NCBI RefSeq assembly: GCF_023516505.1
Contig: NZ_JAMGBB010000001.1
Coordinates: 310,001-374,000 of the forward strand
From: Sphingomonas brevis
GTDB taxonomy: Bacteria > Pseudomonadota > Alphaproteobacteria > Sphingomonadales > Sphingomonadaceae
Direction: 5' to 3'
DNA: 64,000 nt
In this document: positions 1-64,000 of the stretch, in pieces
Layout of the letters: each line of letters opens with the position of its first letter
Position numbering within the stretch: position 1 is the stretch's first letter
Notes under the pieces: generated by a model
The model's input: the letters and a program-made list of their open reading frames with translations, nothing else
Told to the model about the DNA's origin: nothing
The model's database searches: none
Position numbers and translations under genes: made by a program

Positions 1-767
1 TTCGTCCAGCCGAGAAAATGGAGAATTTCCACAGTCTCCTCCGTGCGGTGCCCATCGCCGAGGCCGCGGAAGGCGCGGCGGGCCCCCTCAAGCTCTGACC
101 TTGTCATGGGCGGTGACCGAGCGGCCAGTACGGAGGTTGCCGCCATCGACCGCAAATCGCGGACCAGTCCATCAAGATCGGTGTATCGCAATCGAACTCG
201 ATCGACGTCGACTACTGGCATATTGAATCCTGCGGCAGCCAGTAGCTGCGCCAGGGTCGAAGGCTCGATCCGGGGATGAAAGCGGGCCGCGATCCGGGCT
301 TGGTGTCGCCCAGCTTCGATCAACGATACCCGAAGCGCCGGAAGGCTGTCGCCGCCTGCAATTGCGCCGATGAATGGTGCATCGGGCTTCAATGCGCGGT
401 GGATGCAGCCAAGGGCGGCCTGAAGGTCGTTAACAGTATCAAGGGTGCCGATCGCAACGCACAGATCGTATCGGCCGACGCCAAAATCGTAACGGTCTTC
501 CTCAATTGGCGCCCCTCCGGACGTGCCAGCGAAAAGAGTTCCCGGATCAAGCACGTCGACCTTGTCCGCAATTGAAGCGAGGCGGGCGGGCCATTCGGCA
601 GAGGGGCAGCCCAACAGCATGGCGCGATCAAAGGTGCGAGCAATGTCGCGGACGCGGTCCAGGCATTCGTCGAATGCCCGGTCGAATAGGAACAGTTCAG
701 GGCCGACCCGTGCGGCTCGGTCGCGTCGGATTGCGCGAAGATGGCGGTCGAACAGTTCGGCATGCAC
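1..767 (-). CDS. SAM-dependent methyltransferase, BioC/NDUFAF5-like (3' end off window)
   Basis: Reading the minus strand from a GTG at 767 gives MHAELFDRHLRAIRRDRAA and a continuous frame to the window edge, so the C-terminus is missing. The segment RYDLCVAIGTLDTVNDL followed by HRALKPDAPFIGAI is the post-motif-I part of a class I Rossmann methyltransferase, and the family's 'L..A..V..P.VD.DR' stretch follows. It is divergent from comF. A TTG at 803 would add 12 residues but leave only 6 bp to the comF start, so GTG 767 is preferred. The substrate cannot be told from sequence; this family includes malonyl-ACP and complex I assembly methyltransferases. Confidence 0.72.
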   Translation of the reverse strand, partial: MHAELFDRHLRAIRRDRAARVGPELFLFDRAFDECLDRVRDIARTFDRAMLLGCPSAEWPARLASIADKVDVLDPGTLFAGTSGGAPIEEDRYDFGVGRYDLCVAIGTLDTVNDLQAALGCIHRALKPDAPFIGAIAGGDSLPALRVSLIEAGRHQARIAARFHPRIEPSTLAQLLAAAGFNMPVVDVDRVRLRYTDLDGLVRDLRSMAATSVLAARSPPMTRSELEGARRAFRGLGDGHRTEETVEILHFLGWT

Positions 768-809
768 GGTGGCGCTTGTGCGGCGGACCGGCTCGCGCGA
801 CAAGAGGCG

Positions 810-1556
810 ATGGCAAGCGCAATCGTGCGCCCCCTATGGGGCCTTTGTAACCTGTTGCTCGATTTCGCGCTGCCGCCAAGTTGCGCTGGCTGTGGCGAGA
901 TAATCGACGAAGTCGGCGCATTCTGCCCGGAGTGCTGGCGCAAGCTGGAATGGCTAGGCAACAGCGGCTGTCAGCGTTGCGGGTTGCCATTGGCCGGTAC
1001 CGAGGCTGAAGTTTGCGGCCGCTGCCTCGCTGCTCCACCCAAGCTCGATCGAATCCGCGCCGCGGTGGCGTATGAGGAGATTCCCAGATCGGTGGCCCTG
1101 CGACTGAAATATGGCCGCAAGGTCGCCCTGGCGCGGACCATGGCGCGCTACATGGCGCCGCTTAAGGGCGAATGGGGCGACAAGACGATCATCATGCCTG
1201 TTCCGCTTCATCGCTGGAGGCTGTGGAGGCGGGGCTTTAACCAGTCAGCGTTGGTTGCCAGCGAGCTCTCGCGGCAGTGGGCCTTGCCGGTCGCGCGGCA
1301 TGCGCTTCGGCGAGTCAAGCAGACCAAGCCTCTGAAGGGCCTCAATCATAGCCAGAGGCGAAAAGCCGTCGCAGGTGCATTTACGATGCGCGATCCTTTT
1401 GCTGTGAAGGATAAAATTGTCGTGCTGATCGACGATGTGCTGACCAGTGGCAGCACCGCTGAGGCCTGTGCAAGGTCTTTGCGGAAAGCTGGCGCAAGCC
1501 GGGTTGAACTGATTTGCTGGGCGAGGGTGGTTCGCCCTTCGCAGTTGATGCGTTAA
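810..1556 (+). CDS. ComF family phosphoribosyltransferase-like protein
   Basis: 248 aa. The N-terminus has the double zinc-ribbon of ComF proteins (CAGC..CPEC, then CQRC..CGRC). The C-terminus carries a type I phosphoribosyltransferase fold with the PRPP loop VVLIDDVLTSGSTAEAC. ComF is a cytoplasmic protein needed for uptake of transforming DNA in competent bacteria; in other bacteria its role is less clear. An in-frame ATG at 741 exists, but the ATG at 810 has an AAGAGG ribosome site just upstream and gives the usual family N-terminus, so 810 is chosen. Glutaredoxin follows 16 bp downstream, probably in one transcript. Confidence 0.88.
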   Translation: MASAIVRPLWGLCNLLLDFALPPSCAGCGEIIDEVGAFCPECWRKLEWLGNSGCQRCGLPLAGTEAEVCGRCLAAPPKLDRIRAAVAYEEIPRSVALRLKYGRKVALARTMARYMAPLKGEWGDKTIIMPVPLHRWRLWRRGFNQSALVASELSRQWALPVARHALRRVKQTKPLKGLNHSQRRKAVAGAFTMRDPFAVKDKIVVLIDDVLTSGSTAEACARSLRKAGASRVELICWARVVRPSQLMR

Positions 1557-1572
1557 GGAAGGGAATAGGTCG

Positions 1573-1842
1573 ATGGAGGGCGGTTTGCCCAAGGTTGAAA
1601 TCTACACCAAGCTGACGTGCGGCTTTTGCTATCGTGCCAAGAAGCTGCTCGACATGAAAAAGGTGCCCTACGAAGAATATTCGGTCGATTTTGGCGGGGC
1701 CAAGAAGACCGAGATGATTCAGCGCGCTGGCGGGCGGTTGACGGTGCCCCAGCTATTCATCAACGGCCGCCACGTGGGCGGATGCGACGAGTTGATGGAG
1801 CTCGAATATCAGGGCAAGTTGGACGAACTGCTGGCCACATGA
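1573..1842 (+). CDS. grxC: Glutaredoxin 3 (GrxC type)
   Basis: 89 aa, a single thioredoxin-fold domain. The active site is CGFC (TCGFCYRAKKLL) rather than the usual CPYC of GrxC. The glutathione-binding TVPQLFINGRHVGG segment with cis-Pro and the GGCDEL turn are intact. It would reduce disulfides with glutathione in the cytoplasm. AGGAAGGGA lies just before the ATG. The stop overlaps the start of the amidase gene (ATGA), so the two are translationally coupled. Both cysteines are present, so it is a dithiol enzyme and not a CGFS-type monothiol glutaredoxin. Confidence 0.9.
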   Translation: MEGGLPKVEIYTKLTCGFCYRAKKLLDMKKVPYEEYSVDFGGAKKTEMIQRAGGRLTVPQLFINGRHVGGCDELMELEYQGKLDELLAT

Positions 1843-2669
1843 GCGCCGTGCGGATTGCCATCTATCAGGCTCAAAGCGGAATCGATCCGGCCGCCAATGC
1901 CGAGCGGCTGGTCGGCGCCATTCGTGAGGCGGCAGCAGGCGAAGCGGCGATGCTGTTCACGCCGGAAATGTCAGGCATGCTGGACCGTGACCGTGAGAGG
2001 GCGCTTGGCAAGGCGCAGGCTGAACGCGATGACAATGTCCTGAAGGCGGTTCGTGATGCGGCGCGGGAAGCCGGCATCTGGGTCCACCTCGGTTCGCTGG
2101 CACTCAAGGGCGAGAGCGGCAAGCTCGTCAATCGTGGCTTCGTCATCGACGACGAGGGCGAGGTTAGGGCCCGCTACGACAAGATCCATTTGTTCGACGT
2201 CGACTTGCCGACTGGAGAAAGCTGGCGCGAGTCCGCCATGTATGAGGCGGGCGAGCAGGCGGTTGTGGTCGATGGGACGCCCCTCGGAAAGCTCGGACTG
2301 ACGATCTGTTATGATCTGCGCTTTCCAGAGCTGTTCCAGAGGCTGAGCAATGCCGGAGCCGAGGTGATTGCCGTTCCCGCCGCCTTCACCGTACCGACGG
2401 GCAGGGCGCATTGGCAGGTTCTGATGCGGGCCAGGGCAATCGAAGCCGAGCTCTTCATCGTCGCCGCGGCGCAGGCCGGGCGGCATGAGGACGGCCGCGA
2501 GACCTATGGTCATTCGCTGATCGCCGACCCTTGGGGCGAACTGGTCCTGGAGATGGGCGGTGAACCGGGGCTGGCGTTCGCCGAGATCGACCTTGGGCGG
2601 ATCGCCGACGTCAGGTCCCGTATCCCGGTTCTCCAACACCGCCGCGCGATCCCGCCGGTGGCGAATTGA
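1839..2669 (+). CDS. Carbon-nitrogen hydrolase (nitrilase superfamily, Nit1/Nit2-like amidase)
   Basis: 276 aa. The Glu-Lys-Cys triad of the nitrilase superfamily is visible: FTPEMS (Glu), YDKIHLFDVDLP (Lys) and GLTICYDLRFPELF (Cys). The IHLFDVD and CYDLRFPE signatures match the Nit branch, which hydrolyses deaminated glutathione or omega-amides such as 2-oxoglutaramate. The start ATG at 1839 overlaps the grxC stop. The pairing with a glutaredoxin fits a glutathione-repair amidase, but that is inference from context. Confidence 0.88.
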   Translation: MSAVRIAIYQAQSGIDPAANAERLVGAIREAAAGEAAMLFTPEMSGMLDRDRERALGKAQAERDDNVLKAVRDAAREAGIWVHLGSLALKGESGKLVNRGFVIDDEGEVRARYDKIHLFDVDLPTGESWRESAMYEAGEQAVVVDGTPLGKLGLTICYDLRFPELFQRLSNAGAEVIAVPAAFTVPTGRAHWQVLMRARAIEAELFIVAAAQAGRHEDGRETYGHSLIADPWGELVLEMGGEPGLAFAEIDLGRIADVRSRIPVLQHRRAIPPVAN

Positions 2670-2703
2670 TTCAAGGCCGTCGCTATCCTAGTGGACGGCC
2701 AAA

Positions 2704-2780
2704 GGCTCCGTAGCTCAGCCGGATAGAGCAGTGGTTTCCTAAACCAAAGGTCGCAGGTTCGAGTCCTGCCGGGGCCACCA
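2704..2780 (+). tRNA. tRNA-Arg (anticodon CCU)
   Basis: A 77-nt cloverleaf with encoded CCA. The acceptor stem GGCTCCG pairs with CGGGGCC using one G-T pair. The D arm is GCTC..GAGC. The anticodon loop TTCCTAA gives anticodon CCT. The T arm is GCAGG-TTCGAGT-CCTGC. The anticodon-stem base pair 27-43 is G-A, a tolerated mismatch. It reads the AGG codon. Confidence 0.97.
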
Positions 2781-2808
2781 TAAGTCATTGAAAAGGGGAC
2801 GAAAAGCG

Positions 2809-3054
2809 ATGATCGGGAGGCTGTTCAGGGAGCACCCAAAATCGCTTGGCATGAGTTGGGCCGAGCATGGCGCGGGCGCGGTGGTGATCGGCGGAAGGAT
2901 GGTCGGTGCGGGTCTCGCCTGCATTGTCCACGCCGCGGTGCCTGCGCTGTTCACCGAGACCGCAGGCCGGACGGTGATGAGCCTCCACGACCATATGGTG
3001 AAGCGCAAGGCCGGGGCCGCCAACCCCAACGCCTGGCCCGACTATGAGATTTGA
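2809..3054 (+). CDS. DUF6356 family small membrane-associated protein
   Basis: 81 aa. It begins MIGRLFREHPKSLGMSWAEH and has one hydrophobic stretch (VIGGRMVGAGLACIVHAAVPALF), a pattern I recognise as the DUF6356 family of sphingomonads; its function is unknown. The ATG at 2809 is preferred over a TTG at 2788 because AAAGGGGACG lies at the right distance. Its stop overlaps the region just before the next gene's start. It lies directly after the tRNA gene. Confidence 0.75.
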   Translation: MIGRLFREHPKSLGMSWAEHGAGAVVIGGRMVGAGLACIVHAAVPALFTETAGRTVMSLHDHMVKRKAGAANPNAWPDYEI

Positions 3055-3059
3055 CGCGC

Positions 3060-4391
3060 ATGGCGGCTGACCAGCGGGTCGTAATAGTAGGCGGCGGCTT
3101 TTCGGGGACGATGCTGGCCGCCGAGCTGGCGCGGAAGGGCGTGAGGTCGACGGTGATCGACGCCGGCCGGGCAGGGAAGGGAACCGCATTCTCGACCCCC
3201 GAGGAAGCGCATCTCCTGAATGTGCCCGCGGGACGGATGGGCGGCTGGGCGGACCAGCCCGGGGACTTTGCCAGGGCCGTCGCAGGCGAAGGCTTTGACG
3301 CGCAGGATTTCGTGCCGCGTCGCCGTTTCGGCGAATATGTGAGCTCGATCCTCGACGAAGCGAAGGCCAGCGGGCTGGTGCAGGTGGTGGTAGGAGACGC
3401 GATCGCGGCGCGACAGGGCGGCACGGGCTGGACGGTCGAACTGGCCGGCGGATCGCGGGTCGAAGGCCAGGCGTTGGTGCTCGCCCAGGGCAACCAGCCG
3501 CCGCAGCAGCTGCCGTTCGCGCGCGGTGTCGACGAAAAATATTTCCTCAACGATCCATGGAGCGAAGAGGGAAGGGCGGCGATCGTCAGGGCCGCCGCGA
3601 GCGGCGGTGACGTGCTTCTGATCGGAACTGGCCTGACCATGGTCGATGTCGTGCTGAGCCTCGACGAGGCGCGGCTGCGCGGCCGCATCACGGCGCTGTC
3701 GCGGCGCGGGCTGGCGCCCCGGGCTCATGCCGATCATGGCAGCGCGCCGGTCGAGCTGGACGAGATCCCCCACGGATCGGTGCGCAAGCTGTGGGACTGG
3801 CTGCTGCATCGCGGCGCCTCGGTCGGCTGGCGTGCGGCAATCGATGCGATCCGCCCGCACAGCCAGGCACTGTGGCAGGCGCTGACCACCGCCGAGCAGG
3901 CGCGGTTCCTTCGGCACATCAGGCCATGGTGGGACGTTCACCGGCATCGCATCGCGCCCGAAGTGGCGGGGCGGATCAAGCGGCTGGTGCAACTCGGCCA
4001 GCTGGAGATCGTGGCCGGGCGCGTGACCGACATGTGGATCAAGGACGGTAAGCTGGAGGTGTCGATCAAAAGGCGCGGCCGGCGCGACACTGTCGATCAC
4101 GATTTTGCGCTGGCGGTGAACTGCACGGGGCCGCTCGGCGAGATCTCACGGACCCGCGATCCGCTGCTCAAGGGCCTGTTCGAGGCCGGACTGGCGAGGC
4201 CGGATGCGCTGGACCTGGGGCTCGATGTCGATGGCCGCTCGCGGATCAGCGCCGCGCCGAATGCCTGGGCGCTGGGACCGCTGACCAAAGGCAGGTACTG
4301 GGAAATCACCGCCGTTCCCGATATTCGCGGTCAGGTGGCCGCGGTTGCGGACGATATAGTCAAGGAATTGGGCGATGCCGTGCAGTCCTGA
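3060..4391 (+). CDS. FAD/NAD(P)-binding protein (NAD_binding_9-like)
   Basis: 443 aa. The N-terminal dinucleotide-binding motif is [19 protein letters not shown] second glycine-rich motif [14 protein letters not shown] lies near residue 185. The [14 protein letters not shown] segment is typical of the FAD-NAD(P)-binding family related to hydroxyacyl/adrenodoxin-type oxidoreductases of unknown substrate. A TTG at 3051 overlaps the previous stop, but ATG 3060 gives the usual short N-terminus. The gene overlaps folE by 17 bp, indicating co-transcription. Confidence 0.82.
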
Positions 4392-4986
4392 AGATGGCGA
4401 CCTGGTCAGCGGTGCGCCCAAGGTGGCGGTGCCGGACGATGTCGCGGAAGCGGTCAAGACTCTCATCCGCTGGGCCGGGGACGATCCCGAGCGCGAAGGG
4501 CTGCTCGATACGCCCAAGCGGGTGGCTCGGGCGTGGAAGGAATATGCCAAGGGCTATGCCGAGGACCCGGCGGTGCACCTGCAGCGGACCTTCGACGAGG
4601 TCGGCGGCTACGACGAGATCGTGTTGCTCAAGGACATTCCGTTTCAGAGCCATTGCGAGCACCATCTCGCGCCGATCATCGGCAAGGCATCGATCGCCTA
4701 TCTGCCGCGCGACAAGGTGGTCGGAATCTCGAAGCTGGCTCGGGTGCTGCACGGTTTTGCCCGGCGGCTGCAGGTCCAGGAGCGGCTGACCGCGGAAATC
4801 GCCGACTGCATCTGCGAGAATCTGAAGCCCAAGGGAGTGGCAGTGGTGATCGAGGCGAGCCACGCCTGCATGACCGCGCGCGGGGTGCAGACGCCGGGCG
4901 TAATGATGGTCACGTCGAGGATCATGGGCGTGTTCCGTGAAGACGACCGGTCGCGCAAGGAAGTCCTGGCGCTAATGGGCTATTAG
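4375..4986 (+). CDS. folE: GTP cyclohydrolase I
   Basis: 203 aa, the usual length. The zinc and catalytic motifs are present: [12 protein letters not shown] (Cys and His ligands) and [16 protein letters not shown] (second Cys). [22 protein letters not shown] is the family signature. It converts GTP to dihydroneopterin triphosphate, the first step to folate/tetrahydropterin, in the cytoplasm. Its start lies inside the end of the upstream FAD gene in another frame, so translation is probably coupled. Confidence 0.96.
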
Positions 4987-5124
4987 GCCCGGCGCCCGCG
5001 TGGCGCCTTTAGGTGATTATTTCGGCGCTGACGGATGGACCGAGCGCCTGACGGGGCGAGACGAGCGCCCGTTGCAAGGCGCCGCCCGTTGAACAGGCAT
5101 ATCCCCTAAAATCAGGAGTTTATC

Positions 5125-5427
5125 ATGAAGACCTTATTCGTGGGCGCTGTCGCGCTCGCACTCGCCGCTCCCGTTGCCGCCCAAAGCGCCGGCGGCGTCA
5201 TCCTGACCAACACCGAATTCAACGGCGGCTTCGGCAACAACGGTCAGTGCACCGCCGCGCTGGCCAAGGTGCGCAACCACCAGCGGCTGCACGCCGATGC
5301 GCGGGGCGAGGCCTATCGCAACCTGTCGGCCTCGGCTTTCCAGAAGGCCAGCCTGCGCACGACAAGGTGCGAGAAGATCGACGGGCGCCACCGGGTGGTG
5401 TTCTACGTTGACGGCATTCCTCGTTAA
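5125..5427 (+). CDS. Small secreted protein of unknown function
   Basis: 100 aa. Residues 1-20 form a signal peptide ending in PVAAQSA. The mature part has two cysteines (GQCTAAL and TTRCEKI), probably a disulfide, and a C-terminal beta-like stretch HRVVFYVDGIPR. AGGAG precedes the ATG at good spacing. The gene stands alone between folE and a strong terminator. I do not recognise the family. Confidence 0.7.
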   Translation: MKTLFVGAVALALAAPVAAQSAGGVILTNTEFNGGFGNNGQCTAALAKVRNHQRLHADARGEAYRNLSASAFQKASLRTTRCEKIDGRHRVVFYVDGIPR

Positions 5428-5450
5428 GCGAGGCTAGCCGGACGAATATA

Positions 5451-5480
5451 GGGCCGTCCCGAGAGGGGCGGCCCTTTTTT
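5451..5480 (+). terminator. Rho-independent terminator
   Basis: GGGCCGTCCC-GAGA-GGGGCGGCCC forms a 10-bp stem with one G-T pair and a GNRA-type loop, followed by six T. It lies 24 bp after the small secreted gene on the plus strand. Confidence 0.9.
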
Positions 5481-5481
5481 G

Positions 5482-5847
5482 CTAGTCCCGACGTTCCCGA
5501 TAATAGGTCCCGTCATCATAATAGCCGCCGCCGAAATAGGGCGCGCCATAGTTGGGGCCGTAATAGGCCGAGCCGTGACAAGTGTCGCAAAAGCCAGGGG
5601 TCCCGGCGGTCGCAGCCGAGGACGAATTCCGATCGAGTCCGGACCCGCCGCCATCGATGCTCCGGTGGCGCGGATAGCTGTAAAATCCATAAGGACCGCC
5701 GCGATTGCGATCGCCATAGCTATTGCCGCCGGTTTGGCCTGCCGGATCGCGCTTGCTGCCGGCGCCGGAGCCGCCATCCGATGGCTCCGCGGCCGCGGGC
5801 GCCGCGAGGCAAAGCGCCGAAAAGACAAGCAGGCTTCTGGCGAACAT
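5482..5847 (-). CDS. Small Gly/Tyr-rich secreted protein with one CXXCH motif
   Basis: 121 aa. The ATG at 5847 has GGAG upstream and starts directly with a signal peptide (MFARSLLVFSALCLAAPAAA). An in-frame start at 5883 would bury the signal, so 5847 is chosen. The mature part is low complexity, rich in Gly, Ser, Asp and Tyr. Near the C-terminus is FCDTCHGSAYY, a single CXXCH motif that could bind haem c or simply form a disulfide. No other cytochrome features are visible. It sits downstream of the membrane regulator gene on the same strand, with a 72-bp gap. Confidence 0.65.
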   Translation of the reverse strand: MFARSLLVFSALCLAAPAAAEPSDGGSGAGSKRDPAGQTGGNSYGDRNRGGPYGFYSYPRHRSIDGGGSGLDRNSSSAATAGTPGFCDTCHGSAYYGPNYGAPYFGGGYYDDGTYYRERRD

Positions 5848-5919
5848 AAGCGACTCCGTCACCGCACAGCCGGTCTTTCGCACGGACGGGATGAACAGCG
5901 TGTTGCTCGGATGACGAGC

Positions 5920-7257
5920 TCAGTGGCTGATTAAACGGTATCCGACCGCCGGCTCATTGATGATTATCGCCGGGCTGCCCGGATCGCTCTCGAGTTTCTG
6001 CCGCAAGCCCCGTACCGCGACGCGGAGATATTCGATCTGCTTTTCATGGGCAGGTCCCCAAACCGAGCGCAACAGGTGCGCATGGGTGAGGACTCGGCCG
6101 GGATGCTTGGCGAGTTCGGCCAGCACGCCATATTCCTTGGGCGCGAGGTGGATCGGCTCGCCGTTTTTCAAAACGGTGCGGCGGAACAGATCAACGGTCA
6201 CGTCTCCAGCCAGTATCGGCTTGTCGTCGGAGCCTGGCCCGAGTTCCAGCAAGTTCGACAGGTAGCGCTGGACCTTGGCCACCTCAGTCCCGATCGCCGA
6301 CACGTCGGCCTTGTCCGCCAATCCGGCACGCTGGATTGCGCGCGTCGCGCGGGAAATGGCAGCAAGGCGCGGTTCCAGATCCTGGCCGATTGACGATAGC
6401 AATACCGAGCGAACCCGGTCGCCTTCACGCAGTCGGGCGAAATCCTGTGCCTCAACCTCCAGCTTGGCGCGTTCGAGCGCCAGGGTGACCTGGTCAACCA
6501 GGCTATCGAGCAGCTCAAGCTGTTCGGGCGCGACGGGCCTGGTGCCGTCGTCACGGGCCAGCCCAATGACGCCAAGAACCGTCGACCCCGACTTGATCGG
6601 ATAGAAGACCCATTCCGTGACAATTACCGAGCGCGTTCCGCGGCCGGCCGGTTCGCCCGATTCCATGGCCCAGGCAGCGGCGGCGACATCGCTAGGGGTC
6701 AACATCGCCTGCGCTGGGCTTGCCGCGACCAGTCGCGGCTCGGGCAGGTCCGCCATCATCACCGAATTGCTATCGAACAGCCGGCCCAGCTCCCGGCACG
6801 CGACCTCGGCGATCTGGTCCGTGCTGGAACAGGACAGAAGGCGGCGGGCAAGCCCGGCAACCGTGGCGTTGCGAGCGGCGCTCCTGCGCGCTGTCTGGCG
6901 CTCGGCCTGCATTCGCGCGGCAAGCTGGCTGGTGACCAGCGCGACCAGGAACAGCAGCGCAACAGTCGCGACATCCTCCGCGCGCGACATGCGGAACGTG
7001 TGGAAGGGATGAGTGAAGTAGAAGTTGAAGGCGAGCGCCGACGAAACCGCCGCGAACAGGCCGGGCCACACGCCATAGAATCCGGCAGCAGCAAGGACCG
7101 CCGGCAAATATAGCAGGTCGACTGGGGAGTTACCCCAGCGTGGCGCGACAAGCATGCCAACAAAAGTCGAGGCGGCGACCAGCGCCAACGTCTCGGCATA
7201 GGGCCGCAATATCCCCAGGGCGGTTGGCGCCGTGGCAGGTGAGAGGCTGTTGTCCAT
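5920..7257 (-). CDS. Membrane-bound KdpD/KdpE chimera: DUF4118-GAF-degenerate DHp-winged helix
   Basis: 445 aa. Residues about 18-113 form the four-helix KdpD membrane module (DUF4118; note [18 protein letters not shown]-like signature at 68-84). Residues ~135-270 are a GAF domain. Residues ~285-340 align with the KdpD dimerisation helix, but the H-box reads [10 protein letters not shown], with Gln292 where the phospho-acceptor His should be. No HATPase follows. Residues ~350-443 are instead an OmpR/KdpE winged helix ([30 protein letters not shown]). The USP/KdpD sensor domain and the receiver are also absent. I infer a phosphorylation-independent membrane transcription factor for the divergent kup gene. 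ATG 7257 is chosen because the longer in-frame extension overlaps kup upstream DNA. Confidence 0.88.
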
Positions 7258-7290
7258 GACCGCCCAGATGCGCCTTCGATTATTATTCGT

Positions 7291-7350
7291 CGAGGTTTTC
7301 CGAGGATTTTCCAGTTCTTTCTTTACGCCTCTCCCATGCAATCCACATGG
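7291..7350. promoter_or_regulatory. Candidate operator between chimera regulator and kup
   Basis: Two head-to-tail copies of CGAGG(T/A)TTTTC lie at 7291-7300 and 7301-7311, exactly one helical turn apart, as expected for OmpR/KdpE-type winged-helix dimers. A T-rich stretch ending CTTTCTTTACGCC follows. An imperfect inverted repeat CCATG-N7-CATGG lies near 7338-7354, over the kup leader. The assignment to the neighbouring regulator is inference. Confidence 0.45.
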
Positions 7351-7384
7351 AATCTTTATGCCCTCGGCATCCATTTCCGCTGGC

Positions 7385-9292
7385 ATGAATAATATCAGCG
7401 TAACGGCCGAGCCCGTTGAAACAGCCCCGCAGCTACCCAAGGAACCGCTGCCGACGCTTATGCTCGGCGCGATCGGCGTGGTGTTCGGCGATATCGGTAC
7501 GTCGCCGCTTTATGCGATGAAGGAAAGCTTCATCGGGCCGCATCCGCTGGCCGCCGACCCGGTCCATATTTTCGGCGTGCTGTCGCTGGTGTTCTGGATG
7601 CTGATGATGGTGGTGACGTTCAAATATGTCGCCGTCACAATGCGCGCGCACAATAAGGGCGAGGGCGGCTCATTCGCGTTGCTCGCCCTGATCTCGCGCA
7701 CCGTCGAGGGCGGCAAATGGACCGCCGGCCTGGTGACGATGGGTGTGCTCGCCGCAGCTTTATTCTATGGCGATGCGATCATCACGCCGGCCATCTCGGT
7801 GCTGTCGGCGGTCGAAGGGCTTGCAGTGGCCGAAGCGGGATTGGCGCCGCTGATCCTTCCTGTGTCGGTCGGCATATTGATCGGGCTGTTCCTGATCCAG
7901 GCACGCGGCACGGCCCGGGTCGGAGCGATATTCGGCCCGGTGGTGCTGGTGTATTTTGCGACCCTGGCGGTGCTTGGGGTCACAAACATCATGGCGCGTC
8001 CCGAGATACTGGGTGCCCTCAATCCGGTTTGGGCGGTGCGCTTTTTCGAGGTGGACCCGGGAACCGCATTCCTGGCGCTGGGCAGCGTGGTGCTGGCCGT
8101 GACCGGCGCCGAGGCGCTTTACGCGGACATGGGGCATTTCGGCCGCAAGGCGATCGGGATCAGCTGGCTGACGCTGGTCTATCCCTGCCTGACGCTCAAC
8201 TATCTTGGCCAGGGCGCCCTGCTGCTCGGCAACCCGCAAGCGGTCAGCAACCCGTTCTTCCTGATGGCTCCGGAGTGGGCCCGCCTGCCGTTGGTCGGCA
8301 TCGCTACGCTGGCAACGATAATCGCCAGCCAGGCGGTGATCTCCGGCGCTTTTTCGGTCACCCGCCAGGCCATCCAGCTGGGGTTCCTGCCCCGGCTGTC
8401 GATCCTTCACACCAGCGCCAAGGCGGCAGGGCAAATCTACATTCCGGTGGTCAACTGGACGCTGCTTGTGGCGGTGGTGCTGCTGGTGGTCGGCTTCCAG
8501 GCATCGACCGGCCTCGCCGCCGCCTACGGTATCGCGGTCACCGGCACGATGTTCATCACCACCTGCATGGTCGGGGTTGCCATGTTCCGCATCTGGAAGT
8601 GGAAGCCGATCGTGGCGTGGCCGGTTATCGGCCTGTTTGTGGTCATCGATGGCGTCTATTTCGCGTCCAACCTGACCAAGTTCGTCGACGGAGGCTGGTT
8701 TCCGCTGCTGGTTGCCGCGGTCGTGTTCGTGGTGCTGACAACCTGGTCCTCAGGGCGCCGGATCATGCGGGAGCGGCTGGCGGAAGGCGCAATACCGCTG
8801 GCGGTATTCATCAAGTCGACCGCCGGATCGCTGCATCGAATTCGCGGAACGTCGGTGTTCATGGCGTCGAGCGCGGAGACCATCCCGTCGGCGATGCTGC
8901 ACAACATCAAGCATAATCAGGTGCTGCACGAGCGCGTTGTCATCCTGACCGTGCAGATTGAGGAGGTGCCGCACTGGCCGCCGGAAAAGCGCTCGGTCGT
9001 CACGCGCCATGGCGAAGGCTTCAACCGTGTCGTGCTGCGCTACGGCTTCATGGACGAGATCGACGTGCCTCACGACCTCGCGAATACGCCGCTGGCCGGC
9101 GCGCCGTTCAACCTGATGACCACCAGCTTCTTCCTTGGCCGCCAGAAGCTGATCGCGTCCAAGCGGCCAGGAATGGCGCTGTGGCGCGAGCGCCTGTTTG
9201 CCTGGATGAACAAGAATAGCGAAAGCGCGATGGAATTCTTCAAGCTGCCGACCAATCGGGTAGTCGAGCTTGGGTCTCAGCTGGAGATCTGA
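7385..9292 (+). CDS. kup: Potassium transporter Kup
   Basis: 635 aa, close to the ~622 aa of E. coli Kup. The first helix has the family signature [19 protein letters not shown]; further marks are [16 protein letters not shown] and ADMGHFG. About twelve membrane helices are followed by a cytoplasmic tail. Kup is an inner-membrane K+/H+ symporter for constitutive, low-affinity uptake. ATG 7385 is the most likely start; an in-frame ATG at 7358 is possible and has a weak GGA ribosome site. It is divergent from the KdpD/KdpE chimera and 2 bp from the next gene. Confidence 0.95.
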
Positions 9293-9294
9293 CC

Positions 9295-10083
9295 ATGCGC
9301 GCCATTTTCTGCGGCGCGCTGGCTGCGTTCGCCGTCATATCGCCGGCCGATGCGGAAGAAGCGCCAATCTGTACCGACCGACCGGCCAAGGCCAATGCGG
9401 TCTGCGCGGTCCCGGTCGGCCAGTGGCAGCTGGAAAGCTCTCCGGTCGCCTGGGCGCGCACTGAGGTGGATGGCACCGCGACAAGGACGCTGACGTTGGG
9501 GTCGACGGTGGTGAAGTATGGCCTGTCGGACCGATCCGACCTGCAACTGGGCTTCGTGCCCTTTGTCCAGGTTGAGGCCCGTTCAGGCGGGATCAAATCG
9601 AGCGCTTCCACAGTCGGCGACGTGACCATGCGATACAAGCGTCGGCTGACGGGCGACAAAGCGCCGGTACAGGTGGCCGCGATCCCTTTCATCAAATTGC
9701 CGACGGCGGACCAGGACATCGGCAATGGCAAGGTCGAGGGGGGTCTGGGGGTGCCGGTCAGCTTCGCGACCGGCGGCCCACTGACGGTCGTGCTTGGCCC
9801 CGAACTGGACCTGCTGGCCGATAGCGACGGCCATGGCCGGCACGTCGCAATCGTCAACATCGTCAACCTGTCCGGGCCGATCGCGGACGGCGTCACGCTT
9901 TATGGCGAGCTGTGGGCCATGACCAATTTCGATCCGGCCGACACGGTCACGCTGGCGTCGGCCGATGTTGCAATTGCCTATCTGGCGACGGATCGGCTGC
10001 AGCTGGACCTCGGTGCGAACATGGGCCTCAACCGAAATACAGCCGACATTGAAATATATGCAGGCGTATCGGTAAGATTCTGA
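9295..10083 (+). CDS. Outer-membrane channel-like protein (Phenol_MetA_deg/transporter family)
   Basis: 262 aa with a signal peptide (residues 1-20, ending ADAEE). The mature protein alternates hydrophobic and polar residues throughout and ends in the C-terminal aromatic GVSVRF typical of outer-membrane barrels. The segment CTDRPAKANAVCAVPVGQWQLES near the N-terminus and VGDVTMRYKRRL match the 'transporter' family related to Phenol_MetA_deg proteins. It starts 2 bp after kup, so it is almost certainly co-transcribed; a role in passing ions across the outer membrane is inference. Confidence 0.75.
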   Translation: MRAIFCGALAAFAVISPADAEEAPICTDRPAKANAVCAVPVGQWQLESSPVAWARTEVDGTATRTLTLGSTVVKYGLSDRSDLQLGFVPFVQVEARSGGIKSSASTVGDVTMRYKRRLTGDKAPVQVAAIPFIKLPTADQDIGNGKVEGGLGVPVSFATGGPLTVVLGPELDLLADSDGHGRHVAIVNIVNLSGPIADGVTLYGELWAMTNFDPADTVTLASADVAIAYLATDRLQLDLGANMGLNRNTADIEIYAGVSVRF

Positions 10084-10125
10084 CGCCGGCGCGGCGCCGA
10101 CCCAAGCCCCTTTTTTGGCTGCAGG

Positions 10126-10830
10126 TCAGGCGGCTCGCGGGATCGAATGCGGCACCGGCGCTCGATCGGATTCGGCGAAGACGCTCGGTCGCAGCCAGCT
10201 GCTGACGTTGCGGGTCAACGCCGGTTCTCCCTGAATGATCAGGTCGCCGGATCGCACCGCGTCGCGATAGGATCGATCGCCCATCCAGACGTCATGCATG
10301 GTCCGGACGGTGGTGGTGAAATAAACGTCGACGTCGTGGGCCGGCGGAGTGAGGCATACCTCGACAACCTGCAGATCGACCCGCAGCCACCAGTTGCGCT
10401 GTTCCGTCATGTCGGTGAACTTGAAACGAATGACGCTGTGATCGCCAGGCAGTTTGCTGGGATCGACGCTCCGTTCCAGATAATACATCAGGAAATCCAG
10501 GTTGAAGTCCTCTTCGACCAGCATCTCGCGGGTCCAGTTCAACCCCCATTCGCCGATCGCGATGAGCACCGGCAGCAAGGCCTCGCAGGCCATGGTCGGA
10601 CAATATTCATGGCCGCGCTGTCCACCAATCCGGCGACGCGCGACAATACCTCGATCCTCCAGCAATTTGAGGCGGCTGGTGAGCAGCGACGGCGAGATGT
10701 CGCCAAGCCCGCGTTGCAGTTCGTTGAAGCGGCGGCCCCCCATCAGAAGCTCCCGCAGGATGAGGATCGTCCAGCGTTCGCCGAGAATTTCGGTCGCCTT
10801 CGCGACCGGACAAAATTGACCATATTTCAC
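10126..10830 (-). CDS. HxlR family transcriptional regulator with C-terminal SCP2-like extension
   Basis: 234 aa, about twice the length of a plain HxlR protein. Residues 1-100 are the HxlR winged helix (CPVAKATEILGERWTILILRELLMGGRRFNELQ, ISPSLLTSRLKLLEDRGIV). The C-terminal ~110 residues resemble an SCP2 sterol-carrier-like ligand domain (DVYFTTTVRTMHDVWMG), as in other two-domain HxlR regulators. The GTG start has a G-rich ribosome site. The target is unknown; the YadA-like gene lies 390 bp away in the other direction. Confidence 0.85.
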   Translation of the reverse strand: MKYGQFCPVAKATEILGERWTILILRELLMGGRRFNELQRGLGDISPSLLTSRLKLLEDRGIVARRRIGGQRGHEYCPTMACEALLPVLIAIGEWGLNWTREMLVEEDFNLDFLMYYLERSVDPSKLPGDHSVIRFKFTDMTEQRNWWLRVDLQVVEVCLTPPAHDVDVYFTTTVRTMHDVWMGDRSYRDAVRSGDLIIQGEPALTRNVSSWLRPSVFAESDRAPVPHSIPRAA

Positions 10831-11219
10831 AAGAATTTCCCCCCGGTTCGGGCCATAGTCCGCTCCATGCCTATTGATTGAGATCGTGCATCCCTCCCTG
10901 CCGAATGGCAGGCGACCGTGGGAGCAGGCGTGGTAAAAAGCGTTGGAACGTCCGATTAAAACGTAATTTTTGAATAATTTTATCGATCACAGATATCGGA
11001 TGTTCGGTGAGTCCGGTCGCTGAACCGGTGCTTACTCATTGAAGTCCAAGGCTAATCGGGATCGGACGGACTCCGATCCGGAACTGCCGGGCTCCACATC
11101 CTGTAGTGGGTTGCTCCAATCGGTGAACTATCGGGCCAGCCGCTTGCGGCCGCATTTCCTTGCTGCGTGCCGGCGTCCCCATCCGGCGGCCACCCGAACA
11201 GCTTAAAAGGAAATCGAAA
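10831..11219. other. 389-bp intergenic region upstream of the adhesin gene
   Basis: No gene is visible. An AT-rich block at ~10958-10992 (TTTTTGAATAATTTTATC) is the best promoter candidate for the divergent genes. A perfect 8-bp inverted repeat GGATCGGA-N5-TCCGATCC lies at 11059-11079. Confidence 0.5.
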
Positions 11220-12461
11220 ATGCGAATGAACATGTTGATCGCCGGTCCGGCGATCGCGCTAGGCGCCGTGCTGACGATGTCAGCCCCGGCCCAGGCCCAG
11301 TCCGTCTGTGAAATAGCCGGCGCGGCCGGATCGGAAGACACCGGCGGCGCGACCGCTGTCGACCCGGGCGACCTGGCCTGCGGCCCCAATGCCCACGCCG
11401 ACGGCAGCGGTGCCGCCAATGAAGCAACCGCGGTCGGAACGGGATCTAATGCTACCGGTGCGGACGCGACGGCCTTCGGCAGCGGGTCCATTGCCACCGG
11501 ATCCGACACGACGGCGGTTGGCGCCGACGCCAAGGCGAACGCCAGCAGTGCGACCGCGCTCGGCAACGCCGCCTTTGCCACCGGCCTTGAGTCGACGTCG
11601 GTTGGCACCAGCGCCAGCGCATCGGGCGAAAGCTCGACCGCGGTCGGCATCCTGGCCAATGCCACCGGCCTGCAGTCGGTCGCGGTCGGTAACCGCGCCC
11701 AGGCGACCAACGAGGATTCGGCGGCATTCGGCGACAAGGCCAATGCCAGCGGCTTCCATTCGACCGCGATCGGCGGCGAAGCCGTGGCGTCGGGCGCCGG
11801 ATCGCAGTCCTTTGGCTGGAGGGCGAACGCGACCGGTGCGCAGTCCGTCGCGGTCGGCAACCAGACACAGGCGACCGGCGCTGCGTCAACCGCGCTTGGC
11901 AACGGGGCAGCCGCGTCGGGCGACAACTCGACCGCAATCGGTAATGGCGCGGTCGCTTCCGGCGCTGGCTCGATCGCCATCGGCAAGGGCGCCAGCACCG
12001 CCGGTTTCGCCAATTCCATCGCGCTTGGAAACGGCACTGCCAACACTGCCGCCAACCAGGTGAACGTCGGCGGACGGACGATCGGCGGAGTCGCCAACGG
12101 CGTATTGGCGACCGATGCGGTCAACGTGGCGCAGCTCAATGCGGCCGTCGGCAACTTCAACAACGGGCTTGCGGCCGTGCAGGACGACATCGGCACGCTG
12201 TTCGACCTGCGGTCGCGGGACCGCAACGACGCGCAGCAGGGCATCGCGGCCGCCATGGCCATGACCCAGGCGCCGATGCCGTCGAACCCGGGCGGCATCA
12301 GCTATGCGGTCAATGGCGCGATGTTCCGCGGCGAATATGCCGGCGGCGCGTCGATGATGTACCGGCTGAATACCGAGAATGCGATGGCGGTCAGCCTGGG
12401 CGTCTCATTTGCCGGCAACAAGAATAATGGAGCCCGGGTCGGCTTCGCCGGCGAGTTCTGA
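11220..12461 (+). CDS. YadA-like trimeric autotransporter adhesin
   Basis: 413 aa. A signal peptide (residues 1-27, ending SAPAQAQ) is followed by ~230 residues of 14-residue YadA head repeats, each with the SxAxGxxAxAxGxxSTAxG pattern. Next comes a neck/stalk region (TDAVNVAQLNAA, GTLFDLRSRDRNDA) and a YadA anchor of ~75 residues ending in GFAGEF. Three chains together form the outer-membrane barrel and the surface-exposed collagen-like head used in adhesion. AAGGA precedes the ATG at 11220. It is short for the class, with almost no coiled-coil stalk. Confidence 0.9.
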   Translation: MRMNMLIAGPAIALGAVLTMSAPAQAQSVCEIAGAAGSEDTGGATAVDPGDLACGPNAHADGSGAANEATAVGTGSNATGADATAFGSGSIATGSDTTAVGADAKANASSATALGNAAFATGLESTSVGTSASASGESSTAVGILANATGLQSVAVGNRAQATNEDSAAFGDKANASGFHSTAIGGEAVASGAGSQSFGWRANATGAQSVAVGNQTQATGAASTALGNGAAASGDNSTAIGNGAVASGAGSIAIGKGASTAGFANSIALGNGTANTAANQVNVGGRTIGGVANGVLATDAVNVAQLNAAVGNFNNGLAAVQDDIGTLFDLRSRDRNDAQQGIAAAMAMTQAPMPSNPGGISYAVNGAMFRGEYAGGASMMYRLNTENAMAVSLGVSFAGNKNNGARVGFAGEF

Positions 12462-12526
12462 TCCCCGGCCGGGGCGCGGCCGGTTTCCCTGTACCGGCCT
12501 GCTGCATCGCGTTCCGGCCTGCGGTA

Positions 12527-12567
12527 GACGGGCGGCCCTCAGGACAGGGGCCGCCCGTCGTATTTGT
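12527..12567 (+). terminator. Terminator-like hairpin after adhesin gene
   Basis: GACGGGCGGCCC and GGGCCGCCCGTC form a perfect 12-bp stem with a 9-nt loop, followed by GTATTTGT. The T tract is weak. Confidence 0.65.
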
Positions 12568-12629
12568 GGGGGGGGAATGACGATTATGGCGAAGGTCGGC
12601 TTTCGCGCCGGGGTGACGATTAGGGAGAA

Positions 12630-14189
12630 CTAGCTCTCCAGAAATTCCTCGACCACCCGGGCATATTTCGGCCAGCCGGGATCGGTTTCCAGCAGCAAAT
12701 GGTTGGGGCTTTCGACCGCAATGAACTGCGCGCCGGGGATGCGGGCGGCGATCGCCCGGCCGGCGGAGAAGGGCACGACCGCGTCGCGCGTGGCGTGGCC
12801 GACCAGGGTCGGCGTGGTAACCTTGGCGAGCAGATCGCCGACGTTGATGTCGGCGAACACCCGCTGCAGCGCGACCGCATTTTCCGCCGAGGTGGTGGTG
12901 CGCTGCATCTCGTTGAAATAATCCTCCTGCTCCTCGCTGCCTTCGGGCAGGTAGAGCGAAGTGAACATCTGCCGGTAGGCGGGATTGTCGAGCGCCCAGC
13001 CGTGGCGGGTCAGCTCCAGCATTGCCTCGCGCCGCTCGATCTCGGCCGGGTCGCCGCGATGTTTCCAGCCGATCGCATAGCCGCCCCACAAATGGAGCTT
13101 GCGGACCCGTTCGGGATGGCGGACCGCATAAGTGATGGCGACCGCCGCGCCCTGGCTGATCCCCAGCAAGTCGAAGCGATCGAGCCCGGCGGCGTCGACC
13201 ACGCTTTCGAGGTCGTTGACGAAGGCGTCGAAATTGAGCGGCGCATTCCAGTCGGAAAGGCCGTTGCCGCGCTCGTCATAGCGCCACACCGAGCGAATCG
13301 CGGTGAGGGCGCGGATCCAATGTTTCCACAAGGGGCTGTGAAGGTCCGCCTCAAGATGGTTTAGCCAGTTGGCCGCCTTGACCAGCGGTGGCCCGGCGCC
13401 GGTCACCGAATAGGCTAGACTGGTGCCGTCGCTGGCGGTGCAGAAGCGTATTTCCTGCTTGAGGATGGCGGGCGCGCCGAGTTCCTGCTCCTCCAACTTG
13501 AGCGGAATCGCCGGCTGTTCGCGCAGCGCCGCGCTGGCGGGAATGCCGGCCTCGGCGAGGTGGCGGATGAGCAGCGCGCGCTGTTGCTCGGCCTCATCAT
13601 CGCGGCCGGCGGCGACCAGCAGGCGGACCAGAGCTTCCGCCGGCTCGGCATCGTGCGGTGAGCGTTCGACCCAGGCGCGGACATGGGGCAGCAATTCGTC
13701 GGGCGGCAGGTCGCGGGTGACCAGTTCGGCGCAGACCTTGTCGAGCCAGGATCGGCTGTCCTCGCAAGTTGCGATGCGCCAGGCGTTGAAATCGTCGCAA
13801 TTGGGCAGGTCGAGATCGCACAGGAACAGGCCCGAGGCAGTGGCGCCGATCTGCTGGAGCTGTTCGGTCGATGTGGCGGCAAGGTTCGCGGCCGCTTCCT
13901 TCAGCGCGATGTAATCGATGGAGAGGCCGGCGGGATCGAGCGCGGCGGTCTCGCGGTCGGCGACAATCGCATCGCCAAGCAGACCGCGCAGCTTGCTGAG
14001 GCTCCAACGCAGAGCCCCCCGCGGATCGTCGGGCATTTGCCAGAACAAATGGGTCAGGCGTTCGCGGCGGACCGGCTTGGCTTCGGCGGCGAGGTAGGCG
14101 AGCAGGGCGCGAGTCTTGCGCGACGCGGGGAGGGGTATGGCCTTCCCGTCCGCGACCACCGCCATCGGTCCAAGCAATCGCAACTGCAT
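12630..14189 (-). CDS. SARP/BTAD regulator fused to an alpha/beta hydrolase
   Basis: 519 aa. Residues 1-~90 are an OmpR-like winged helix of the SARP type (SRKTRALLAYLA, RWSLSKLRGLLG). Residues ~95-225 are the bacterial transcriptional activation (BTAD) TPR-like domain. Residues ~245-519 are an alpha/beta hydrolase with nucleophile GISQG (Ser345), acid in HATRDAVVP (Asp469) and SPNHLLL (His497), so the catalytic triad looks intact. A GGAGGGGG ribosome site precedes the ATG. It is divergent from the microprotein-diiron-OsmC genes, which it probably controls; the hydrolase part could sense or destroy the inducer (inference). Confidence 0.88.
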   Translation of the reverse strand: MQLRLLGPMAVVADGKAIPLPASRKTRALLAYLAAEAKPVRRERLTHLFWQMPDDPRGALRWSLSKLRGLLGDAIVADRETAALDPAGLSIDYIALKEAAANLAATSTEQLQQIGATASGLFLCDLDLPNCDDFNAWRIATCEDSRSWLDKVCAELVTRDLPPDELLPHVRAWVERSPHDAEPAEALVRLLVAAGRDDEAEQQRALLIRHLAEAGIPASAALREQPAIPLKLEEQELGAPAILKQEIRFCTASDGTSLAYSVTGAGPPLVKAANWLNHLEADLHSPLWKHWIRALTAIRSVWRYDERGNGLSDWNAPLNFDAFVNDLESVVDAAGLDRFDLLGISQGAAVAITYAVRHPERVRKLHLWGGYAIGWKHRGDPAEIERREAMLELTRHGWALDNPAYRQMFTSLYLPEGSEEQEDYFNEMQRTTTSAENAVALQRVFADINVGDLLAKVTTPTLVGHATRDAVVPFSAGRAIAARIPGAQFIAVESPNHLLLETDPGWPKYARVVEEFLES

Positions 14190-14221
14190 CTGATGGACCC
14201 CCTCCTGTGGGCCCCAACCGT

Positions 14222-14272
14222 GGAAACGCCACTAGGCGGTTCAAACGGTCGTTTCCAACGCTTTTTCCAACG
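14222..14272. promoter_or_regulatory. Candidate SARP operator repeats
   Basis: TTTCCAACG occurs at 14252-14260 and again at 14264-14272 (12-bp period). An inverted partial copy GGAAACG lies at 14222-14228. SARP proteins bind direct repeats near one helical turn apart, so this is a reasonable binding site for the divergent regulator. Confidence 0.45.
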
Positions 14273-14349
14273 TCTTCTCACACCATCGACCGGCAGATGG
14301 CTCCCAAGGGCGGAAATTAGGGCCCGTCCAACACAAGGGAGCAAATAAG

Positions 14350-14457
14350 ATGTTTTCCAATGTCAAAAGCCAGGACCAGCTGGCTTGCGCGTTCGGCGCG
14401 CTGATGTTCGCTGGCCTGTCGTTCGGTGCCGCGCTCTTCCCATTGATCGCAGCGTAA
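14350..14457 (+). CDS. 35-aa hydrophobic microprotein
   Basis: The ATG at 14350 has AGGGAG seven bases upstream, and the frame closes at a TAA at 14455. The peptide begins MFSNVKSQDQLACAFGALMF and continues as one hydrophobic helix to its end, so it is probably a small inner-membrane peptide. It is the first gene of the set divergent from the SARP-hydrolase regulator and lies 13 bp before the diiron gene. No family is recognised; the good ribosome site and position support it being real. Confidence 0.6.
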   Translation: MFSNVKSQDQLACAFGALMFAGLSFGAALFPLIAA

Positions 14458-14470
14458 GGGGGGCGAGGTC

Positions 14471-15385
14471 ATGTTTCACGATTTCCAATATCCGACGATC
14501 CTGGCGGCATCGAACCGCGCCGCGTGGCAGATTGACGATGTCATCGGCCCCGACGCGACGCTCGATTTCTCCAAGCCGTTCATGCCGGAGAATCTGGCGC
14601 GGACCGACCGGCTGTACATGCTGTCGGCGAAAGAGCGGCTGACGCTCAACCATATCCGCGCGCATGAATATCTGAGCCTGTTCGGGCTGGTCGAGGAATT
14701 CATCCTGCCGTTCGTGCTGGACCATGTCCGTGCCGACCTGCCCGACAATGACGATGTCCGGGTGCGCGCGCTGCTGCAGTTCGCGGCAGAGGAGGCCAAG
14801 CACATCCAGCTGTTCCGCCGGTTCCACCAGGCATTCACGCAAGGCTTTGGTTCCGATTGCTCGATGATCGGCCCGCCGGAAGCGGTCGCCGAGTTCGTGC
14901 TGGGCAATGACCCGCTGAGCATCGCGCTGTTCGTGCTGATGATCGAGTGGATGACCCAGAGCCACTATGTCGACAGCGTCCGCGGCGAAACAGAGCTCGA
15001 CCCGCTGTTCGCCAACCTGCTGCGCTGCCACTGGATCGAGGAATCCCAGCACGCCAAGCTCGACACGTTGATGGTCGAGGCGCTGGCCGCCGGCAAGACC
15101 GAGGCCGAGCTTCACCAGGCGGTCGACGGCTTTATGGCGATCGTCGGCTTCTTCGACCTCGGCTGCCGCCAGCAGGCCAAGTTCAACCTCGACGCGCTGG
15201 AGGCCAAGATCGGCCCGCGGCCGAGCGAGGCGGACCGGCTGGAGCTGATCGAGCTGCAGCACCAGGCGCTGCGGTGGACCTATCTGGGCTCAGGCCTGGT
15301 CCACAAGGAGTTCCGCAAGGCCCTCGGCGCGCTGTCGCTGAACCAGCTCGCGCGGATCGACGAGCTCGCCCCCAAATTTTCGTGA
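14471..15385 (+). CDS. AurF-like/ferritin-like diiron protein
   Basis: 304 aa, mostly helical. The carboxylate-bridged diiron pattern is clear: EEAKH at 107-111, Glu159 (IEW), and EESQH at 190-194, with Glu66 or Glu75/76 as the helix-1 ligand. This E-ExxH-E-ExxH arrangement matches AurF-type N-oxygenases and related ferritin-like oxidases. The substrate is unknown. GGGGCGAGG precedes the ATG. It sits between the microprotein and the OsmC gene in one apparent operon. Confidence 0.75.
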   Translation: MFHDFQYPTILAASNRAAWQIDDVIGPDATLDFSKPFMPENLARTDRLYMLSAKERLTLNHIRAHEYLSLFGLVEEFILPFVLDHVRADLPDNDDVRVRALLQFAAEEAKHIQLFRRFHQAFTQGFGSDCSMIGPPEAVAEFVLGNDPLSIALFVLMIEWMTQSHYVDSVRGETELDPLFANLLRCHWIEESQHAKLDTLMVEALAAGKTEAELHQAVDGFMAIVGFFDLGCRQQAKFNLDALEAKIGPRPSEADRLELIELQHQALRWTYLGSGLVHKEFRKALGALSLNQLARIDELAPKFS

Positions 15386-15411
15386 ACCCAACCCCTTAAA
15401 GGAGAATGACC

Positions 15412-15975
15412 ATGTTGAATCCCGTACAAAAGGCCATCGTCAACGATATTGACCTCGACAGGCTGACCAAGCTGGTCGAGGACGCCGCGGTCACCCCGGC
15501 GCTCGGTTTCGAAGTGACCACCAAGTGGGACGGCCAGTTCCGCAGCAATAGCAAGGTCGGCCCGATCCGCTTCGGCAACGGCGACGTCGTCGTCCGCGAC
15601 TATGTCATCAAGGCCGACGAGCCCGAGGAAATCCTCGGCAGCAACGAGGCGCCCAACCCGCAGGAGCTGCTGATGGCGGCGCTCAACGCCTGCATGACCG
15701 TCGGCTATGTCGCCGGAGCGGCCAAGCGCGGCATCAATCTCTACAGCCTGGAGATCGAGACCAAGGGCACGCTTGACCTGCGCGGCTTCTTCGCGCTGAG
15801 CGAAGCGGTTCCGCCGGGCTATCCGAAGCTGGAATATATCGTGCGGATCGCCGGCGACGGCACGGCCGAGCAGTTTGCCGAGATCCACGCCGAGGTGCAG
15901 GCGACCTCGCCCAATTACGACAATATTGCCCGGGCGATCCGCATGGAAGCCAGGCTGGAGGTTGCGTCGAGCTAG
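15412..15975 (+). CDS. OsmC family protein
   Basis: 187 aa. The conserved central helix NPQELLMAALNACMTVGYV with its peroxidatic-type Cys is present, and the C-terminal half SLEIETKGTLDLRGFF..YIVRI fits the OsmC/Ohr fold. The second, usually conserved catalytic Cys is not seen, so it may not be a classical peroxidase. ATG 15412 is eight bases from AGGAG; the ATG at 15406 is too close. The gene follows the diiron gene by 26 bp, hinting at a role in redox or peroxide handling. Confidence 0.82.
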   Translation: MLNPVQKAIVNDIDLDRLTKLVEDAAVTPALGFEVTTKWDGQFRSNSKVGPIRFGNGDVVVRDYVIKADEPEEILGSNEAPNPQELLMAALNACMTVGYVAGAAKRGINLYSLEIETKGTLDLRGFFALSEAVPPGYPKLEYIVRIAGDGTAEQFAEIHAEVQATSPNYDNIARAIRMEARLEVASS

Positions 15976-16071
15976 GCGCGGGGCCGCGCTGCCTCATGTG
16001 AAGACGGCTCTCACCCCCTGTGGAGCCGCCCTTCCAATCCCCCCAACCAAATGGGTCAGCGCGTTCGCGCC

Positions 16072-16114
16072 GGGACCGGCCTCGTAACCCCACGAGGCCG
16101 GTCCCACGCTTTTT
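16072..16114 (+). terminator. Rho-independent terminator of the diiron-OsmC operon
   Basis: GGGACCGGCCTCGT and ACGAGGCCGGTCCC form a perfect 14-bp stem with a 6-nt loop. ACGCTTTTT follows. Confidence 0.88.
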
Positions 16115-16189
16115 GGGGGAAGGGGAGTTGGTGCGCAGGGCAGCGAAATAGGCGCTCAAGCGCTCGGTTGCTCATGGTGAGACGAAAGA

Positions 16190-16215
16190 CCCCGGTCGTC
16201 GGGGGCCGACCGGGG
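16190..16215. other. GC-rich hairpin
   Basis: CCCCGGTCG pairs with CGACCGGGG around an 8-nt loop. T-rich CCGTCTTTTGCC lies further downstream. It could be a second terminator or the end of a small RNA. Confidence 0.45.
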
Positions 16216-16474
16216 ACTTCCATCCGTCTTTTGCCCCCCGATTAGAAAAGCGCGACCCCCTTAGCCGACGCTCCCCAAGGGAAAACGGACGCGCAACGAT
16301 ATCAATCGCCGCGCGGAGTCACAGTTATCCGAAGTTAGGGATGGCCTGTCGCATTAAGTGAAATTCAGCGGATTTCGCGCGGACATTTTTTCGGGAAAAT
16401 ACCGATAGCATGCGCCCGCCAACTGCTGTCTGGCGCGGGTTGACCTCCCTCAATTCAGTCCAGCAGGAGGACAG

Positions 16475-17308
16475 ATGGACGTTCGGGCGAGCAATAGTCG
16501 AAAGCAGCGCAAGTCGGCCTGGTTCCGCGCGGCTCGGTACGGCGCCTTGCTGGCGCTGCTGGTGTCGGTCGCCGCCGACATCGAGGCCCGCGGCGGACGC
16601 GGCGGCGGCGGGGGTTTTCGCGGCGGCGGGGGCTTTCGCGGCGGCGGATCGACCAGCATGAGCCGCGGCAGCGACTTCGGCCGTGGCTCCTACGATCGCG
16701 GATCGGGCAGCTACAGTTCAGGCGGTTCGTTCAGCCGCAGCGGTAGTTACAGCAAACCTTCGGGGCTGGACAACAAGCCGTCCGGGCTGGACGGCCCGAG
16801 CGGTTCCCGGGGCACCAATTGGGACTCGATGACCAGGGTGCCCAGCGGCGGCGGCGGATCGGCTTCCCAGCTTCCCGCCAACCGTCCCGGCGGTGGCGGC
16901 GGGTCGGCCTCGCAGCTTCCAGCCAACCGTCCCGGCGGCGGCGGCGGCACGCAACTTCCCGCCGACCGGCCCGGTGGCGGCGGATCGGCTTCACAACTTC
17001 CCGCCGACCGGCCAGGGAGCGGGGGCGGAGGCACGGCGTGGCGGCCCGATTGCCCGAAATGCAGCGACGGCGGAGGCGGATGGGTCGATCACCCTATCGC
17101 AGCCGGGATCGCGATCGGCGCGATCGCCGGCGCGGTGGCGATCGGCTCGACCTATTATTACCTGCCGGTTGGATGCCCGCCCTACTATTGGAACGACATC
17201 AACTATTATTATTGCGGCGGCGTCTATTACCAGCCGCAGTATGAGGGCGACACGGTGGTTTACGTGACGGTCCCGGATCCTTCGGGAGGGCAGCAGCCGG
17301 CGAAATAG
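16475..17308 (+). CDS. Gly-rich exported protein with tandem repeats
   Basis: 277 aa. The N-terminus has a basic stretch and a hydrophobic helix (ALLALLVSVAADIEA) acting as a signal or anchor. Then comes Gly/Ser/Arg low-complexity sequence, and four copies of a ~15-residue repeat GGGG(SAS)QLPA(N/D)RPG at ~125-190. A second helix (AAGIAIGAIAGAVAIGSTYYY) is followed by a Tyr/Cys-rich tail YYYCGGVYYQP. The tail resembles domains of exported proteins found in many proteobacteria. The function is unknown; surface or cell-envelope location is likely. AGGAGG precedes the ATG. Confidence 0.7.
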   Translation: MDVRASNSRKQRKSAWFRAARYGALLALLVSVAADIEARGGRGGGGGFRGGGGFRGGGSTSMSRGSDFGRGSYDRGSGSYSSGGSFSRSGSYSKPSGLDNKPSGLDGPSGSRGTNWDSMTRVPSGGGGSASQLPANRPGGGGGSASQLPANRPGGGGGTQLPADRPGGGGSASQLPADRPGSGGGGTAWRPDCPKCSDGGGGWVDHPIAAGIAIGAIAGAVAIGSTYYYLPVGCPPYYWNDINYYYCGGVYYQPQYEGDTVVYVTVPDPSGGQQPAK

Positions 17309-17323
17309 CGGCCTGGCCGCAGA

Positions 17324-17866
17324 TCATGGCTCGACCTCCGGCGGAATTGAATCGCCGCTTCCCACCGCCAACTGCATGTAAAGCGTGTCGAGCCAGCGGC
17401 CGTGCTTCCGCCCGACCGAGCGCATCCGGCCGGACTCCACGAAGCCGGCCCTGGAATGCAGCGCGACGGACGCCGGTTCGGCGCCGCCAATAACCGCGAT
17501 CATTTGGCGGAAACCGGCAAGCTCGGCAGCTTCGATCAACGCGGCAAGCAGCCGCCGGCCGACACCCTGACCGATGCTGGCCGGGGCAATATAAATGCTG
17601 TTTTCGCAAGTCGTGCGATAGGCCGGACGGTCGCGAAACTGGGTGACGTAGGCATAGCCGACGACAACCCCGGATTCTTCGGCAACGAGGAACGGCCAGC
17701 CACGATCGATACATTCCGCGATCCTTGCGGCCGTTTGCTCAGGCGTCCGCGGCAGCGTGTCGAACGACGCCGTGCCGTGGGCGACGTGGTGGGCGTAGAT
17801 TGCCGCGACTGCCCCGGCGTCGCCAGGGATTGCGGGACGGATGGCGACCCGCGCTTCCTCAGGCAA
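17324..17866 (-). CDS. GNAT N-acetyltransferase (phosphinothricin acetyltransferase-like)
   Basis: 180 aa. The order of segments IRPAIPGDAGAVAAIYAHHV, GTASFDTLPRTPEQ and SIYIAPASIGQGVGRRLL (acetyl-CoA-binding Q/RxxGxG/A loop) matches the Pat/MddA subgroup, which acetylates phosphinothricin or methionine analogues. The only sensible start is a TTG at 17866, overlapping the stop of the upstream histidine kinase gene, so it is translationally coupled to it. The true substrate is unknown. Confidence 0.83.
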   Translation of the reverse strand: MPEEARVAIRPAIPGDAGAVAAIYAHHVAHGTASFDTLPRTPEQTAARIAECIDRGWPFLVAEESGVVVGYAYVTQFRDRPAYRTTCENSIYIAPASIGQGVGRRLLAALIEAAELAGFRQMIAVIGGAEPASVALHSRAGFVESGRMRSVGRKHGRWLDTLYMQLAVGSGDSIPPEVEP

Positions 17867-19466
17867 TTGGCGAGCCCCGGACAGCGGTCACTGTCGAGCG
17901 GATCGGCAATTGTATGTTGAATGTCGCGCCGTGGAGCTTGCCAGGCGCGGCCGATATTTTTCCGCCAAGTTCCTCGATGATCGTCCGGGACAGCGAGAGG
18001 CCAAGCCCGGTCCCGGTCGACTTGGTGGTGAAGAAAGGATCGAAGATGCTGGCCAGCTTGGCGGGGGCGATGCCGCCGCCGGAATCGCTGACTTCAAGCT
18101 GCAACCTGCCGCCCGATCGCTCCGATTTGATCGCGATCGTCCGGGCCCGCCGCCTGGTCGTGCTGAGGGATTCGATGGCGTTGGTGAGGAGGTTGATCAG
18201 CACCCGCTGCAACTGGACCCGGTTGGCGAGGATCGGCGGCAGGTCATCGTCCAGCGAAAGCTGCAGCGAAACCCGGTGGACGCCCATTTCCCGGTCGAGC
18301 AGCGCGGCGGTTTCGCGCACCAGCTCGTTAAGGTCGACTTCGCTGATCGATCCGGACTCCGCGGAAAACATCGCGCGGATGCTCTTGATCACCTCGAAGG
18401 TGCGATTGCCGGCGTCGATCGTTTCGCGCATCGACTGGGCTGCCCGGGCCGTGTCCGGCTGCTCACGGTCGAGCCAGCTGAGGCCGGCCGATGCGCTGAG
18501 CTTGGCGGCGGCAAGCGGCTGTCCGACCTCATGGGCGATGGCGGCCGCCACCGCGTCCATCGACATCAGTCGTGCATCGCGCTCCCGATCGCGCGCCGCC
18601 GTGGACAAGGCAAGCCGCGCGTAGAGGCGGTTTGAGTCGGCGATCAACGCGAGCATGACGATCAGGTTCGAAGCCAGCATCATTCCGAACAGGCAATAGA
18701 AGCCGAGCGTGAAGCGGGCATAAAGCGGCATGTTGAGCAGGGACTGGGCCAGCCAGGCGGCGAGCGCGACCATCAGCCACATGTCGAGCACCGACCGCTT
18801 CTGGCGGTAGAGCAGATACAGCCCCGTCGCCGACAGCGCGATGACGACCAGGTTGAGGACGACCAAACTCGTCCACACGCCCCGCGTCGCATCGACGAAG
18901 ATTGGCGGCAGCAAGTCGTGGCCGGAAGTCGCCAGGATAGTAGCCAGCACCGCCAGCGCCATCGCTCCCAACACCGCTGGCAGGACGCGCACTGGCAAAC
19001 GCTCCGCCTCCACCAGGGCGGTGGAGTCGGTTCGTTTCAACAGGGCGTATATGATGATTGCGGTAGGAAAGACGGTCCGGCGAAAGACGGCGAGCCATGC
19101 CGCCGTGCTGATCTTTGCGCCGAGCAGGCCATCGGGACTGAACGCGCCGGGAAAGGTCAGGGCGTGCGGAACCAGCAGCAGCGCGGCGAAGACATAGCCA
19201 GACGCAAGTACGACCAGCGCTCGCGACCGAAACACGGCGGCCTGGGAATATAGCAGGGCGCCGATGATCAGCTCGTCGGCGAACATCACCGCGTCTATCG
19301 ACGGTGGAAAGGCGTTGCTGCTGGGCAGGGGAATATTGGCAAATGGCAGAATGATTAGGACAGCAGCGAAAAGCCCGATGACGATGGCGACTGCCAGCCG
19401 GATTTCCAGCCGGCCGGGCGGTGTGTCGAATAGCCCCAGATTTTCCCGCGCCACCATCTCTCCCAT
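17859..19466 (-). CDS. MASE4 sensor histidine kinase
   Basis: 535 aa. Residues ~20-280 contain about eight membrane helices of the MASE4 type. The H-box AAIAHEVGQPLAA places the phospho-acceptor at His312. N-, G1- and G2-type ATP-binding motifs follow (LINLLTNAIES, VSDSGGGIAP, TGLGLSLSRTI). It would autophosphorylate in response to an unknown membrane signal. No response regulator lies next to it, so it is an orphan in this window. The stop overlaps the GNAT gene. Confidence 0.88.
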   Translation of the reverse strand: MGEMVARENLGLFDTPPGRLEIRLAVAIVIGLFAAVLIILPFANIPLPSSNAFPPSIDAVMFADELIIGALLYSQAAVFRSRALVVLASGYVFAALLLVPHALTFPGAFSPDGLLGAKISTAAWLAVFRRTVFPTAIIIYALLKRTDSTALVEAERLPVRVLPAVLGAMALAVLATILATSGHDLLPPIFVDATRGVWTSLVVLNLVVIALSATGLYLLYRQKRSVLDMWLMVALAAWLAQSLLNMPLYARFTLGFYCLFGMMLASNLIVMLALIADSNRLYARLALSTAARDRERDARLMSMDAVAAAIAHEVGQPLAAAKLSASAGLSWLDREQPDTARAAQSMRETIDAGNRTFEVIKSIRAMFSAESGSISEVDLNELVRETAALLDREMGVHRVSLQLSLDDDLPPILANRVQLQRVLINLLTNAIESLSTTRRRARTIAIKSERSGGRLQLEVSDSGGGIAPAKLASIFDPFFTTKSTGTGLGLSLSRTIIEELGGKISAAPGKLHGATFNIQLPIRSTVTAVRGSPIA

Positions 19467-19527
19467 CAGGCGAGACCGAAGGCTAACTCGATTTTCCGGC
19501 GAAACCTAGTGCGGGGCATTGGCTACG

Positions 19528-21711
19528 TCAGAAGGAATAGGATGCCGAAAGGCCGAAGCGGCGCGGCTCGGCCGGCCGTTGCAGCACGCCGGTCGTGGGG
19601 AAGGTCACCAGCGTCGCATAATAATGGGCGTCGGTGAGGTTGAGCACCCACAGCCGGATCGCCGGGCCGCGGCCGGCCGGCCGCCACTCGGCTGACAGGT
19701 CGAGCGTGGCATAGCCGCCTTGCCGGACTTCATTGTCCGGCTCGGCATAATAGCCGTCATTGTAAGCGAGGTTGCCGGCAAGCAGCAGCGTTCCCGACCT
19801 GCCCAGGCCAAGCCGCTGGGTGACGCCCAGATTGGCCTTATACTCCGGCGCGAAAGGCAGGTGGTTTCCGGTCGCGTCGCATTGCACCGGCGAATAGAGG
19901 GCCACGGCATCCTGGCTGTAATCGGTGCAGGTCGCATTGTCGAAGCGATTGAACCGGGCATGCAGCCACTGCGCGCCGAACGACAGGTTGGTCGATAGAC
20001 CGACCCGCGCGGCAAGCTGCAGATCGATTCCGTAGATGTCGGCAGTGGTGGCATTGGTCGTGACCGAACCGGCAGCAGTGAACGCCGAGACCTGCAGGTC
20101 CCTGTAATCATAGTAGAAAAAGGCGGCGTCTGCCTTGAATCGGCCGGCAGCGTCGGCATATTTGAGTCCCGCTTCATAATCGTCGAGCGTTTCCGGGGCG
20201 AATGCCGGGGCCTGCGGCGACTGCAGGTTCCAGCCGCCGCTCTGGAAACCGCGACTGACGACGGCATAGCCCAACAGGGCGTTCGAGAAATCATGGTCGA
20301 CGGACGCGCGCCAGGTCAGCTTGCGGAAGCTGCTGTCCTGCTCGAGCGGCTCCTCGTCGAGCAGGGGCAGGCCAGGAACCGGGCGGACGAAGGGCGGATT
20401 GTCGAACAGGCGCTCGCCGCGCGCATCGACCGAGCGATGCTCGATCGTATAGCGAAGGCCGGCGGTCAGGCGGGTCGACGGGCCGATCGGCAAGGTGCCC
20501 TGGCCATATGCGGCGTAGGACGAGACCTCGCCTTCGTCCTCGATCGACTGAAAGGTGCGGCCGCCGCGATCCGCCGAATAGCTGCCGCCCAGGGTGAATG
20601 TCGTCGGGTCGTAGCGTTCCTCGAGGCGGAGATAATAGAGGCCTGCTACCCAGCGAAAGGGTGAAGCTTCGCCCGACCGGAGCTGCAACTCCTGGGTGAA
20701 CTGATCCTGCCTGGCATCGGGGTCGCCGGTCAGCAGCGGCTCCGGCCCGAGATCGAGATCGGCATGGTAGCGCGCCTGCATCCGGCGCAGGGCGGTGAGG
20801 CTCATCAGGCTGATGTCGCCAAGCTCGGCGTCGGCCTTCAGCGAGACGCCGCCATATTTGAAGTGCATCCGGTTCGATCCGTCATGGTCGCTGTCGCGGA
20901 AATCGAGCAGGCGCGGATTGCCGGCCGCATGAAATCCTTCGACCGGCAGCTGGGTGAAATCCTGCTCGACGTCCTGATAGTCGCCGGCCAGGGTCAGGGT
21001 CAGGCTTTCCGTCGGACGCCAGAGCAATTTGCTGCGCGCGACCAGGCTGTGGTCGACCTCGCCCTGGTCCTTCTTGCCGGTGAAGAGGTTGGTGCCGTAG
21101 CCGCCGTTCCGCGACAGGCTGACGGCCAAATTGCCGGCGATCAGGTCGTTGCCGCCGGTAAGGTAAGCGTCGCCGCGAAGGTAGCCGTAAGTGCCGACGT
21201 GAAGCGCGATCTCGCCACTCAGTCCCGGATCGGGGTCGCGGGTGATGACCTGGATCACGCCGCCGGTCGTATTGCGGCCGAACAGCGTCCCCTGCGGGCC
21301 GTTCAGCACCTCGATCCGATCGATTCCGCGAAGGTCGAGCAGGGCGCTGATCGCCGAAGCGAGATAGACTCCGTCGACATAGGTGGCGACGCTGTTTTCG
21401 ACGCCGAGGGTGGAGCGCTTGCCGACCCCGCGCAGGAAGGGCTGGGTGAAGGCGCCGGTGCGGGTCATGTGGAGGCTGGGGACGACCTTGCCGAGGCTGG
21501 CCATGTCGGTCGCCTGATAATCCTCCAGCCGCTTGCCGGAGAGGGCGGTGAGGGAGATCGGAACGTCCTCGGGCGGCTCCGGCCGGCGCTGGGCGGTGAC
21601 GACAATCACCTCTCCCGTATCGGTGGCGGGCGCGGCCTGCTCGGCCGAGACGCGGTCGGGCAGCGCCAGGCCGAGCCACGCGAATGCATAAAGGAATGGC
21701 CTTGCGGACAC
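19528..21711 (-). CDS. TonB-dependent receptor
   Basis: 727 aa. A signal peptide is followed by a TonB box-like region (DTGEVIVVTAQRR), a plug domain (FLRGVGKRSTLGVENSVATYVDGVYL, RIEVLNGPQGTLFGRNTTGGVI) and a 22-strand barrel ending in SASYSF. It takes up a ligand across the outer membrane using TonB energy. The substrate is not evident; the plug is of the common sphingomonad type. The start is a GTG. A perfect palindrome 91 bp upstream may be its operator. Confidence 0.92.
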   Translation of the reverse strand: MSARPFLYAFAWLGLALPDRVSAEQAAPATDTGEVIVVTAQRRPEPPEDVPISLTALSGKRLEDYQATDMASLGKVVPSLHMTRTGAFTQPFLRGVGKRSTLGVENSVATYVDGVYLASAISALLDLRGIDRIEVLNGPQGTLFGRNTTGGVIQVITRDPDPGLSGEIALHVGTYGYLRGDAYLTGGNDLIAGNLAVSLSRNGGYGTNLFTGKKDQGEVDHSLVARSKLLWRPTESLTLTLAGDYQDVEQDFTQLPVEGFHAAGNPRLLDFRDSDHDGSNRMHFKYGGVSLKADAELGDISLMSLTALRRMQARYHADLDLGPEPLLTGDPDARQDQFTQELQLRSGEASPFRWVAGLYYLRLEERYDPTTFTLGGSYSADRGGRTFQSIEDEGEVSSYAAYGQGTLPIGPSTRLTAGLRYTIEHRSVDARGERLFDNPPFVRPVPGLPLLDEEPLEQDSSFRKLTWRASVDHDFSNALLGYAVVSRGFQSGGWNLQSPQAPAFAPETLDDYEAGLKYADAAGRFKADAAFFYYDYRDLQVSAFTAAGSVTTNATTADIYGIDLQLAARVGLSTNLSFGAQWLHARFNRFDNATCTDYSQDAVALYSPVQCDATGNHLPFAPEYKANLGVTQRLGLGRSGTLLLAGNLAYNDGYYAEPDNEVRQGGYATLDLSAEWRPAGRGPAIRLWVLNLTDAHYYATLVTFPTTGVLQRPAEPRRFGLSASYSF

Positions 21712-21801
21712 CGCAAGCCGCTCAGCCCTGAAAGCCGCCGCCGACCGAACTTCAGCGTCCGAAGATAGCCATGCCCCCGTAAACTCTCCCAGGTCCGAAC
21801 C

Positions 21802-21813
21802 TAACCTAGGTTA
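21802..21813. promoter_or_regulatory. Perfect 12-bp palindrome upstream of TonB receptor
   Basis: TAACCTAGGTTA is a perfect inverted repeat. On the receptor's strand it is embedded in TATAACCTAGGTTAGG, so it could overlap a -10 element. It is a candidate operator; the regulator is unknown. Confidence 0.4.
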
Positions 21814-21842
21814 TACTACATGCCGCAGAATGCTGGGACCAG

Positions 21843-22403
21843 CTAATGATTGCCGTTGAGTCTCTTCCCAACCGCCAGCTGGGCGAGGAAATCCTCCATC
21901 ATCGACGAAACCTTGGACGCCGATCCCAACAACACGGGAGAACCCTGGCCGTACCAGGTGGCCCAGACCTTGTCGTCTTCCAGGCTGAAGATGATGCCGC
22001 CCGGACTCTCGTCCTCGCCCGGGACGTGCATGGCATGGAACAGGGCGCGCGCCACCATCACGAAGCCGATCATTGTCCCTGACGCGAGCAGGAACATTGC
22101 CGAGCTGGGCAGGAAGCAGTGAGAAGCCAGCATCGCCGACGGCGTGCCGACGAAAATGAAACCGAAGAACAAAGCGCAGGCGAGCGCGACCAGGCTGGCC
22201 AGCCACCAGCGCAGCAGCAAGGCGGCGAGCAGGACGAACGGCAGGAAAATGGTGAATTCGCAGCCCACCACCATGTCGTCGATCGCGAAGCGAGTCGCGG
22301 TCGCCGCTGAAGTAGCGGCGATCCCGCAGAGCAGTGCCAGCCGGCCAGTTAAAGGTGGTCCCTGGAGCCATCGCACGAAGCGGGCCCGGATCGGATGCGC
22401 CAA
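21843..22403 (-). CDS. Four-helix membrane protein, sensor-domain-like, unknown function
   Basis: 186 aa. Four hydrophobic helices (~20-125), with FLPFVLLAALLLRWWLA and FFGFIFVG segments recalling DUF4118-type sensor modules. No output domain follows. The soluble tail has GGIIFSLEDDKVWATWYGQ and a closing SSMMEDFLAQLAVGKRL segment that looks conserved in other sphingomonad proteins. The start is a TTG at 22403; a GTG nine codons later is possible. It lies upstream of the TonB receptor on the same strand with a 130-bp gap. Confidence 0.65.
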   Translation of the reverse strand: MAHPIRARFVRWLQGPPLTGRLALLCGIAATSAATATRFAIDDMVVGCEFTIFLPFVLLAALLLRWWLASLVALACALFFGFIFVGTPSAMLASHCFLPSSAMFLLASGTMIGFVMVARALFHAMHVPGEDESPGGIIFSLEDDKVWATWYGQGSPVLLGSASKVSSMMEDFLAQLAVGKRLNGNH

Positions 22404-22529
22404 AAAGGGAATCTCGCAAAGCCTCCCATGGCCCGTTTAAAACCTATCTGATTGCCGGTGTATCGGGGCTAGTTCCGATTTTGCCTTAATTGCGGTCCCT
22501 TCGGATTTTTCAGTGTTGACCCCTAGGGG

Positions 22530-22601
22530 TCAGATGAGCAGCGACAGGACGACCAGCACGCCGGCGGCGCCGATGAACAGGCGCCAGAAATTTCCGTTCA
22601 T
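22530..22601 (-). CDS. 23-aa hydrophobic microprotein
   Basis: MNGNFWRLFIGAAG followed by a hydrophobic run to the stop, with AAGGA about 12 bases upstream of the ATG. A single helix fills almost the whole peptide. It follows a hairpin that ends in a T-rich stretch on the same strand. It is probably a small membrane peptide, but nothing else supports translation. Confidence 0.4.
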   Translation of the reverse strand: MNGNFWRLFIGAAGVLVVLSLLI

Positions 22602-22621
22602 TTGCAGCCTGCTTCCTTGAA

Positions 22622-22656
22622 AGCAAAAGCCCCCGGCCGTCGGGGCGGCCGGGGGT
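22622..22656 (-). terminator. Terminator-like hairpin (minus strand)
   Basis: CCCCCGGCCG and CGGCCGGGGG form a perfect 10-bp stem with a 6-nt loop. On the minus strand it is followed by CTTTTGCTTTC. No gene is seen upstream of it on that strand, so it may end a small RNA transcribed from 22660-22860. Confidence 0.55.
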
Positions 22657-22869
22657 GGGGATCGGCATGATCTCCCCACCATGCCGAGGGCCAAGCTATG
22701 CCTGCCCAACGCTCGCCAATAGCTATCGTTGGATAGGGGGCCGGCCGGCCGTTCGTAGGGCGCTGCATGAGCGTTCGTCGAAACTTGCCGACGCCGGTCG
22801 TGAGCCGGTTGGCGGCGGGGAAATTCCGGGACCATCACCTCACAGGCATTTTTCAGGGGGAGGCGAACG

Positions 22870-24930
22870 ATGCTCGACCGCCGGCAATTCATCCAGGCCG
22901 CCGCTGCAATGGGCGCCGCATTCGCCTGGGGCGGCCCGGCCCGCGCGTCGCGCGTCAAATGGACCGAGCGGCGCAATCTCTATCCCCACGGCGTGGCGTC
23001 GGGCGATCCCGATCCGCACAGCGTGATCCTGTGGACCCGCCGGCCGTATGAGGCGGGCAAGCGGCAAATGCTGACCGTTGAAGTGGCGGAGGATGCGGCG
23101 TTCCGACGGGTCGTGGCGCATGCGCCCGCGCCGGTCAGCGCCGCGTCCGACTGGACCGCCCGGGTGCTGGTCGGTGGCCTCAAGCCTTCGCACACCTATT
23201 GGTACCGTTTCACCGATGCCCAAGGGAATGGCAGCCGGGTCGGGCGGACGATTACCGCGCCGGCGGCGGACGATCCGCGGACCATCAACTTCGCCTTCGT
23301 AAGCTGCCAGGACATCAACGAAAGCAAGCTCAATGCCTACCGCCGAATGATCTTCGAAGACGAGCGGGCGCAGCCGGCAGACCAGATCGAATTCGTCCTG
23401 CACCTTGGCGATTTCATCTACGAGGTGGTCCAATATCCGGAGGAAGGGAAGCCCCGGTTCGACCGGAAGCTCTACGAGGTTGCACGGATTCCGGACTCGC
23501 TCAAAGTCCGTAACTATCATCTCCCGACGACGCTCGAGGGATACCGTGCGGTGTGGAAGGGCTTTCTCGCCGATCCCGACCTCCAGGATGCGCGGGCCCG
23601 CTGGCCGTTCATATGCACCTGGGACAATCACGAATTTTCTTGGCAGGGCTGGCAGAGCATCCTGAAAGCACCGTCGATTGAGCAGCCAGGGCAGACCATC
23701 AAGGTCGCGGCGAACCAGGCGTGGTTCGAAAATATTCCGGCGCGGGTGAAGGCGCCGAGCGGAACCTTTGACGAGTTCGGTTCCGTTGCCGTCAAGAACG
23801 TCAAGATCGACAAGTTCGGCGATGACGGCCTCGGTCTCGAGCCGAATAATATTGCCGCGATCAATAGCCTGATCATCTATCGTGCGCTGCGCTTCGGTCG
23901 CCATCTCGATCTGCTGCTCACCGACGAGCGCAGCTATCGCGGTCCGAACCCGTTCGAAGAGTCGGCGACCGATAAATTGGCTGACTGGGCCGATTACGGC
24001 ATGTTCCCCGACGACCTGTTGCAGGCGCTTGACGGGGGACGCGCCTTCAACGGCGGCAATCCGCCTGCGGAACTGGAATTCAACGGCGCCAAGGTCCCTA
24101 ACCCGAACAAGGACAAGCCGCCACAAACCATCCTTGGAGGGACTCAGAAAGCGTGGTTCAAGAACCGGCTGCGCACCTCGGGGGCGACCTGGAAGATTTG
24201 GGCCAGTTCGCAATGCACCCTGGAGCAGCGCGCCGATCCGGAGAACTTCCCCGAAGGGCTGACAAAACAGAAATGGCCGGCAGGAAGGTTCGCCAACGTG
24301 CAAGGCGGCGACTTCGGCAGCGCCTGGGTCGAGCGCAGCGAGATCTATGACCTGGTGCGTGACGCCAAGATAACCGGTCTGGCGATCGTTTCCGGTGACC
24401 TCCATAGTTTCTGGGCGGGTTACGCTTCTGCGCAATTGCCGCCCGGCAAGTTCGAACCGATCGGGCTGAGCTTCACCGGGGGATCTATATCGAGTGTGGG
24501 CGGCGCCGAAGCGCACGAGTATGTCATCAAGAAGGACGACAAATTCCGGCCGCTGTACCTTGCCGACCGGCCGGGCGCGGCGAAGCCCGAGCACACGTAC
24601 AACATGATGTTGAGGCACGGGGTCCGGTCCTGCTTCGAATATGCCAAATCCTTCGATCGGGCGAAGGCGCTGGCCCTGGCCAACCCGGATGTCGCGCCGC
24701 ACCTCGAGTTCGTCGATATCGGCGGGCATGGCTATGCCAAGGTGCGGCTCAGCAGTGAGGAGATGCGGACCGAATTCGTCTGCATCCCGCGCCCGGTGAC
24801 GAGGAGCGAGCGCCCTGACGGCGGACCGCTGCGCTACCGCGTGGCGCATACAGCCAAGCTGTGGAAACCAGGCGAAGCGCCGAAGCTAGTCGCCGAGGTA
24901 CTTGAAGGCGATCCGGGCCTTTCGATCTAG
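22870..24930 (+). CDS. phoD: Alkaline phosphatase D family protein
   Basis: 686 aa. A twin-arginine signal (DRRQFIQAAAAMG) directs Tat export. An N-terminal Ig-like domain (PHGVASGDPDPHSVILWTR) precedes the PhoD metallophosphatase core: SCQD, FVLHLGDFIYE, TWDNHEF and SGDLHSFWAG supply Fe/Ca ligands. It hydrolyses phosphate esters, including phosphodiesters, in the periplasm or outside the cell. AGGGGGAGG precedes the ATG. The last 30 bases of the gene recur at 25611, on the far side of the GIY-YIG/REP element. Confidence 0.92.
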   Translation: MLDRRQFIQAAAAMGAAFAWGGPARASRVKWTERRNLYPHGVASGDPDPHSVILWTRRPYEAGKRQMLTVEVAEDAAFRRVVAHAPAPVSAASDWTARVLVGGLKPSHTYWYRFTDAQGNGSRVGRTITAPAADDPRTINFAFVSCQDINESKLNAYRRMIFEDERAQPADQIEFVLHLGDFIYEVVQYPEEGKPRFDRKLYEVARIPDSLKVRNYHLPTTLEGYRAVWKGFLADPDLQDARARWPFICTWDNHEFSWQGWQSILKAPSIEQPGQTIKVAANQAWFENIPARVKAPSGTFDEFGSVAVKNVKIDKFGDDGLGLEPNNIAAINSLIIYRALRFGRHLDLLLTDERSYRGPNPFEESATDKLADWADYGMFPDDLLQALDGGRAFNGGNPPAELEFNGAKVPNPNKDKPPQTILGGTQKAWFKNRLRTSGATWKIWASSQCTLEQRADPENFPEGLTKQKWPAGRFANVQGGDFGSAWVERSEIYDLVRDAKITGLAIVSGDLHSFWAGYASAQLPPGKFEPIGLSFTGGSISSVGGAEAHEYVIKKDDKFRPLYLADRPGAAKPEHTYNMMLRHGVRSCFEYAKSFDRAKALALANPDVAPHLEFVDIGGHGYAKVRLSSEEMRTEFVCIPRPVTRSERPDGGPLRYRVAHTAKLWKPGEAPKLVAEVLEGDPGLSI

Positions 24931-24937
24931 CGATTGG
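24901..24937 (+). repeat. Left copy of ~37-bp direct repeat (3' end of phoD)
   Basis: CTTGAAGGCGATCCGGGCC.. and its continuation through CTAG and ATTGG recur at 25611-25647 with about 33 of 37 matches. The two copies flank the GIY-YIG/REP element, like an old target-site duplication or a phoD tail copied on insertion. Confidence 0.75.
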
Positions 24938-25047
24938 CCGCCGTCATCGCTTCAAGGCAGAATGACCACGGCTAGCCCGATGTACAGGCGTCACCCCGGC
25001 CTTGATGACCGGCATGCGGCACTGTCTGGGGGACAGTGCCGGTCCGA

Positions 25048-25374
25048 TCATGGGTCCGCCTGTCTTCCTAGCGGCAATGGATCGAAGCCAAGATCCTCGG
25101 CAAGATCGCGCCAGCCGGGGTTGCCTGCGTTGACGAAATCATACTTCCACTGCCGCCGCCATCGCTTGATCTGCTTCTCTCGCAGGATGGCGGATTCCAT
25201 CGTTTCATGGACCTCGAACCAGACCAATCTTTTGATCCCGTATCGCGCCGTGAAACCCTTCGTCGCTTCGGTACGATGCTGCCAGATGCGACCGATCAGA
25301 TCGCTTGTGACGCCGGTATAGAAGGTGCTGTGGGAGGCGCGGGCTAAGAGATAAACACAAGGCTGACGTTCCAT
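25048..25374 (-). CDS. GIY-YIG nuclease family protein (copy A)
   Basis: 108 aa. The core is VYLLARASHSTFYTGVTSDLIGRIWQH: the first motif reads VYLL.. and the second FYTGVT, with catalytic Tyr, the Arg of GRIWQHR and Glu in ESAILREKQIKRW. It is a stand-alone GIY-YIG domain, like the UPF0213/YhbQ type, expected to nick or cleave DNA. It differs at only about ten residues from copy B at 58462, mostly near the C-terminus, where it ends GFDPLPLGRQADP. It is embedded in REP repeats. Confidence 0.88.
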   Translation of the reverse strand: MERQPCVYLLARASHSTFYTGVTSDLIGRIWQHRTEATKGFTARYGIKRLVWFEVHETMESAILREKQIKRWRRQWKYDFVNAGNPGWRDLAEDLGFDPLPLGRQADP

Positions 25375-25400
25375 TGCCCAGAGTTCAAAAGGCAGGCAGA

Positions 25401-25419
25401 CCCCGGGTCAAGCCCGGGG
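25401..25419. repeat. REP palindrome
   Basis: CCCCGGGTCAAGCCCGGGG, an 8-bp arm palindrome. The matching sequence occurs at 58419-58437 in copy B. Confidence 0.85.
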
Positions 25420-25477
25420 TGACGTTCGATTAATCCAATGACCGCAATGGGTCGAAAGCGGCCACACCTCATTCGTC

Positions 25478-25498
25478 ATCCCGGACTTGATCCGGGAT
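25478..25498. repeat. REP palindrome
   Basis: ATCCCGGACTTGATCCGGGA plus T; arms ATCCCGGA and TCCGGGAT. The same palindrome occurs near 58338-58359. Confidence 0.85.
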
Positions 25499-25610
25499 CC
25501 GCCTTTTCATTTGCGCCCAGAAAGGCAGGCAGACCATGACTGGACGGCACCGTCCCCCAGACGGTGCCGCATGCCGGTCATCAAGCCCGGGGTGACGCTA
25601 GGTACAACTG

Positions 25611-25647
25611 CTTGAGGGCGATCCGGGCCTTTCTATCTAGGCATTGG
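25611..25647 (+). repeat. Right copy of ~37-bp direct repeat
   Basis: Repeats the 3' end of phoD (24901-24937) with four mismatches, including GAGGG for GAAGG and TTCTATC for TTCGATC. It marks the right border of the inserted unit. Confidence 0.75.
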
Positions 25648-25698
25648 GTTTGCGGCGCCCGCCCAAGGCGAAATAACTCGGCGTGAAATAAGCAGTAT

Positions 25699-25812
25699 TC
25701 AGAGCAGCAGGATCACGGCCAGCACCGAATAAAAGGCGATTCCGAAGGCGATGCACCACAACAGGGGATGCACAGGCTCTCGTCTGGTGAAGTTGTGCTC
25801 GGGATAGGACAT
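25699..25812 (-). CDS. 37-aa small membrane protein
   Basis: The ATG at 25812 has GGGGAGATC directly upstream. The peptide starts MSYPEHNFTRREPVHPLLW and continues as one hydrophobic helix (AFGIAFYSVLAVILLL) to the stop. The polar, charged N-terminus and C-terminal helix fit a small inner-membrane protein. No family is recognised. Overlapping longer frames have no sensible composition. Confidence 0.6.
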   Translation of the reverse strand: MSYPEHNFTRREPVHPLLWCIAFGIAFYSVLAVILLL

Positions 25813-25883
25813 GGGATCTCCCCAATTCGACCGAGCACTTGACCTATAGGATAGCTGCTGCTGCTATTCAACCGTGTCGAATC

Positions 25884-25917
25884 AAGGCCGGAGGGTTCCC
25901 ACTTGTTCCGGCCTTTT
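25884..25917 (+). terminator. Terminator-like hairpin
   Basis: AAGGCCGGA and TCCGGCCTT form a 9-bp stem with a 14-nt loop, followed by TTTAGG. Confidence 0.6.
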
Positions 25918-26138
25918 AGGGCGCTGCCGTTGGTTACGGTGTTCGGCTTGCGGAGCTGATGCTTCGGCCCAGGGCTGGCGGCAGTGTCTTCCGCGCGGCG
26001 TTCGTCATCCGGCAGCAGATAGGCAGTTGGGTGCATATATAACCTATCTGGTAAAAATATCTTGACATCGTGACGCTCATCTGGCACAAGCAAGGCACAG
26101 TCGGAAAATGTGATTCGGGCCCTTCGACGGGCTCCTGA

Positions 26139-26171
26139 AAGGCCGGGCGCGAGGGCGCCGCGGCCTTTTTG
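26139..26171 (+). terminator. Terminator just before the GTA genes
   Basis: AAGGCCG-GGCGC pairs with GCGCC-CGGCCTT (one bulged G), with a GAGG loop, followed by TTT. It ends 20 bp before the first GTA gene. Confidence 0.75.
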
Positions 26172-26190
26172 CTTTGGCGTGGAGGCGTGT

Positions 26191-26715
26191 TTGGCGGAGC
26201 TTGTACTGGAAGGCGGAAAACGGCCGAGGACGATCCGGCCGTCGCACCGCAGCTGGACCAAGGCGAAGGAGAAAACCTTTCTCGAGGCGCTGGCGACAAG
26301 CTGCAACGTCAAGCTGGCGGCCAAGCAGTCAGGCCTGTCGACCAGCGGCGCCTATATCCGCCGGGCCAGGGATGCGAATTTTCGCGCCGCCTGGGACCAG
26401 GCGCTGGCGACCGGCTACGCACAGCTTGAAATGACCATGCTGGAACGGGCGCTGCACGGGGTCGAAAAGACCGTGATCGCCCGTGACGGCACGACGACGG
26501 TGATGCGCGAATATAGCGACCGGGTCGGCCTGGCCCTGCTCCGTATGCATCGCGACAGCGCGGCGATGGCTGGCGAAGGCGCTGGCCATGAGGAGTATCG
26601 CGAGGCGTGCGAGCGGATCATGGAACGGCTCGAACGATTGCGGGAAAGCGACAAGGTTGAAACCAAGTCGGCCGACCGCGTGGCGACCATCGCATGGGCG
26701 TTGGGCCGGCGATGA
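26191..26715 (+). CDS. GTA/phage small terminase-like protein
   Basis: 174 aa. A helix-turn-helix-like region TFLEALATSCNVKLAAKQSGLSTSGAYIRRA (~20-55) is followed by helical sequence. It directly precedes the large terminase with a 4-bp ATGA overlap, the usual position of the small terminase (RcGTA g1 position). The TTG at 26191 is chosen because GGAGG lies five bases before it; upstream in-frame GTG codons lie within or beside a terminator hairpin. Confidence 0.7.
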   Translation: MAELVLEGGKRPRTIRPSHRSWTKAKEKTFLEALATSCNVKLAAKQSGLSTSGAYIRRARDANFRAAWDQALATGYAQLEMTMLERALHGVEKTVIARDGTTTVMREYSDRVGLALLRMHRDSAAMAGEGAGHEEYREACERIMERLERLRESDKVETKSADRVATIAWALGRR

Positions 26716-28097
26716 GGATAGACATACCCCGCCGCCTGATGGAACGGCTGGCGCGGCTTCCAAGGGACCAGCAATTCGAATGGCTGGCGAAGTGCCGGCC
26801 GCAGGACGCGCTGCTGCTGGATGCGGCGTTCGAGGCCTGGGCCAATGACAATCAACTCCAACCCGGCGGGGATGGTTGGCGGGTGTGGCTGATGATGGCC
26901 GGGCGCGGGTTCGGCAAGACGCGCGCCGGGGCGGAATGGATCCACGCCCTCGCGTTGCACGGGGCCAAGCGGATCGCACTGGTCGGGGCATCGATCGACG
27001 AGGCGCGGAGCGTGATGGTCGAAGGGCAAAGCGGCTTGCTCAGCATTGCCCGGCGGCAGCGGGTCAGGGTCAAGTGGGAACCGGGATTGGGACGAATGAC
27101 CTGGCCGAGCGGGGCCATGGCGAGCCTCTATTCCGGGGATCATCCGGACGGCCTGCGCGGACCGGAACATCATTTCGCCTGGTGCGACGAGCTCGCCAAA
27201 TGGCGGCGCGCCGAAGAGAGCTGGGCCAATTTGCAGATGGGATTGAGATTGGGATCGCGCCCGCGGGCACTGGTGACGACGACGCCGAGGCCGATGCGGC
27301 TGCTGGAGCGGATCCGGGGCGATACCTGGACGGTAGCGAGCAGGGGCAAGACCGGGGACAATATCTCCCTGCCGGGAAGCTTCATCGACGTGATGACGGC
27401 AACCTATGGCGGATCGCGGCTTGGCCGGCAGGAGCTGGACGGCGAGCTGATGGCCGAGGCGGAGGGCAGCCTGTTTCCGCGGGCGCTGCTGGAGAGATGC
27501 AGGATTCAATTGCTCCCCGGCGCAGGCCGGGGCCCAGGAGCGCCGAAAGGCGCTGCTGACGCAGCGCACTGGACCCCGGCCTACGCCGGGGAACTGGATA
27601 GAGTTGTGGTCGGGGTCGATCCGCCGGCATCGGTCGGCGGCGATGCGTGCGGGATCGTGGTCGCCGGGCGCAGCGACGGAAAGCTGTACGTATTGGCCGA
27701 TTGCAGCGTCGCCGGCGCAAGCCCCGAGCGCTGGGCCGCGGCAGTGGCGCGGGCGGCGGAGGATTGGGGCGCAAGCCATGTCGTCGCCGAAGCCAACCAG
27801 GGCGGGGCGATGGTCGAAAGCGTGCTCAAGGCCGCGGACGCCGGCCTGAAGGTCAGGCTGGTTCATGCCTCGCGCGGCAAGGTGGCGCGGGCGGAGCCGG
27901 TTGCGATCCGGTTCGAGGCCGGCCGGGCGTTCCTGGCCGGGATATTTCCCGAGCTGGAGGAAGAATTGTCAGGCTTGCAGATCGGCGGCGGTTACGAGGG
28001 CCAATCGCGCTCGCCCGACCGCGCGGACGCAATGGTGTGGGCGTTGACCGAGCTCAGCGAAACGAGGAGCGGAGTGCCCAGGGTACGGATGTTATAG
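26712..28097 (+). CDS. GTA large terminase (RcGTA g2-like) with in-frame REP insertion
   Basis: 461 aa. Walker A MMAGRGFGKTRAG (~61-73), Walker B HHFAWCDELAKW (Asp159/Glu160) and the RNase H-like nuclease start VVVGVDPPAS (Asp303) are present. GTA terminase packages DNA into particles. Residues ~266-296 (LLPGAGRGPGAPKG.. WTPAYAGEL) do not fit the family and are translated REP sequence placed between the ATPase and nuclease parts. The frame is kept. Whether the enzyme still works is unknown. Confidence 0.85.
   Translation: MRIDIPRRLMERLARLPRDQQFEWLAKCRPQDALLLDAAFEAWANDNQLQPGGDGWRVWLMMAGRGFGKTRAGAEWIHALALHGAKRIALVGASIDEARSVMVEGQSGLLSIARRQRVRVKWEPGLGRMTWPSGAMASLYSGDHPDGLRGPEHHFAWCDELAKWRRAEESWANLQMGLRLGSRPRALVTTTPRPMRLLERIRGDTWTVASRGKTGDNISLPGSFIDVMTATYGGSRLGRQELDGELMAEAEGSLFPRALLERCRIQLLPGAGRGPGAPKGAADAAHWTPAYAGELDRVVVGVDPPASVGGDACGIVVAGRSDGKLYVLADCSVAGASPERWAAAVARAAEDWGASHVVAEANQGGAMVESVLKAADAGLKVRLVHASRGKVARAEPVAIRFEAGRAFLAGIFPELEEELSGLQIGGGYEGQSRSPDRADAMVWALTELSETRSGVPRVRML
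27515..27591. repeat. REP pair inserted in the terminase gene
   Basis: CCCCGGCGCAGGCCGGGG at 27515-27532 and CCCCGGCCTACGCCGGGG at 27574-27591 are near-perfect inverted copies of one another. Two smaller hairpins (GCGCC-GAAA-GGCGC and GCTGC-TGAC-GCAGC) lie between. It is a BIME-like double palindrome read in frame by the terminase. Confidence 0.88.
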
Positions 28098-28104
28098 CGG
28101 GCGT

Positions 28105-28308
28105 TCAAACGCGGCGGATTCCATTCAGGAGTTCGTGCAGGCTGAGCAGTTGGCTGATGTCGGTTTCACGGTGTTTGACCTGGTTCTTGGCCGCGGCCTG
28201 ATAATCGCCATTCTCGATCAACAGCAGCTGGTCTCGCCAGAATTTCAGCGACTTTCGAGCGTGAATCAGCTCGTCGTCGATACGGGCAAGCAAACGGTCA
28301 ATCGGCAT
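28105..28308 (-). CDS. Short helical protein of unknown function, antisense within GTA cluster
   Basis: 67 aa from ATG 28308 (longer in-frame start at 28362 possible). It is amphipathic and helical (RLLARIDDELIHARKSLKFW, ISQLLSLHELLNGIRRV), with no membrane segment. It lies between terminase and portal on the opposite strand, where GTA clusters usually run without a break. G-rich GGGGG lies upstream of the start. No family is recognised. Confidence 0.5.
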   Translation of the reverse strand: MPIDRLLARIDDELIHARKSLKFWRDQLLLIENGDYQAAAKNQVKHRETDISQLLSLHELLNGIRRV

Positions 28309-28447
28309 AAGCAACAGGCCCCCAGGGTACAGGCGCAACGACTGGTTGCGCGGGGTCAACATTCCACAGCCGAACCGATTGTTGCAAGTTTTTTTCCAGA
28401 ATTTGCAGATATTTATCGCGCTCGGCGCTCAGCATAGGAAGCATCGC

Positions 28448-29545
28448 ATGGCATTTTGGTTCGGCCGCAAAAGCGCGCCGGAAAAGCAACCCTTTGTGCC
28501 CGTTTGGCTGCAGGGTGAGGGCGAAGGCGGCGGCTTTGCGCGCGGCTATGCTGCACAGCTTGACGAGGTTTATCGCCGCAACCCGGTCGGCCTTCGCGCG
28601 GTGCGGCTGGTGGCGGGGCTGGCAGGCGGGCTGCCGCTGTTCGGTCATGAAGAAGCGGTCGCGCTGGTCAAGGAAGGTGGCCTGCTGGAGCAGGCGGCGG
28701 CAAACCTGTTGTTGCACGGAAATGCCTATGCCCGGCTGGCGGCCGACAGCCATGACCGGCCCGCGATATTACAGCTGATGCGGCCGGAACGGGTCAGCGT
28801 GGCGTGCGGCGCCGACGGCTGGCCTAGCGCCTATCTTTACCGGGCCGGCGGGCAGGTGGTGCGGATCGCGAAAGAGGATGCGCTGGGGCGGCGGCAGGTG
28901 GCGCACCTGAAGGCGTTGGACCCCGGCGACGATCTTTATGGGCTGGGCTGTCTGGACGCGGCGATCGGCGCGGCGAGCGTGCACAATCGGGCGTCACGCT
29001 GGAACAAGGCGCTGCTCGACAATGCAGCGCGCCCTTCTGGGGCGCTGGTCTATGAGCCGGGCGACGGGTCGAGCCTGGGGCCGGAACAGTTCGACCGGCT
29101 GAAACAGGAATTGGGCGAGCAGTTTTCGGGAAGCGCCAATGCCGGACGGCCGCTGTTGCTCGACGGAGGGCTCAAATGGCAGGCGCTTGGCCTGTCGCCG
29201 ACCGACATGGATTTCGTCGCGGTCAAGGAAGGAGCGGCGCGCGACATCGCGCTGGCGTTCGGGGTGCCGCCGGTGCTGGTCGGGCTGCCCGGCGATGCGA
29301 CCTACGCCAATGCGCGGGAGGCGGGGCGGGCGCTCTACCGGCAGACCATCCTGCCGATGGCGGAAGTCATGCTGCGGGATCTGGGCGCGATGCTGGGCGA
29401 CTGGCTTGGGCCGGTCACGATCGAGGTCGACACCGACCGGATCAGCGAGCTGGCCGAGGATCGGGCGAGGCTGTGGGAAAGCGTCGGCGCCGCGGAGTTT
29501 CTGAGCCGCGAGGAGAAACGCGAGCAGCTGGGATTTGGAGCATGA
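28448..29545 (+). CDS. GTA/HK97-type portal protein (RcGTA g3-like)
   Basis: 365 aa. HK97 portal features include NPVGLRAVRLVAGLAGGLPL, LLLHGNAYARL, LDAAIGAASVHNRASRW and FGVPPVLVGLPGDATYANAREAGRALYRQTILP. It forms the dodecameric ring at the capsid vertex. ATG 28448 has AGGAAG upstream; the longer in-frame extension runs into unrelated sequence. Its stop overlaps the next start. Confidence 0.88.
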   Translation: MAFWFGRKSAPEKQPFVPVWLQGEGEGGGFARGYAAQLDEVYRRNPVGLRAVRLVAGLAGGLPLFGHEEAVALVKEGGLLEQAAANLLLHGNAYARLAADSHDRPAILQLMRPERVSVACGADGWPSAYLYRAGGQVVRIAKEDALGRRQVAHLKALDPGDDLYGLGCLDAAIGAASVHNRASRWNKALLDNAARPSGALVYEPGDGSSLGPEQFDRLKQELGEQFSGSANAGRPLLLDGGLKWQALGLSPTDMDFVAVKEGAARDIALAFGVPPVLVGLPGDATYANAREAGRALYRQTILPMAEVMLRDLGAMLGDWLGPVTIEVDTDRISELAEDRARLWESVGAAEFLSREEKREQLGFGA

Positions 29546-29853
29546 GCAGTGACGGATTGCTGGCGCGGCTAATGGCGCAGGCCGAGGGGCGCGGAGTGGA
29601 TTTGATCACGCTTCGCGCGCTGGTCGAGGAGGGGGCGCAGGCCGGGGCGAGCAGGGCGCTCGGAGCGCTTGGGCTCGACGACCAGCGGGCCCGGCGCGAC
29701 ATGGACGAATTGCGCGAGCTGCTGTCGGCCTGGCGCGATGCCAAGCGGTCGGCGCGGCAGGCGGTTGTGAGCTGGGCGGTGCGGCTATGCCTTGCGCTGC
29801 TGCTGATCGGGCTGGCGGTGCGGCTGCGGCTGACCGATTTGGTGACGGGATGA
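29542..29853 (+). CDS. Small GTA protein between portal and protease (DUF6127-like)
   Basis: 103 aa. The N-terminal half is helical and charged (LRALVEEGAQAGASRALGALGLDD, RRDMDELRELLSAWRDAK). A C-terminal membrane helix (WAVRLCLALLLIGLAVRL) ends the protein. Its position and architecture match orf g3.5 of GTA clusters, annotated as DUF6127 in sphingomonads. Start and stop both overlap neighbours by ATGA, showing tight coupling. Confidence 0.7.
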   Translation: MSSDGLLARLMAQAEGRGVDLITLRALVEEGAQAGASRALGALGLDDQRARRDMDELRELLSAWRDAKRSARQAVVSWAVRLCLALLLIGLAVRLRLTDLVTG

Positions 29854-30245
29854 GCGTTCGCTTTGCCGGCTATGCCGCCATCTTCGACCGGCCGGACAAG
29901 GGCGGCGACCTAATCCGTCCGGGTGCTTTCACGGAGAGCCTTGGCAAGGGCGATGTGCCCCTGCTGTGGCAGCACAAGGCCGGCGCGGTGATCGGGCGGA
30001 TCGAGCATTTGAGCGAGGACCGGCGCGGCCTGCGCGTGATCGCGGAGCTGGGTGAGGGCGCGGACGCGGCGCGCGCTGCGAGCCTGGTGCGGAGCGGAAG
30101 GCTCGACGGCTTGAGCTTCGGCTATCGGGTGCGGGAGGCGGGGCGGAGCGGTGGGCTTCGCGAGCTCAAGCGACTTGAGCTGGTCGAGGTCAGCCTGGTG
30201 GCGGAACCGATGCAGCCCAAGGCGCGGGTGCATGCGGTGGAGTGA
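29850..30245 (+). CDS. GTA prohead protease (RcGTA g4-like, HK97 S78 family)
   Basis: 131 aa. It begins MSVRFAGYAAIFDRPDKGGD and has VPLLWQHKAGAVIGRIE (catalytic His) and RSGRLDGLSFGYRV (catalytic Ser of the G-L-S-F-G-Y motif), then LVEVSLVAEPMQPKARV. It would cleave the capsid N-terminal scaffold. The major capsid gene normally follows directly; here it is 1.3 kb away, displaced by a toxin-antitoxin operon. Confidence 0.88.
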   Translation: MSVRFAGYAAIFDRPDKGGDLIRPGAFTESLGKGDVPLLWQHKAGAVIGRIEHLSEDRRGLRVIAELGEGADAARAASLVRSGRLDGLSFGYRVREAGRSGGLRELKRLELVEVSLVAEPMQPKARVHAVE

Positions 30246-30308
30246 ATGACCAATGAGGCAATTGGTCAAAATGAACGTCCCGGTAAGGCTAGTCCTTCAC
30301 ATTTTCCT

Positions 30309-30330
30309 ATGGTACCGCATATAGTACCAT
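30309..30330. promoter_or_regulatory. Inverted-repeat operator overlapping hicA start
   Basis: ATGGTAC-N8-GTACCAT is a perfect 7-bp inverted repeat, and its right arm contains the A and T of the hicA start codon. A TTCACA at 30296-30301 and TATAGT at 30320-30325 (18-bp spacing) could be the promoter. Such a site suits autorepression by a HicB ribbon-helix-helix dimer. Confidence 0.6.
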
Positions 30331-30625
30331 GGATGAGACTAAGCTCGCCAGGATTCGCGATGACATTGCCGCCGCGCGCCGCAAGCCCCAGACTCAAGGT
30401 GACCTTGCCGGGCTCGCCAGCCGCCTTGGCCGAACTCACCGCAAGGGTGGCAAAGGGAAGCACCAGACATGGGTGACGAGTTTGCCGGGCTGCTATCCTC
30501 TTTCGATCCCGGCCGGGAAGCGTCGGGATTTGAAGCCTGGCACGAAGAAAAGTGTTTTAGATCAACTGGAAGGTGACGTGGAAGCGTGGGAGATGATGTT
30601 GCAGGAGCAGGCCAATGGCGCGTAA
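30329..30625 (+). CDS. hicA: HicA-like mRNA interferase toxin
   Basis: 98 aa. The core GKGKHQTWVTSL (catalytic-type His45), PLSIPAGKR and LKPGTKKSVLDQLEGDVEAW matches the double-stranded-RNA-binding-like HicA fold, where the usual motif is G-S-H-x-x-F and LK.GTL..IL. It would cleave mRNA when freed from the antitoxin. Its last codons overlap the hicB start. It interrupts the GTA cluster and has lower GC than its neighbours, which suggests acquisition. Confidence 0.72.
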   Translation: MDETKLARIRDDIAAARRKPQTQGDLAGLASRLGRTHRKGGKGKHQTWVTSLPGCYPLSIPAGKRRDLKPGTKKSVLDQLEGDVEAWEMMLQEQANGA

Positions 30626-31193
30626 AAAAGTAATGGCAAATGAAGGGCAGCCGATCGATGCTTCGGCGCGTCTCCGTATGCCTTACGGACGACTGCTCAT
30701 TCCCGAAGAAGAGGGCGGCTACCGTGCCGAAATTCTCGAGTTTCCAGGCTGCATCGCAGAGGGTGACGATGCAGAGGAGGCGCTAGCTGAATTAGAGGCC
30801 GCTGCAGAAGAATGGATTGAGGCTGCGTTGGAAATGGGTTCTCCAATTCCACCCCCGCTGGATGAAGCGAATTTCAGCGGCAGGCTCAATTTACGCCTGC
30901 CCAAGAGCTTGCATCGAAAGGCAACTCTGGCTGCCGAGCTTGATGGTGTGAGTCTAAATCAGCTCATCGTAGCAAGCATCGCTGAATGCCTCGGACAGAA
31001 ATCGTCAGCAGCTATGCCGAAACCGGAAGCTCAATGTCTGTGGTTCGCGCCTCAGGGGCACGGCTACACCATGGGCTCATTCGCGCCGAACGCTGGTCAT
31101 CTGCATTTCCGAGAGTCGATTCACAATTCCGCCGATCATCAAATGGTGATTGGTATTATGGCCAACCGAGGACTTTTTGATGCCAACCGCTAA
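30615..31193 (+). CDS. hicB: HicB-like antitoxin with C-terminal extension
   Basis: 192 aa. Residues ~15-85 are the HicB partial RNase H fold (GGYRAEILEFPGCIAEGDDAEEALAELEAAAEEW). Residues ~95-130 are a ribbon-helix-helix DNA-binding domain (FSGRLNLRLPKSLHRKATLAAE, SLNQLIVASIAECLG). About 60 further residues follow (QCLWFAPQGHGYTMGSFAPN), unlike any HicB I know. ATG 30615 has AGGAG nine bases upstream and overlaps hicA. It neutralises HicA and represses the operon. Confidence 0.8.
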   Translation: MARKKVMANEGQPIDASARLRMPYGRLLIPEEEGGYRAEILEFPGCIAEGDDAEEALAELEAAAEEWIEAALEMGSPIPPPLDEANFSGRLNLRLPKSLHRKATLAAELDGVSLNQLIVASIAECLGQKSSAAMPKPEAQCLWFAPQGHGYTMGSFAPNAGHLHFRESIHNSADHQMVIGIMANRGLFDANR

Positions 31194-31437
31194 CCAATAC
31201 TCGCTCTCCCACCGGGAGCTTACCGAGATCATCATCAAGCATGCCGATGTCCACGAAGGTAAGTGGATGCTGATGGCGACCTTTGGATTCAATGCGGGCA
31301 ATTTCGGCCCTTCGGAGAACGACGTCTTGCCGGGTGCCGTGGTTGCAATCCAGCAACTTGGTATCCAACGGGCAGAGGCTGGCGCTCCGGCTGGGATGAT
31401 TGTCGACGCGGCCGAGGTAAATCCGAAAAAGAAATAG
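31180..31437 (+). CDS. Unknown protein downstream of hicB
   Basis: 85 aa, MPTANQYSLSHRELTEIIIK at the start, a mixed alpha/beta composition (GKWMLMATFGFNAGNFG, DVLPGAVVAIQQLGI) and a Lys-rich end. It overlaps the hicB stop by 14 bp, so it belongs to the same operon. The start codon is uncertain (ATG 31180, weak GGA). I do not recognise the family; it could be a third toxin-antitoxin component. Confidence 0.55.
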   Translation: MPTANQYSLSHRELTEIIIKHADVHEGKWMLMATFGFNAGNFGPSENDVLPGAVVAIQQLGIQRAEAGAPAGMIVDAAEVNPKKK

Positions 31438-31487
31438 TCTTGAAAGTCATTTCCGCTTCGGCGGGGATGTCGACGATTGGGAAACGC

Positions 31488-31513
31488 AAGGGTCGCTTCG
31501 GCGGCCCTTTTTT
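31488..31513 (+). terminator. Terminator with UUCG tetraloop ending the hicAB operon
   Basis: AAGGGTCGC-TTCG-GCGGCCCTT forms a 9-bp stem (one G-T pair) with the stable TTCG loop, followed by TTTT. It separates the toxin-antitoxin genes from the capsid gene. Confidence 0.92.
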
Positions 31514-31532
31514 ATGGACGAAAGGAATGGCG

Positions 31533-32667
31533 ATGATCGAAGTGAAGGCGGATGGGCTGGAGGCGTCGTTCGACGCGCTTGAGAATGAGGGCGTCGAGGC
31601 GCTGAAGGCGGAGCTGGCGCTCTTGAGGAAGCGGGTCGACGAGGGGGTGATCGCCGCGCAGCGGGTGCCGTTATCCGGTTCTGGCCTGGACGGCGCAAAA
31701 ATCGGCCGAAGCAAACGCATTCGTCGAACAATATCTGAGGAAAGGCATCGAACGAGGGCTGGAGCAAAAGGCGGTCGGCAGCTCGACGGATGCGATCGGC
31801 GGCTATGCCGTGCCGCGCGAGATCGACGACAAGATCGACGCGACGCTGGTCGCCATCTCGCCGATCCGGTCGATCGCCAATGTGGTGAAGGTCGGCAGCG
31901 CCGGATACCGCAAGCTGATCACCACCGGCGGAACCCCGTCGGGCTGGGTCGCCTATGAGGCGGCGCGGCCGATGACGGGCACTCCGACCTTCAGCGAGAT
32001 CGTGCCCGCGTCGGGCGAGCTTTACGCCAATCCGGCCGCATCGCAGCAGATGCTCGACGATGCGATGTTCGACGTCGAGTCATGGCTGGCAAACGAGATC
32101 GCGACCGAGTTCGCGCGGGCGGAGGGCAATGCGTTCGTCAATGGCACGGGCGCCAACCAGCCGTTGGGCTTCCTGCGCTCGCTCAATTCGGCAGCGCTGG
32201 ACGGCGCTCGCCCGCAGGGGACGCTGCAGTTCATCGGGACGGGCGTTTCGGCGGGCTTCCCCGCGACCAATCCGCAGGACAAGATCCTGGACCTGGTCCA
32301 GTCGCTGCGGCCGCCCTACCGCCAGGGCGCGGCGTTCGTGATGAACAGCGCGACCGCGACCGCGATCCGCAAGTTCAAGACCGCCGACGGCGCCTATGTC
32401 TGGCAGCCGGGACTGGTGTCGGGCGCTCCCGCGACCCTGCTCGGTTATCCGGTGATCGAGGCGGAGGATATGCCCGACGTGGCCGCGAGCAGCCTATCGA
32501 TCGCGTTCGGCAACTTCCAGGCCGGCTATACGATCGCCGAAAGGAACGCGACGACGATCCTGCGCGACCCCTTCACCAACAAGCCCTACGTCCATTTCTA
32601 CGCAACCAAGCGGGTCGGCGGGCAGGTGGTGAATTCGGAAGCCATCAAGCTGCTCAAGTTCGCCTGA
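31533..32667 (+). pseudogene. GTA major capsid protein (RcGTA g5-like), frameshifted
   Basis: From ATG 31533 (AAAGGA upstream) the reading frame gives ~45 residues of coiled-coil scaffold (LEASFDALENEGVEALKAELALL). The family sequence then continues one frame over, from about 31669 (YPVL.., SAEANAFVEQYLRKGIERGLEQ) to 32667. That part includes IGGYAVPREIDDKI, the HK97-fold signature VKVGSAGYRKLITTGG and GTGANQPLGFL. The switch needs one extra base or two lost bases between 31651 and ~31680. The later frame has a stop at 31648, so it is not a simple late start. Either a real frameshift, a sequencing error, or programmed frameshifting. Confidence 0.75.
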
Positions 32668-32673
32668 GCCGGC

Positions 32674-33489
32674 TCAGCGGCGCGTCCCAATCGCGACCCA
32701 ATATGGCGCGCGCTCGGAGAAGCGGATGTTTTCCAGGCCGCAGCGCTCCATCATCGCCTGGATTTCGGGCCTGGTGAAGCGCTGCTCCAGCCTGGTTCCG
32801 AACCGGTCGAGGGCGTCGGTCCGCATCGTGTAGAAGCTGAGGTTGCGGTACCAGCTGAGCGGGATGGAGGAGGGGTCGCGGCCGGCCTGTTCGACCAGGC
32901 GTGCGGTACGGGCGAGCGGCCAGTAGGTCGTCGCGGCGATCAGGCCGGCGACGGCTTTGCGCGCCGTAAACGGGAGGTTGGAAACGATCCTCCGGCCGAT
33001 ATCCGATCCGCGCCACAACAGGCGGAACCAGAGCGGGCGATTGTCGAAGCGATAGTAGATGTAGAGCAGGAACTGGCCGCCGCGCCTGACCTTGGCGACC
33101 GCATTGCGCAGCGCCGCTTCAGGGTCCGGGATGTGGTGGAGGACGCCGAGGCTGTAGCCGAAGTCCTGGCTGCCGTCGGCCAACGGAATGTCGTCGGCCG
33201 ACGCGCGATGGAAAGTGACGTTGGGGCAGTCGGCAAGGTTGCGCCGGGCGACGTCGATCGCGTCGGACGGGTCGATGCAGTGCAGCTTGCCGCACTGCGG
33301 CGCGACGAATTTTGCCCAGCGCCCCGATCCGCAGCCGAGGTCGAAGCCTTCGCCCAGATCGGTGAAATCGAACATCGAGAAATAATCGCCGAACATGCTG
33401 CGGGCATCGCCGTCGCTGAGGGCGGACTGGTCGAACGACTGCCACTCACGGCCAAAGCCTTCGACGGTCGAGGGGTCGATGTTCTTCAC
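32674..33489 (-). CDS. Class I SAM-dependent methyltransferase inserted in GTA cluster
   Basis: 271 aa. Motif I FDLGCGSGRWAKF, the post-motif acidic IDPSDAIDVAR, and LGVLHHIPDPEAALRNAVAKVRRGG are typical of Methyltransf_11. The C-terminal ~100 residues are basic and hydrophobic, possibly contacting lipid or membrane. GTG 33489 (MKNIDPSTVEGFGREW) is preferred over a TTG at 33522, as AGGAA lies before it. It lies on the opposite strand between capsid and connector genes, so it is an insertion. The substrate is unknown. Confidence 0.8.
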   Translation of the reverse strand: MKNIDPSTVEGFGREWQSFDQSALSDGDARSMFGDYFSMFDFTDLGEGFDLGCGSGRWAKFVAPQCGKLHCIDPSDAIDVARRNLADCPNVTFHRASADDIPLADGSQDFGYSLGVLHHIPDPEAALRNAVAKVRRGGQFLLYIYYRFDNRPLWFRLLWRGSDIGRRIVSNLPFTARKAVAGLIAATTYWPLARTARLVEQAGRDPSSIPLSWYRNLSFYTMRTDALDRFGTRLEQRFTRPEIQAMMERCGLENIRFSERAPYWVAIGTRR

Positions 33490-33539
33490 GGCGAGGTTCC
33501 TATCAGCGGGCCGCCTGAACAATTCAAGGAAGAGCTGGG

Positions 33540-35237
33540 ATGATTACGACCAACATCGCCGAGGCCGCGATCGGCATATCCGAGGCCCAGGCCTTTGCCC
33601 GCATCGAGACCGGCGAGGAGGATGCCCTGCTGGCCGCGCTCGTCCGGACGGCCAGCGCGCTGTGCGAATGCTTCACCGGCCTGCTCGCCGACGCCAGTGA
33701 TGGCCTGATCGATTGCGACGACCCGAGGCCGATCCCGGGCTTTGCCGCGCATGGCTCGTCAATCGGCGATGCGCTGCATGGCCTGGTCGATCTGGCCGGG
33801 GTCGAGCTGTTCGATGAAAATGGTCGGCTGGCGTCCCCCGGCGCGACGCCGGTGACCCTTGTCGCGGCGCAGGAGTTGGGCTGCGACAGCGACGATGACG
33901 CCAGGCCCATGACCGAGCAGGTTCGGGCCCCGAATGTCGACCGGCCCGCCGCATTGTCGCTCGGCTATTATGACCCGGACCGCGACTATCAGGCAGGCCA
34001 GATGCGCTCGTCAGGCGGCGGAAGCGGCAGCCGCGACGAACGGATCGAGCTTCCGGTCGTGCTCGCCGCGGCGCAGGCAAGGCTGTTTGCCGAGGGAGCC
34101 TACGCGCGGCGGTGGCGGAGCGGCGATCGCGTCAAGCTGCGCTTGCCGCCGTCGCAGATGGGATTGCGCCCCGGACAGGCGATCCGGCTGGCGAGCGTCA
34201 CGCGCTCCTGGGTGGTCAGGTCCGTCTCGATCGAGGGGATGGCGGTCGCGGTGGAAGCCGAGGATGCGCCAGTGGCCGTGCCCGCGCTGCCCGCCGCGCC
34301 AGGCCGGGCGGTCAGCGAACCGGACATCGGGATTGGACGGACCGAGCTGGCGCTGATCGAATTGCCGCCGATGGGCGACGCGCCCGAAGCCTCGGCAACG
34401 CTTTACCTCGCCGCCTCCAACGCCGGCCTGTGGAAGCCGGTGGCAGTCGAGCTGACGAATGGCGTTGATCCGGCCGGCAGCGTCGCCATGACCCGGCGCG
34501 CCGTGATCGGGATGGCCGAGAGCCTGCTCGACGCGCGGTCGCCGCCGATCTTCGACGAAGTGTCGAGCGTCATCATCCGGCTCGCCAATGGCGGGCAATA
34601 TTTGCTCAACGCCGACGACGACGCGCTGATGGCTGGTGCGAACCTGGCAATCCTTGGGGACGAATTGCTGCAGTTCGGCCGTGCGGAGCAGGTTGGCGCT
34701 GGCCTATATCGTCTGTCGCACCTGCTGCGCGGCCGGCGCGGGACCGAATGGGCATCGGCGACCCATGCAGTCGGTGACCGGTTCTGCCTGATAGACGTCG
34801 CGGCAATGAAGCCGGTCACCCTGCCGCCCGGTTCGGTCGGGACCGCCCTAACCGCAACGGCGCACGGAATTGGAGATATTGCGCCGCTGCCGGTTGTCGA
34901 ACGGCTGATCCGCGGGGAAAGCCTGCGGCCGCCATCGCCATCCCATCTGACGCTTCGCAGGGACGGCACCAGCCTGGTCGCAAGCTGGACCCGCCGCAGT
35001 CATCGCGGCTGGGCATGGATCGACGGCGTCGGCGTTCCCGACGATCCGTTCCCGGAGACGTACAGGCTGAACCTGACGGGCACCGGCGGAACGCTGACTT
35101 CCGAGTCGGCCGATTGCTCGGCGGCGTTCGGCCTGGCCGAGCTTCCGGGCAAGGCCGGTGAAGCAATCGCGATGGCGGTGTCGATCGTCGGTCCCGCCGC
35201 GCTGTCGCACCCGGCGACTGCATCGATCATCCTTTAG
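33540..35237 (+). CDS. GTA g6-g15 fusion (connector N-terminus joined to tail host-specificity C-terminus)
   Basis: 565 aa. Residues 1-~48 (ISEAQAFARIETGEEDALLAAL, ALCECFTG) match the start of a head-tail connector (g6). From ~50 the protein continues as the C-terminal part of the large tail protein g15: PIPGFAAHGSSIGDALHGLVDLAGVELFD, LSLGYYDPDRDYQAG, LYRLSHLLRGRRGTEW. The tail genes g7-g14 and most of g15 are missing. An in-frame deletion is the simplest reading. AGGAAGAG precedes the ATG. Function as a connector is unlikely. Confidence 0.72.
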   Translation: MITTNIAEAAIGISEAQAFARIETGEEDALLAALVRTASALCECFTGLLADASDGLIDCDDPRPIPGFAAHGSSIGDALHGLVDLAGVELFDENGRLASPGATPVTLVAAQELGCDSDDDARPMTEQVRAPNVDRPAALSLGYYDPDRDYQAGQMRSSGGGSGSRDERIELPVVLAAAQARLFAEGAYARRWRSGDRVKLRLPPSQMGLRPGQAIRLASVTRSWVVRSVSIEGMAVAVEAEDAPVAVPALPAAPGRAVSEPDIGIGRTELALIELPPMGDAPEASATLYLAASNAGLWKPVAVELTNGVDPAGSVAMTRRAVIGMAESLLDARSPPIFDEVSSVIIRLANGGQYLLNADDDALMAGANLAILGDELLQFGRAEQVGAGLYRLSHLLRGRRGTEWASATHAVGDRFCLIDVAAMKPVTLPPGSVGTALTATAHGIGDIAPLPVVERLIRGESLRPPSPSHLTLRRDGTSLVASWTRRSHRGWAWIDGVGVPDDPFPETYRLNLTGTGGTLTSESADCSAAFGLAELPGKAGEAIAMAVSIVGPAALSHPATASIIL

Positions 35238-35247
35238 GGGGACTTCC

Positions 35248-35742
35248 ATGGACAATAGTGCGCGATTCGCCCTTCCGCTGTTGAGCCCGGGCCAGGCGCA
35301 GAAGGAAATTTTTCACAACGAGAGCCTGCATCGGGTCGACATGCTCCTTTGTCCGGTTGTCGAAGGAGCGGAAATCGCCGTGCCGCCCGCCGAACCGGAG
35401 GCCGGCACTTGTTACCTGGTCGCGCCGGGAGCAGCCGGGGCCTGGGCGGGGAAGGACGATATGCTGGCCGGCTTCACCGATGGGGGTTGGCGATTCATCG
35501 CCCCAATCGAAGGAGTTAGGCTGTTCGACCGGAGCAGCGGACAGATGGTCGTGCGCCGCGGCGGTGCCTGGGAAACCGGCATCCTTCGCGCACAGCAGCT
35601 GCAAATCGACGGTGCCACGGTGGTTCGGGAGCGGCAGCCGGCAATCGCCGATCCATCGGCCGGCAGCGTCGTCGACAGTCAATGCCGGTCGGCGGTATCG
35701 GCCATATTGGCGATGCTGCGGACCCACGGATTGATCGATTAA
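35248..35742 (+). CDS. DUF2793 domain protein (GTA 3' end)
   Basis: 164 aa. It opens MDNSARFALPLLSPGQAQKE and contains HNESLHRVDMLLCPVVEG, CYLVAPGAAGAWAGKDD and GGWRFIAPIEGVRLF, the DUF2793 pattern. In alphaproteobacterial GTA clusters this gene follows g15, and here it still does, 10 bp after the fusion. It is thought to be a tail-fibre or particle-surface protein. ATG 35248 has TAGGGGGAC upstream. Confidence 0.82.
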   Translation: MDNSARFALPLLSPGQAQKEIFHNESLHRVDMLLCPVVEGAEIAVPPAEPEAGTCYLVAPGAAGAWAGKDDMLAGFTDGGWRFIAPIEGVRLFDRSSGQMVVRRGGAWETGILRAQQLQIDGATVVRERQPAIADPSAGSVVDSQCRSAVSAILAMLRTHGLID

Positions 35743-35895
35743 TCCGGCCCCAAATCCTTGCGCTTAGGGGGAATCAGGGAGATTTGTGCGGCATTTGGGC
35801 AACAGGCCCGAATTTTGTAATCTTGCACCGCAACGGCCCCTCTCATAAGGTGTTCGGGCAGTTCTGATTTGGAACGCATGTGAAAGGGGATAATT

Positions 35896-36744
35896 ATGCG
35901 GAAGCTGGCCATTTTGGCGGCGCTTGCTTCGACTGCGTTGGCGACCCCAGCTGTCGCTCGCGACAAGAGCTGGTATGCCGGCGTTGAAGGCGGCGTTATG
36001 CTTGCCGAAGACCCAGACCTCGACGTTGATTTTGACGACGGCGAAGTCAGCGGCTCGGTCGATAACGGTCTTCATCTCGACTATAAGACGGGTCTCGATA
36101 TCGACCTCGTCGGCGGTTACGACTTCGGTGGTTTCCGTCTCGAAGCCGAGCTTGGTTACAAGAATGCAGGTATTGACGAAGTTACCTTCGGCCCCGGCAT
36201 CCTTGATAGCGACGCAGTCACGATCGACACCAGCGGCGACGTTCGCGTCCTGTCGGCGATGGTCAATGGCTTGCTCGACTTTGGCGACGACGATAACTGG
36301 AGCGGCTATCTCGGTGCCGGTATCGGTTTCGCCAGCATCAAGCATGACCTTGATGTCGACGATATCGACGATCCGAGCAGCACCGACAGCGGCTTGGCCT
36401 GGCAGATCGTTGCGGGTGTCCGCAAGGCGATTACCCAGAACCTCGATCTTGGCCTGAAGTATCGCTTCTTCAACACCAAGGCCTATGACTTCGGCGATCT
36501 CGAACAGGACGGCATCGAAGCAACAGGCAAGTTCCGCTCGCACTCGCTGCTGCTGAGCTTGATCTACAACTTCTACTCGCCGCCTCCGCCGCCGCCGCCT
36601 CCGCCGCCGCCGCCTCCGCCGCCGCCTCCGCCGGCGACGCAGACCTGCCCGGACGGCTCGGTGATCCTGGCAACGGACGCGTGCCCACCGCCGCCTCCGC
36701 CGCCGCCGCCGCCGCCTCCTCCTCCGGAGCCGGAACGCGGTTAA
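35896..36744 (+). CDS. Outer-membrane beta-barrel protein with poly-proline tail
   Basis: 282 aa. A signal peptide (1-22, ATPAVARD) is followed by an OmpA-type 8-stranded barrel (SWYAGVEGGVML, GYLGAGIGFASI, GLKYRFFNTKAYDF, LLLSLIYNFY). Then come two runs of 14 or more prolines separated by ATQTCPDGSVILATDACP with a probable disulfide. The usual OmpA peptidoglycan-binding domain is absent; the protein ends PEPERG. Such barrels are common in sphingomonads. Confidence 0.82.
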   Translation: MRKLAILAALASTALATPAVARDKSWYAGVEGGVMLAEDPDLDVDFDDGEVSGSVDNGLHLDYKTGLDIDLVGGYDFGGFRLEAELGYKNAGIDEVTFGPGILDSDAVTIDTSGDVRVLSAMVNGLLDFGDDDNWSGYLGAGIGFASIKHDLDVDDIDDPSSTDSGLAWQIVAGVRKAITQNLDLGLKYRFFNTKAYDFGDLEQDGIEATGKFRSHSLLLSLIYNFYSPPPPPPPPPPPPPPPPPPATQTCPDGSVILATDACPPPPPPPPPPPPPPEPERG

Positions 36745-36768
36745 GCCAGACGGCTGGTTTAAAAGTTA

Positions 36769-36805
36769 CCCCGGGAGCGCTTCGGCACTCCCGGGGTTTC
36801 TTTTT
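36769..36805 (+). terminator. Rho-independent terminator
   Basis: CCCCGGGAG and CTCCCGGGG form a perfect 9-bp stem with a CGCTTCGGCA loop, followed by TTTCTTTTT. Confidence 0.92.
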
Positions 36806-36874
36806 GCGCGTTGCCCGCGTCGCGGGCGCGCCCTAAGCCGTCCGGGTATTGTCCGGCAGCAAAGGGCGAGGCGA

Positions 36875-37273
36875 ATGTTCAAATGCGTATTGGCCGCGAC
36901 GCTGGCGATCGCCTGGGGCGGCGTTGCGGCCGCGCAACAGCCGGCACCGCTGATGTTGTTCTTCGACTGGGGCAAGCCCGACATCCGCAGCGACGACCTG
37001 GCCGTGCTCGACCAGGCCGTCGCCACATGGCGCGCCAGTCCCGGCTCCCGGCTCACGCTATCCGGATATACCGACCGGTCGGGCGGTGCCGCTCACAACC
37101 TCAGGGCATCGCTCGAGCGGGCGAAAACGGTCTGCCGGGAGCTGGAGAAACGCGGCGTGCCGTCCAGCGCGATCAGCATGGCCGGCTTTGGCGAAGAACG
37201 GCCGCTGGTGCCGACCGAGGACGGCGTGCGCGAAGTTCAGAACCGCCGGGTCGAAATCCGCGTCGGCAGTTAG
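36875..37273 (+). CDS. Stand-alone OmpA C-terminal domain protein
   Basis: 132 aa. A signal peptide (1-20, GVAAAQQ) leads into a single OmpA/MotB peptidoglycan-binding domain: LFFDWGKPDIRSDDLAVLDQA, LTLSGYTDRSGGAAHNLRASLERAKTV, GFGEERPLV and NRRVEIRV. It would bind diaminopimelate peptidoglycan in the periplasm. It lies just downstream of a barrel protein lacking this domain, although a terminator separates them. Confidence 0.85.
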   Translation: MFKCVLAATLAIAWGGVAAAQQPAPLMLFFDWGKPDIRSDDLAVLDQAVATWRASPGSRLTLSGYTDRSGGAAHNLRASLERAKTVCRELEKRGVPSSAISMAGFGEERPLVPTEDGVREVQNRRVEIRVGS

Positions 37274-37596
37274 GCGTAAACCAACTCCTCTTTCTTCTTC
37301 GGATTCCAGCCGCGCACGCGGACCTTGTTGTCGACGAAGCAGGAGCGTGAAATTGGCGACCGGGAGCTTTTGCGTCCTCCCTATCGGAGACTGCGGCGGT
37401 GAGGACTATAAGCCGCAGCGCGGAGTCGGACCAAAATGGGCAGGCTTCGCCGAGGAGGATTGACCGTCACGGAGTGAATCCGTGACGTCGATCGACACGG
37501 CTGCGCCGGTCGTCGGCCGGTTCTCGCCGTCTCTTCGACATAAGCTCACTTTTGCCGGGCAAAACTTCGCTTATGCTCGGCGGCGGGAGAACAGCT
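37274..37596. other. 323-bp intergenic region with a dispersed repeat and a possible gene fragment
   Basis: The repeat at 37464-37520 recurs at 60935-60995. On the minus strand a short open stretch ends CFVDNKVRVRGWNPKKKEEL and stops at 37270; it looks like the tail of a lost gene, but I do not recognise it. Confidence 0.4.
37464..37520 (+). repeat. Dispersed repeat family 2, copy 1
   Basis: A hairpin CGTCACGGA-GTGAA-TCCGTGACG (37465-37487) is followed by TCGATC, CGGCTGCGCCG and GTCGGCCGG. The same order occurs at 60935-60995 with the arms one base longer. It does not match the CCCCGG-type REPs. Confidence 0.7.
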
Positions 37597-37875
37597 ATGA
37601 CCGCATTCAACGCCGTCCGCTTCAAGGTGAAGCCAGGCCGAACCCAGGAGTTCCTCGACGCTCACCAAAGCGTCGACCGCGACTGGCCGGGCCTTAGGCA
37701 CGTCAACATGATCCAGACCGGCGACGACAGTTTCTGCATCATCGGCGAATGGGACAGCATGGACGCGATGGCCGCGGCGCGGCCGTTCATGATCGCGACG
37801 CTCGACACGTTCCGCGACACGCTGGACGGTGACACCGATCCTGTGTCGGGGCCCGTGGTGCTGGAGCTTAAATGA
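37597..37875 (+). CDS. Antibiotic biosynthesis monooxygenase-like (ABM) small protein
   Basis: 92 aa. The pattern FKVKPGRTQEFLDAH, NMIQTGDDSFCIIGEWDSMDAM and LDTFRDTLD is that of the dimeric ferredoxin-like ABM/DUF family with one domain. ATG 37597 has GGGAG upstream. It overlaps sodC by 4 bp (ATGA). The reaction is unknown; the pairing with sodC suggests a redox setting. Confidence 0.68.
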   Translation: MTAFNAVRFKVKPGRTQEFLDAHQSVDRDWPGLRHVNMIQTGDDSFCIIGEWDSMDAMAAARPFMIATLDTFRDTLDGDTDPVSGPVVLELK

Positions 37876-38387
37876 TACGCCTGGCTCGCCTGGCGGCCCT
37901 CGTCGTCCCGCTGATTATCGCGTCTGAGGCCCAGGCCAAGGGCTGGGGCCCCAAATCACCGATCGTCCGCGGCGATGGCACGGCGATCGGCACCGTCCGC
38001 GTTCGTGAGACGCCCGGCGGGCTGGCGATGAAGCTGGAGGCCAGCGGCTTGCCGCCCGGCGAGATCGGCATGCACATCCATGCCGTCGGCCGCTGCGACG
38101 GGCCCGATTTCGCCAGCGCCGGCCCGCACTGGAACCCGGCCGGCAAGCAGCATGGCCGATTGAACCCGGCGGGCGAGCATCTTGGCGACCTCGGCAATTT
38201 GTGGGTGGGCGCGGACGGCAGCGTCAGAATGGACATGCTGCCCGACCCGGCCGGCAGCGTGCCGAGCCCGTTCGACGGTGACGGAGCGGCGCTGGTCGTC
38301 CACGCCCAGAAGGACGACGAAAAGACCGACCCCAGCGGCAATAGCGGCGCCCGGATCGCCTGCGCGGTGCTCAAGGCCGGGAAATAG
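37872..38387 (+). CDS. sodC: Periplasmic Cu/Zn superoxide dismutase
   Basis: 171 aa with a signal peptide (1-22, EAQAKG). Copper and zinc ligands are seen: GMHIHAVGRCD (two His), SAGPHWNP, KQHGRLNPAGEHLGDLGNL, and ALVVHAQKDDEKTD. The disulfide Cys pair is GRCD and ARIACAVL. It converts superoxide to peroxide in the periplasm. It is co-transcribed with the ABM-like gene. Confidence 0.93.
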   Translation: MIRLARLAALVVPLIIASEAQAKGWGPKSPIVRGDGTAIGTVRVRETPGGLAMKLEASGLPPGEIGMHIHAVGRCDGPDFASAGPHWNPAGKQHGRLNPAGEHLGDLGNLWVGADGSVRMDMLPDPAGSVPSPFDGDGAALVVHAQKDDEKTDPSGNSGARIACAVLKAGK

Positions 38388-38424
38388 GCCGGTTTACCGT
38401 CAGCCGCGAGCGGTTTTGCCGGCG

Positions 38425-39588
38425 CTAATGAACTTCGCGGCTTTGCGTTTCGCCCTTGGTGGCAAGGCTGAAGCGCGGCTCGGACTTAGTTTCGCTGCCT
38501 AGCGCCAGCTCCGCGGCCAAACGCCCGACTTCCGGCCCATGCTTGAAGCCATGGCCGGAACCGCCGCCGACCAGCACGACGTTGGACATGGTCGGATGGC
38601 GGTCGATCAGGAAATCGCCGTTCGAGCTATTCTCGTACTGGCAGACCTCGGCACTGGTAACGCGCGCGCCTTTGAGCAGCGGAAAGCGGCGGTCACGAAA
38701 GGCAATGACCTCGTCGAGCGCTTCGCTTGTCGGCTCGCGCGACTGGGTGTCGGGATCGACCGCGGCGCCATGCTTGTCGTGGGCGAATTTGACACCGCGG
38801 CCTTCCAGGTCCGGCAGGCCATAATACATGTCGCCGGCGTTGAAATCAGCCCAGCCCGGCATGGTGTGAGGCTGGAAGCGATCGTCACCGTCGGGCGGGG
38901 CAAAGGTGAAAATCTCCTGTCGCGTGGCGAAGATGCGCCCGCCGAGGATGGCCGGGAATATGTTGGGAAGCCACGGCCCCAGCGCGAAGACAAATGCGTC
39001 CGCCTCCAGCGTCGCTCCGCTGGCAAGCTTTAGTGCTGTAAGCCGACCGTCCACTTGCCTGGGTGCTTGCGCGGCTTCGTGGCGGTACTCACCCCCCGAT
39101 GCCGCAAAATTGCTGACGAGGGTTTGCACGGCGCGGCGTGCCATCAGCGAGCCGAACCCGGGCTCAAATATGCCGGCGGCGACACCGGTGAAATCGATCA
39201 TTGGGAAGCGCCTGGCCATGGCCGTTGCATCCATATGCTCGGTCGGAAGGCCGAGCGCCTCGTGCACGGCCAGGGTATCCGCCAGGTAAGGCTCGCCGGC
39301 CGGAAAGAAGAACAGCACGCCATTCGGAATGAAGATCGGCAGGCCGGCAGTCGCGCTGAGTGCTTTCCATTCCGACAGGCTGTCCAACGCCATCCGCGTG
39401 TAGATGGCGTCCTTGCCATAGGCACCGCGGGTGAGGCGGCTTTCCCCGCCCGAACTGGCGCGGCTATTGGCCGGACCCGCCATGTCGACCAGCACCACCC
39501 GATGGCCGCCCCGGCGAAGATGCTCGGCGGTCCAGGCGCCGAACACGCCGGCGCCGATCACCGCAATTCGAACGCCGCTACCCGGCAT
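38425..39588 (-). CDS. FAD-dependent oxidase (sarcosine/N-methyltryptophan oxidase-like)
   Basis: 387 aa. It begins with a GxGxxG nucleotide-binding motif (IAVIGAGVFGAWTAEHLRRGG) followed by VVLVDM. SGGESRLTRGAYG is the family flavin-attachment-type region, and GGGSGHGFKHGPEVGRLAAEL is the C-terminal FAD motif of monomeric sarcosine oxidases. A Cys that could hold the flavin is in SAEVCQYENSSNGDF. ATG 39588 is chosen because upstream codons are unrelated. It is 5 bp after the GNAT gene. Confidence 0.88.
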   Translation of the reverse strand: MPGSGVRIAVIGAGVFGAWTAEHLRRGGHRVVLVDMAGPANSRASSGGESRLTRGAYGKDAIYTRMALDSLSEWKALSATAGLPIFIPNGVLFFFPAGEPYLADTLAVHEALGLPTEHMDATAMARRFPMIDFTGVAAGIFEPGFGSLMARRAVQTLVSNFAASGGEYRHEAAQAPRQVDGRLTALKLASGATLEADAFVFALGPWLPNIFPAILGGRIFATRQEIFTFAPPDGDDRFQPHTMPGWADFNAGDMYYGLPDLEGRGVKFAHDKHGAAVDPDTQSREPTSEALDEVIAFRDRRFPLLKGARVTSAEVCQYENSSNGDFLIDRHPTMSNVVLVGGGSGHGFKHGPEVGRLAAELALGSETKSEPRFSLATKGETQSREVH

Positions 39589-39593
39589 CGCAG

Positions 39594-40130
39594 CTAAAGC
39601 GCCTTTTCCATGCGCAGCAGGGGCACCTGGACGCCGTCGATCGGGGCTGACAGCACGGGCTCGACCGGAAGGTAGCCAAAGGCGCGGTAAAGCGGCTCCC
39701 CCGCCATGGTGGCCATCATCTCGGCTCGCGCGAAGCCGGCCTTCCGCGCCGCCTCCTCGCATAGCCGAAGGACGGTGCTGCCGATCCCCCGCCGGGCGAA
39801 GTCGGGGTCGGTATACATGGCGCGAATCTTGGCTGCATCGGTTGCGGGGTCGAGCGCCACCGGCTCACGGGTGACGATGCTGTCGTCTCCGCCATAGAGC
39901 GTCGCCCGCCAGCTCCAGCCCCCACTGCCGACGATCCGCCCGTCCAGCTCGACCACGAAATAGGTACCGTCGAGAACCAGCTGCGTATCGAGGCCCATCA
40001 CCTTGTGGCTCGCACGGACCTGCTCGGGGCTGAGGAAATCGTCCTGCAACCGCTCGATCGCGCGCGTCATCAGCGCACGCAACGCAGGAAGGTCATCGGG
40101 GATGGCCAGGCGATGGGTAAGTATCGTCAT
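39594..40130 (-). CDS. GNAT family N-acetyltransferase
   Basis: 178 aa. Segments LALPDDLPAL-like start (HRLAIPDDLPALRAL), GTYFVVELDGRIVGSGGWSW, and MYTDPDFARRGIGSTVLRLCEEAA (acetyl-CoA loop RRGIGS) define the fold. The C-terminus LYRAFGYLPVEP fits small-molecule acetyltransferases. It is the first gene of a two-gene operon with the FAD oxidase. The substrate is unknown. Confidence 0.87.
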   Translation of the reverse strand: MTILTHRLAIPDDLPALRALMTRAIERLQDDFLSPEQVRASHKVMGLDTQLVLDGTYFVVELDGRIVGSGGWSWRATLYGGDDSIVTREPVALDPATDAAKIRAMYTDPDFARRGIGSTVLRLCEEAARKAGFARAEMMATMAGEPLYRAFGYLPVEPVLSAPIDGVQVPLLRMEKAL

Positions 40131-40167
40131 CACCTGCGATGGTGCGGCCAGCCTTGCCGTTGCGCAA

Positions 40168-40203
40168 ATAAAAAAGGGGCGGGAAGTTTGCGCTTCCCGC
40201 CCC
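40168..40203 (-). terminator. Rho-independent terminator of the TonB receptor gene
   Basis: GGGGCGGGAAG and CTTCCCGCCCC form a perfect 11-bp stem with a 6-nt loop. On the minus strand it is followed by TTTTTTATTT. Confidence 0.92.
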
Positions 40204-40227
40204 GATATGAAGCCCAGGCTCAAAGGA

Positions 40228-42939
40228 TCAATATTTGATCCGAAGCCGGGTGTACCAGAAGCCGCCGTTGATCCCGAAGGGACCGCCGTTGCGGGGATAG
40301 ACCTGACCGTCGCCAAGGCTGTCGGTCAGCAGGAAGATCGGGTTGGCCGTCGAGGCCGCGATCTTGTCCGGATACTGATCGAACAGGTTGTTGGCGCCGA
40401 CCGACACGGTGAAGTGCTCCATGAAGGTGTAGCTTGCCTCAATGTCGGTGGTGAACTTCGACCCGAACTTCTGGCCCGGATAATCCACCTCGGACCGCCA
40501 GCTGCCGTAGAAATGCTCGGCCGCATTGATCGCGAACGGTCCCTGCCTCCAGCTTGCCTGGAGATTCGCACGGTGGTGTGGTGCCAGACGCTCGGCGTCG
40601 GTGATCTGGGCCTGCGTGATCTGGCCCACAACGAAGTCGGTGACCTTGGTCTTGTTATAGTTATAGGCCAGCGTCAGATCGAGGTTACCGTCGAACAGGT
40701 CGGTCCGATAGGTGCCGACGAAATCGACGCCCGAGGTGCGCGTGTCGAACGAGTTGGTGAAATATTGCACCACGCCGCCGACGCCGACCGAGGCAAGCGC
40801 TGGCAAGATGTCGATGTCAGCCTGGGTCACCGCGAACGGGGCCGAGATGAAGATGCGGTCGCGCACCTTGATCCGGTACAGGTCCAGCGTCAGCGTCAGG
40901 TTGCTCATCGGTGTGACAACAAACCCCAGGCCATAGTTGGTTGCCTTGGCCGGCCCGAGCGAAGTTGCCCCATAGAATTGGGCAATCTCGCTGGTAACCG
41001 GGAAGGTGCCCGTCTGTACCGACACACCAGAAATAAAGTTGGTGGTCAGCACCTGCGCATTATTCTGTCCTGGCGACGGAGCGTGGAAGCCCGTGCCAAC
41101 CGTCGCGCGGACAGCGAAGGCATCGCTGAAGTCGTACTTGCCGTTGATCTTGAACACGGTGGTGCCGCCGGAACTTTCGTAATGTTCATGGCGGACCGCC
41201 GCACCCAGGGTCAGCTGCTCGGTGACGTCTGCTTCGGCGCCGCCGTAGATGCCCCAGCTTTCTTCGCTGTTGCTGCCGGCGAAGGTCGGACTGGTTCCGC
41301 CGTAGCCGCTAGCCGCAGGAGCCTCGATGTATACGCAATTGACCGGGTCGCCCATGACCGTTCCGACGGTCACGCATTCCGGATCGGTCCGCAGTACCGG
41401 CGTAAAGACGCCAGGAGCAATCTGCCTGTAGATCGCCTGGTTGGCCCACGGACCGACACCGAACGACTGTTCGTCGCCAGGCGTGGTCTTGTAGGTTTCC
41501 TTGCGGAGTTCGGCGCCGGCCGAGAAAGTAATCGGGCTGGCGAGGCCGGCCTGCATTTCGTAGGCAACGTCGAGGTTGAGGTTCGCTTCCTTCTGGATCT
41601 GCTTGCCGAACTGGAACTCGGTCTGCGATTCAGGCCCGAACGACGGGCTGATCGAATTATACATCGACAGGTCGAGCTTGTTCCGGGCCAGAGAGCCGGA
41701 GATGTCATAGCGGAAGCCCGAGTCAAACGAGCCCCTTACGCCGACCGCGCCAAAGATCTGGTCGGTGACGCCGACAAAGCGCGGCGTGAAGCCGCCCGGA
41801 TAGATGCTGCTCAGGTTGAAGGTATTGCCATCGAGCACGAAAGCGCCAGCCGGGCAGGTCGGATTGGCCGCCGGGCAGGGCGTTTGGTAATAGGGATGCT
41901 GGAAGAATTCGCGGCCGATCCCCGTTGCAGGGGCGATATTGATGCCATTGTCACGGTCACCAATGTCATGAACTCCGACAAGCGACGAGCGGAAGTTGAA
42001 GCTCTGGTCCGCCTCTGTGTGAGCCAGGTTGCCGAAGAGGTAGATCGTGGCCTTTTCAGACGCTTCATAGCCCGTATTGAGCATGAACTTGTAGCCGTGC
42101 GTCGGCGACTGGCCCCAGATCTGCGCGGGCAGCGGGAAATGGGGAAGCTGGTCCGCCAAATCCGGATTCTCTTCGGCGAAGACAACCGCCGTCGGCCGGG
42201 TTTCGCCGCGGCTGGTCTGGTTGTCGTCAAACCATTCGCCGGACAGGTTTATGAAGCCGCCTTCGCCAAGCTTTACGCCGAGATTGCCGGCGATCTGCTT
42301 GCCTTCGCCATCGCCCTCGTAAAATTGGCCGTAGCGCCCGATCAGCTCATATCCGGCGTCGTCGCGCAGCCCGTAGTTGAGCACGCCGGCGATGGCGTCC
42401 GAACCATATTGCGCGGTCGCGCCTTCACGCAGGATCTGGAGGTTCTTGATGGCGATCGACGGGATCGACGAAATGTCCGAGCCATGCGAGCCGAAGGCCA
42501 GGCCGCTTTCGCCGCCGCTGAACACCTGGACGAGGGCCGAGCGGTTGAACCGCTTGCCGTTGAGCATGACCAGCACTTCGTCAGGCGGAAGGCCGCGCAG
42601 CGAAGGCGGGCGGACGAAGGTCGATGCGTCGGAAATCGTGTTCTGGCCGACGAAGAAGGACGGCACGATGTTCTTCAGCGTATCGAGCATGTTGGCGGTC
42701 GGAGCCGCCTGCAGGTCCTGAGACGAAACGACATCGACCGGCGAGGCCGAGTCCGTGATGCTGCGATCGAGACGGCGGGTGCCGGTGACAACGATCTCAC
42801 GGCCTTCGTCCGGCGCGGGTTGCGCGGCCGCTGGCTGCGCTGGCGCAGTGTCCTGGGCCCATGCGGGCGTTGCGAGCGCCAAGGTTGCGGCACCGATCAT
42901 GAGGCTGCGCGCGGCGTAGCTACGAAAAATCATCTTCAA
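40228..42939 (-). CDS. TonB-dependent receptor (large)
   Basis: 903 aa. A signal peptide (1-28, ATPAWAQD) is followed by the TonB box region DEGREIVVTGTRRLD, a plug (PPSLRGLPPDEVLVMLNGKRFNRSAL, LQILREGATAQYGSDAIAGVLNYGL) and a long barrel ending TRLRIKY. The plug and 'LRGLPPDEVLVMLNGKR' class is common for receptors of carbohydrates or peptides, but the ligand cannot be told. A 992-codon open frame on the opposite strand is its shadow. Confidence 0.94.
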   Translation of the reverse strand: MKMIFRSYAARSLMIGAATLALATPAWAQDTAPAQPAAAQPAPDEGREIVVTGTRRLDRSITDSASPVDVVSSQDLQAAPTANMLDTLKNIVPSFFVGQNTISDASTFVRPPSLRGLPPDEVLVMLNGKRFNRSALVQVFSGGESGLAFGSHGSDISSIPSIAIKNLQILREGATAQYGSDAIAGVLNYGLRDDAGYELIGRYGQFYEGDGEGKQIAGNLGVKLGEGGFINLSGEWFDDNQTSRGETRPTAVVFAEENPDLADQLPHFPLPAQIWGQSPTHGYKFMLNTGYEASEKATIYLFGNLAHTEADQSFNFRSSLVGVHDIGDRDNGINIAPATGIGREFFQHPYYQTPCPAANPTCPAGAFVLDGNTFNLSSIYPGGFTPRFVGVTDQIFGAVGVRGSFDSGFRYDISGSLARNKLDLSMYNSISPSFGPESQTEFQFGKQIQKEANLNLDVAYEMQAGLASPITFSAGAELRKETYKTTPGDEQSFGVGPWANQAIYRQIAPGVFTPVLRTDPECVTVGTVMGDPVNCVYIEAPAASGYGGTSPTFAGSNSEESWGIYGGAEADVTEQLTLGAAVRHEHYESSGGTTVFKINGKYDFSDAFAVRATVGTGFHAPSPGQNNAQVLTTNFISGVSVQTGTFPVTSEIAQFYGATSLGPAKATNYGLGFVVTPMSNLTLTLDLYRIKVRDRIFISAPFAVTQADIDILPALASVGVGGVVQYFTNSFDTRTSGVDFVGTYRTDLFDGNLDLTLAYNYNKTKVTDFVVGQITQAQITDAERLAPHHRANLQASWRQGPFAINAAEHFYGSWRSEVDYPGQKFGSKFTTDIEASYTFMEHFTVSVGANNLFDQYPDKIAASTANPIFLLTDSLGDGQVYPRNGGPFGINGGFWYTRLRIKY

Positions 42940-43018
42940 TTCCCCCTGTTGGAATTTTCGACTGGGGGCAGCCTATGCTAGTTCGCGCTTGCGAACAGGG
43001 GGGGGCAGGCGTTTCGTT

Positions 43019-43495
43019 TCAGGACTGTTGCGAAACAGTAACAGTTCGATTGAACGGCAGGAAACTGCGATCCGTTAATGGCCCGGCCGCCGTGCCGCAT
43101 GCGGCGAGGAAGCAATGGCGGACCATTTCGGCCTGCTGTTCCAGGCCGTACCGGTCGAACGGCCGCCCCTCGATCATTCGGTAGCCATAGCGGCAGAACG
43201 GGTGCCTCATCAGCGGCAGGTAGAATTTTCCGCGCGTCTGGGCCTGCCAGACGTGGGTCATTTCGTGAATGAACAGGCCCTGCAGCGACAGCCGTTCGGT
43301 CGAGAAGTCTTCGGACCACATCGGACTATCGGGATGGAAGTGGATATTACCGGTCGGGGCCATGACGATCCCCTTGGGCTGGAACGGCCACCACTTGCGC
43401 CTGACCAGGCGGACCCGGCCATAGTCGATGGCGTCACCGAACATCGATCGTGCGAGCTCGATCTCTCCATGCGTGAGGGGGCGGGCGCCTGTCAT
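43019..43495 (-). CDS. vgr-related protein with HExxH metallopeptidase motif
   Basis: 158 aa. The zinc-binding HExxH is in LFIHEMTHVWQAQ, near the middle. The start ARPLTHGEIELARSMFGDAIDY and KWWPFQPKGIVMAPTGNIHFHP match proteins annotated 'vgr-related' or DUF4157-like in sphingomonads. No signal peptide is seen. A metalloprotease role is plausible; no substrate is known. Confidence 0.72.
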   Translation of the reverse strand: MTGARPLTHGEIELARSMFGDAIDYGRVRLVRRKWWPFQPKGIVMAPTGNIHFHPDSPMWSEDFSTERLSLQGLFIHEMTHVWQAQTRGKFYLPLMRHPFCRYGYRMIEGRPFDRYGLEQQAEMVRHCFLAACGTAAGPLTDRSFLPFNRTVTVSQQS

Positions 43496-43599
43496 CTTGT
43501 TTTATACAGTTAAGCGGCCAAATACGCCGCGTCGAGAATGCTTGCCGTTGGCCGCACTGGCCGCTAGGGCAGCCCAAAATCTAATGGAGGAAAGTCCAC

Positions 43600-43836
43600 A
43601 TGAGCGAGACCGCTGACCGGGTGAAGAAGATCGTCGTCGAGCATCTCGGCGTCGAAGCCGAGAAGGTCACCGAGGAAGCGAGCTTCATCGACGATCTGGG
43701 CGCCGACAGCCTCGACATCGTTGAGCTGGTGATGGCCTTCGAAGAAGAATTTGGCGTCGAAATCCCGGACGATGCGGCCGAGAAGATCGCCACCGTCAAG
43801 GATGCGATCGACTATATTGACCAGAACAAGGGCTGA
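43600..43836 (+). CDS. acpP: Acyl carrier protein
   Basis: 78 aa, acidic, with the phosphopantetheine-attachment motif [12 protein letters not shown] and the typical ending [11 protein letters not shown]. It carries growing acyl chains in type II fatty-acid synthesis. GGAGG precedes the ATG. It is followed by fabF after 104 bp that include a terminator-like hairpin, which would make acpP more abundant than fabF. Confidence 0.98.
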
Positions 43837-43876
43837 TCGGGACCGATCGGCTGCCGCCCGCCGATGAGGCGGCACG

Positions 43877-43914
43877 AACGGCTTCCCGTATTTATCGGGA
43901 GGCCGTTTGCGTTT
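43877..43914 (+). terminator. Intercistronic terminator/attenuator between acpP and fabF
   Basis: AACGGCTTCCCG and CGGGAGGCCGTT pair along 12 bp (one G-T) with a 7-nt TATTTAT loop, followed by TGCGTTTG. The short T run suggests partial termination. Confidence 0.7.
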
Positions 43915-43940
43915 GAGGACGGGTTGAAGGGAATATCTGC

Positions 43941-45203
43941 ATGCGCCGTGTCGTGGTGACGGGTCTGGGTCTGGTGACGCCGCTGGGTGGCGACGTCGAG
44001 ACCACATGGGCAAACATCCTGGCAGCAAAGTCTGGCGCGGGGCGGATCACCCGGTTCGATTCCAGCGACCAGAAATGCCACGTCGCCTGCGAAGTGAAGC
44101 CGGCCGATCATGCTTATGGCTTCGACCCCAACAAGCGCGTCGATCACAAGGTGCAGCGCCAGGTCGACCCGTTTATCGTCTACGGCATCGATGCCGCCGG
44201 TCAGGCGATCGAGGACGCCGGCCTAACCGAGATGGACGAGGCGACGCGGTTTCGCGCCGGCTGCTCGATCGGGTCCGGCATCGGCGGCCTTCCCGGCATC
44301 GAGAGCGAATCGCTGGTGCTTGCGGAAAAGGGGCCGGGCCGCGTCAGCCCGCACTTCGTGCATGGCCGCCTGATCAACCTCATTTCCGGCCAGGTATCGA
44401 TCAAATATGGCTTGATGGGTCCAAACCACGCGGTGGTCACCGCCTGCTCGACCGGCGCCCATTCGATCGGCGACGCTGCACGGATGATCAAGGACGACGA
44501 CGCCGACATCATGCTGGCCGGTGGCGCCGAGGCTACCATCTGCCCGATCGGAATTGCCGGCTTCGCCCAGGCGCGCGCACTGTCGACGAATTTCAACGAC
44601 CAGCCGGAGAAGGCGTCGCGTCCCTACGACAAGGACCGCGATGGCTTCGTCATGGGCGAGGGCGCCGGGGTGGTGGTGCTCGAGGAATATGAGCATGCCA
44701 AGGCGCGGGGTGCGAAAATCTACGCCGAGGTGGTCGGCTATGGCCTGTCGGGCGACGCCTATCACGTCACAGCGCCGCACCCGGAAGGCTCGGGCGCTTA
44801 CCGTTCGATGGAGATGGCGCTGAAGAAGGCGGGCATGACCTCGGCCGACATCGACTACATCAATGCCCATGGCACTTCGACCCCGATGGGCGACGAGCTT
44901 GAGCTGGGGGCGGTCCGCCGCCTGTTCGGCAACCAGATCGCCAACGTCTCGATGAGCTCGACCAAGTCGGCGATAGGCCACTTGCTGGGCGGCGCGGGCG
45001 CGGTCGAGACGATCTTCTGCATTCTCGCTCTCCGCGACCAGATCGTACCGCCAACGCTCAATCTCGATAACCCGAGCGAGGGTACTGCGGGCGTCGACCT
45101 GGTTCCGCACAAGGCGAAAAAGCGCGAAGTCCGCGCCGCGCTCAACAACAGCTTCGGCTTTGGCGGCACTAACGCCTCGCTGATCGTGAAGGCCGTAAAC
45201 TGA
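43941..45203 (+). CDS. fabF: Beta-ketoacyl-ACP synthase II
   Basis: 420 aa. The Cys-His-His triad is in VTACSTGAHSIGDA, INAHGTSTPMGD and SAIGHLLGGAGAVE, and the C-terminal FGFGGTNASL is intact. It condenses malonyl-ACP with acyl-ACP in fatty-acid elongation. It follows acpP and precedes mltG by 10 bp. Confidence 0.97.
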   Translation: MRRVVVTGLGLVTPLGGDVETTWANILAAKSGAGRITRFDSSDQKCHVACEVKPADHAYGFDPNKRVDHKVQRQVDPFIVYGIDAAGQAIEDAGLTEMDEATRFRAGCSIGSGIGGLPGIESESLVLAEKGPGRVSPHFVHGRLINLISGQVSIKYGLMGPNHAVVTACSTGAHSIGDAARMIKDDDADIMLAGGAEATICPIGIAGFAQARALSTNFNDQPEKASRPYDKDRDGFVMGEGAGVVVLEEYEHAKARGAKIYAEVVGYGLSGDAYHVTAPHPEGSGAYRSMEMALKKAGMTSADIDYINAHGTSTPMGDELELGAVRRLFGNQIANVSMSSTKSAIGHLLGGAGAVETIFCILALRDQIVPPTLNLDNPSEGTAGVDLVPHKAKKREVRAALNNSFGFGGTNASLIVKAVN

Positions 45204-45213
45204 GCACCAGAAA

Positions 45214-46176
45214 GTGATCAGGCGGCTGATCATTGGGTTGGCGGTTGGCATCGGCATCCCGTTCGCCGTGCTGCTGTTCAAATGGTACGGCGCCGGCCCT
45301 TCGGAGCAAGCGGCGCGCTTTGCAGTCGAAGAGGGATCGAGCGTGTCGGGCGTCGGCGCGCAACTTGAAAATGCAGGGCTGATCCAATCGACCACTTGGT
45401 TCAAGGTTGGCGCGCGGATCATTGGGAGCCGTGATCCGGTCCAGGCAGGCGAGTTTGAGATCCCAGCCGGAGCAAGTGCCGCCCAGGTCCTCGACATCCT
45501 GCAGCACGGCCGGCCGGTAATCAGGCTGATCACCATTCCCGAAGGCATGCCGTCGATCCTGGTGCAGGAAAAGCTGGCCGCCATCCCCGAGCTGACCGGT
45601 CCGGCGCCACTGCCGGCCGAAGGCTCGGTGCTTCCCAACAGCTATGACTGGCAGGCCGGCGAACCGCGTGCGGTCGTGCTGAAGCGGATGACCGACGCAA
45701 TGATCAAGGAACTGGCAAGGCTGTGGGCCGATCGCAAAGGCAATTGCCCAGTCTATTCCGAGCAGGATGCGGTCATCCTCGCCTCAATCGTCGAGAAGGA
45801 AACCGGGAAGCCGTCGGAACGGCGGACAGTGGCTGGCGTTTACTGCAACCGCCTGCGCATCGGCATGAAGCTGGATGCCGACCCGACCGTCATCTACCCG
45901 ATCACCAAGGGCAAGCCGCTCGGCCGGCGGATCAAGCGGACGGAGTTGAACGCGATTACCGGCTATAACACCTACCGGGAAGCGGGCCTGCCCAAGGGAC
46001 CGATCGCAAATCCGGGGAAAGACAGCATAGCGGCAGTGCTTAGCCCGGCCCCGACCAAGGCGCTCTATTTCGTCGCGGACGGCACCGGCGGCCATGTGTT
46101 CGCCGATACGCTGGCCGAGCATAATGCCAATGTCGCCAAATGGTATGCGATCCGCCGCGCGCGTGGAGAGATGTGA
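45214..46176 (+). CDS. mltG: Endolytic transglycosylase MltG
   Basis: 320 aa. An N-terminal membrane anchor (LIIGLAVGIGIPFAVLLF) is followed by a LysM-like segment and the YceG catalytic domain: AVILASIVEKETGKPSERRTVAGVYCNRL (catalytic Glu of EKET), LDADPTVIYP and YREAGLPKGPIANPG. It cuts nascent peptidoglycan strands at the inner membrane. The start is a GTG. Pairing with fabF is common in alphaproteobacteria. Confidence 0.95.
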   Translation: MIRRLIIGLAVGIGIPFAVLLFKWYGAGPSEQAARFAVEEGSSVSGVGAQLENAGLIQSTTWFKVGARIIGSRDPVQAGEFEIPAGASAAQVLDILQHGRPVIRLITIPEGMPSILVQEKLAAIPELTGPAPLPAEGSVLPNSYDWQAGEPRAVVLKRMTDAMIKELARLWADRKGNCPVYSEQDAVILASIVEKETGKPSERRTVAGVYCNRLRIGMKLDADPTVIYPITKGKPLGRRIKRTELNAITGYNTYREAGLPKGPIANPGKDSIAAVLSPAPTKALYFVADGTGGHVFADTLAEHNANVAKWYAIRRARGEM

Positions 46177-46212
46177 CCGCGAGCGAGTCATGCTGACGAA
46201 GGTCAGGATCCG

Positions 46213-46494
46213 TTAGATTCCGACCGCCTCCGCTTCGATATAACCGACCCGGCCGTCCGGACCATAGCCCCAGGCCCATCCCCGGCTCAGGTCAAGCATG
46301 CGAAGCTCGTCGCCGCTATTCAGCCTGGCAATCAGTTCCGCACCAGCCTCCGGCCCTGCCAGTAAATCCGCGCCGGCGACCAAATGGCGCACCAGCGGGT
46401 CGGCGTAGTGCGACGCGATGACCCGCCCGGCGAGGGCGGTGTCGGCCAGGTCCTTGCGATAGGCATGGGTCAGCGGATCGGGCGGATGGGACAC
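46213..46494 (-). CDS. SH3-domain protein, probably remnant of an NlpC/P60 peptidase
   Basis: About 93 aa from a GTG at 46494. It begins SHPPDPLTHAYRKDLADTALAGRVIASHYADP and has GDELRMLDLSRGWAWGYGPDGRVGYI, matching the N-terminal SH3 part of alphaproteobacterial NlpC/P60 (C40) peptidases. The NlpC/P60 catalytic domain is missing, and the frame ends just after the SH3. It lies 19 bp after the MarR gene and near leucyl aminopeptidase, where complete C40 peptidases often occur. The start codon is uncertain. Confidence 0.6.
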   Translation of the reverse strand: MSHPPDPLTHAYRKDLADTALAGRVIASHYADPLVRHLVAGADLLAGPEAGAELIARLNSGDELRMLDLSRGWAWGYGPDGRVGYIEAEAVGI

Positions 46495-46513
46495 GCCGGC
46501 CAGGGCAAACCAC

Positions 46514-46909
46514 TCAACGGGTGGCGAAGGCGGGCTCTTTCCGGCGCTCTTCGAACTGGGCGCGTTGTGCTTCGTCGCCCCCCGCGACGTATCTTTTGAA
46601 CCCTTCAAGAAAATTGGCCCCGTCATTGGTGCGGACGACAAAAACGTTACGGCGATCGTCCTGATCTCGCTCGCGGCGGAGATAGCCGAGCCCGCCCAAG
46701 GTATTCAAGGCGCGCGTGACGACGGGCTTGGAAACGCCGAGGCATCGGGCCAGCCCGCGCACGGTGTGCGGGCCTGGGGTCAGATACACCAGCATCAACA
46801 GGGCCATTTGGCGGTTGGTGAGATCGGGTTCCCCTGATCGCACATATTCGATCAACGCGCGCATCCAGGCCGATAGCGAAGGCTCGCCCATTGGTTCATC
46901 TTCTCCCAT
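46514..46909 (-). CDS. MarR-like winged-helix regulator
   Basis: 131 aa. The helix-turn-helix region is LTNRQMALLMLVYLTPGPHTVRGLARCLGVSKPVVTRALNTLGGLGYLRRERD, a typical MarR core with the wing RRNVFVV. It presumably binds DNA as a dimer. It follows leucyl aminopeptidase after 92 bp on the same strand and precedes the SH3 gene. The ligand is unknown. Confidence 0.85.
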   Translation of the reverse strand: MGEDEPMGEPSLSAWMRALIEYVRSGEPDLTNRQMALLMLVYLTPGPHTVRGLARCLGVSKPVVTRALNTLGGLGYLRRERDQDDRRNVFVVRTNDGANFLEGFKRYVAGGDEAQRAQFEERRKEPAFATR

Positions 46910-47001
46910 TGTCGCGTAGCCAATAGGAAACCGAGCAACGGCGGATTGGTTGCGTAACGATCTGCCAATATCGCGAAAAAATCGACCGTTGGATGGGCCG
47001 G

Positions 47002-48399
47002 TCAGACGGAATATTGCTGCCTCAGCATGGCGAAAACGGTGCGAAGCCCCATCGCGTCGCCTCCCTTGGGCCGGCCGGGCTTGGCCGACGGCCGCCAGGC
47101 GAAGGTGTCAAAATGGGCCCAGCTGGTGCCTTCGGGAACAAAGCGGCGAAGGAACAGCGCCGCGGTGACCGCGCCGGCCATGGGCGAATCAGCGGAATTG
47201 ACCATATCGGCGAGGTCCGACTTGAGCATTTCGTCATAGCCATCCCACAGCGGCATCCGCCAGATCGGGTCGGATACCTCCCTTGCGGCGGTTTCGAGCG
47301 ATGCGGCGAGGTCATCGCCATTGGCGAACATGGCGGGAAGGTCGGGGCCTAGCGCCACCCGCGCCGCGCCCGTCAGCGTAGCGAAGTCGATGATCAGCGC
47401 CGGTTCGCCCTCGCCCGCCTTGGCGAGGGCATCGCCGAGGACCAGGCGGCCTTCCGCGTCGGTATTGTCGATCTCGACCTTCAGGCCCTTGCGGCTGCGC
47501 AGCACGTCGCCCGGGCGGTAGGATGCCGCCGAAACGCTGTTTTCCACCGCGGGAATCAACAAGTGCAGCCGGACCGGTAATTTCTCGGCCATGATCAGCC
47601 GGGCCAGGGCCAGCGCATGGGCCGCGCCGCCCATATCCTTCTTCATCAAGCGCATCCCGCTGGCCGGCTTGATATCGAGGCCACCGCTGTCGAAGCAGAC
47701 GCCCTTGCCGACGATCGCGACCCTGGGCGCGCTGTCCTTGCCCCAGTTGAGCTCGATCAGGCGCGGCGCGCGCTCCCGCGTGGCGCCCTGGCCGACCGCG
47801 GCGATCATCGGATAGCCCTGCGCCAGGGCGTCGCCGGCAGTTACCTCGACCTTTGCTCCAAAGGCCTTGGCGAGATCGCGTGCTGCCGCCTCCAGCTCGG
47901 CCGGCCCCATGTCGGCCGCGGGAGTGTCAACCAGATCGCGGACCAGGCAGGTTGCGTCGGCCAGGCGCACGGCGCGCTCGATCTCGGCAGCTTCCTTGGT
48001 CAGCAGGACGCGCGCCCCGCGCTGGTCCTCGACCTTGGACCGATAGTCGTTGAAGCGGTGCTGGCCGAGCAGCCAGCCGAGCATGGCAGGCCCCGGGTCG
48101 CCCTCGGCAAGGCGGTAGCTTCCCTCCGGCAGCGCCTCCGCCAGCCGGGCAAGGCACCAGGGCGACAGTTCAGCGATATTGGCGACCGCCGAAACAACGT
48201 CCCATTCCTGCCCTTGTCCGGTCGGCAGGACGATGAACTGGAAGGCGGTCTTGCCTTCGAACCGTGCAACCTCCACTAGCATCCGCCGGGCCGGGCTTTG
48301 CTTCTTCAGCCAGCCGGCGAAGCTAGCCTTGTCGACCAGATGGATGGCGTGCGCGGAACCTGCACGATCGGGCTGCAACAGTGGGGCGAAGTCAGTCAT
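47002..48399 (-). CDS. Leucyl aminopeptidase family protein (M17)
   Basis: 465 aa. Metal-binding and catalytic M17 motifs are present: VGKGVCFDSGGLDIKPASGMRLMKKDMGGAA and NTDAEGRLVLGDAL. The N-terminal domain is poorly conserved, as usual. It removes N-terminal residues from peptides in the cytoplasm. The gene heads the aminopeptidase-MarR-SH3 set. Confidence 0.93.
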   Translation of the reverse strand: MTDFAPLLQPDRAGSAHAIHLVDKASFAGWLKKQSPARRMLVEVARFEGKTAFQFIVLPTGQGQEWDVVSAVANIAELSPWCLARLAEALPEGSYRLAEGDPGPAMLGWLLGQHRFNDYRSKVEDQRGARVLLTKEAAEIERAVRLADATCLVRDLVDTPAADMGPAELEAAARDLAKAFGAKVEVTAGDALAQGYPMIAAVGQGATRERAPRLIELNWGKDSAPRVAIVGKGVCFDSGGLDIKPASGMRLMKKDMGGAAHALALARLIMAEKLPVRLHLLIPAVENSVSAASYRPGDVLRSRKGLKVEIDNTDAEGRLVLGDALAKAGEGEPALIIDFATLTGAARVALGPDLPAMFANGDDLAASLETAAREVSDPIWRMPLWDGYDEMLKSDLADMVNSADSPMAGAVTAALFLRRFVPEGTSWAHFDTFAWRPSAKPGRPKGGDAMGLRTVFAMLRQQYSV

Positions 48400-48523
48400 C
48401 GGCTGCCCTTAGCAAGGTGCGGGGCGAGGTTCCAAATACGGACTGGGCGTCCATAGCGTTAATGGTAGGAACAGCTTCCAAGGCTGAATGGTTGATTGAT
48501 GCGTCGCCGGAAGGATTTATCGA

Positions 48524-49192
48524 ATGTTGGAGTGGTTCCGGGATCGTTACCTCGACCTGCTGGGGTCGATCTACATCTACAACGAGCATCGCGGTTACAC
48601 GGCGCTGGACCGGGTGCTGGAAGCGGTTCGCGCCCGATCGCCCGACGACCATCAGTTTATTGCCCGGATCGAAAAGCACCGTGCCGACGAGCGCAAACAT
48701 TATCTGATGTTCCGCCACTGGTATGAAAAGCAGGGCCGGATGCCGCTCTATGTCGACCGGACCTGCGGCCATATCGACCGCTTTATCGAGATCATATTCC
48801 GGACGACCATCGACAAGATGGACACCCAGGCGGTGATCGACGACGATCGCCAGTTCGAGAAATTGTGCCGCGTGATTTCGCTGACCGAGAAGCGCGGCCT
48901 TAAGCAGGTCGAAACGCTGCTCAACCATCCGCTGGTCAAGCATGACCCGGGCCTGATCAAGATCTTCAACGTGGTCGAAAGGGACGAGCCCGATCATTGG
49001 GCACCCTATGACGATTGGCTGCGCGCCAACGGCAAGCGGGAGCCCAAATGGTGGGAGCGGATGATCGACACATTCATCCACTCCGAGCTGTTATTCCTGA
49101 AGCTGCCGTTCCTGTTCCTCAATTTCGGCATGCGCCGGCGCGATCATTGGGCCGACGCGGGGGAACCGGAGGGTTTGCGGGCTGCAGCCTAG
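48524..49192 (+). CDS. Ferritin-like/diiron domain protein of unknown function
   Basis: 222 aa, helical. Two ExxH-type motifs are visible (RADERKHYLMF and ERDEPDHWAPY), with further Glu in the first helix (YNEHRGYTALD). The C-terminus has a hydrophobic stretch (SELLFLKLPFLFLNFG). The pattern resembles ferritin-like proteins of uncertain function. AAGGA precedes the ATG. REP palindromes follow its stop. Confidence 0.65.
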   Translation: MLEWFRDRYLDLLGSIYIYNEHRGYTALDRVLEAVRARSPDDHQFIARIEKHRADERKHYLMFRHWYEKQGRMPLYVDRTCGHIDRFIEIIFRTTIDKMDTQAVIDDDRQFEKLCRVISLTEKRGLKQVETLLNHPLVKHDPGLIKIFNVVERDEPDHWAPYDDWLRANGKREPKWWERMIDTFIHSELLFLKLPFLFLNFGMRRRDHWADAGEPEGLRAAA

Positions 49193-49196
49193 CCCC

Positions 49197-49277
49197 GTCA
49201 TGCCGGATTTAATCCGGCATCCGCCTGTTCTTCGGCTTCATCAGATAAGGCAGACCCCGGCTCGGGGGCCGGGGTGA
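49197..49277. repeat. REP palindromes between convergent genes
   Basis: ATGCCGGATTTAATCCGGCAT lies at ~49201-49221. A second palindrome with arms GACCCCGGC and GCCGGGGTG lies at ~49254-49276. Both match the REP style seen at 25 and 58 kb and may serve as bidirectional terminators. The second overlaps the 3' end of the neighbouring flavoprotein gene. Confidence 0.8.
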
Positions 49278-50467
49278 CGATCTCCGCGGCTCAAGGCTTC
49301 CGCCGCAGCATGTGCGCTCGCCCAGGCCCATTGGAAATTATAGCCGCCGAGCCAGCCGGTGACGTCAACCGCTTCGCCGATCGCGAACAGGCCGGGGACG
49401 CGGTTGGATTGCATGGTCTGGGACGACAGTTCGGCGGTGCTGATCCCGCCGATGGTGACTTCGGCCTTGGCGAACCCCTCGCTGCCGTTGGGCGTGAACG
49501 ACCAGGCGGCTATCCGGCGCTCGGCCTCGTCGAGTGCTCGGTCGGTGAGGTTGGCGAGTTCCCCGGCTAGTCCGAGTTGATCGGCCAGGGTTTCCGCCAG
49601 ACGGTCGGGGAGGTGCCGGGCGAGCAAGCGGCGGAGGGTGGTGCGCGGTTCGTCGCGCTTGGCCTGCCGCAGCCAGCCGCGGGGCAGGTCGGGCAGGAAA
49701 TCGATGAAGACCGGCTGGCCAGGGCGCCAGTAGGAGCTGGCCTGGAGGATAGCCGGGCCGGACAGGCCGCGATGGGTGAACAGGGCAGCTTCTCGAAATG
49801 TGCCTTTGCCCGCGCTGGCGACGACATCGGCAGAGACGCCGGAGAGCGTCTTGAACAGTGCCTGGTCGCCCGACAGGGTCAGCGGCACCAGCGCCGGGCG
49901 CGGCTCGACGATCTTCAGGCCGAAGCGGCGGGCGACGTCGTAGGCGAAGCCGGTCGCGCCAAGCTTGGGTATCGACAGGCCCCCGCTGGCCAGCACCAGC
50001 GCCGGAGCGCGCGCGGTCGTCGTGCCGATCGTGACGTCGAAGGCGCCGTCACGATGCTCGATGGTTGCCGGCTGGCCGAAAGCAGTGTCGACCGCGCCCG
50101 CGGCGCATTCGTCGAGCAGCATGGCGACGATCTGCCGTGCCGAGCCGTCGCAGAATAATTGGCCGAGGGTTTTCTCGTGCCAGGCGATACGGTGGCGTTC
50201 GACCAGGGCGAGGAAATCCGCCGGCGTGAAGCGGCCGAGCGCCGACTTGGCGAAGTGCGGGTTGGCGGAGAGGAAATTATCGGCGGTGGCGCCTATATTG
50301 GTGAAATTGCAGCGGCCCCCGCCCGAGATCAGTATCTTGCGGCCCGGTTCGCTCGAGTGATCGACCAGCAGGACGCGACGGCCGCGCTGTCCGGCGAGCG
50401 CGGCGCAAAACATGCCCGCCGCCCCCGCCCCGATGACGATCGAGTCGAAGGTGCGTGGCGCGGTCAA
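49241..50467 (-). CDS. NAD(P)/FAD-dependent oxidoreductase, YhiN/HI0933 family
   Basis: 408 aa. The N-terminal IVIGAGAAGMFCAALAGQRGRRVLLVDHSSEPGRKILISGGGRCNFTN is the HI0933/YhiN signature; further on are GLSIPKLGATGFAYDVA and GLFAIGEAVDVTGWLGGYNFQWAWASAHAA. The substrate is unknown. The last ~12 residues (RHPGPRAGVCLI) are encoded by a REP palindrome, so the natural C-terminus was replaced or extended. Confidence 0.9.
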   Translation of the reverse strand: MTAPRTFDSIVIGAGAAGMFCAALAGQRGRRVLLVDHSSEPGRKILISGGGRCNFTNIGATADNFLSANPHFAKSALGRFTPADFLALVERHRIAWHEKTLGQLFCDGSARQIVAMLLDECAAGAVDTAFGQPATIEHRDGAFDVTIGTTTARAPALVLASGGLSIPKLGATGFAYDVARRFGLKIVEPRPALVPLTLSGDQALFKTLSGVSADVVASAGKGTFREAALFTHRGLSGPAILQASSYWRPGQPVFIDFLPDLPRGWLRQAKRDEPRTTLRRLLARHLPDRLAETLADQLGLAGELANLTDRALDEAERRIAAWSFTPNGSEGFAKAEVTIGGISTAELSSQTMQSNRVPGLFAIGEAVDVTGWLGGYNFQWAWASAHAAAEALSRGDRHPGPRAGVCLI

Positions 50468-50473
50468 TTGAGG

Positions 50474-51886
50474 TTAGGCGGGCACGCCGAACAGGTCATG
50501 CTCGTCCGAGTCTTCGATGGTGACCTTCACGAAATCGCCGGGCTTGAGGCCGTGGGCGTCGCGAAGGTGGACCTCGCCGTCGATTTCCGGGGCGTCGGCC
50601 TTGGAGCGGCCGGTGGCACCGACGTCGTGATGGTGTTCGGGATGCGGGGCATCGAAATGGCCGCGGTCGGGCCCTTCCGCCGGGGGCGCAACATCGTCGA
50701 CGCGGTCGATCAGCACGTCGATCGTCTTGCCGACCTTGGCGGCCAGCTTTTCAGCGCTGATGCGCGCCGTGAGGTCCATGACGCGCTGGTAACGCTCTTC
50801 CTTCAGGCTCTCGGGCACATGGTCGGGCAGCGCGTTGGCGGCGGCGCCCTCGACCGGTTCGAAGCGGAAAGCGCCGACGCGGTCGAGCTGGGCCTCTTCC
50901 AGCCAGCGCAGCAGATATTCGAAGTCCTCTTCGGTTTCGCCGGGGAAGCCGACGACGAAGCTGGAGCGGACCGCGATGTCCGGACAGATGGCGCGCCAGT
51001 TTTTGAGGCGCTCCAGCACCTTGGCCTCATTGGCCGGCCGCTTCATCGACTTCAGTACCTTCGGGCTGGCGTGCTGGAAGGGAATGTCGAGGTAGGGCAG
51101 GACCAGCCCCTCGGCCATTAGCGGGATGACCTGGTCGACGTGCGGATAAGGATAGACATAGTGGAGGCGGACCCAGGGGGTGTCGCCCTCCGGCGTCTTC
51201 AAGCTGCCGAGCTCGCGGGCGAGGTCGGTCATGTGGGCGCGGACTTCGTGACCCTTCCACTCCCTCGGCTGGTGGCGGATGTCGACGCCATAGGCCGAGG
51301 TGTCCTGGCTGATCACCAGTAGTTCCTTGGTGCCGGCCGCGACCAGCTTTTCCGCTTCGCGAAGAATGGCGTCCGGGCGGCGGCTGGCGAGATCACCGCG
51401 GATCGAGGGGATGATGCAGAAGCTGCAGCGGTGGTTGCAGCCTTCGCTGATCTTCAAATAGCTGTAATGACGCGGGGTGAGCTTCAGGCCCTGTTCGGGC
51501 ACCAGGTCCAGATAGGGGTTGGCGACAGGCGGCGCGGCCTCCAGGACGGCGCTGACAACTTCCTCATATTGCTGCGGGCCGGTGATGGCGAGCACGTCCG
51601 GGAAGCGGGCACGGATCACGTCGGCTTCCTTGCCCATGCAGCCGGTGACGACGACCTTGCCGTTCTCCGCGATGGCCTCGCCGATCGCTTCGAGGCTCTC
51701 CTCCTTGGCGCTGTCGAGGAAGCCGCAGGTGTTGACCAGGACAACGTCCGCGCCGGCATAGTCGGGCGACATGTCATAGCCGTTGGCGCGGAGCTTGGTC
51801 AGGATGCGTTCGCTGTCGACCAATGCCTTGGGACAGCCGAGCGAGACCATGCCGACGCGCGGCGGAGAAGGAAGTTTGGTAGCCAT
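50474..51886 (-). CDS. rimO: Ribosomal protein S12 methylthiotransferase
   Basis: 470 aa. UPF0004 domain with [12 protein letters not shown] and [10 protein letters not shown], radical [11 protein letters not shown] (preceded by LKISEG), and [13 protein letters not shown]. It methylthiolates Asp of ribosomal protein S12. The C-terminal TRAM domain holds a ~30-residue His/Asp-rich loop ([18 protein letters not shown]) not usual in the family. The start is ATG at 51886. Confidence 0.95.
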
Positions 51887-51961
51887 GGGGAGCCGCGCCC
51901 TATAGCGATTTTTGAGGCAAAATCGAGGCCTTATGCGTGGCCGCCGTTCCTCCTTCGGCGA

Positions 51962-52750
51962 TTAGTTCCCTGGCACCGTGCGGAAGCGCAAGGCGTCGGG
52001 CGAGACGCCGGTGAGCTCGGACCGGAAGACCTTGCCGTGATGCTCGTCAACCGCGACGTTGCCGATACCCGGGCAGTAGCTCTTCTGTTCATTCGCGCCG
52101 TTTTCGAGAGTTGAGAACTCCTTGGTCACGATACAGTTGGTGAAGGTGCCGGGCGGATAGGCGTCTTCGCGCTTCAGCACGACGGTTACGCCCGTTCCCT
52201 TGACGGTCGCCTGATCCAGGGCGACTGGTGCCGCTCGCTCCTGGAAATAAGTGTCGCCGTTGCGTGGCTGGGCGGGCATGATGATGCCCGGAAGAGCGCC
52301 AGCCGGAGCCACGCCGGCAATCCACGATCCCGCGCTGGGATCGCAGGTGAATATCGGGCAATGGAAGCTGTCCTCGCCGAAGTACCAGACGTTTCCACTA
52401 TTATCCTGCGCATAATAGTCGAGCGTGTCCTCGACCAGCGCGGAGGCGTCGGTGGTGCAGGTGTCGCTCTCGTACGCCGTGTCGTGGACGACGCGGGTAG
52501 TCACCCCGGCGATGGTCCGCGTATCGCCGGTGACCGACGTTACGACGACCTCGCAGCCGTCGGGGGTCTCGCCCTTGTAGGTGAAGACGGTGCCGGGGAT
52601 GAGAGGGAAGTAGACATTGTCGATGTCGAGCGGATCGCTGAAGTCCGTCGCATTGAACGAAATCTGGATCGTCCTCGCGGCCGCTGGAGGCGCGATCAGG
52701 AAGACGCCCAACGTGGTGGCGGCGAGCAAGTGCGAGCGGAAGTTAGTCAT
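51962..52750 (-). CDS. Secreted protein of unknown function, Cys-rich beta
   Basis: 262 aa. A signal peptide (1-26, PPAAART) is followed by a beta-rich region with four or more Cys (DGCEVVV, SDTCTT, FHCPIFTCDP, NCIVTKE, KSYCPG). It opens DNVYFPLIPGTVFTYKGET, a stretch I recall from a widespread secreted family without assigned function. It stands alone between rimO and ugd. Confidence 0.65.
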   Translation of the reverse strand: MTNFRSHLLAATTLGVFLIAPPAAARTIQISFNATDFSDPLDIDNVYFPLIPGTVFTYKGETPDGCEVVVTSVTGDTRTIAGVTTRVVHDTAYESDTCTTDASALVEDTLDYYAQDNSGNVWYFGEDSFHCPIFTCDPSAGSWIAGVAPAGALPGIIMPAQPRNGDTYFQERAAPVALDQATVKGTGVTVVLKREDAYPPGTFTNCIVTKEFSTLENGANEQKSYCPGIGNVAVDEHHGKVFRSELTGVSPDALRFRTVPGN

Positions 52751-52938
52751 GGCCGTTCTCCCTCAAGGGGCGGGAACAGGCGGGAGCGGGGCCGCAAACG
52801 GCTCAGGGGGCCCGCGGATGCTTGTTAAATGGCACTAATCGGGAATTGTTCCGGGGCCAGCTTCAAGATTGCTTGAGCTTGGCCGCACCGCACGGCTAAA
52901 GCCCTGTGGCAAACCCCGTCGACAAGAAGAGAATTTCC

Positions 52939-54264
52939 ATGCGTATCGCGATGATCGGCACTGGCTATGTCGGCCTGGTTTCCGGCACCTGCCTCGCTGA
53001 TTTCGGCCACCATGTGACCTGTGTCGACAAGGACTCGGCCAAGATCGAGGGGCTGCTGGCCGGGCGGATGCCGATCTGGGAGCCGGGGCTGGAAGGCCTG
53101 GTCAAGGCCAATGTCGATCGCGGGCGGCTGCAATTCACTTGCCATCTTGGCAAGGCGCTGGAAGGCGCGGAGGCGGTGTTCATCGCCGTCGGCACGCCGT
53201 CGCGGCGCGGCGACGGTCACGCCGACCTGAGTTTCGTGTTCGCCGCGGTCGAGGAACTGGCCGGGCTGCTCAAGAGCCCGATCGTCGTTGTGACCAAGTC
53301 GACCGTCCCGGTCGGCACCGGCGACAAGATCGCGGCGCTACTGAAGGAAAAGGGCGCGCCCGAGGGCGTCTCGGTCGCGTCCAATCCGGAGTTCTTGCGA
53401 GAGGGCGCGGCGATCGCCGACTTCAAGCACCCCGATCGCATCCTGGTCGGCGCCGAGGACGACAAGGCCCGCGCGTGCCTGGCCGAAATTTATCGGCCGT
53501 TGTTCCTCAACCGGGCGCCGATGCTGTTCACCGGCCGGCGGACGGCCGAACTCACCAAATATGCGGCGAATGCGTTCCTCGCGACCAAGATCAGCTTCAT
53601 CAACGAGATGGCCGACTTGTGCGAGGCGGTGGATGCAGATGTGCAGGATCTCGCGCGTGGGATCGGCCTCGATAATCGTATCGGGCCCAAATTCCTTCAC
53701 GCCGGGCCGGGCTATGGCGGAAGCTGTTTTCCCAAGGATACGCTGGCGCTGCTCAAGACGGCCGAGGAAGCCGGGATCAGACAGCGGATCGTGTCGACCG
53801 TCGTGGAGGTTAACGACCGCCGCAAGGAAGCGATGGCAGACCGAGTAAAGGCGGCGCTGGGCGGAAGCGTCGAAGGCAAGCGGATCGCGGTCCTCGGCCT
53901 GACCTTCAAGCCGAATACCGATGACATGCGCGACGCGCCGTCGATTCCGCTGATCAACGGGTTGCTGGACGGCGGGGCCAACGTCGTTGCGTTCGATCCG
54001 GTGGGACGCGAGCAAGCGGAAAAGGTGCTTCCGAAAATTGAGTATGCCGCGTCGGCCGAAGAGGCCGCGGACGGGGCCGAGGCGATCGTCATCGTTACCG
54101 AGTGGGACGAGTTTCGAGCGCTCGACCTCGACGACATCGCCAAGCGAATGCGCGGCACTGCGCTGGTCGACCTCCGGAACGTCTATAACCCGGACGAGGC
54201 GCATGAGGCCGGGTTGGTCCACTTCGGAGTTGGCCGCGGTCGCATTGACGCCGATAGCCGCTAA
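52939..54264 (+). CDS. ugd: UDP-glucose 6-dehydrogenase
   Basis: 441 aa. NAD-binding start IAMIGTGYVGLVSGTCLADFGHHV, catalytic Cys in GPGYGGSCFPKDT, and the UDP-binding C-terminal domain (LTFKPNTDDMRDAPS). It oxidises UDP-glucose to UDP-glucuronate for polysaccharide synthesis. The ATG at 52939 is chosen because the upstream in-frame start adds non-family residues. It is followed by a second UDP-sugar dehydrogenase. Confidence 0.96.
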   Translation: MRIAMIGTGYVGLVSGTCLADFGHHVTCVDKDSAKIEGLLAGRMPIWEPGLEGLVKANVDRGRLQFTCHLGKALEGAEAVFIAVGTPSRRGDGHADLSFVFAAVEELAGLLKSPIVVVTKSTVPVGTGDKIAALLKEKGAPEGVSVASNPEFLREGAAIADFKHPDRILVGAEDDKARACLAEIYRPLFLNRAPMLFTGRRTAELTKYAANAFLATKISFINEMADLCEAVDADVQDLARGIGLDNRIGPKFLHAGPGYGGSCFPKDTLALLKTAEEAGIRQRIVSTVVEVNDRRKEAMADRVKAALGGSVEGKRIAVLGLTFKPNTDDMRDAPSIPLINGLLDGGANVVAFDPVGREQAEKVLPKIEYAASAEEAADGAEAIVIVTEWDEFRALDLDDIAKRMRGTALVDLRNVYNPDEAHEAGLVHFGVGRGRIDADSR

Positions 54265-54311
54265 AGAGGAACTGGATTGGTCCGAAATAGTGGCGGCGCG
54301 TTGGGGTGGGG

Positions 54312-55595
54312 ATGAGCAGCAGCGGCAGCAAGATTATCGTCATCGGACTGGGCTATGTCGGCCTGCCGCTGGCGGTGGCGCTGGCCAAGGCGCATCCCGA
54401 CGCTGACGTAATCGGTTTCGATATCGACGCTTCGCGAATTGCCGAGCTCCGGCAGGGCGAAGACCGCACGCGCGAGGTTGAAGGTCGCGACCTGTCCTCG
54501 ACTTTGATGACCTTTACCGACCGTGACGAGGATTGCGCGGGTGCAAGCTTCATCATCGTCACCGTTCCTACTCCAGTGGACGACCGCAACCAGCCCGATC
54601 TCAGTGCGTTGCTCGCGGCGTCGAAGCGCCTGGCCGGCTGGATCGAGGCCGAGCGCCGCCCGACCATCATCTTCGAAAGCACCGTCTATCCCGGCGCAAC
54701 CGAGGAGGAGTGCGGGCCACTGATCGAACAGGCCTCCGGGCTGCAACGCGGCCGCGACTTCCGGCTTGGCTACAGCCCCGAACGGATCAATCCCGGCGAC
54801 AAGGTCCACCGCGTCGACAAGATCATCAAGGTCATTTCCGGCGAGGATGAGGAGGTGCTCGACCAGCTCGAACAGCTTTACGGCACGATGACTGAAGGCG
54901 GAGTGTTCCGCGCTGCCTCGATCCGCACCGCCGAGGCGGCCAAGGCGATCGAGAATGCGCAGCGCGACATCAACATCGCCTTCATGAACGAGGTGGCGCA
55001 GATTCTCAGCCACAATGGCGTTTCGACCTGGGACGTGATTGATGCTGCCAGGACCAAGTGGAATTTCCTGCCGTTCGAGCCCGGCCTGGTCGGCGGCCAC
55101 TGTATCGGCGTCGACCCTTATTATCTGAGCTTCCACGCCCAGCGGATCGGCCATGATCCGCGGGTGATTCTGGCCGGTCGCGGGATAAATGACGACATGG
55201 GCCGGTGGATCGCGGACCGGCTGCACACGCAGGTCGGTTCGTCCCCCAAGCGGATATTGTTCCTGGGCATCACCTTCAAGGAAAACGTCCCCGATGTCCG
55301 CAACAGCCGGGCAGTCGACATCGTTCGGCGTCTCGCCTGGCTGGGCCACGAGGTAACCATCACCGACCCCCTGGCCGATCCGGAAGAAGTGAATCGCGAA
55401 TATCAGCTGACGCTTGAGAAAGTACCGGTGGGGCGGTTCGATTGCATCGTGGCAGCGGTCCGCCACGCGGGATTTGAGGAAATGTCGGCCGATGCGGTGG
55501 CAGGCATGGTGGCCGAAGGTGGGCTTGTGGCCGACCTCAAGGGAATGTGGCGAAAGCTCGCCTTACCCCCTGGCGTCCAACGCTGGTCGCTGTGA
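54312..55595 (+). CDS. UDP-N-acetylsugar dehydrogenase (TviB/WecC-like)
   Basis: 427 aa. NAD motif IIVIGLGYVGLPLAVALAKAH, the SPERINPGDKVH signature, and catalytic Cys in GLVGGHCIGVDPYYLSF fit the TviB/WecC branch that oxidises UDP-GlcNAc or UDP-ManNAc to the uronic acid. It differs clearly from the adjacent ugd. It precedes the sugar transferase by 12 bp. A GTG at 54306 is a possible earlier start. Confidence 0.9.
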   Translation: MSSSGSKIIVIGLGYVGLPLAVALAKAHPDADVIGFDIDASRIAELRQGEDRTREVEGRDLSSTLMTFTDRDEDCAGASFIIVTVPTPVDDRNQPDLSALLAASKRLAGWIEAERRPTIIFESTVYPGATEEECGPLIEQASGLQRGRDFRLGYSPERINPGDKVHRVDKIIKVISGEDEEVLDQLEQLYGTMTEGGVFRAASIRTAEAAKAIENAQRDINIAFMNEVAQILSHNGVSTWDVIDAARTKWNFLPFEPGLVGGHCIGVDPYYLSFHAQRIGHDPRVILAGRGINDDMGRWIADRLHTQVGSSPKRILFLGITFKENVPDVRNSRAVDIVRRLAWLGHEVTITDPLADPEEVNREYQLTLEKVPVGRFDCIVAAVRHAGFEEMSADAVAGMVAEGGLVADLKGMWRKLALPPGVQRWSL

Positions 55596-55607
55596 GTATC
55601 TCCTGAG

Positions 55608-56891
55608 ATGCTGCACTCGCCGCCAACGACCCTTAAAACCCAGCGACGGTTCATTGCGCGCCAGCGATTCAATGCACTGGGCGCGATGGTCGCGGTGGCG
55701 CTGCTGCCGTTCCTGCTCCGGGCCATCGTGCTGCCTCAGTCCACATTCTACGCCGCATCCATCAACGCGCTGATGTTCAATGCGCTGGCGGTAGTCATTG
55801 CGTTCTGGACGCGACTGTCGATCGAAACCTATCCCGGCAACCGCTCGACCCATGTGATCCTGCCCTCGATCGTGCTGGCTCATGCGACGATCGTCACGAT
55901 CCTGCTACTGGCGCGCCTGCCCTATGATCGGCTGGCACTCGTGGCGGGATTTGTCGCTCATATCCTGTGGGGCTACGGCCTTTATTTCTCCGTGCAACGC
56001 TACATTCGCTACCGCATCGCGATCGTTCCCTTCGGTGATGTCGACCGCCTGAGGGCAATCGATACCGTCGAGTGGCGCGAAATGCAGGTTCCGGCGCTGG
56101 AAGATGCTGCCGGCTGCGATGGGCTGGTTGCCGACTTCGCCGCGCCAGAAATGCCGCCGGAATGGGAAGCGCTACTCGCCGATGCCGCAGTCGAGGGGCG
56201 AATGGTTTACCAGGTCAAGCAACTCTACGAATCGCTGACCGGCCGGGTCGAGGTCGATCATTTGCGAGAAAATAGCTTTGGCAGCCTGGTCCCGGCGCGC
56301 GGCTATTTCCACCTGAAGGCGCTGCTCGACCTGATGGCGGCACTGGTGGCTTTGCCTGTCGCCTTGCCGGTCCTCGCCGGGATTGCGCTGGCGATCAGGC
56401 TGGACAGTCCCGGCCCGGCGATCTTCAGGCAGCGGCGAATAGGCCAGGCCGGCCTGCCATTCTACATGCTCAAATTCCGGACCATGGCGCACCGTGAGGC
56501 CGGCGGAGGAATTGAGGAGGCAATCACCAGCGATCGCGATCCCCGGATAACCCGGGTCGGCGCGCGGCTGAGAAAGTCGCGGCTCGACGAGCTCCCGCAG
56601 ATCTTCAACATCCTTGCCGGCCAGATGAGCTGGATCGGGCCGCGCCCGGAGGCAGAGGCATTATCGATCCACTACTCCGGCGAGATCCCCTTTTACCGGT
56701 ACCGGCATGTGGTGCGGCCCGGCATCACTGGCTGGGCGCAGGTCAATCAGGGCCATGTCGCGTCGGTCGACGAGGTCGACGACAAGCTGAAATACGACTT
56801 CTACTACGTAAAATATTTCTCGGCCTGGCTCGACCTGCTGATCGTGTTCCGGACGATCCGGACGATGACCACCGGTTTTGGGTCGCGATAG
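55608..56891 (+). CDS. Undecaprenyl-phosphate sugar phosphotransferase (initiating, polyprenyl family)
   Basis: 427 aa. Four N-terminal membrane helices (~25-130) and one at ~245-265 precede the catalytic domain: FRQRRIGQAGLPFYMLKFRTM, RLRKSRLDELPQIFNILAGQMSWIGPRPE and WAQVNQGHV. It transfers a sugar-1-phosphate to undecaprenyl phosphate and so starts an exopolysaccharide or capsule. With the two dehydrogenases it forms a small initiation operon; glycosyltransferases are not in the window. Confidence 0.92.
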   Translation: MLHSPPTTLKTQRRFIARQRFNALGAMVAVALLPFLLRAIVLPQSTFYAASINALMFNALAVVIAFWTRLSIETYPGNRSTHVILPSIVLAHATIVTILLLARLPYDRLALVAGFVAHILWGYGLYFSVQRYIRYRIAIVPFGDVDRLRAIDTVEWREMQVPALEDAAGCDGLVADFAAPEMPPEWEALLADAAVEGRMVYQVKQLYESLTGRVEVDHLRENSFGSLVPARGYFHLKALLDLMAALVALPVALPVLAGIALAIRLDSPGPAIFRQRRIGQAGLPFYMLKFRTMAHREAGGGIEEAITSDRDPRITRVGARLRKSRLDELPQIFNILAGQMSWIGPRPEAEALSIHYSGEIPFYRYRHVVRPGITGWAQVNQGHVASVDEVDDKLKYDFYYVKYFSAWLDLLIVFRTIRTMTTGFGSR

Positions 56892-56894
56892 GCG

Positions 56895-57557
56895 CTACTG
56901 GATGCAGCCGGTGCGGGCAGCCCGGGCATAGTCGAGCAGCCCTGGATCGAGGTCGGCAGGCCCGGCAAGGAATCGGTCGATGATCTCCAGCGCACGGTCG
57001 CTTTGACGAACCATGTGGCCGAGCCCGTGCAGCGCCGATTCCCTGCACGCCGGATTTGGCAGGCCGAGTACCGTCTCCATCACTTCGATGTCCGCGTCCC
57101 TGAGGCGTTCGGCACCCGGATCGTCCTTGGCCCAACCCCAGGTGATCACTTCCCACCACATGTAGCAGATGCCGTTGAGCGGCTCGGTCTGATCCTTGTC
57201 GAGGTGCGACAGTTTGGGAATGCAGCGGAGGTTGAAGAAGTCGCGGAAGAAGGTCGCGACCGATCGGATCAGGCGTTCCCGCGCTTCGATGGCGACTTCG
57301 GGATTGTAAACGCAGTGCGCATCGCCCGGGCCAAGCTCCCACAAGCCCGCCGCGATCTGCCTGTCGCTGTAATAGCGCAGCGCGTTGTCGGAATCCTCGA
57401 ACAGCCGGGTCAGGTAATCGACCAGCAGGCGATCGGCCACGGGTGGAGGCCAATCGTCCGCGGGCACGAACTGCGGATAGCATTCGCCGCTGACCGCCCG
57501 GCCGAAGGTCTCGTCGAGCCATTGATCGAAGCTGACGTTGTCGCGAGCGTGGATCAT
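56895..57557 (-). CDS. Unknown protein, second of a coupled pair
   Basis: 220 aa, acidic and helical, with WKDDVF-type aromatic-rich segments absent but FFRDFFNLRCIPKLSHLDKDQTEPLNGICYMWWEVITWGW central. Its stop lies 3 bp from the convergent sugar-transferase stop. It overlaps the upstream gene by 4 bp, so they are one operon. No signal peptide or membrane segment is seen. I do not recognise the family; the Cys/Trp cluster may bind a metal or cofactor. Confidence 0.55.
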   Translation of the reverse strand: MIHARDNVSFDQWLDETFGRAVSGECYPQFVPADDWPPPVADRLLVDYLTRLFEDSDNALRYYSDRQIAAGLWELGPGDAHCVYNPEVAIEARERLIRSVATFFRDFFNLRCIPKLSHLDKDQTEPLNGICYMWWEVITWGWAKDDPGAERLRDADIEVMETVLGLPNPACRESALHGLGHMVRQSDRALEIIDRFLAGPADLDPGLLDYARAARTGCIQ

Positions 57558-58213
57558 GGGCCGACATCCCCAAGCATATGGTCGGCCAGGCTATAGCAAT
57601 GGCTGGCCTGATAGGCATTCCGGCCGCGGTTCATGTGGGTCAGGTTGAACCGGCGAATGGCGCGCAGCCCGTGACGTTCGCTGATGAATTTGCGGATCGA
57701 CGCGGCGCCGCGGACCCTCACGCCGAAGACATCGTCCTTCCATGGGAAGTGGCTGACGTCTTCGGGGCGTTCGACCAGGCTTTCCAGCAGGTCTTGATCG
57801 AGTTGCTCCGGTTCCGCTGATCCGTCGCGGGTAAAGTCGGACAGATGGACGATAATCCGGGCGCGGATGCCGTCGCCGTCCGGCTGCAGCGCCAATAGCT
57901 CCATCCAACTCGCATTGACCCGGGCAAATGTCTTGTCGGTGCTCGGCAGGCAGGAGACGGACCAGCAGAAGCGTTCGGTAGTGCGCGGGATGGGAATGCA
58001 GCGGTCGGCGTAGGTCCTCAGGATATCGAGGACGTCCAGTGCCTGCGGGCGGCGCATCAGCTTTTCCAGGCGGCCGGAATATTTGAAGCGCTGTTCTAAC
58101 GATTCTGAGCGCTCAACCGCGTCCGCTAGCTCGGCTTCGCCTTCCAGCCAGGCTCGCTGCTGCACTTCATCGAGAAATTGGCGGAGGCCTTTGATCGCGG
58201 TCTGGGTCTTCAT
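57554..58213 (-). CDS. Unknown protein, first of a coupled pair
   Basis: 219 aa. The N-terminal half is helical (IKGLRQFLDEVQQRAWLEGEAEL), followed by a beta-containing part (GIRARIIVHLSDF, KDDVFGVRVRGAASI). It has no signal or membrane segment. ATG at 58213; the stop overlaps the next gene by 4 bp. The pair lies just beside GIY-YIG/REP element copy B. The family is unknown to me. Confidence 0.55.
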   Translation of the reverse strand: MKTQTAIKGLRQFLDEVQQRAWLEGEAELADAVERSESLEQRFKYSGRLEKLMRRPQALDVLDILRTYADRCIPIPRTTERFCWSVSCLPSTDKTFARVNASWMELLALQPDGDGIRARIIVHLSDFTRDGSAEPEQLDQDLLESLVERPEDVSHFPWKDDVFGVRVRGAASIRKFISERHGLRAIRRFNLTHMNRGRNAYQASHCYSLADHMLGDVGP

Positions 58214-58239
58214 TGGCGCAAGTAGTTAGCTGCTCTTAT

Positions 58240-58447
58240 GACCGCTTTCGACCCATTGCGGTCATTGGATTAATCGAGCGTCACCCCGGGCTTCACCCGG
58301 GGTCTGCCTGCCTTTTTGGGCGCAAATGAAAAGGCGGATCCCGGATCAAGTCCGGGATGACGAATGAGGTGAGACCGCTTTCGACCCATTGCGGTCATTG
58401 GACTAATCGAACGTCACCCCGGGCTTGACCCGGGGTCTGCTTGCCTT
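58240..58447 (+). repeat. 75-bp direct repeats within element copy B
   Basis: GACCGCTTTCGACCCATTGC.. through the CCCCGGG palindrome occurs at 58240-58314 and 58373-58447, 133 bp apart, with few differences (GATT/GACT, GAGC/GAAC, CTTCA/CTTGA). Confidence 0.85.
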
Positions 58448-58461
58448 TTGAACTCTGGGCA

Positions 58462-58776
58462 ATGGAACGTCAGCCTTGTGTTTATCTCTTAGCCCGCGCC
58501 TCCCACAGCACCTTCTATACCGGCGTCACAAGCGATCTGATCGGCCGCATCTGGCAGCATCGTACCGAAGCGACGAAGGGTTTCACGGCGCGATACGGGA
58601 TCAAAAGATTGGTCTGGTTCGAGGTCCATAAAACGATGGAATCCGCCATCCTGCGAGAAAAGCAGATCAAGCGCTGGCGGCGGCAATGGAAGTATGATCT
58701 CGTCAATGCGGACAATCCTACCTGGCGCGATCTTGCCGAAGACTTTGGATTTGAGCCGTTGGGGCTAGAAGGATAG
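58462..58776 (+). CDS. GIY-YIG nuclease family protein (copy B)
   Basis: 104 aa. Same core as copy A: VYLLARASHSTFYTGVTSDL, GRIWQHRTEATKGF, FEVHKTMESAILREKQIKRW with catalytic Tyr, Arg and Glu present. It differs from copy A mainly after residue 80 (DNPTWRDLAEDFGFEPLGLEG). ATG 58462 gives the same start as copy A. The selective conservation of the protein frame suggests it is functional. Confidence 0.88.
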   Translation: MERQPCVYLLARASHSTFYTGVTSDLIGRIWQHRTEATKGFTARYGIKRLVWFEVHKTMESAILREKQIKRWRRQWKYDLVNADNPTWRDLAEDFGFEPLGLEG

Positions 58777-58862
58777 GCGGACCCATGATCGGACCGGCAC
58801 TGTCCCCCAGACAGTGCCGCATGCCGATCATCAAGGCCGGGGTGACGGTCACTTGCCCTGCC

Positions 58863-60848
58863 TCAAGCGTCGATTTCATCCTCGCCCAGGGCCGCCGCGC
58901 GGCTCTGAATGAAGTTGAAGCGGTGCTCGGGGTTCTTGCCCATCAGCTGGTCGACCAGTTCGCGGACCGGCTGGCGGTCCTGATATTCGGCCGGCAGCGT
59001 GATGCGGATCAGCGAGCGGGACGCCGGATCCATGGTTGTTTCCTTAAGCTGATTGGGGTTCATTTCCCCAAGTCCCTTGAACCGCGACACCTCGACCTTC
59101 TTGCCCTTGAACTCGGTCCGCTCCAGTTCGGCCCGGTGGGCGTCGTCGCGGGCATAGGCGGATTTGGAGCCTGAAGTCAGGCGATAGAGCGGCGGCTGTG
59201 CGAGGAACAGATGGCCGCGTCGCACCAGTTCCGGCATCTCCTGGAAAAAGAAGGTCATCAGCAGCGTCGCGATATGCGCGCCGTCGACATCGGCGTCGGT
59301 CATGATGATGACCCGTTCGTAGCGCAGCGCTTCCTCGGCCCATTTGTCGCGTGTGCCGCAGCCCAGTGCCTGCTGAAGGTCGGCGATTTCCTGGTTGGCG
59401 CGGATCTTGTCGGCGGTGGCGCTGGCGACATTCAATATCTTGCCGCGGATCGGCAGGATCGCCTGGGTCTTGCGGTCGCGGGCCTGTTTCGCGCTTCCTC
59501 CCGCGCTGTCGCCTTCGACGATGAACAGTTCGGTCCCTTCCGCATCGTCATTGGCGCAATCGGTGAGCTTGCCGGGCAGGCGGAGCTTGCGAGCGCTGGT
59601 CGCGGTCTTGCGCTTCACCTCGCGCTCGGCGCGGCGCTTCAACCGCTCGTCCATCCGTTCGAGGATCGCACCGAGCAGCGCGCGGCCGCGGTCCATATTG
59701 TCGGCCAGATAATGGTCGAAATGGTCGCGGACGGCCGCCTCGACGAAGCGCGCCGCCTCCAGACTGGTTAGCCGGTCCTTGGTCTGGCTCTGGAAATGGG
59801 GGTTGCGGATGAACACGCTCAGCATCAGCTCGACGCCGTTCAGCACGTCGTCGGGGATGATATCCTTGGCCTTCTTCTGGCCGATCAGGTCGGCGAAGGC
59901 GCGCACCCCCTTGGTCAGCGCGGCGCGCAGGCCTGCCTCATGGGTGCCGCCGTCGGGCGTGGGAATCGTATTGCAATAATAGCTTTCGTTCGAACCCTCG
60001 CTCCACACCGGCCAGGCCACCGCCCATTCGGCCGAGCCCTGGCCGTCGGGGAAGTCCTGTCGCCCGGCGAAGGGTGGCGCGGTCACGCATTCGCGGCCGG
60101 CAAGCTGCTCGTTCAGGTGATCGGCGAGGCCGCCGGGGAACTGGAATACGGCCTGCTCAGGCACATCTGCCGAGGCCAGCGTCGGATCGCAGCGCCAGCG
60201 AATCTCGACGCCTGCAAAGAGATAAGCCTTGGACCGGGCGAGCTTGTAGAGACGGGCCGGTTCGAACCGGGCGTCACTGCCGAAAATCTCCGGGTCGGGG
60301 GTGAAGGTGACGGTGGTGCCGCGGCGGTTGGGCGCGGCGCCGATTTCCTCCAGCGGCGAGGTGGCGACTCCCCTGGCGAACGCCTGGCGATAGAGCTTCT
60401 TGTCCTTTGCGACCTCGATGATCGTCTCGGTCGACAAAGCGTTGACGACGCTGACGCCGACGCCATGGAGGCCGCCCGAGGTTGAATAGGCCTTGCCTTC
60501 GAACTTGCCGCCGGAATGGAGCGTGGTGAGGATCACCTCCAGCGCCGACTTGCCCGGGAACTTGGGATGCGGATCGACCGGAATGCCGCGGCCATTGTCG
60601 GCGACGGTCAGCCGGTTGCCCGGCTCCAGCGTGACCTCGATCCGGCTGGCGTGGCCAGCCACGGCCTCGTCCATCGAGTTATCGATGACCTCGGCGGCGA
60701 GGTGGTGGAGCGCGCGAGCATCGGTCCCGCCGATATACATGCCGGGGCGGCGCCGAACCGGCTCGAGGCCTTCGAGGACCTCGATCGCGGAAGCGTCGTA
60801 ACTGTCGGCGGCTTGAGTGGCGGAACCGGAAGCGAAAAGATCGGACAT
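58863..60848 (-). CDS. parE: DNA topoisomerase IV subunit B
   Basis: 661 aa. GHKL ATPase motifs (VIDNSMDEA, DNGRGIPV, GGLHGVGVSVVNAL) and the TOPRIM acidic residues (EGDSAGGSAKQ, IMTDADVDGAH) are present, with IRGKILNV and LMGKNPEHRFNFIQ at the C-terminus. The TOPRIM and length fit ParE rather than GyrB, which is longer. With ParC it separates replicated chromosomes. Confidence 0.96.
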   Translation of the reverse strand: MSDLFASGSATQAADSYDASAIEVLEGLEPVRRRPGMYIGGTDARALHHLAAEVIDNSMDEAVAGHASRIEVTLEPGNRLTVADNGRGIPVDPHPKFPGKSALEVILTTLHSGGKFEGKAYSTSGGLHGVGVSVVNALSTETIIEVAKDKKLYRQAFARGVATSPLEEIGAAPNRRGTTVTFTPDPEIFGSDARFEPARLYKLARSKAYLFAGVEIRWRCDPTLASADVPEQAVFQFPGGLADHLNEQLAGRECVTAPPFAGRQDFPDGQGSAEWAVAWPVWSEGSNESYYCNTIPTPDGGTHEAGLRAALTKGVRAFADLIGQKKAKDIIPDDVLNGVELMLSVFIRNPHFQSQTKDRLTSLEAARFVEAAVRDHFDHYLADNMDRGRALLGAILERMDERLKRRAEREVKRKTATSARKLRLPGKLTDCANDDAEGTELFIVEGDSAGGSAKQARDRKTQAILPIRGKILNVASATADKIRANQEIADLQQALGCGTRDKWAEEALRYERVIIMTDADVDGAHIATLLMTFFFQEMPELVRRGHLFLAQPPLYRLTSGSKSAYARDDAHRAELERTEFKGKKVEVSRFKGLGEMNPNQLKETTMDPASRSLIRITLPAEYQDRQPVRELVDQLMGKNPEHRFNFIQSRAAALGEDEIDA

Positions 60849-60934
60849 TTGTGCGAGCTATAGGGGTGAGGCGGGGCGCGTGCCAAGCGTCGGCGCAGGC
60901 AAGCTGGCCGGTTTATTTCGGTGGAGTTGCAATG

Positions 60935-60995
60935 CCGTCACGGGAGTAAATCCCGTGACGTCGATCAGGTTCGGCTGCGCCGACCTGTCGGCCGG
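60935..60995 (+). repeat. Dispersed repeat family 2, copy 2
   Basis: Hairpin CGTCACGGGA-GTAAA-TCCCGTGACG (60936-60960), then TCGATC, CGGCTGCGCCG and GTCGGCCGG, the same order as 37464-37520. It lies between parE and gcrA. Confidence 0.7.
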
Positions 60996-61059
60996 CTATC
61001 GCTGGCTCTTCGCGCTACTCAGGCGGCGCTACGCGCCGGCTTCGCTCCGCTCGGCAGCT

Positions 61060-61728
61060 TTAGCGAACCCGCGGCCCGCCGTAGGGCAGCGGTGGGGGCG
61101 GGCGGCGGTCGCGGCGCGGCAATTGCGCCTGGTAGGCAACCCCACAATGCTCGACGCAATAGGGATAGCCCGGGTTGGCGGCCTGTCCGCAAAAATGGAA
61201 ATCGGGCTCACCCGGATGGCCCATCGGCCAGCGGCAAATGCGGTCGTTCAGATCGAGCAGCGAGGTCTTGTCGGCAACGTCTGCCGAGGGCTTGGCCGGG
61301 ACCAGTCGGCGCGGCGGCGCGGGCGGGATCGGTGCCTGTGTGTCGCCCGGTCCCTGGCGGATGAAGCCGCCCGGCCCGACTGAACGATATTGAATGCCGG
61401 ATTCGGCAGGCTTCGACGGCGCCGCAGCTGGCGCCAAACCGCCCATGGGCGATTCGGTAGACGTTTCGCGCGGTTCGGGCGCCGCGGGCGCGGCCTTGGG
61501 CGCTGGTGCCGGCTTTGCCACCTTGGGCGCAGGCGCGGCCTTGGCCTTCTTTTCCTTCTCCTCACCTGGCTTGACCGGGGAGGGGCGCGATTCGAGGCCG
61601 AGGCGATGGGCCTTGCCGATCACCGCATTGCGGCTGACGCCGCCCAGTTCGTCGGCGATCTGGCTGGCGGTGGCGCCCTTGGTCCACATCGCCTTGAGGC
61701 GCTCGATGCGCTCGTCGGTCCAGCTCAT
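61060..61728 (-). CDS. gcrA: GcrA cell cycle regulator
   Basis: 222 aa. It opens MSWTDERIERLKAMWTKGATASQIADEL and has VSRNAVIGKAHRLGL, the GcrA DNA-binding region. After a long Pro/Ala-rich linker comes the sigma-binding zinc-like C-terminal part CRWPMGHPGEPDFHFCGQ and YPYCVEHCGVAY. GcrA, with CcrM methylation at GANTC sites, controls cell-cycle promoters in alphaproteobacteria. Confidence 0.95.
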   Translation of the reverse strand: MSWTDERIERLKAMWTKGATASQIADELGGVSRNAVIGKAHRLGLESRPSPVKPGEEKEKKAKAAPAPKVAKPAPAPKAAPAAPEPRETSTESPMGGLAPAAAPSKPAESGIQYRSVGPGGFIRQGPGDTQAPIPPAPPRRLVPAKPSADVADKTSLLDLNDRICRWPMGHPGEPDFHFCGQAANPGYPYCVEHCGVAYQAQLPRRDRRPPPPLPYGGPRVR

Positions 61729-61817
61729 TTGGAAACTTTACTCCATATTCCGTTGCGTGCCCCGGTTGAACAGTGGCGCCGCTGCCGATAGGCGATTGCC
61801 CAAGGAACCACCAGACC

Positions 61818-62645
61818 ATGAACGACCAAACTCCCTCCTGGGTAAGAAGCGAGCCTGGCAAGCCCGGCCTGGAAGGCGTCAACTGGGGCGGCCTTAAGAC
61901 CCTCTATATCAAGGAGGTGAGGCGGTTCTTCAAGGTGCAGATGCAAACTGTGTGGGCGCCCGCCGTCACGACACTGCTCTACCTGATCATTTTCACGGTC
62001 GCGATGGGCCGATCCGGGCGGCTGGTGCTGGGCGTGCCGTTCGCCGACTTCATCGCCCCCGGCCTGATCGTCATGGCGATGATGCAGAACAGCTTCGCCA
62101 ATTCGAGCTTCTCCCTGCTGGTCGGCAAGATGCAGGGCACGATCGTCGATTATCTCATGCCCCCACTATCGACCGGCGAACTGATCGCCGGACTGGTCGG
62201 CGCCTCGGTCACGCGCGCGCTGCTGGTCGGTTTCGCGGTGTGGGTGGTGATGACCGTCTGGCCGGGCGTGCACGTCGGGATCACTCACCCGCTCTCGGTA
62301 ATCTGGTTCGGGCTCGCGGGATCGCTGATGCTGGCCTTCCTCGGCCTGTTGACCTCTGTCTGGGCCGACAAGTTCGACCACGCCGCGGCAGTCAGCAATT
62401 TCGTCGTTGCGCCGCTGTCGCTGCTCAGCGGCACCTTCTATTCGGTCGAGCAGCTGTCGCCGGCGTTTCGCGCGATCAGCCATGCCAATCCCTTCTTCTA
62501 CGTCATCTCCGGCTTTCGCCACGGCTTCCTGAGCGAGGCCGATTCGCCGATCTACGTCGGTGCGATCCTACTCGGGCTGATCAACATCGTCCTGTTCGCG
62601 ATATGCTACGCGGTTCTCAAAGCCGGCTGGAAGATCAAGAACTAA
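61818..62645 (+). CDS. ABC-2 type transporter permease
   Basis: 275 aa. Six membrane helices (VWAPAVTTLLYLIIFTVAMG, DFIAPGLIVMAMMQ, ALLVGFAVWVVMTVW and others) with the ABC-2 signature around NFVVAPLSLLSGTFYSVEQLSP. No ATPase gene lies beside it. ATG 61818 has AAGGA at suitable spacing; the earlier in-frame ATG at 61773 lies in divergent promoter DNA. Drug or lipid export is likely but unproven. Confidence 0.88.
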   Translation: MNDQTPSWVRSEPGKPGLEGVNWGGLKTLYIKEVRRFFKVQMQTVWAPAVTTLLYLIIFTVAMGRSGRLVLGVPFADFIAPGLIVMAMMQNSFANSSFSLLVGKMQGTIVDYLMPPLSTGELIAGLVGASVTRALLVGFAVWVVMTVWPGVHVGITHPLSVIWFGLAGSLMLAFLGLLTSVWADKFDHAAAVSNFVVAPLSLLSGTFYSVEQLSPAFRAISHANPFFYVISGFRHGFLSEADSPIYVGAILLGLINIVLFAICYAVLKAGWKIKN

Positions 62646-62670
62646 ACAATAACAGAGAGTTGAACAGTTA

Positions 62671-62708
62671 AGGTCCCTGAACGTCAAATAACGAGGCGTT
62701 CAGGACCT
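62671..62708. other. Inverted repeat after the ABC permease
   Basis: AGGTCC-TGAACG pairs with CGTTCAGGACCT along 12 bp (one bulged C), with a 13-nt loop. No T tract follows, so it may be a regulatory hairpin rather than a terminator. Confidence 0.5.
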
Positions 62709-62766
62709 GATCAACGCCGAGGCTCCAAAAGTAACGCATCAACCGCTTCTCAAAGGAGAGAGCCAG

Positions 62767-63237
62767 ATGCGTAAGTATATTATTTCAGCCGCGCTTGCCG
62801 CTTCGGCGCTGACCGCTGCCGCTCCGGCGGCCGCCCAGTGGTATCCGCAGGGCAATGCCTATGGCTACCAGAACAATTGGGGCCAGGTTCGCCGTCTCGA
62901 CGCGCGGATCGACCAGCTGCAGCGCCAGATCAACCAGCTCGACCGGCGCGAAATCCTGAGCGAGCGGGAGGCGGCGCGTCTGCGCGGCGAATCCCGCAAT
63001 CTCGAGCAGCGCCTGCGTTATGCGTCGCGCAACGGTCTGAACCAGCGCGAGATGTACAGCGTCGAGCGCGGTATCCGAAACCTGGAATTCCGGATCCAGC
63101 GCGAAGCGCGCGACGGCAACGGCTGGCGCAACGGCAACTACTACAATGCCGGATACGATCGAGACCGCGACGGCCTCGACGACCGCTACGAACGTGACCA
63201 CGGCACCAACTACGACGAGGATCACGATCGCGACTAA
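62767..63237 (+). CDS. Secreted coiled-coil protein with acidic, EF-hand-like tail
   Basis: 156 aa. Signal peptide 1-24 (APAAAQW), then a long coiled coil (QVRRLDARIDQLQRQINQLDRREILSEREAARLRGESRNLEQRLRY). The C-terminus YDRDRDGLDDRYERDHG resembles a calcium-binding loop (DxDxDG). AAAGGAGAG precedes the ATG. It may act in the periplasm or envelope; the family is not recognised. Confidence 0.7.
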   Translation: MRKYIISAALAASALTAAAPAAAQWYPQGNAYGYQNNWGQVRRLDARIDQLQRQINQLDRREILSEREAARLRGESRNLEQRLRYASRNGLNQREMYSVERGIRNLEFRIQREARDGNGWRNGNYYNAGYDRDRDGLDDRYERDHGTNYDEDHDRD

Positions 63238-63280
63238 GCTTGGGGCTGATGCCCGAGTAATGCGTCGTAACGCGTAAGGG

Positions 63281-63313
63281 AGGGGCGGCTTCGAAAGAGG
63301 CCGCCCCTTTTCC
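63281..63313 (+). terminator. Rho-independent terminator
   Basis: AGGGGCGGC and GCCGCCCCT form a 9-bp stem with a 10-nt loop, followed by TTTTCC. Confidence 0.88.
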
Positions 63314-63444
63314 TTGCCCATAAGCCTAATCGATGGACCCGTTACCAAATCCGGGTTTCGTTTGATTGGCGTGATGGCTATAGGCTCGCGAAAGGCGGTT
63401 CGAAGCCGCCTTTGTCATTTGAAATCGCCGACCAAGGAGCCAAC

Positions 63445-64000
63445 ATGGCCATCACGCCGCTTATGCCCGTCTATCCGCGTTCGCCCGTGCGGCCGGTGAA
63501 GGGCGAGGGGGTTTATCTTTACGGCGAGAATGGCGAGAAATATCTCGACTTCGCCGCAGGGATCGCCGTCAACCTGCTCGGCCACGGTCATCCGCACCTG
63601 ACCAAGGCGATCCAGGACCAGGCAGCAACCCTGATGCATGTGTCCAACCTGTACGGGTCGCCGCAAGGCGAAGCGTTCGCCAAGCGGCTCACCGACCTGA
63701 CTTTTGCCGACACGGTGTTCTTCACCAATTCGGGCGTCGAGGCGGTCGAATGCGCGATCAAGACCGCGCGCCGCTATCATCATGCCAAGGGCAATCCCCA
63801 CAAGCACACGCTGATCACCTTTTCCAACGCCTTCCACGGACGGACCATGGCGACGATCAGCGCGACCGATCAGCCGAAAATGATCGACGGCTTCGCGCCG
63901 TTGCTTCCCGGCTTCAAGGTCGTTGCCTTCGACGATCTCGACGCGGCGCTGGCGGCGATGGACGAGAACACCGCCGGCTTCCTGCTGGAGCCGGTGCAGG
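63445..64000 (+). CDS. argD: Acetylornithine aminotransferase (ArgD-like), 3' end off window
   Basis: ATG 63445 has AAGGAG upstream. The frame continues to the window edge (185 codons): VYPRSPVRPVKGEGVYLYGENGEKYLDFAAGIAVNLLGHGHP, FFTNSGVEAVECAIKTARRYH and FSNAFHGRTMATISAT, the class III PLP aminotransferase start of the ArgD/OAT group. The PLP-binding Lys lies beyond the window. It would make acetylornithine in arginine synthesis. Confidence 0.9.
   Translation, partial: MAITPLMPVYPRSPVRPVKGEGVYLYGENGEKYLDFAAGIAVNLLGHGHPHLTKAIQDQAATLMHVSNLYGSPQGEAFAKRLTDLTFADTVFFTNSGVEAVECAIKTARRYHHAKGNPHKHTLITFSNAFHGRTMATISATDQPKMIDGFAPLLPGFKVVAFDDLDAALAAMDENTAGFLLEPVQ

Follow-up and report, generated by a model that had tools for sequence, protein, structure and literature searches.

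Two copies of a small unit, each comprising one GIY-YIG nuclease gene flanked by outward-facing, CGTC-tagged REP palindromes, lie 33 kb apart in the window (the whole 64-kb stretch of DNA analyzed, corresponding to C1:310001-374000 of the 2.59-Mb host genome, G000). Judging from comparisons of such units across genomes, the nuclease is probably specific for one class of REP and drives its spread, and the unit probably represents an autonomous REP-type mobile element that is analogous but unrelated to RAYTs. For CGTC REPs, which occur widely in alphaproteobacteria, the survey by Di Nocera et al. (2013; PMC3733652) named no enzyme, stating that they "apparently lack a dedicated transposase"; a one-gene candidate for this role is now at hand.

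Organization of the units in the host genome

Each copy in the window contained one nuclease gene between its REPs (Table 1), in agreement with the initial annotation, which had described a unit holding only a GIY-YIG gene. The recurrence of about 545 nearly identical bp at a distance of 33 kb, claimed from the same first inspection, was borne out by a match of 547 bp with 94% identity, copy 2 being on the opposite strand. The homology between the copies begins at the CGTC tag (24989), and their genes differ by 13 synonymous and 9 non-synonymous codons. A REP pair (25474-25597) adjoins the element proper of copy 1, and the gene adjoining copy 2 (58863-60848) is presumably parE-like.

Table 1. 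Positions of nuclease genes and REP elements in the 64-kb window.
Feature	Position	Strand	Remark
GIY-YIG nuclease gene, copy 1, 108 aa	25048-25374	-	Pfam PF01541, E 7.7e-13
REP with extra hairpin, 3' side of the gene, CGTC tag outward (left 72-bp arm)	24989-25057	+	Start of inter-copy homology
Class-B CGTC REP, 5' side of the gene, tag outward; the element's own right REP	25400-25424	-	
Inner REP of the adjoining REP pair	25474-25498	+	
Outer long-hairpin REP of the adjoining pair (right 72-bp arm)	25532-25597	-	Ordinary REP in its place beside copy 2
REP pair without a gene, REPIN-like, tags outward	49196-49279	.	
Ordinary REP, outer end beside copy 2	58279-58303	+	
Copy 2 of the unit, 547 bp	58301-58847	-	94% identical to 24989-25535
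Inner REP of the pair beside copy 2	58338-58362	-	
Class-B REP, 5' side of the copy 2 gene	58412-58436	+	
GIY-YIG nuclease gene, copy 2, 104 aa	58462-58776	+	

The arms of copy 1 formed inverted repeats with 86% identity across about 89 bp. These had been annotated as terminal inverted repeats of about 72 bp built like REPs, and the 72-bp arms are indeed REPs with an extra hairpin, but both arms were present in copy 1 only and do not define the ends of the unit. Copy 2 carried a long arm at one end, whereas its other end was an ordinary REP, indicating that the long arms are variable. Long terminal inverted repeats were thus discarded as defining ends, given that copy 2 has no such pair and that relatives mostly carry plain REPs. 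Gene-less long-hairpin REPs were found at six more places in the host genome (L004, L005, L007, L010, L015, and L019). The hairpin around GGCACTGTCTGGGGGACAGTGCC (window 24989-25057; L019 1501-1546) was present in REPs of two different classes and looks like a separate module.

The window contained nine REP-like palindromes (two of them weak, and long-hairpin REPs excluded), compared with a mean of 1.2 and a maximum of 4 in 20 random windows having the same base transitions, from which we conclude that the window REPs did not arise by chance. An imperfect direct repeat of 30 bp (93%; window 24901-24930 and 25611-25640) borders copy 1 on both sides; it corresponds to the end of the upstream 686-aa ORF and may be a target duplication or a remnant. 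A third small GIY-YIG gene of the host genome (L023, at 683835) was broken and located between class-D-like palindromes.

Recurrence of the layout and pairing of nuclease with REP class

A protein search identified relatives of the nuclease in 106/149 genomes of Sphingomonadaceae. The family set examined for flanking REPs comprised 91 genes, namely two from the host genome, the 29 best other matches, and 60 hand-picked genes, mostly from multi-copy genomes. Outward CGTC REPs were located upstream of 70, downstream of 71, on both sides of 63, and on either side of 78 of the 91 genes, and REP density fell from 7.2 per kb in the nearest 150 bp to 0.39 per kb beyond 500 bp. The REP detector found no REP near the gene at 13/91 loci, several of which had other inverted palindromes; GIY-YIG genes without REP ends, which the initial annotation had named as evidence against the proposed system, were therefore only a minority within the nuclease clade. 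An inverted-repeat score of at least 36 was obtained for 57/91 genes (two unscorable) and for 0/515 shifted windows, this cut-off having been fixed after the first controls (315 windows, maximum 35).

The same layout was found in two other sets. The best 80 of at least 558 confirmed loci, selected by protein only from named genomes with class-A nucleases, all had at least one cognate REP (80/80), and 71/80 had REPs on both sides. The upstream REP was most often located 31 bp from the start, and the downstream REP most often overlapped the stop region by 7 bp; these REPs were of class-A type, with the core GAACTTGTTTC or a near variant and compensating outer stem pairs. The score was at least 36 for 45/80 of these loci versus 0/612 control windows. 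Outside the family, 42 loci were analyzed (22 best matches and 20 hand-picked for spread), with a REP on either side in 28, REPs on both sides in 19, and a score of at least 36 in 23, versus 0/159 control windows. Named loci outside the family set included a unit between sufB and sufC of Azospirillum lipoferum and another on Novosphingobium aromaticivorans pNL2. In Neisseria gonorrhoeae, the nuclease gene was found among dRS3-like REPs that clustered around the gene without the simple outward layout.

Pooling of the three sets gave a score of at least 36 for 125/213 genes and for 0/1286 shifted windows. These counts bear directly on the possibility that common intergenic repeats or terminators merely happen to flank the gene by chance or hitch-hiking, a possibility compatible with the location of REPs mainly downstream of genes, as described in the consulted parts of PMC3733652. 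Given the absence of equal scores in the shifted windows, the inverted orientation and class match of the two REPs, and the co-variation of nuclease and REP class, we find a coincidental association hardly credible.

To describe the pairing, we assigned REPs to eight classes by their hairpin-core pattern after inspection; the class definitions and both cut-offs (the score used above and the 160 bits used below) were chosen once the data had been seen. The left and right REPs belonged to the same class in 66/74 genes with both REPs classed, compared with a mean of 14.5 and a maximum of 27 under random pairing. Paralogues within one genome differed in REP class (C, A, E, B, and D in G104; F, A, C, and D in G087). 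On the nuclease tree, in which columns are few and many forks are open, REP class required 26 changes, versus 56.1 with shuffled labels. The nearest relative in another genus shared the REP class in 66/82 cases, whereas shuffling within genomes gave a mean of 29.0 and a maximum of 52 (n=2000). Within the 19 multi-class genomes, the nearest other-genus relative agreed in 44/56 cases versus a mean of 15.3 after shuffling (maximum 31). Because the within-genome shuffles stayed below the observed values, host ancestry alone is insufficient to explain the co-variation of class; the shuffle strips host effects from this co-variation only, and genomes share ancestry in the other comparisons. Among the related bacteria compared, each nuclease version goes with its own REP version, suggesting that the nuclease may be the missing engine behind the spread of a large class of bacterial repeats.

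We also compared REP abundance with nuclease class by counting the exact class-A core in 149 genomes, class-A nucleases being defined by the A2 model at 160 bits or above. The core was present in 31/32 genomes with a class-A nuclease (median 13), in 18/43 genomes with another GIY-YIG nuclease (median 0), and in 19/74 genomes with none at E 1e-30 (median 0), with Mann-Whitney values, uncorrected for ancestry, of 1e-7 and 1e-14 for the comparisons with the second and third groups, respectively. The sole class-A-nuclease genome without the exact core (G107) had a variant core. More than two class-A cores occurred in 23/117 genomes without a class-A nuclease at the cut-off, which counts against a simple model.

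Class-D cores showed no significant link to the class-A nuclease (p 0.05), with more than two cores in 11/32 versus 23/117 genomes. Six genomes with an observed class-D nuclease had 4-54 copies of the class-D core (p 2.7e-4 versus 40 others); among these 40 comparison genomes, whose nucleases were only partly read, G091 had 53 cores and G027 had 27. Two congeners illustrate the correspondence: G129, with a class-A nuclease, had 75 A and 5 D cores, and G053, in which one nuclease was found, of class D, had 0 A and 54 D cores. Gene-less REPs were often paired, with 30/32 close neighbors facing outward among 121 places from the matches listed. In G129, 16/20 fetched sites conformed to a paired arrangement of 83-85 bp, its spacer mostly being CCAT...ATGG, and one such pair folded far better than shuffled sequence (z -9.0).

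Positions of units in related genomes

Fixed positions in all relatives had been named beforehand as evidence against the proposed system; unit positions were not fixed, and units were absent at orthologous sites of relatives. One genome (G071) carried the class-B unit at seven places (L195-L200 and L202). The reading frame was disrupted in 3/7 of these units, two of them among three sites compared with a congener. At these three sites, the one congener compared had neither the unit nor a class-B REP; two flanks could be located at one site and a single flank at each of the other two. For seven of the 20 sites fetched from G129, orthologous stretches of other species were compared, and the class-A pair was found in 0/19 of them; one of these sites, with a class-A pair in G129, had a class-D pair in G053. 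The sufB-sufC interval of three Azospirillum relatives, with flanks 95.6-96.6% identical, was without the unit. The copy 2 site of the window was without the unit in 24/24 congeneric loci read; for the copy 1 site, 0/5 congeneric loci containing the upstream gene had a GIY-YIG gene within 1.5 kb. One genome had a different GIY-YIG gene and a class-C REP in the intergenic region that holds copy 2 in the window, near the parE-like gene (L133, G181).

Among the eleven best-matching Sphingobium plasmid records, a class-B unit was located beside fnrL in seven and absent in four (three and four of which were aligned, respectively). At this site, 2/4 unit-less plasmids had a single doubly tagged REP, one perfect and one with mismatches, which resembles a fusion of the outer halves of the two ends or, alternatively, an uncut target. 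Doubly tagged REPs were rare, accounting for 9/604 strand-wise REP records among the loci read, and these nine came from five loci.

These sites also bear on the possibility that the nuclease gene is a homing parasite, which would enter existing REP pairs through cutting and repair copying while the REPs are moved by something else. Homing endonucleases are found among GIY-YIG enzymes; the gene often occupied the position of the REP-pair spacer, and in the two Sphingobium plasmids the joined REP may represent the target before cutting. We nevertheless regard this possibility as unlikely, considering that the G071 congener was without a class-B REP at all three sites (both flanks being found at only one), that REP number tracked nuclease class, and that in G129 and Azospirillum lipoferum the gene sat between two complete REP pairs and not within one.

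The extent of the moved stretch was considered from the flanks. No clear target-site duplication was seen at the sites aligned, where the flanks were too diverged. Similarity between same-genome copies in G111 and G071 continued some 30-95 bp past the REPs, and the moved unit may therefore exceed the REP-to-REP span. A GCGGAC/TTGCGGAC sequence recurred some tens of bases beyond the REPs in several units of classes B and D (L195-L205, L089-L091, and L417). This motif was found in 23/382 near windows versus 35/2421 far windows and is a possible target or part of the unit.

The nuclease, a candidate mechanism, and known systems

The residues Y8, Y19, R29, E66, and N85, which we take to be catalytic, were invariant across 25 aligned relatives. 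All 25 matched PF01541, and the sole other Pfam family was T5orf172, in two proteins; neither a Y1 HUH (IS200/IS605-like) or other transposase domain nor an extra DNA-binding domain (NUMOD and the like) was matched in Pfam among these 25 proteins. Residues 71 and 73 in window-protein numbering (five and seven past Glu66) best separated the REP classes and, in combination with the class pairing, resemble a specificity code. The predicted fold was confident (pLDDT 88), and its best Foldseek match was 1zg2 (UPF0213, E 8e-4), with weaker matches to 1ywl, the UvrC N-domain, and Slx1 (E 0.08 and 0.10 for UvrC and Slx1, respectively). UvrC and Slx1 domains act on damaged or branched DNA, and Slx1-type enzymes cut branched DNA. 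Published accounts of At-HIGLE and ANKLE1, in the parts consulted, agree with cutting of branched DNA.

The weaker fold matches, together with the long hairpin into which a REP pair folds, could fit a host maintenance function, in which the nuclease trims REP hairpins or cruciforms, the adjacent REPs form a control loop, and mobility is incidental. The patchy presence of the nuclease across genomes, the several classes per genome, the similar copies within one genome, and the empty sites instead point to a selfish element, making such a function very unlikely.

The layout, its recurrence, the left-right class match, the co-variation, the tracking of nuclease class by REP abundance, and the absence at orthologous sites are shown by the sequences. 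On the tests of recurrence, class match, co-variation, abundance, and missing units, the GIY-YIG nuclease occupies the place that RAYTs hold elsewhere, as first proposed. The same tests agree with REP mobilization by the nuclease, although the mobilizing activity itself is something that we infer.

Beyond the match of REP class to nuclease class, we likewise infer every step of the following scheme. The single-domain GIY-YIG nuclease would recognize the hairpin of its own CGTC-REP class and cut at or in it, with the two outward-facing REPs delimiting the moved stretch and the gene-less REP pairs (83-85 bp in G129) acting as non-autonomous, REPIN-like dependants. The substrate could be a REP or REP pair that folds out of single-strand DNA at the replication fork, where a cut at the tags or the hairpin center, presumably by hydrolysis in line with other GIY-YIG enzymes, would release or break the unit. 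The unit would then be copied to a new place by repair or template switching, with host replication or repair, and not transposase-like strand transfer, completing the movement.

GIY-YIG enzymes act by hydrolysis and form no covalent intermediate, and their chemistry, which does not join DNA, does not account for the joining step of this scheme. This chemistry would suit another enzyme acting in trans, such as a RAYT or an IS transposase, which would move the REPs and the cassette with the nuclease as a passenger or regulator. Two observations make such an enzyme a distinctly improbable mover: REPs co-varied with the nuclease class by class, and Di Nocera et al. (2013; PMC3733652), in the parts consulted, examined CGTC REPs for associated transposases, tyrosine transposases included, and found only a few, fortuitous cases. 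A class-specific nuclease continues to be the reading that we prefer.

The scheme may extend to other palindromes. The REP detector found a CGTC REP at 0/22 more distant GIY-YIG paralogues (including L213 and L214), yet 7/22 scored at least 36 for inverted flanks, in a group without shifted controls, and several had other dispersed palindromes. These paralogues were dropped as a clean negative control, not being repeat-free, and the idea was widened to other palindromes for the same reason. As a tentative proposal, to which we give slightly less than even credence, single-domain GIY-YIG nucleases would form a second, non-homologous counterpart of RAYTs, each clade owning and spreading one palindrome family. 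Structure-specific cutting followed by host repair would jointly explain the CGTC REP superfamily (dRS3 of Neisseria included) and further common dispersed palindromes, among them the CGTCATTGCGAGC..GCAATCC and GTTCGTCCTGAGCcTGTCGAAGGAC repeats.

Several distant loci had repeats of their own. In part of a second, distant GIY-YIG clade (L375, L213, L383, L387, L392, and L393), other inverted dispersed palindromes, e.g., GTTCGTCCTGAGCCTGTCGAAGGAC, were located 0-67 bp from the gene. The arms were distant at L389, one of the seven score-passing genes. A CGTCATTGCGAGC...GCAATCCAG repeat flanked a separate nuclease clade (L066, L085, L097, L104, L108, L113, and L357), in four aligned members of which KxGSRxxK replaces KxWxRxWK. 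On a Planktothrix plasmid (L418 1486-1770), a GIY-YIG gene with TGTCATTCTGAGTGAAACGAAGAATC repeats on both sides had drmA of DISARM as one neighbor and a gene for a type IIL restriction enzyme as the other.

With respect to known systems, the REPs of the window and its relatives conform to the CGTC REP superfamily, defined in PMC3733652, as far as consulted, by a CGTC tag, a stem of 8-9, a loop of 4-5, a CCA tail, and mostly dimeric arrangement, and including dRS3 of Neisseriae and RPE-4/6 of Rickettsia conorii. They differ in that a nuclease is proposed here, whereas the consulted parts of that survey contain no dedicated enzyme. No report linking GIY-YIG proteins to REPs was found in the literature searched, which comprised sources other than bioRxiv preprints and most subscription papers and was seen in part.

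As in RAYT/TnpA-REP systems (REPtrons) and REPINs, one small enzyme gene has inverted REPs on its two sides, gene-less pairs are dispersed elsewhere, and several classes may coexist in a genome. The enzyme is, however, a GIY-YIG nuclease instead of a Y1 HUH transposase, and the tag is CGTC instead of GTAG, the flanking REPs found by the CGTC-REP detector carrying CGTC, TGTC, or AGTC tags. On account of both differences, we do not consider this a RAYT system. MITEs and insertion sequences likewise have gene-less derivatives with inverted ends, but here no transposase domain was matched among the 25 proteins, and no clear target-site duplication was seen between the diverged flanks at the sites aligned.

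The nuclease belongs to the GIY-YIG superfamily, having the domain with the conserved Y, Y, R, E, and N. It shares the catalytic domain and a mobile context with the homing endonucleases I-TevI and I-BmoI, but the units are without an extra DNA-binding module in Pfam, and their ends are cognate palindromes; no intron or intein location was found among the window copies and six annotated plasmid loci, all of which were intergenic. It shares its fold with the GIY-YIG domains of UPF0213/YhbQ (best match 1zg2), UvrC, and Slx1, for which we know of no link to palindromic repeats. The system fails the tested defining features of RAYTs and homing endonucleases yet works, on this evidence, like a RAYT. 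Given the pairing of nuclease class with REP class, one protein and one oligonucleotide would suffice to test the question and, if the proposal is true, a mobile element would be run by a plain nuclease, on a principle unlike RAYT strand transfer.
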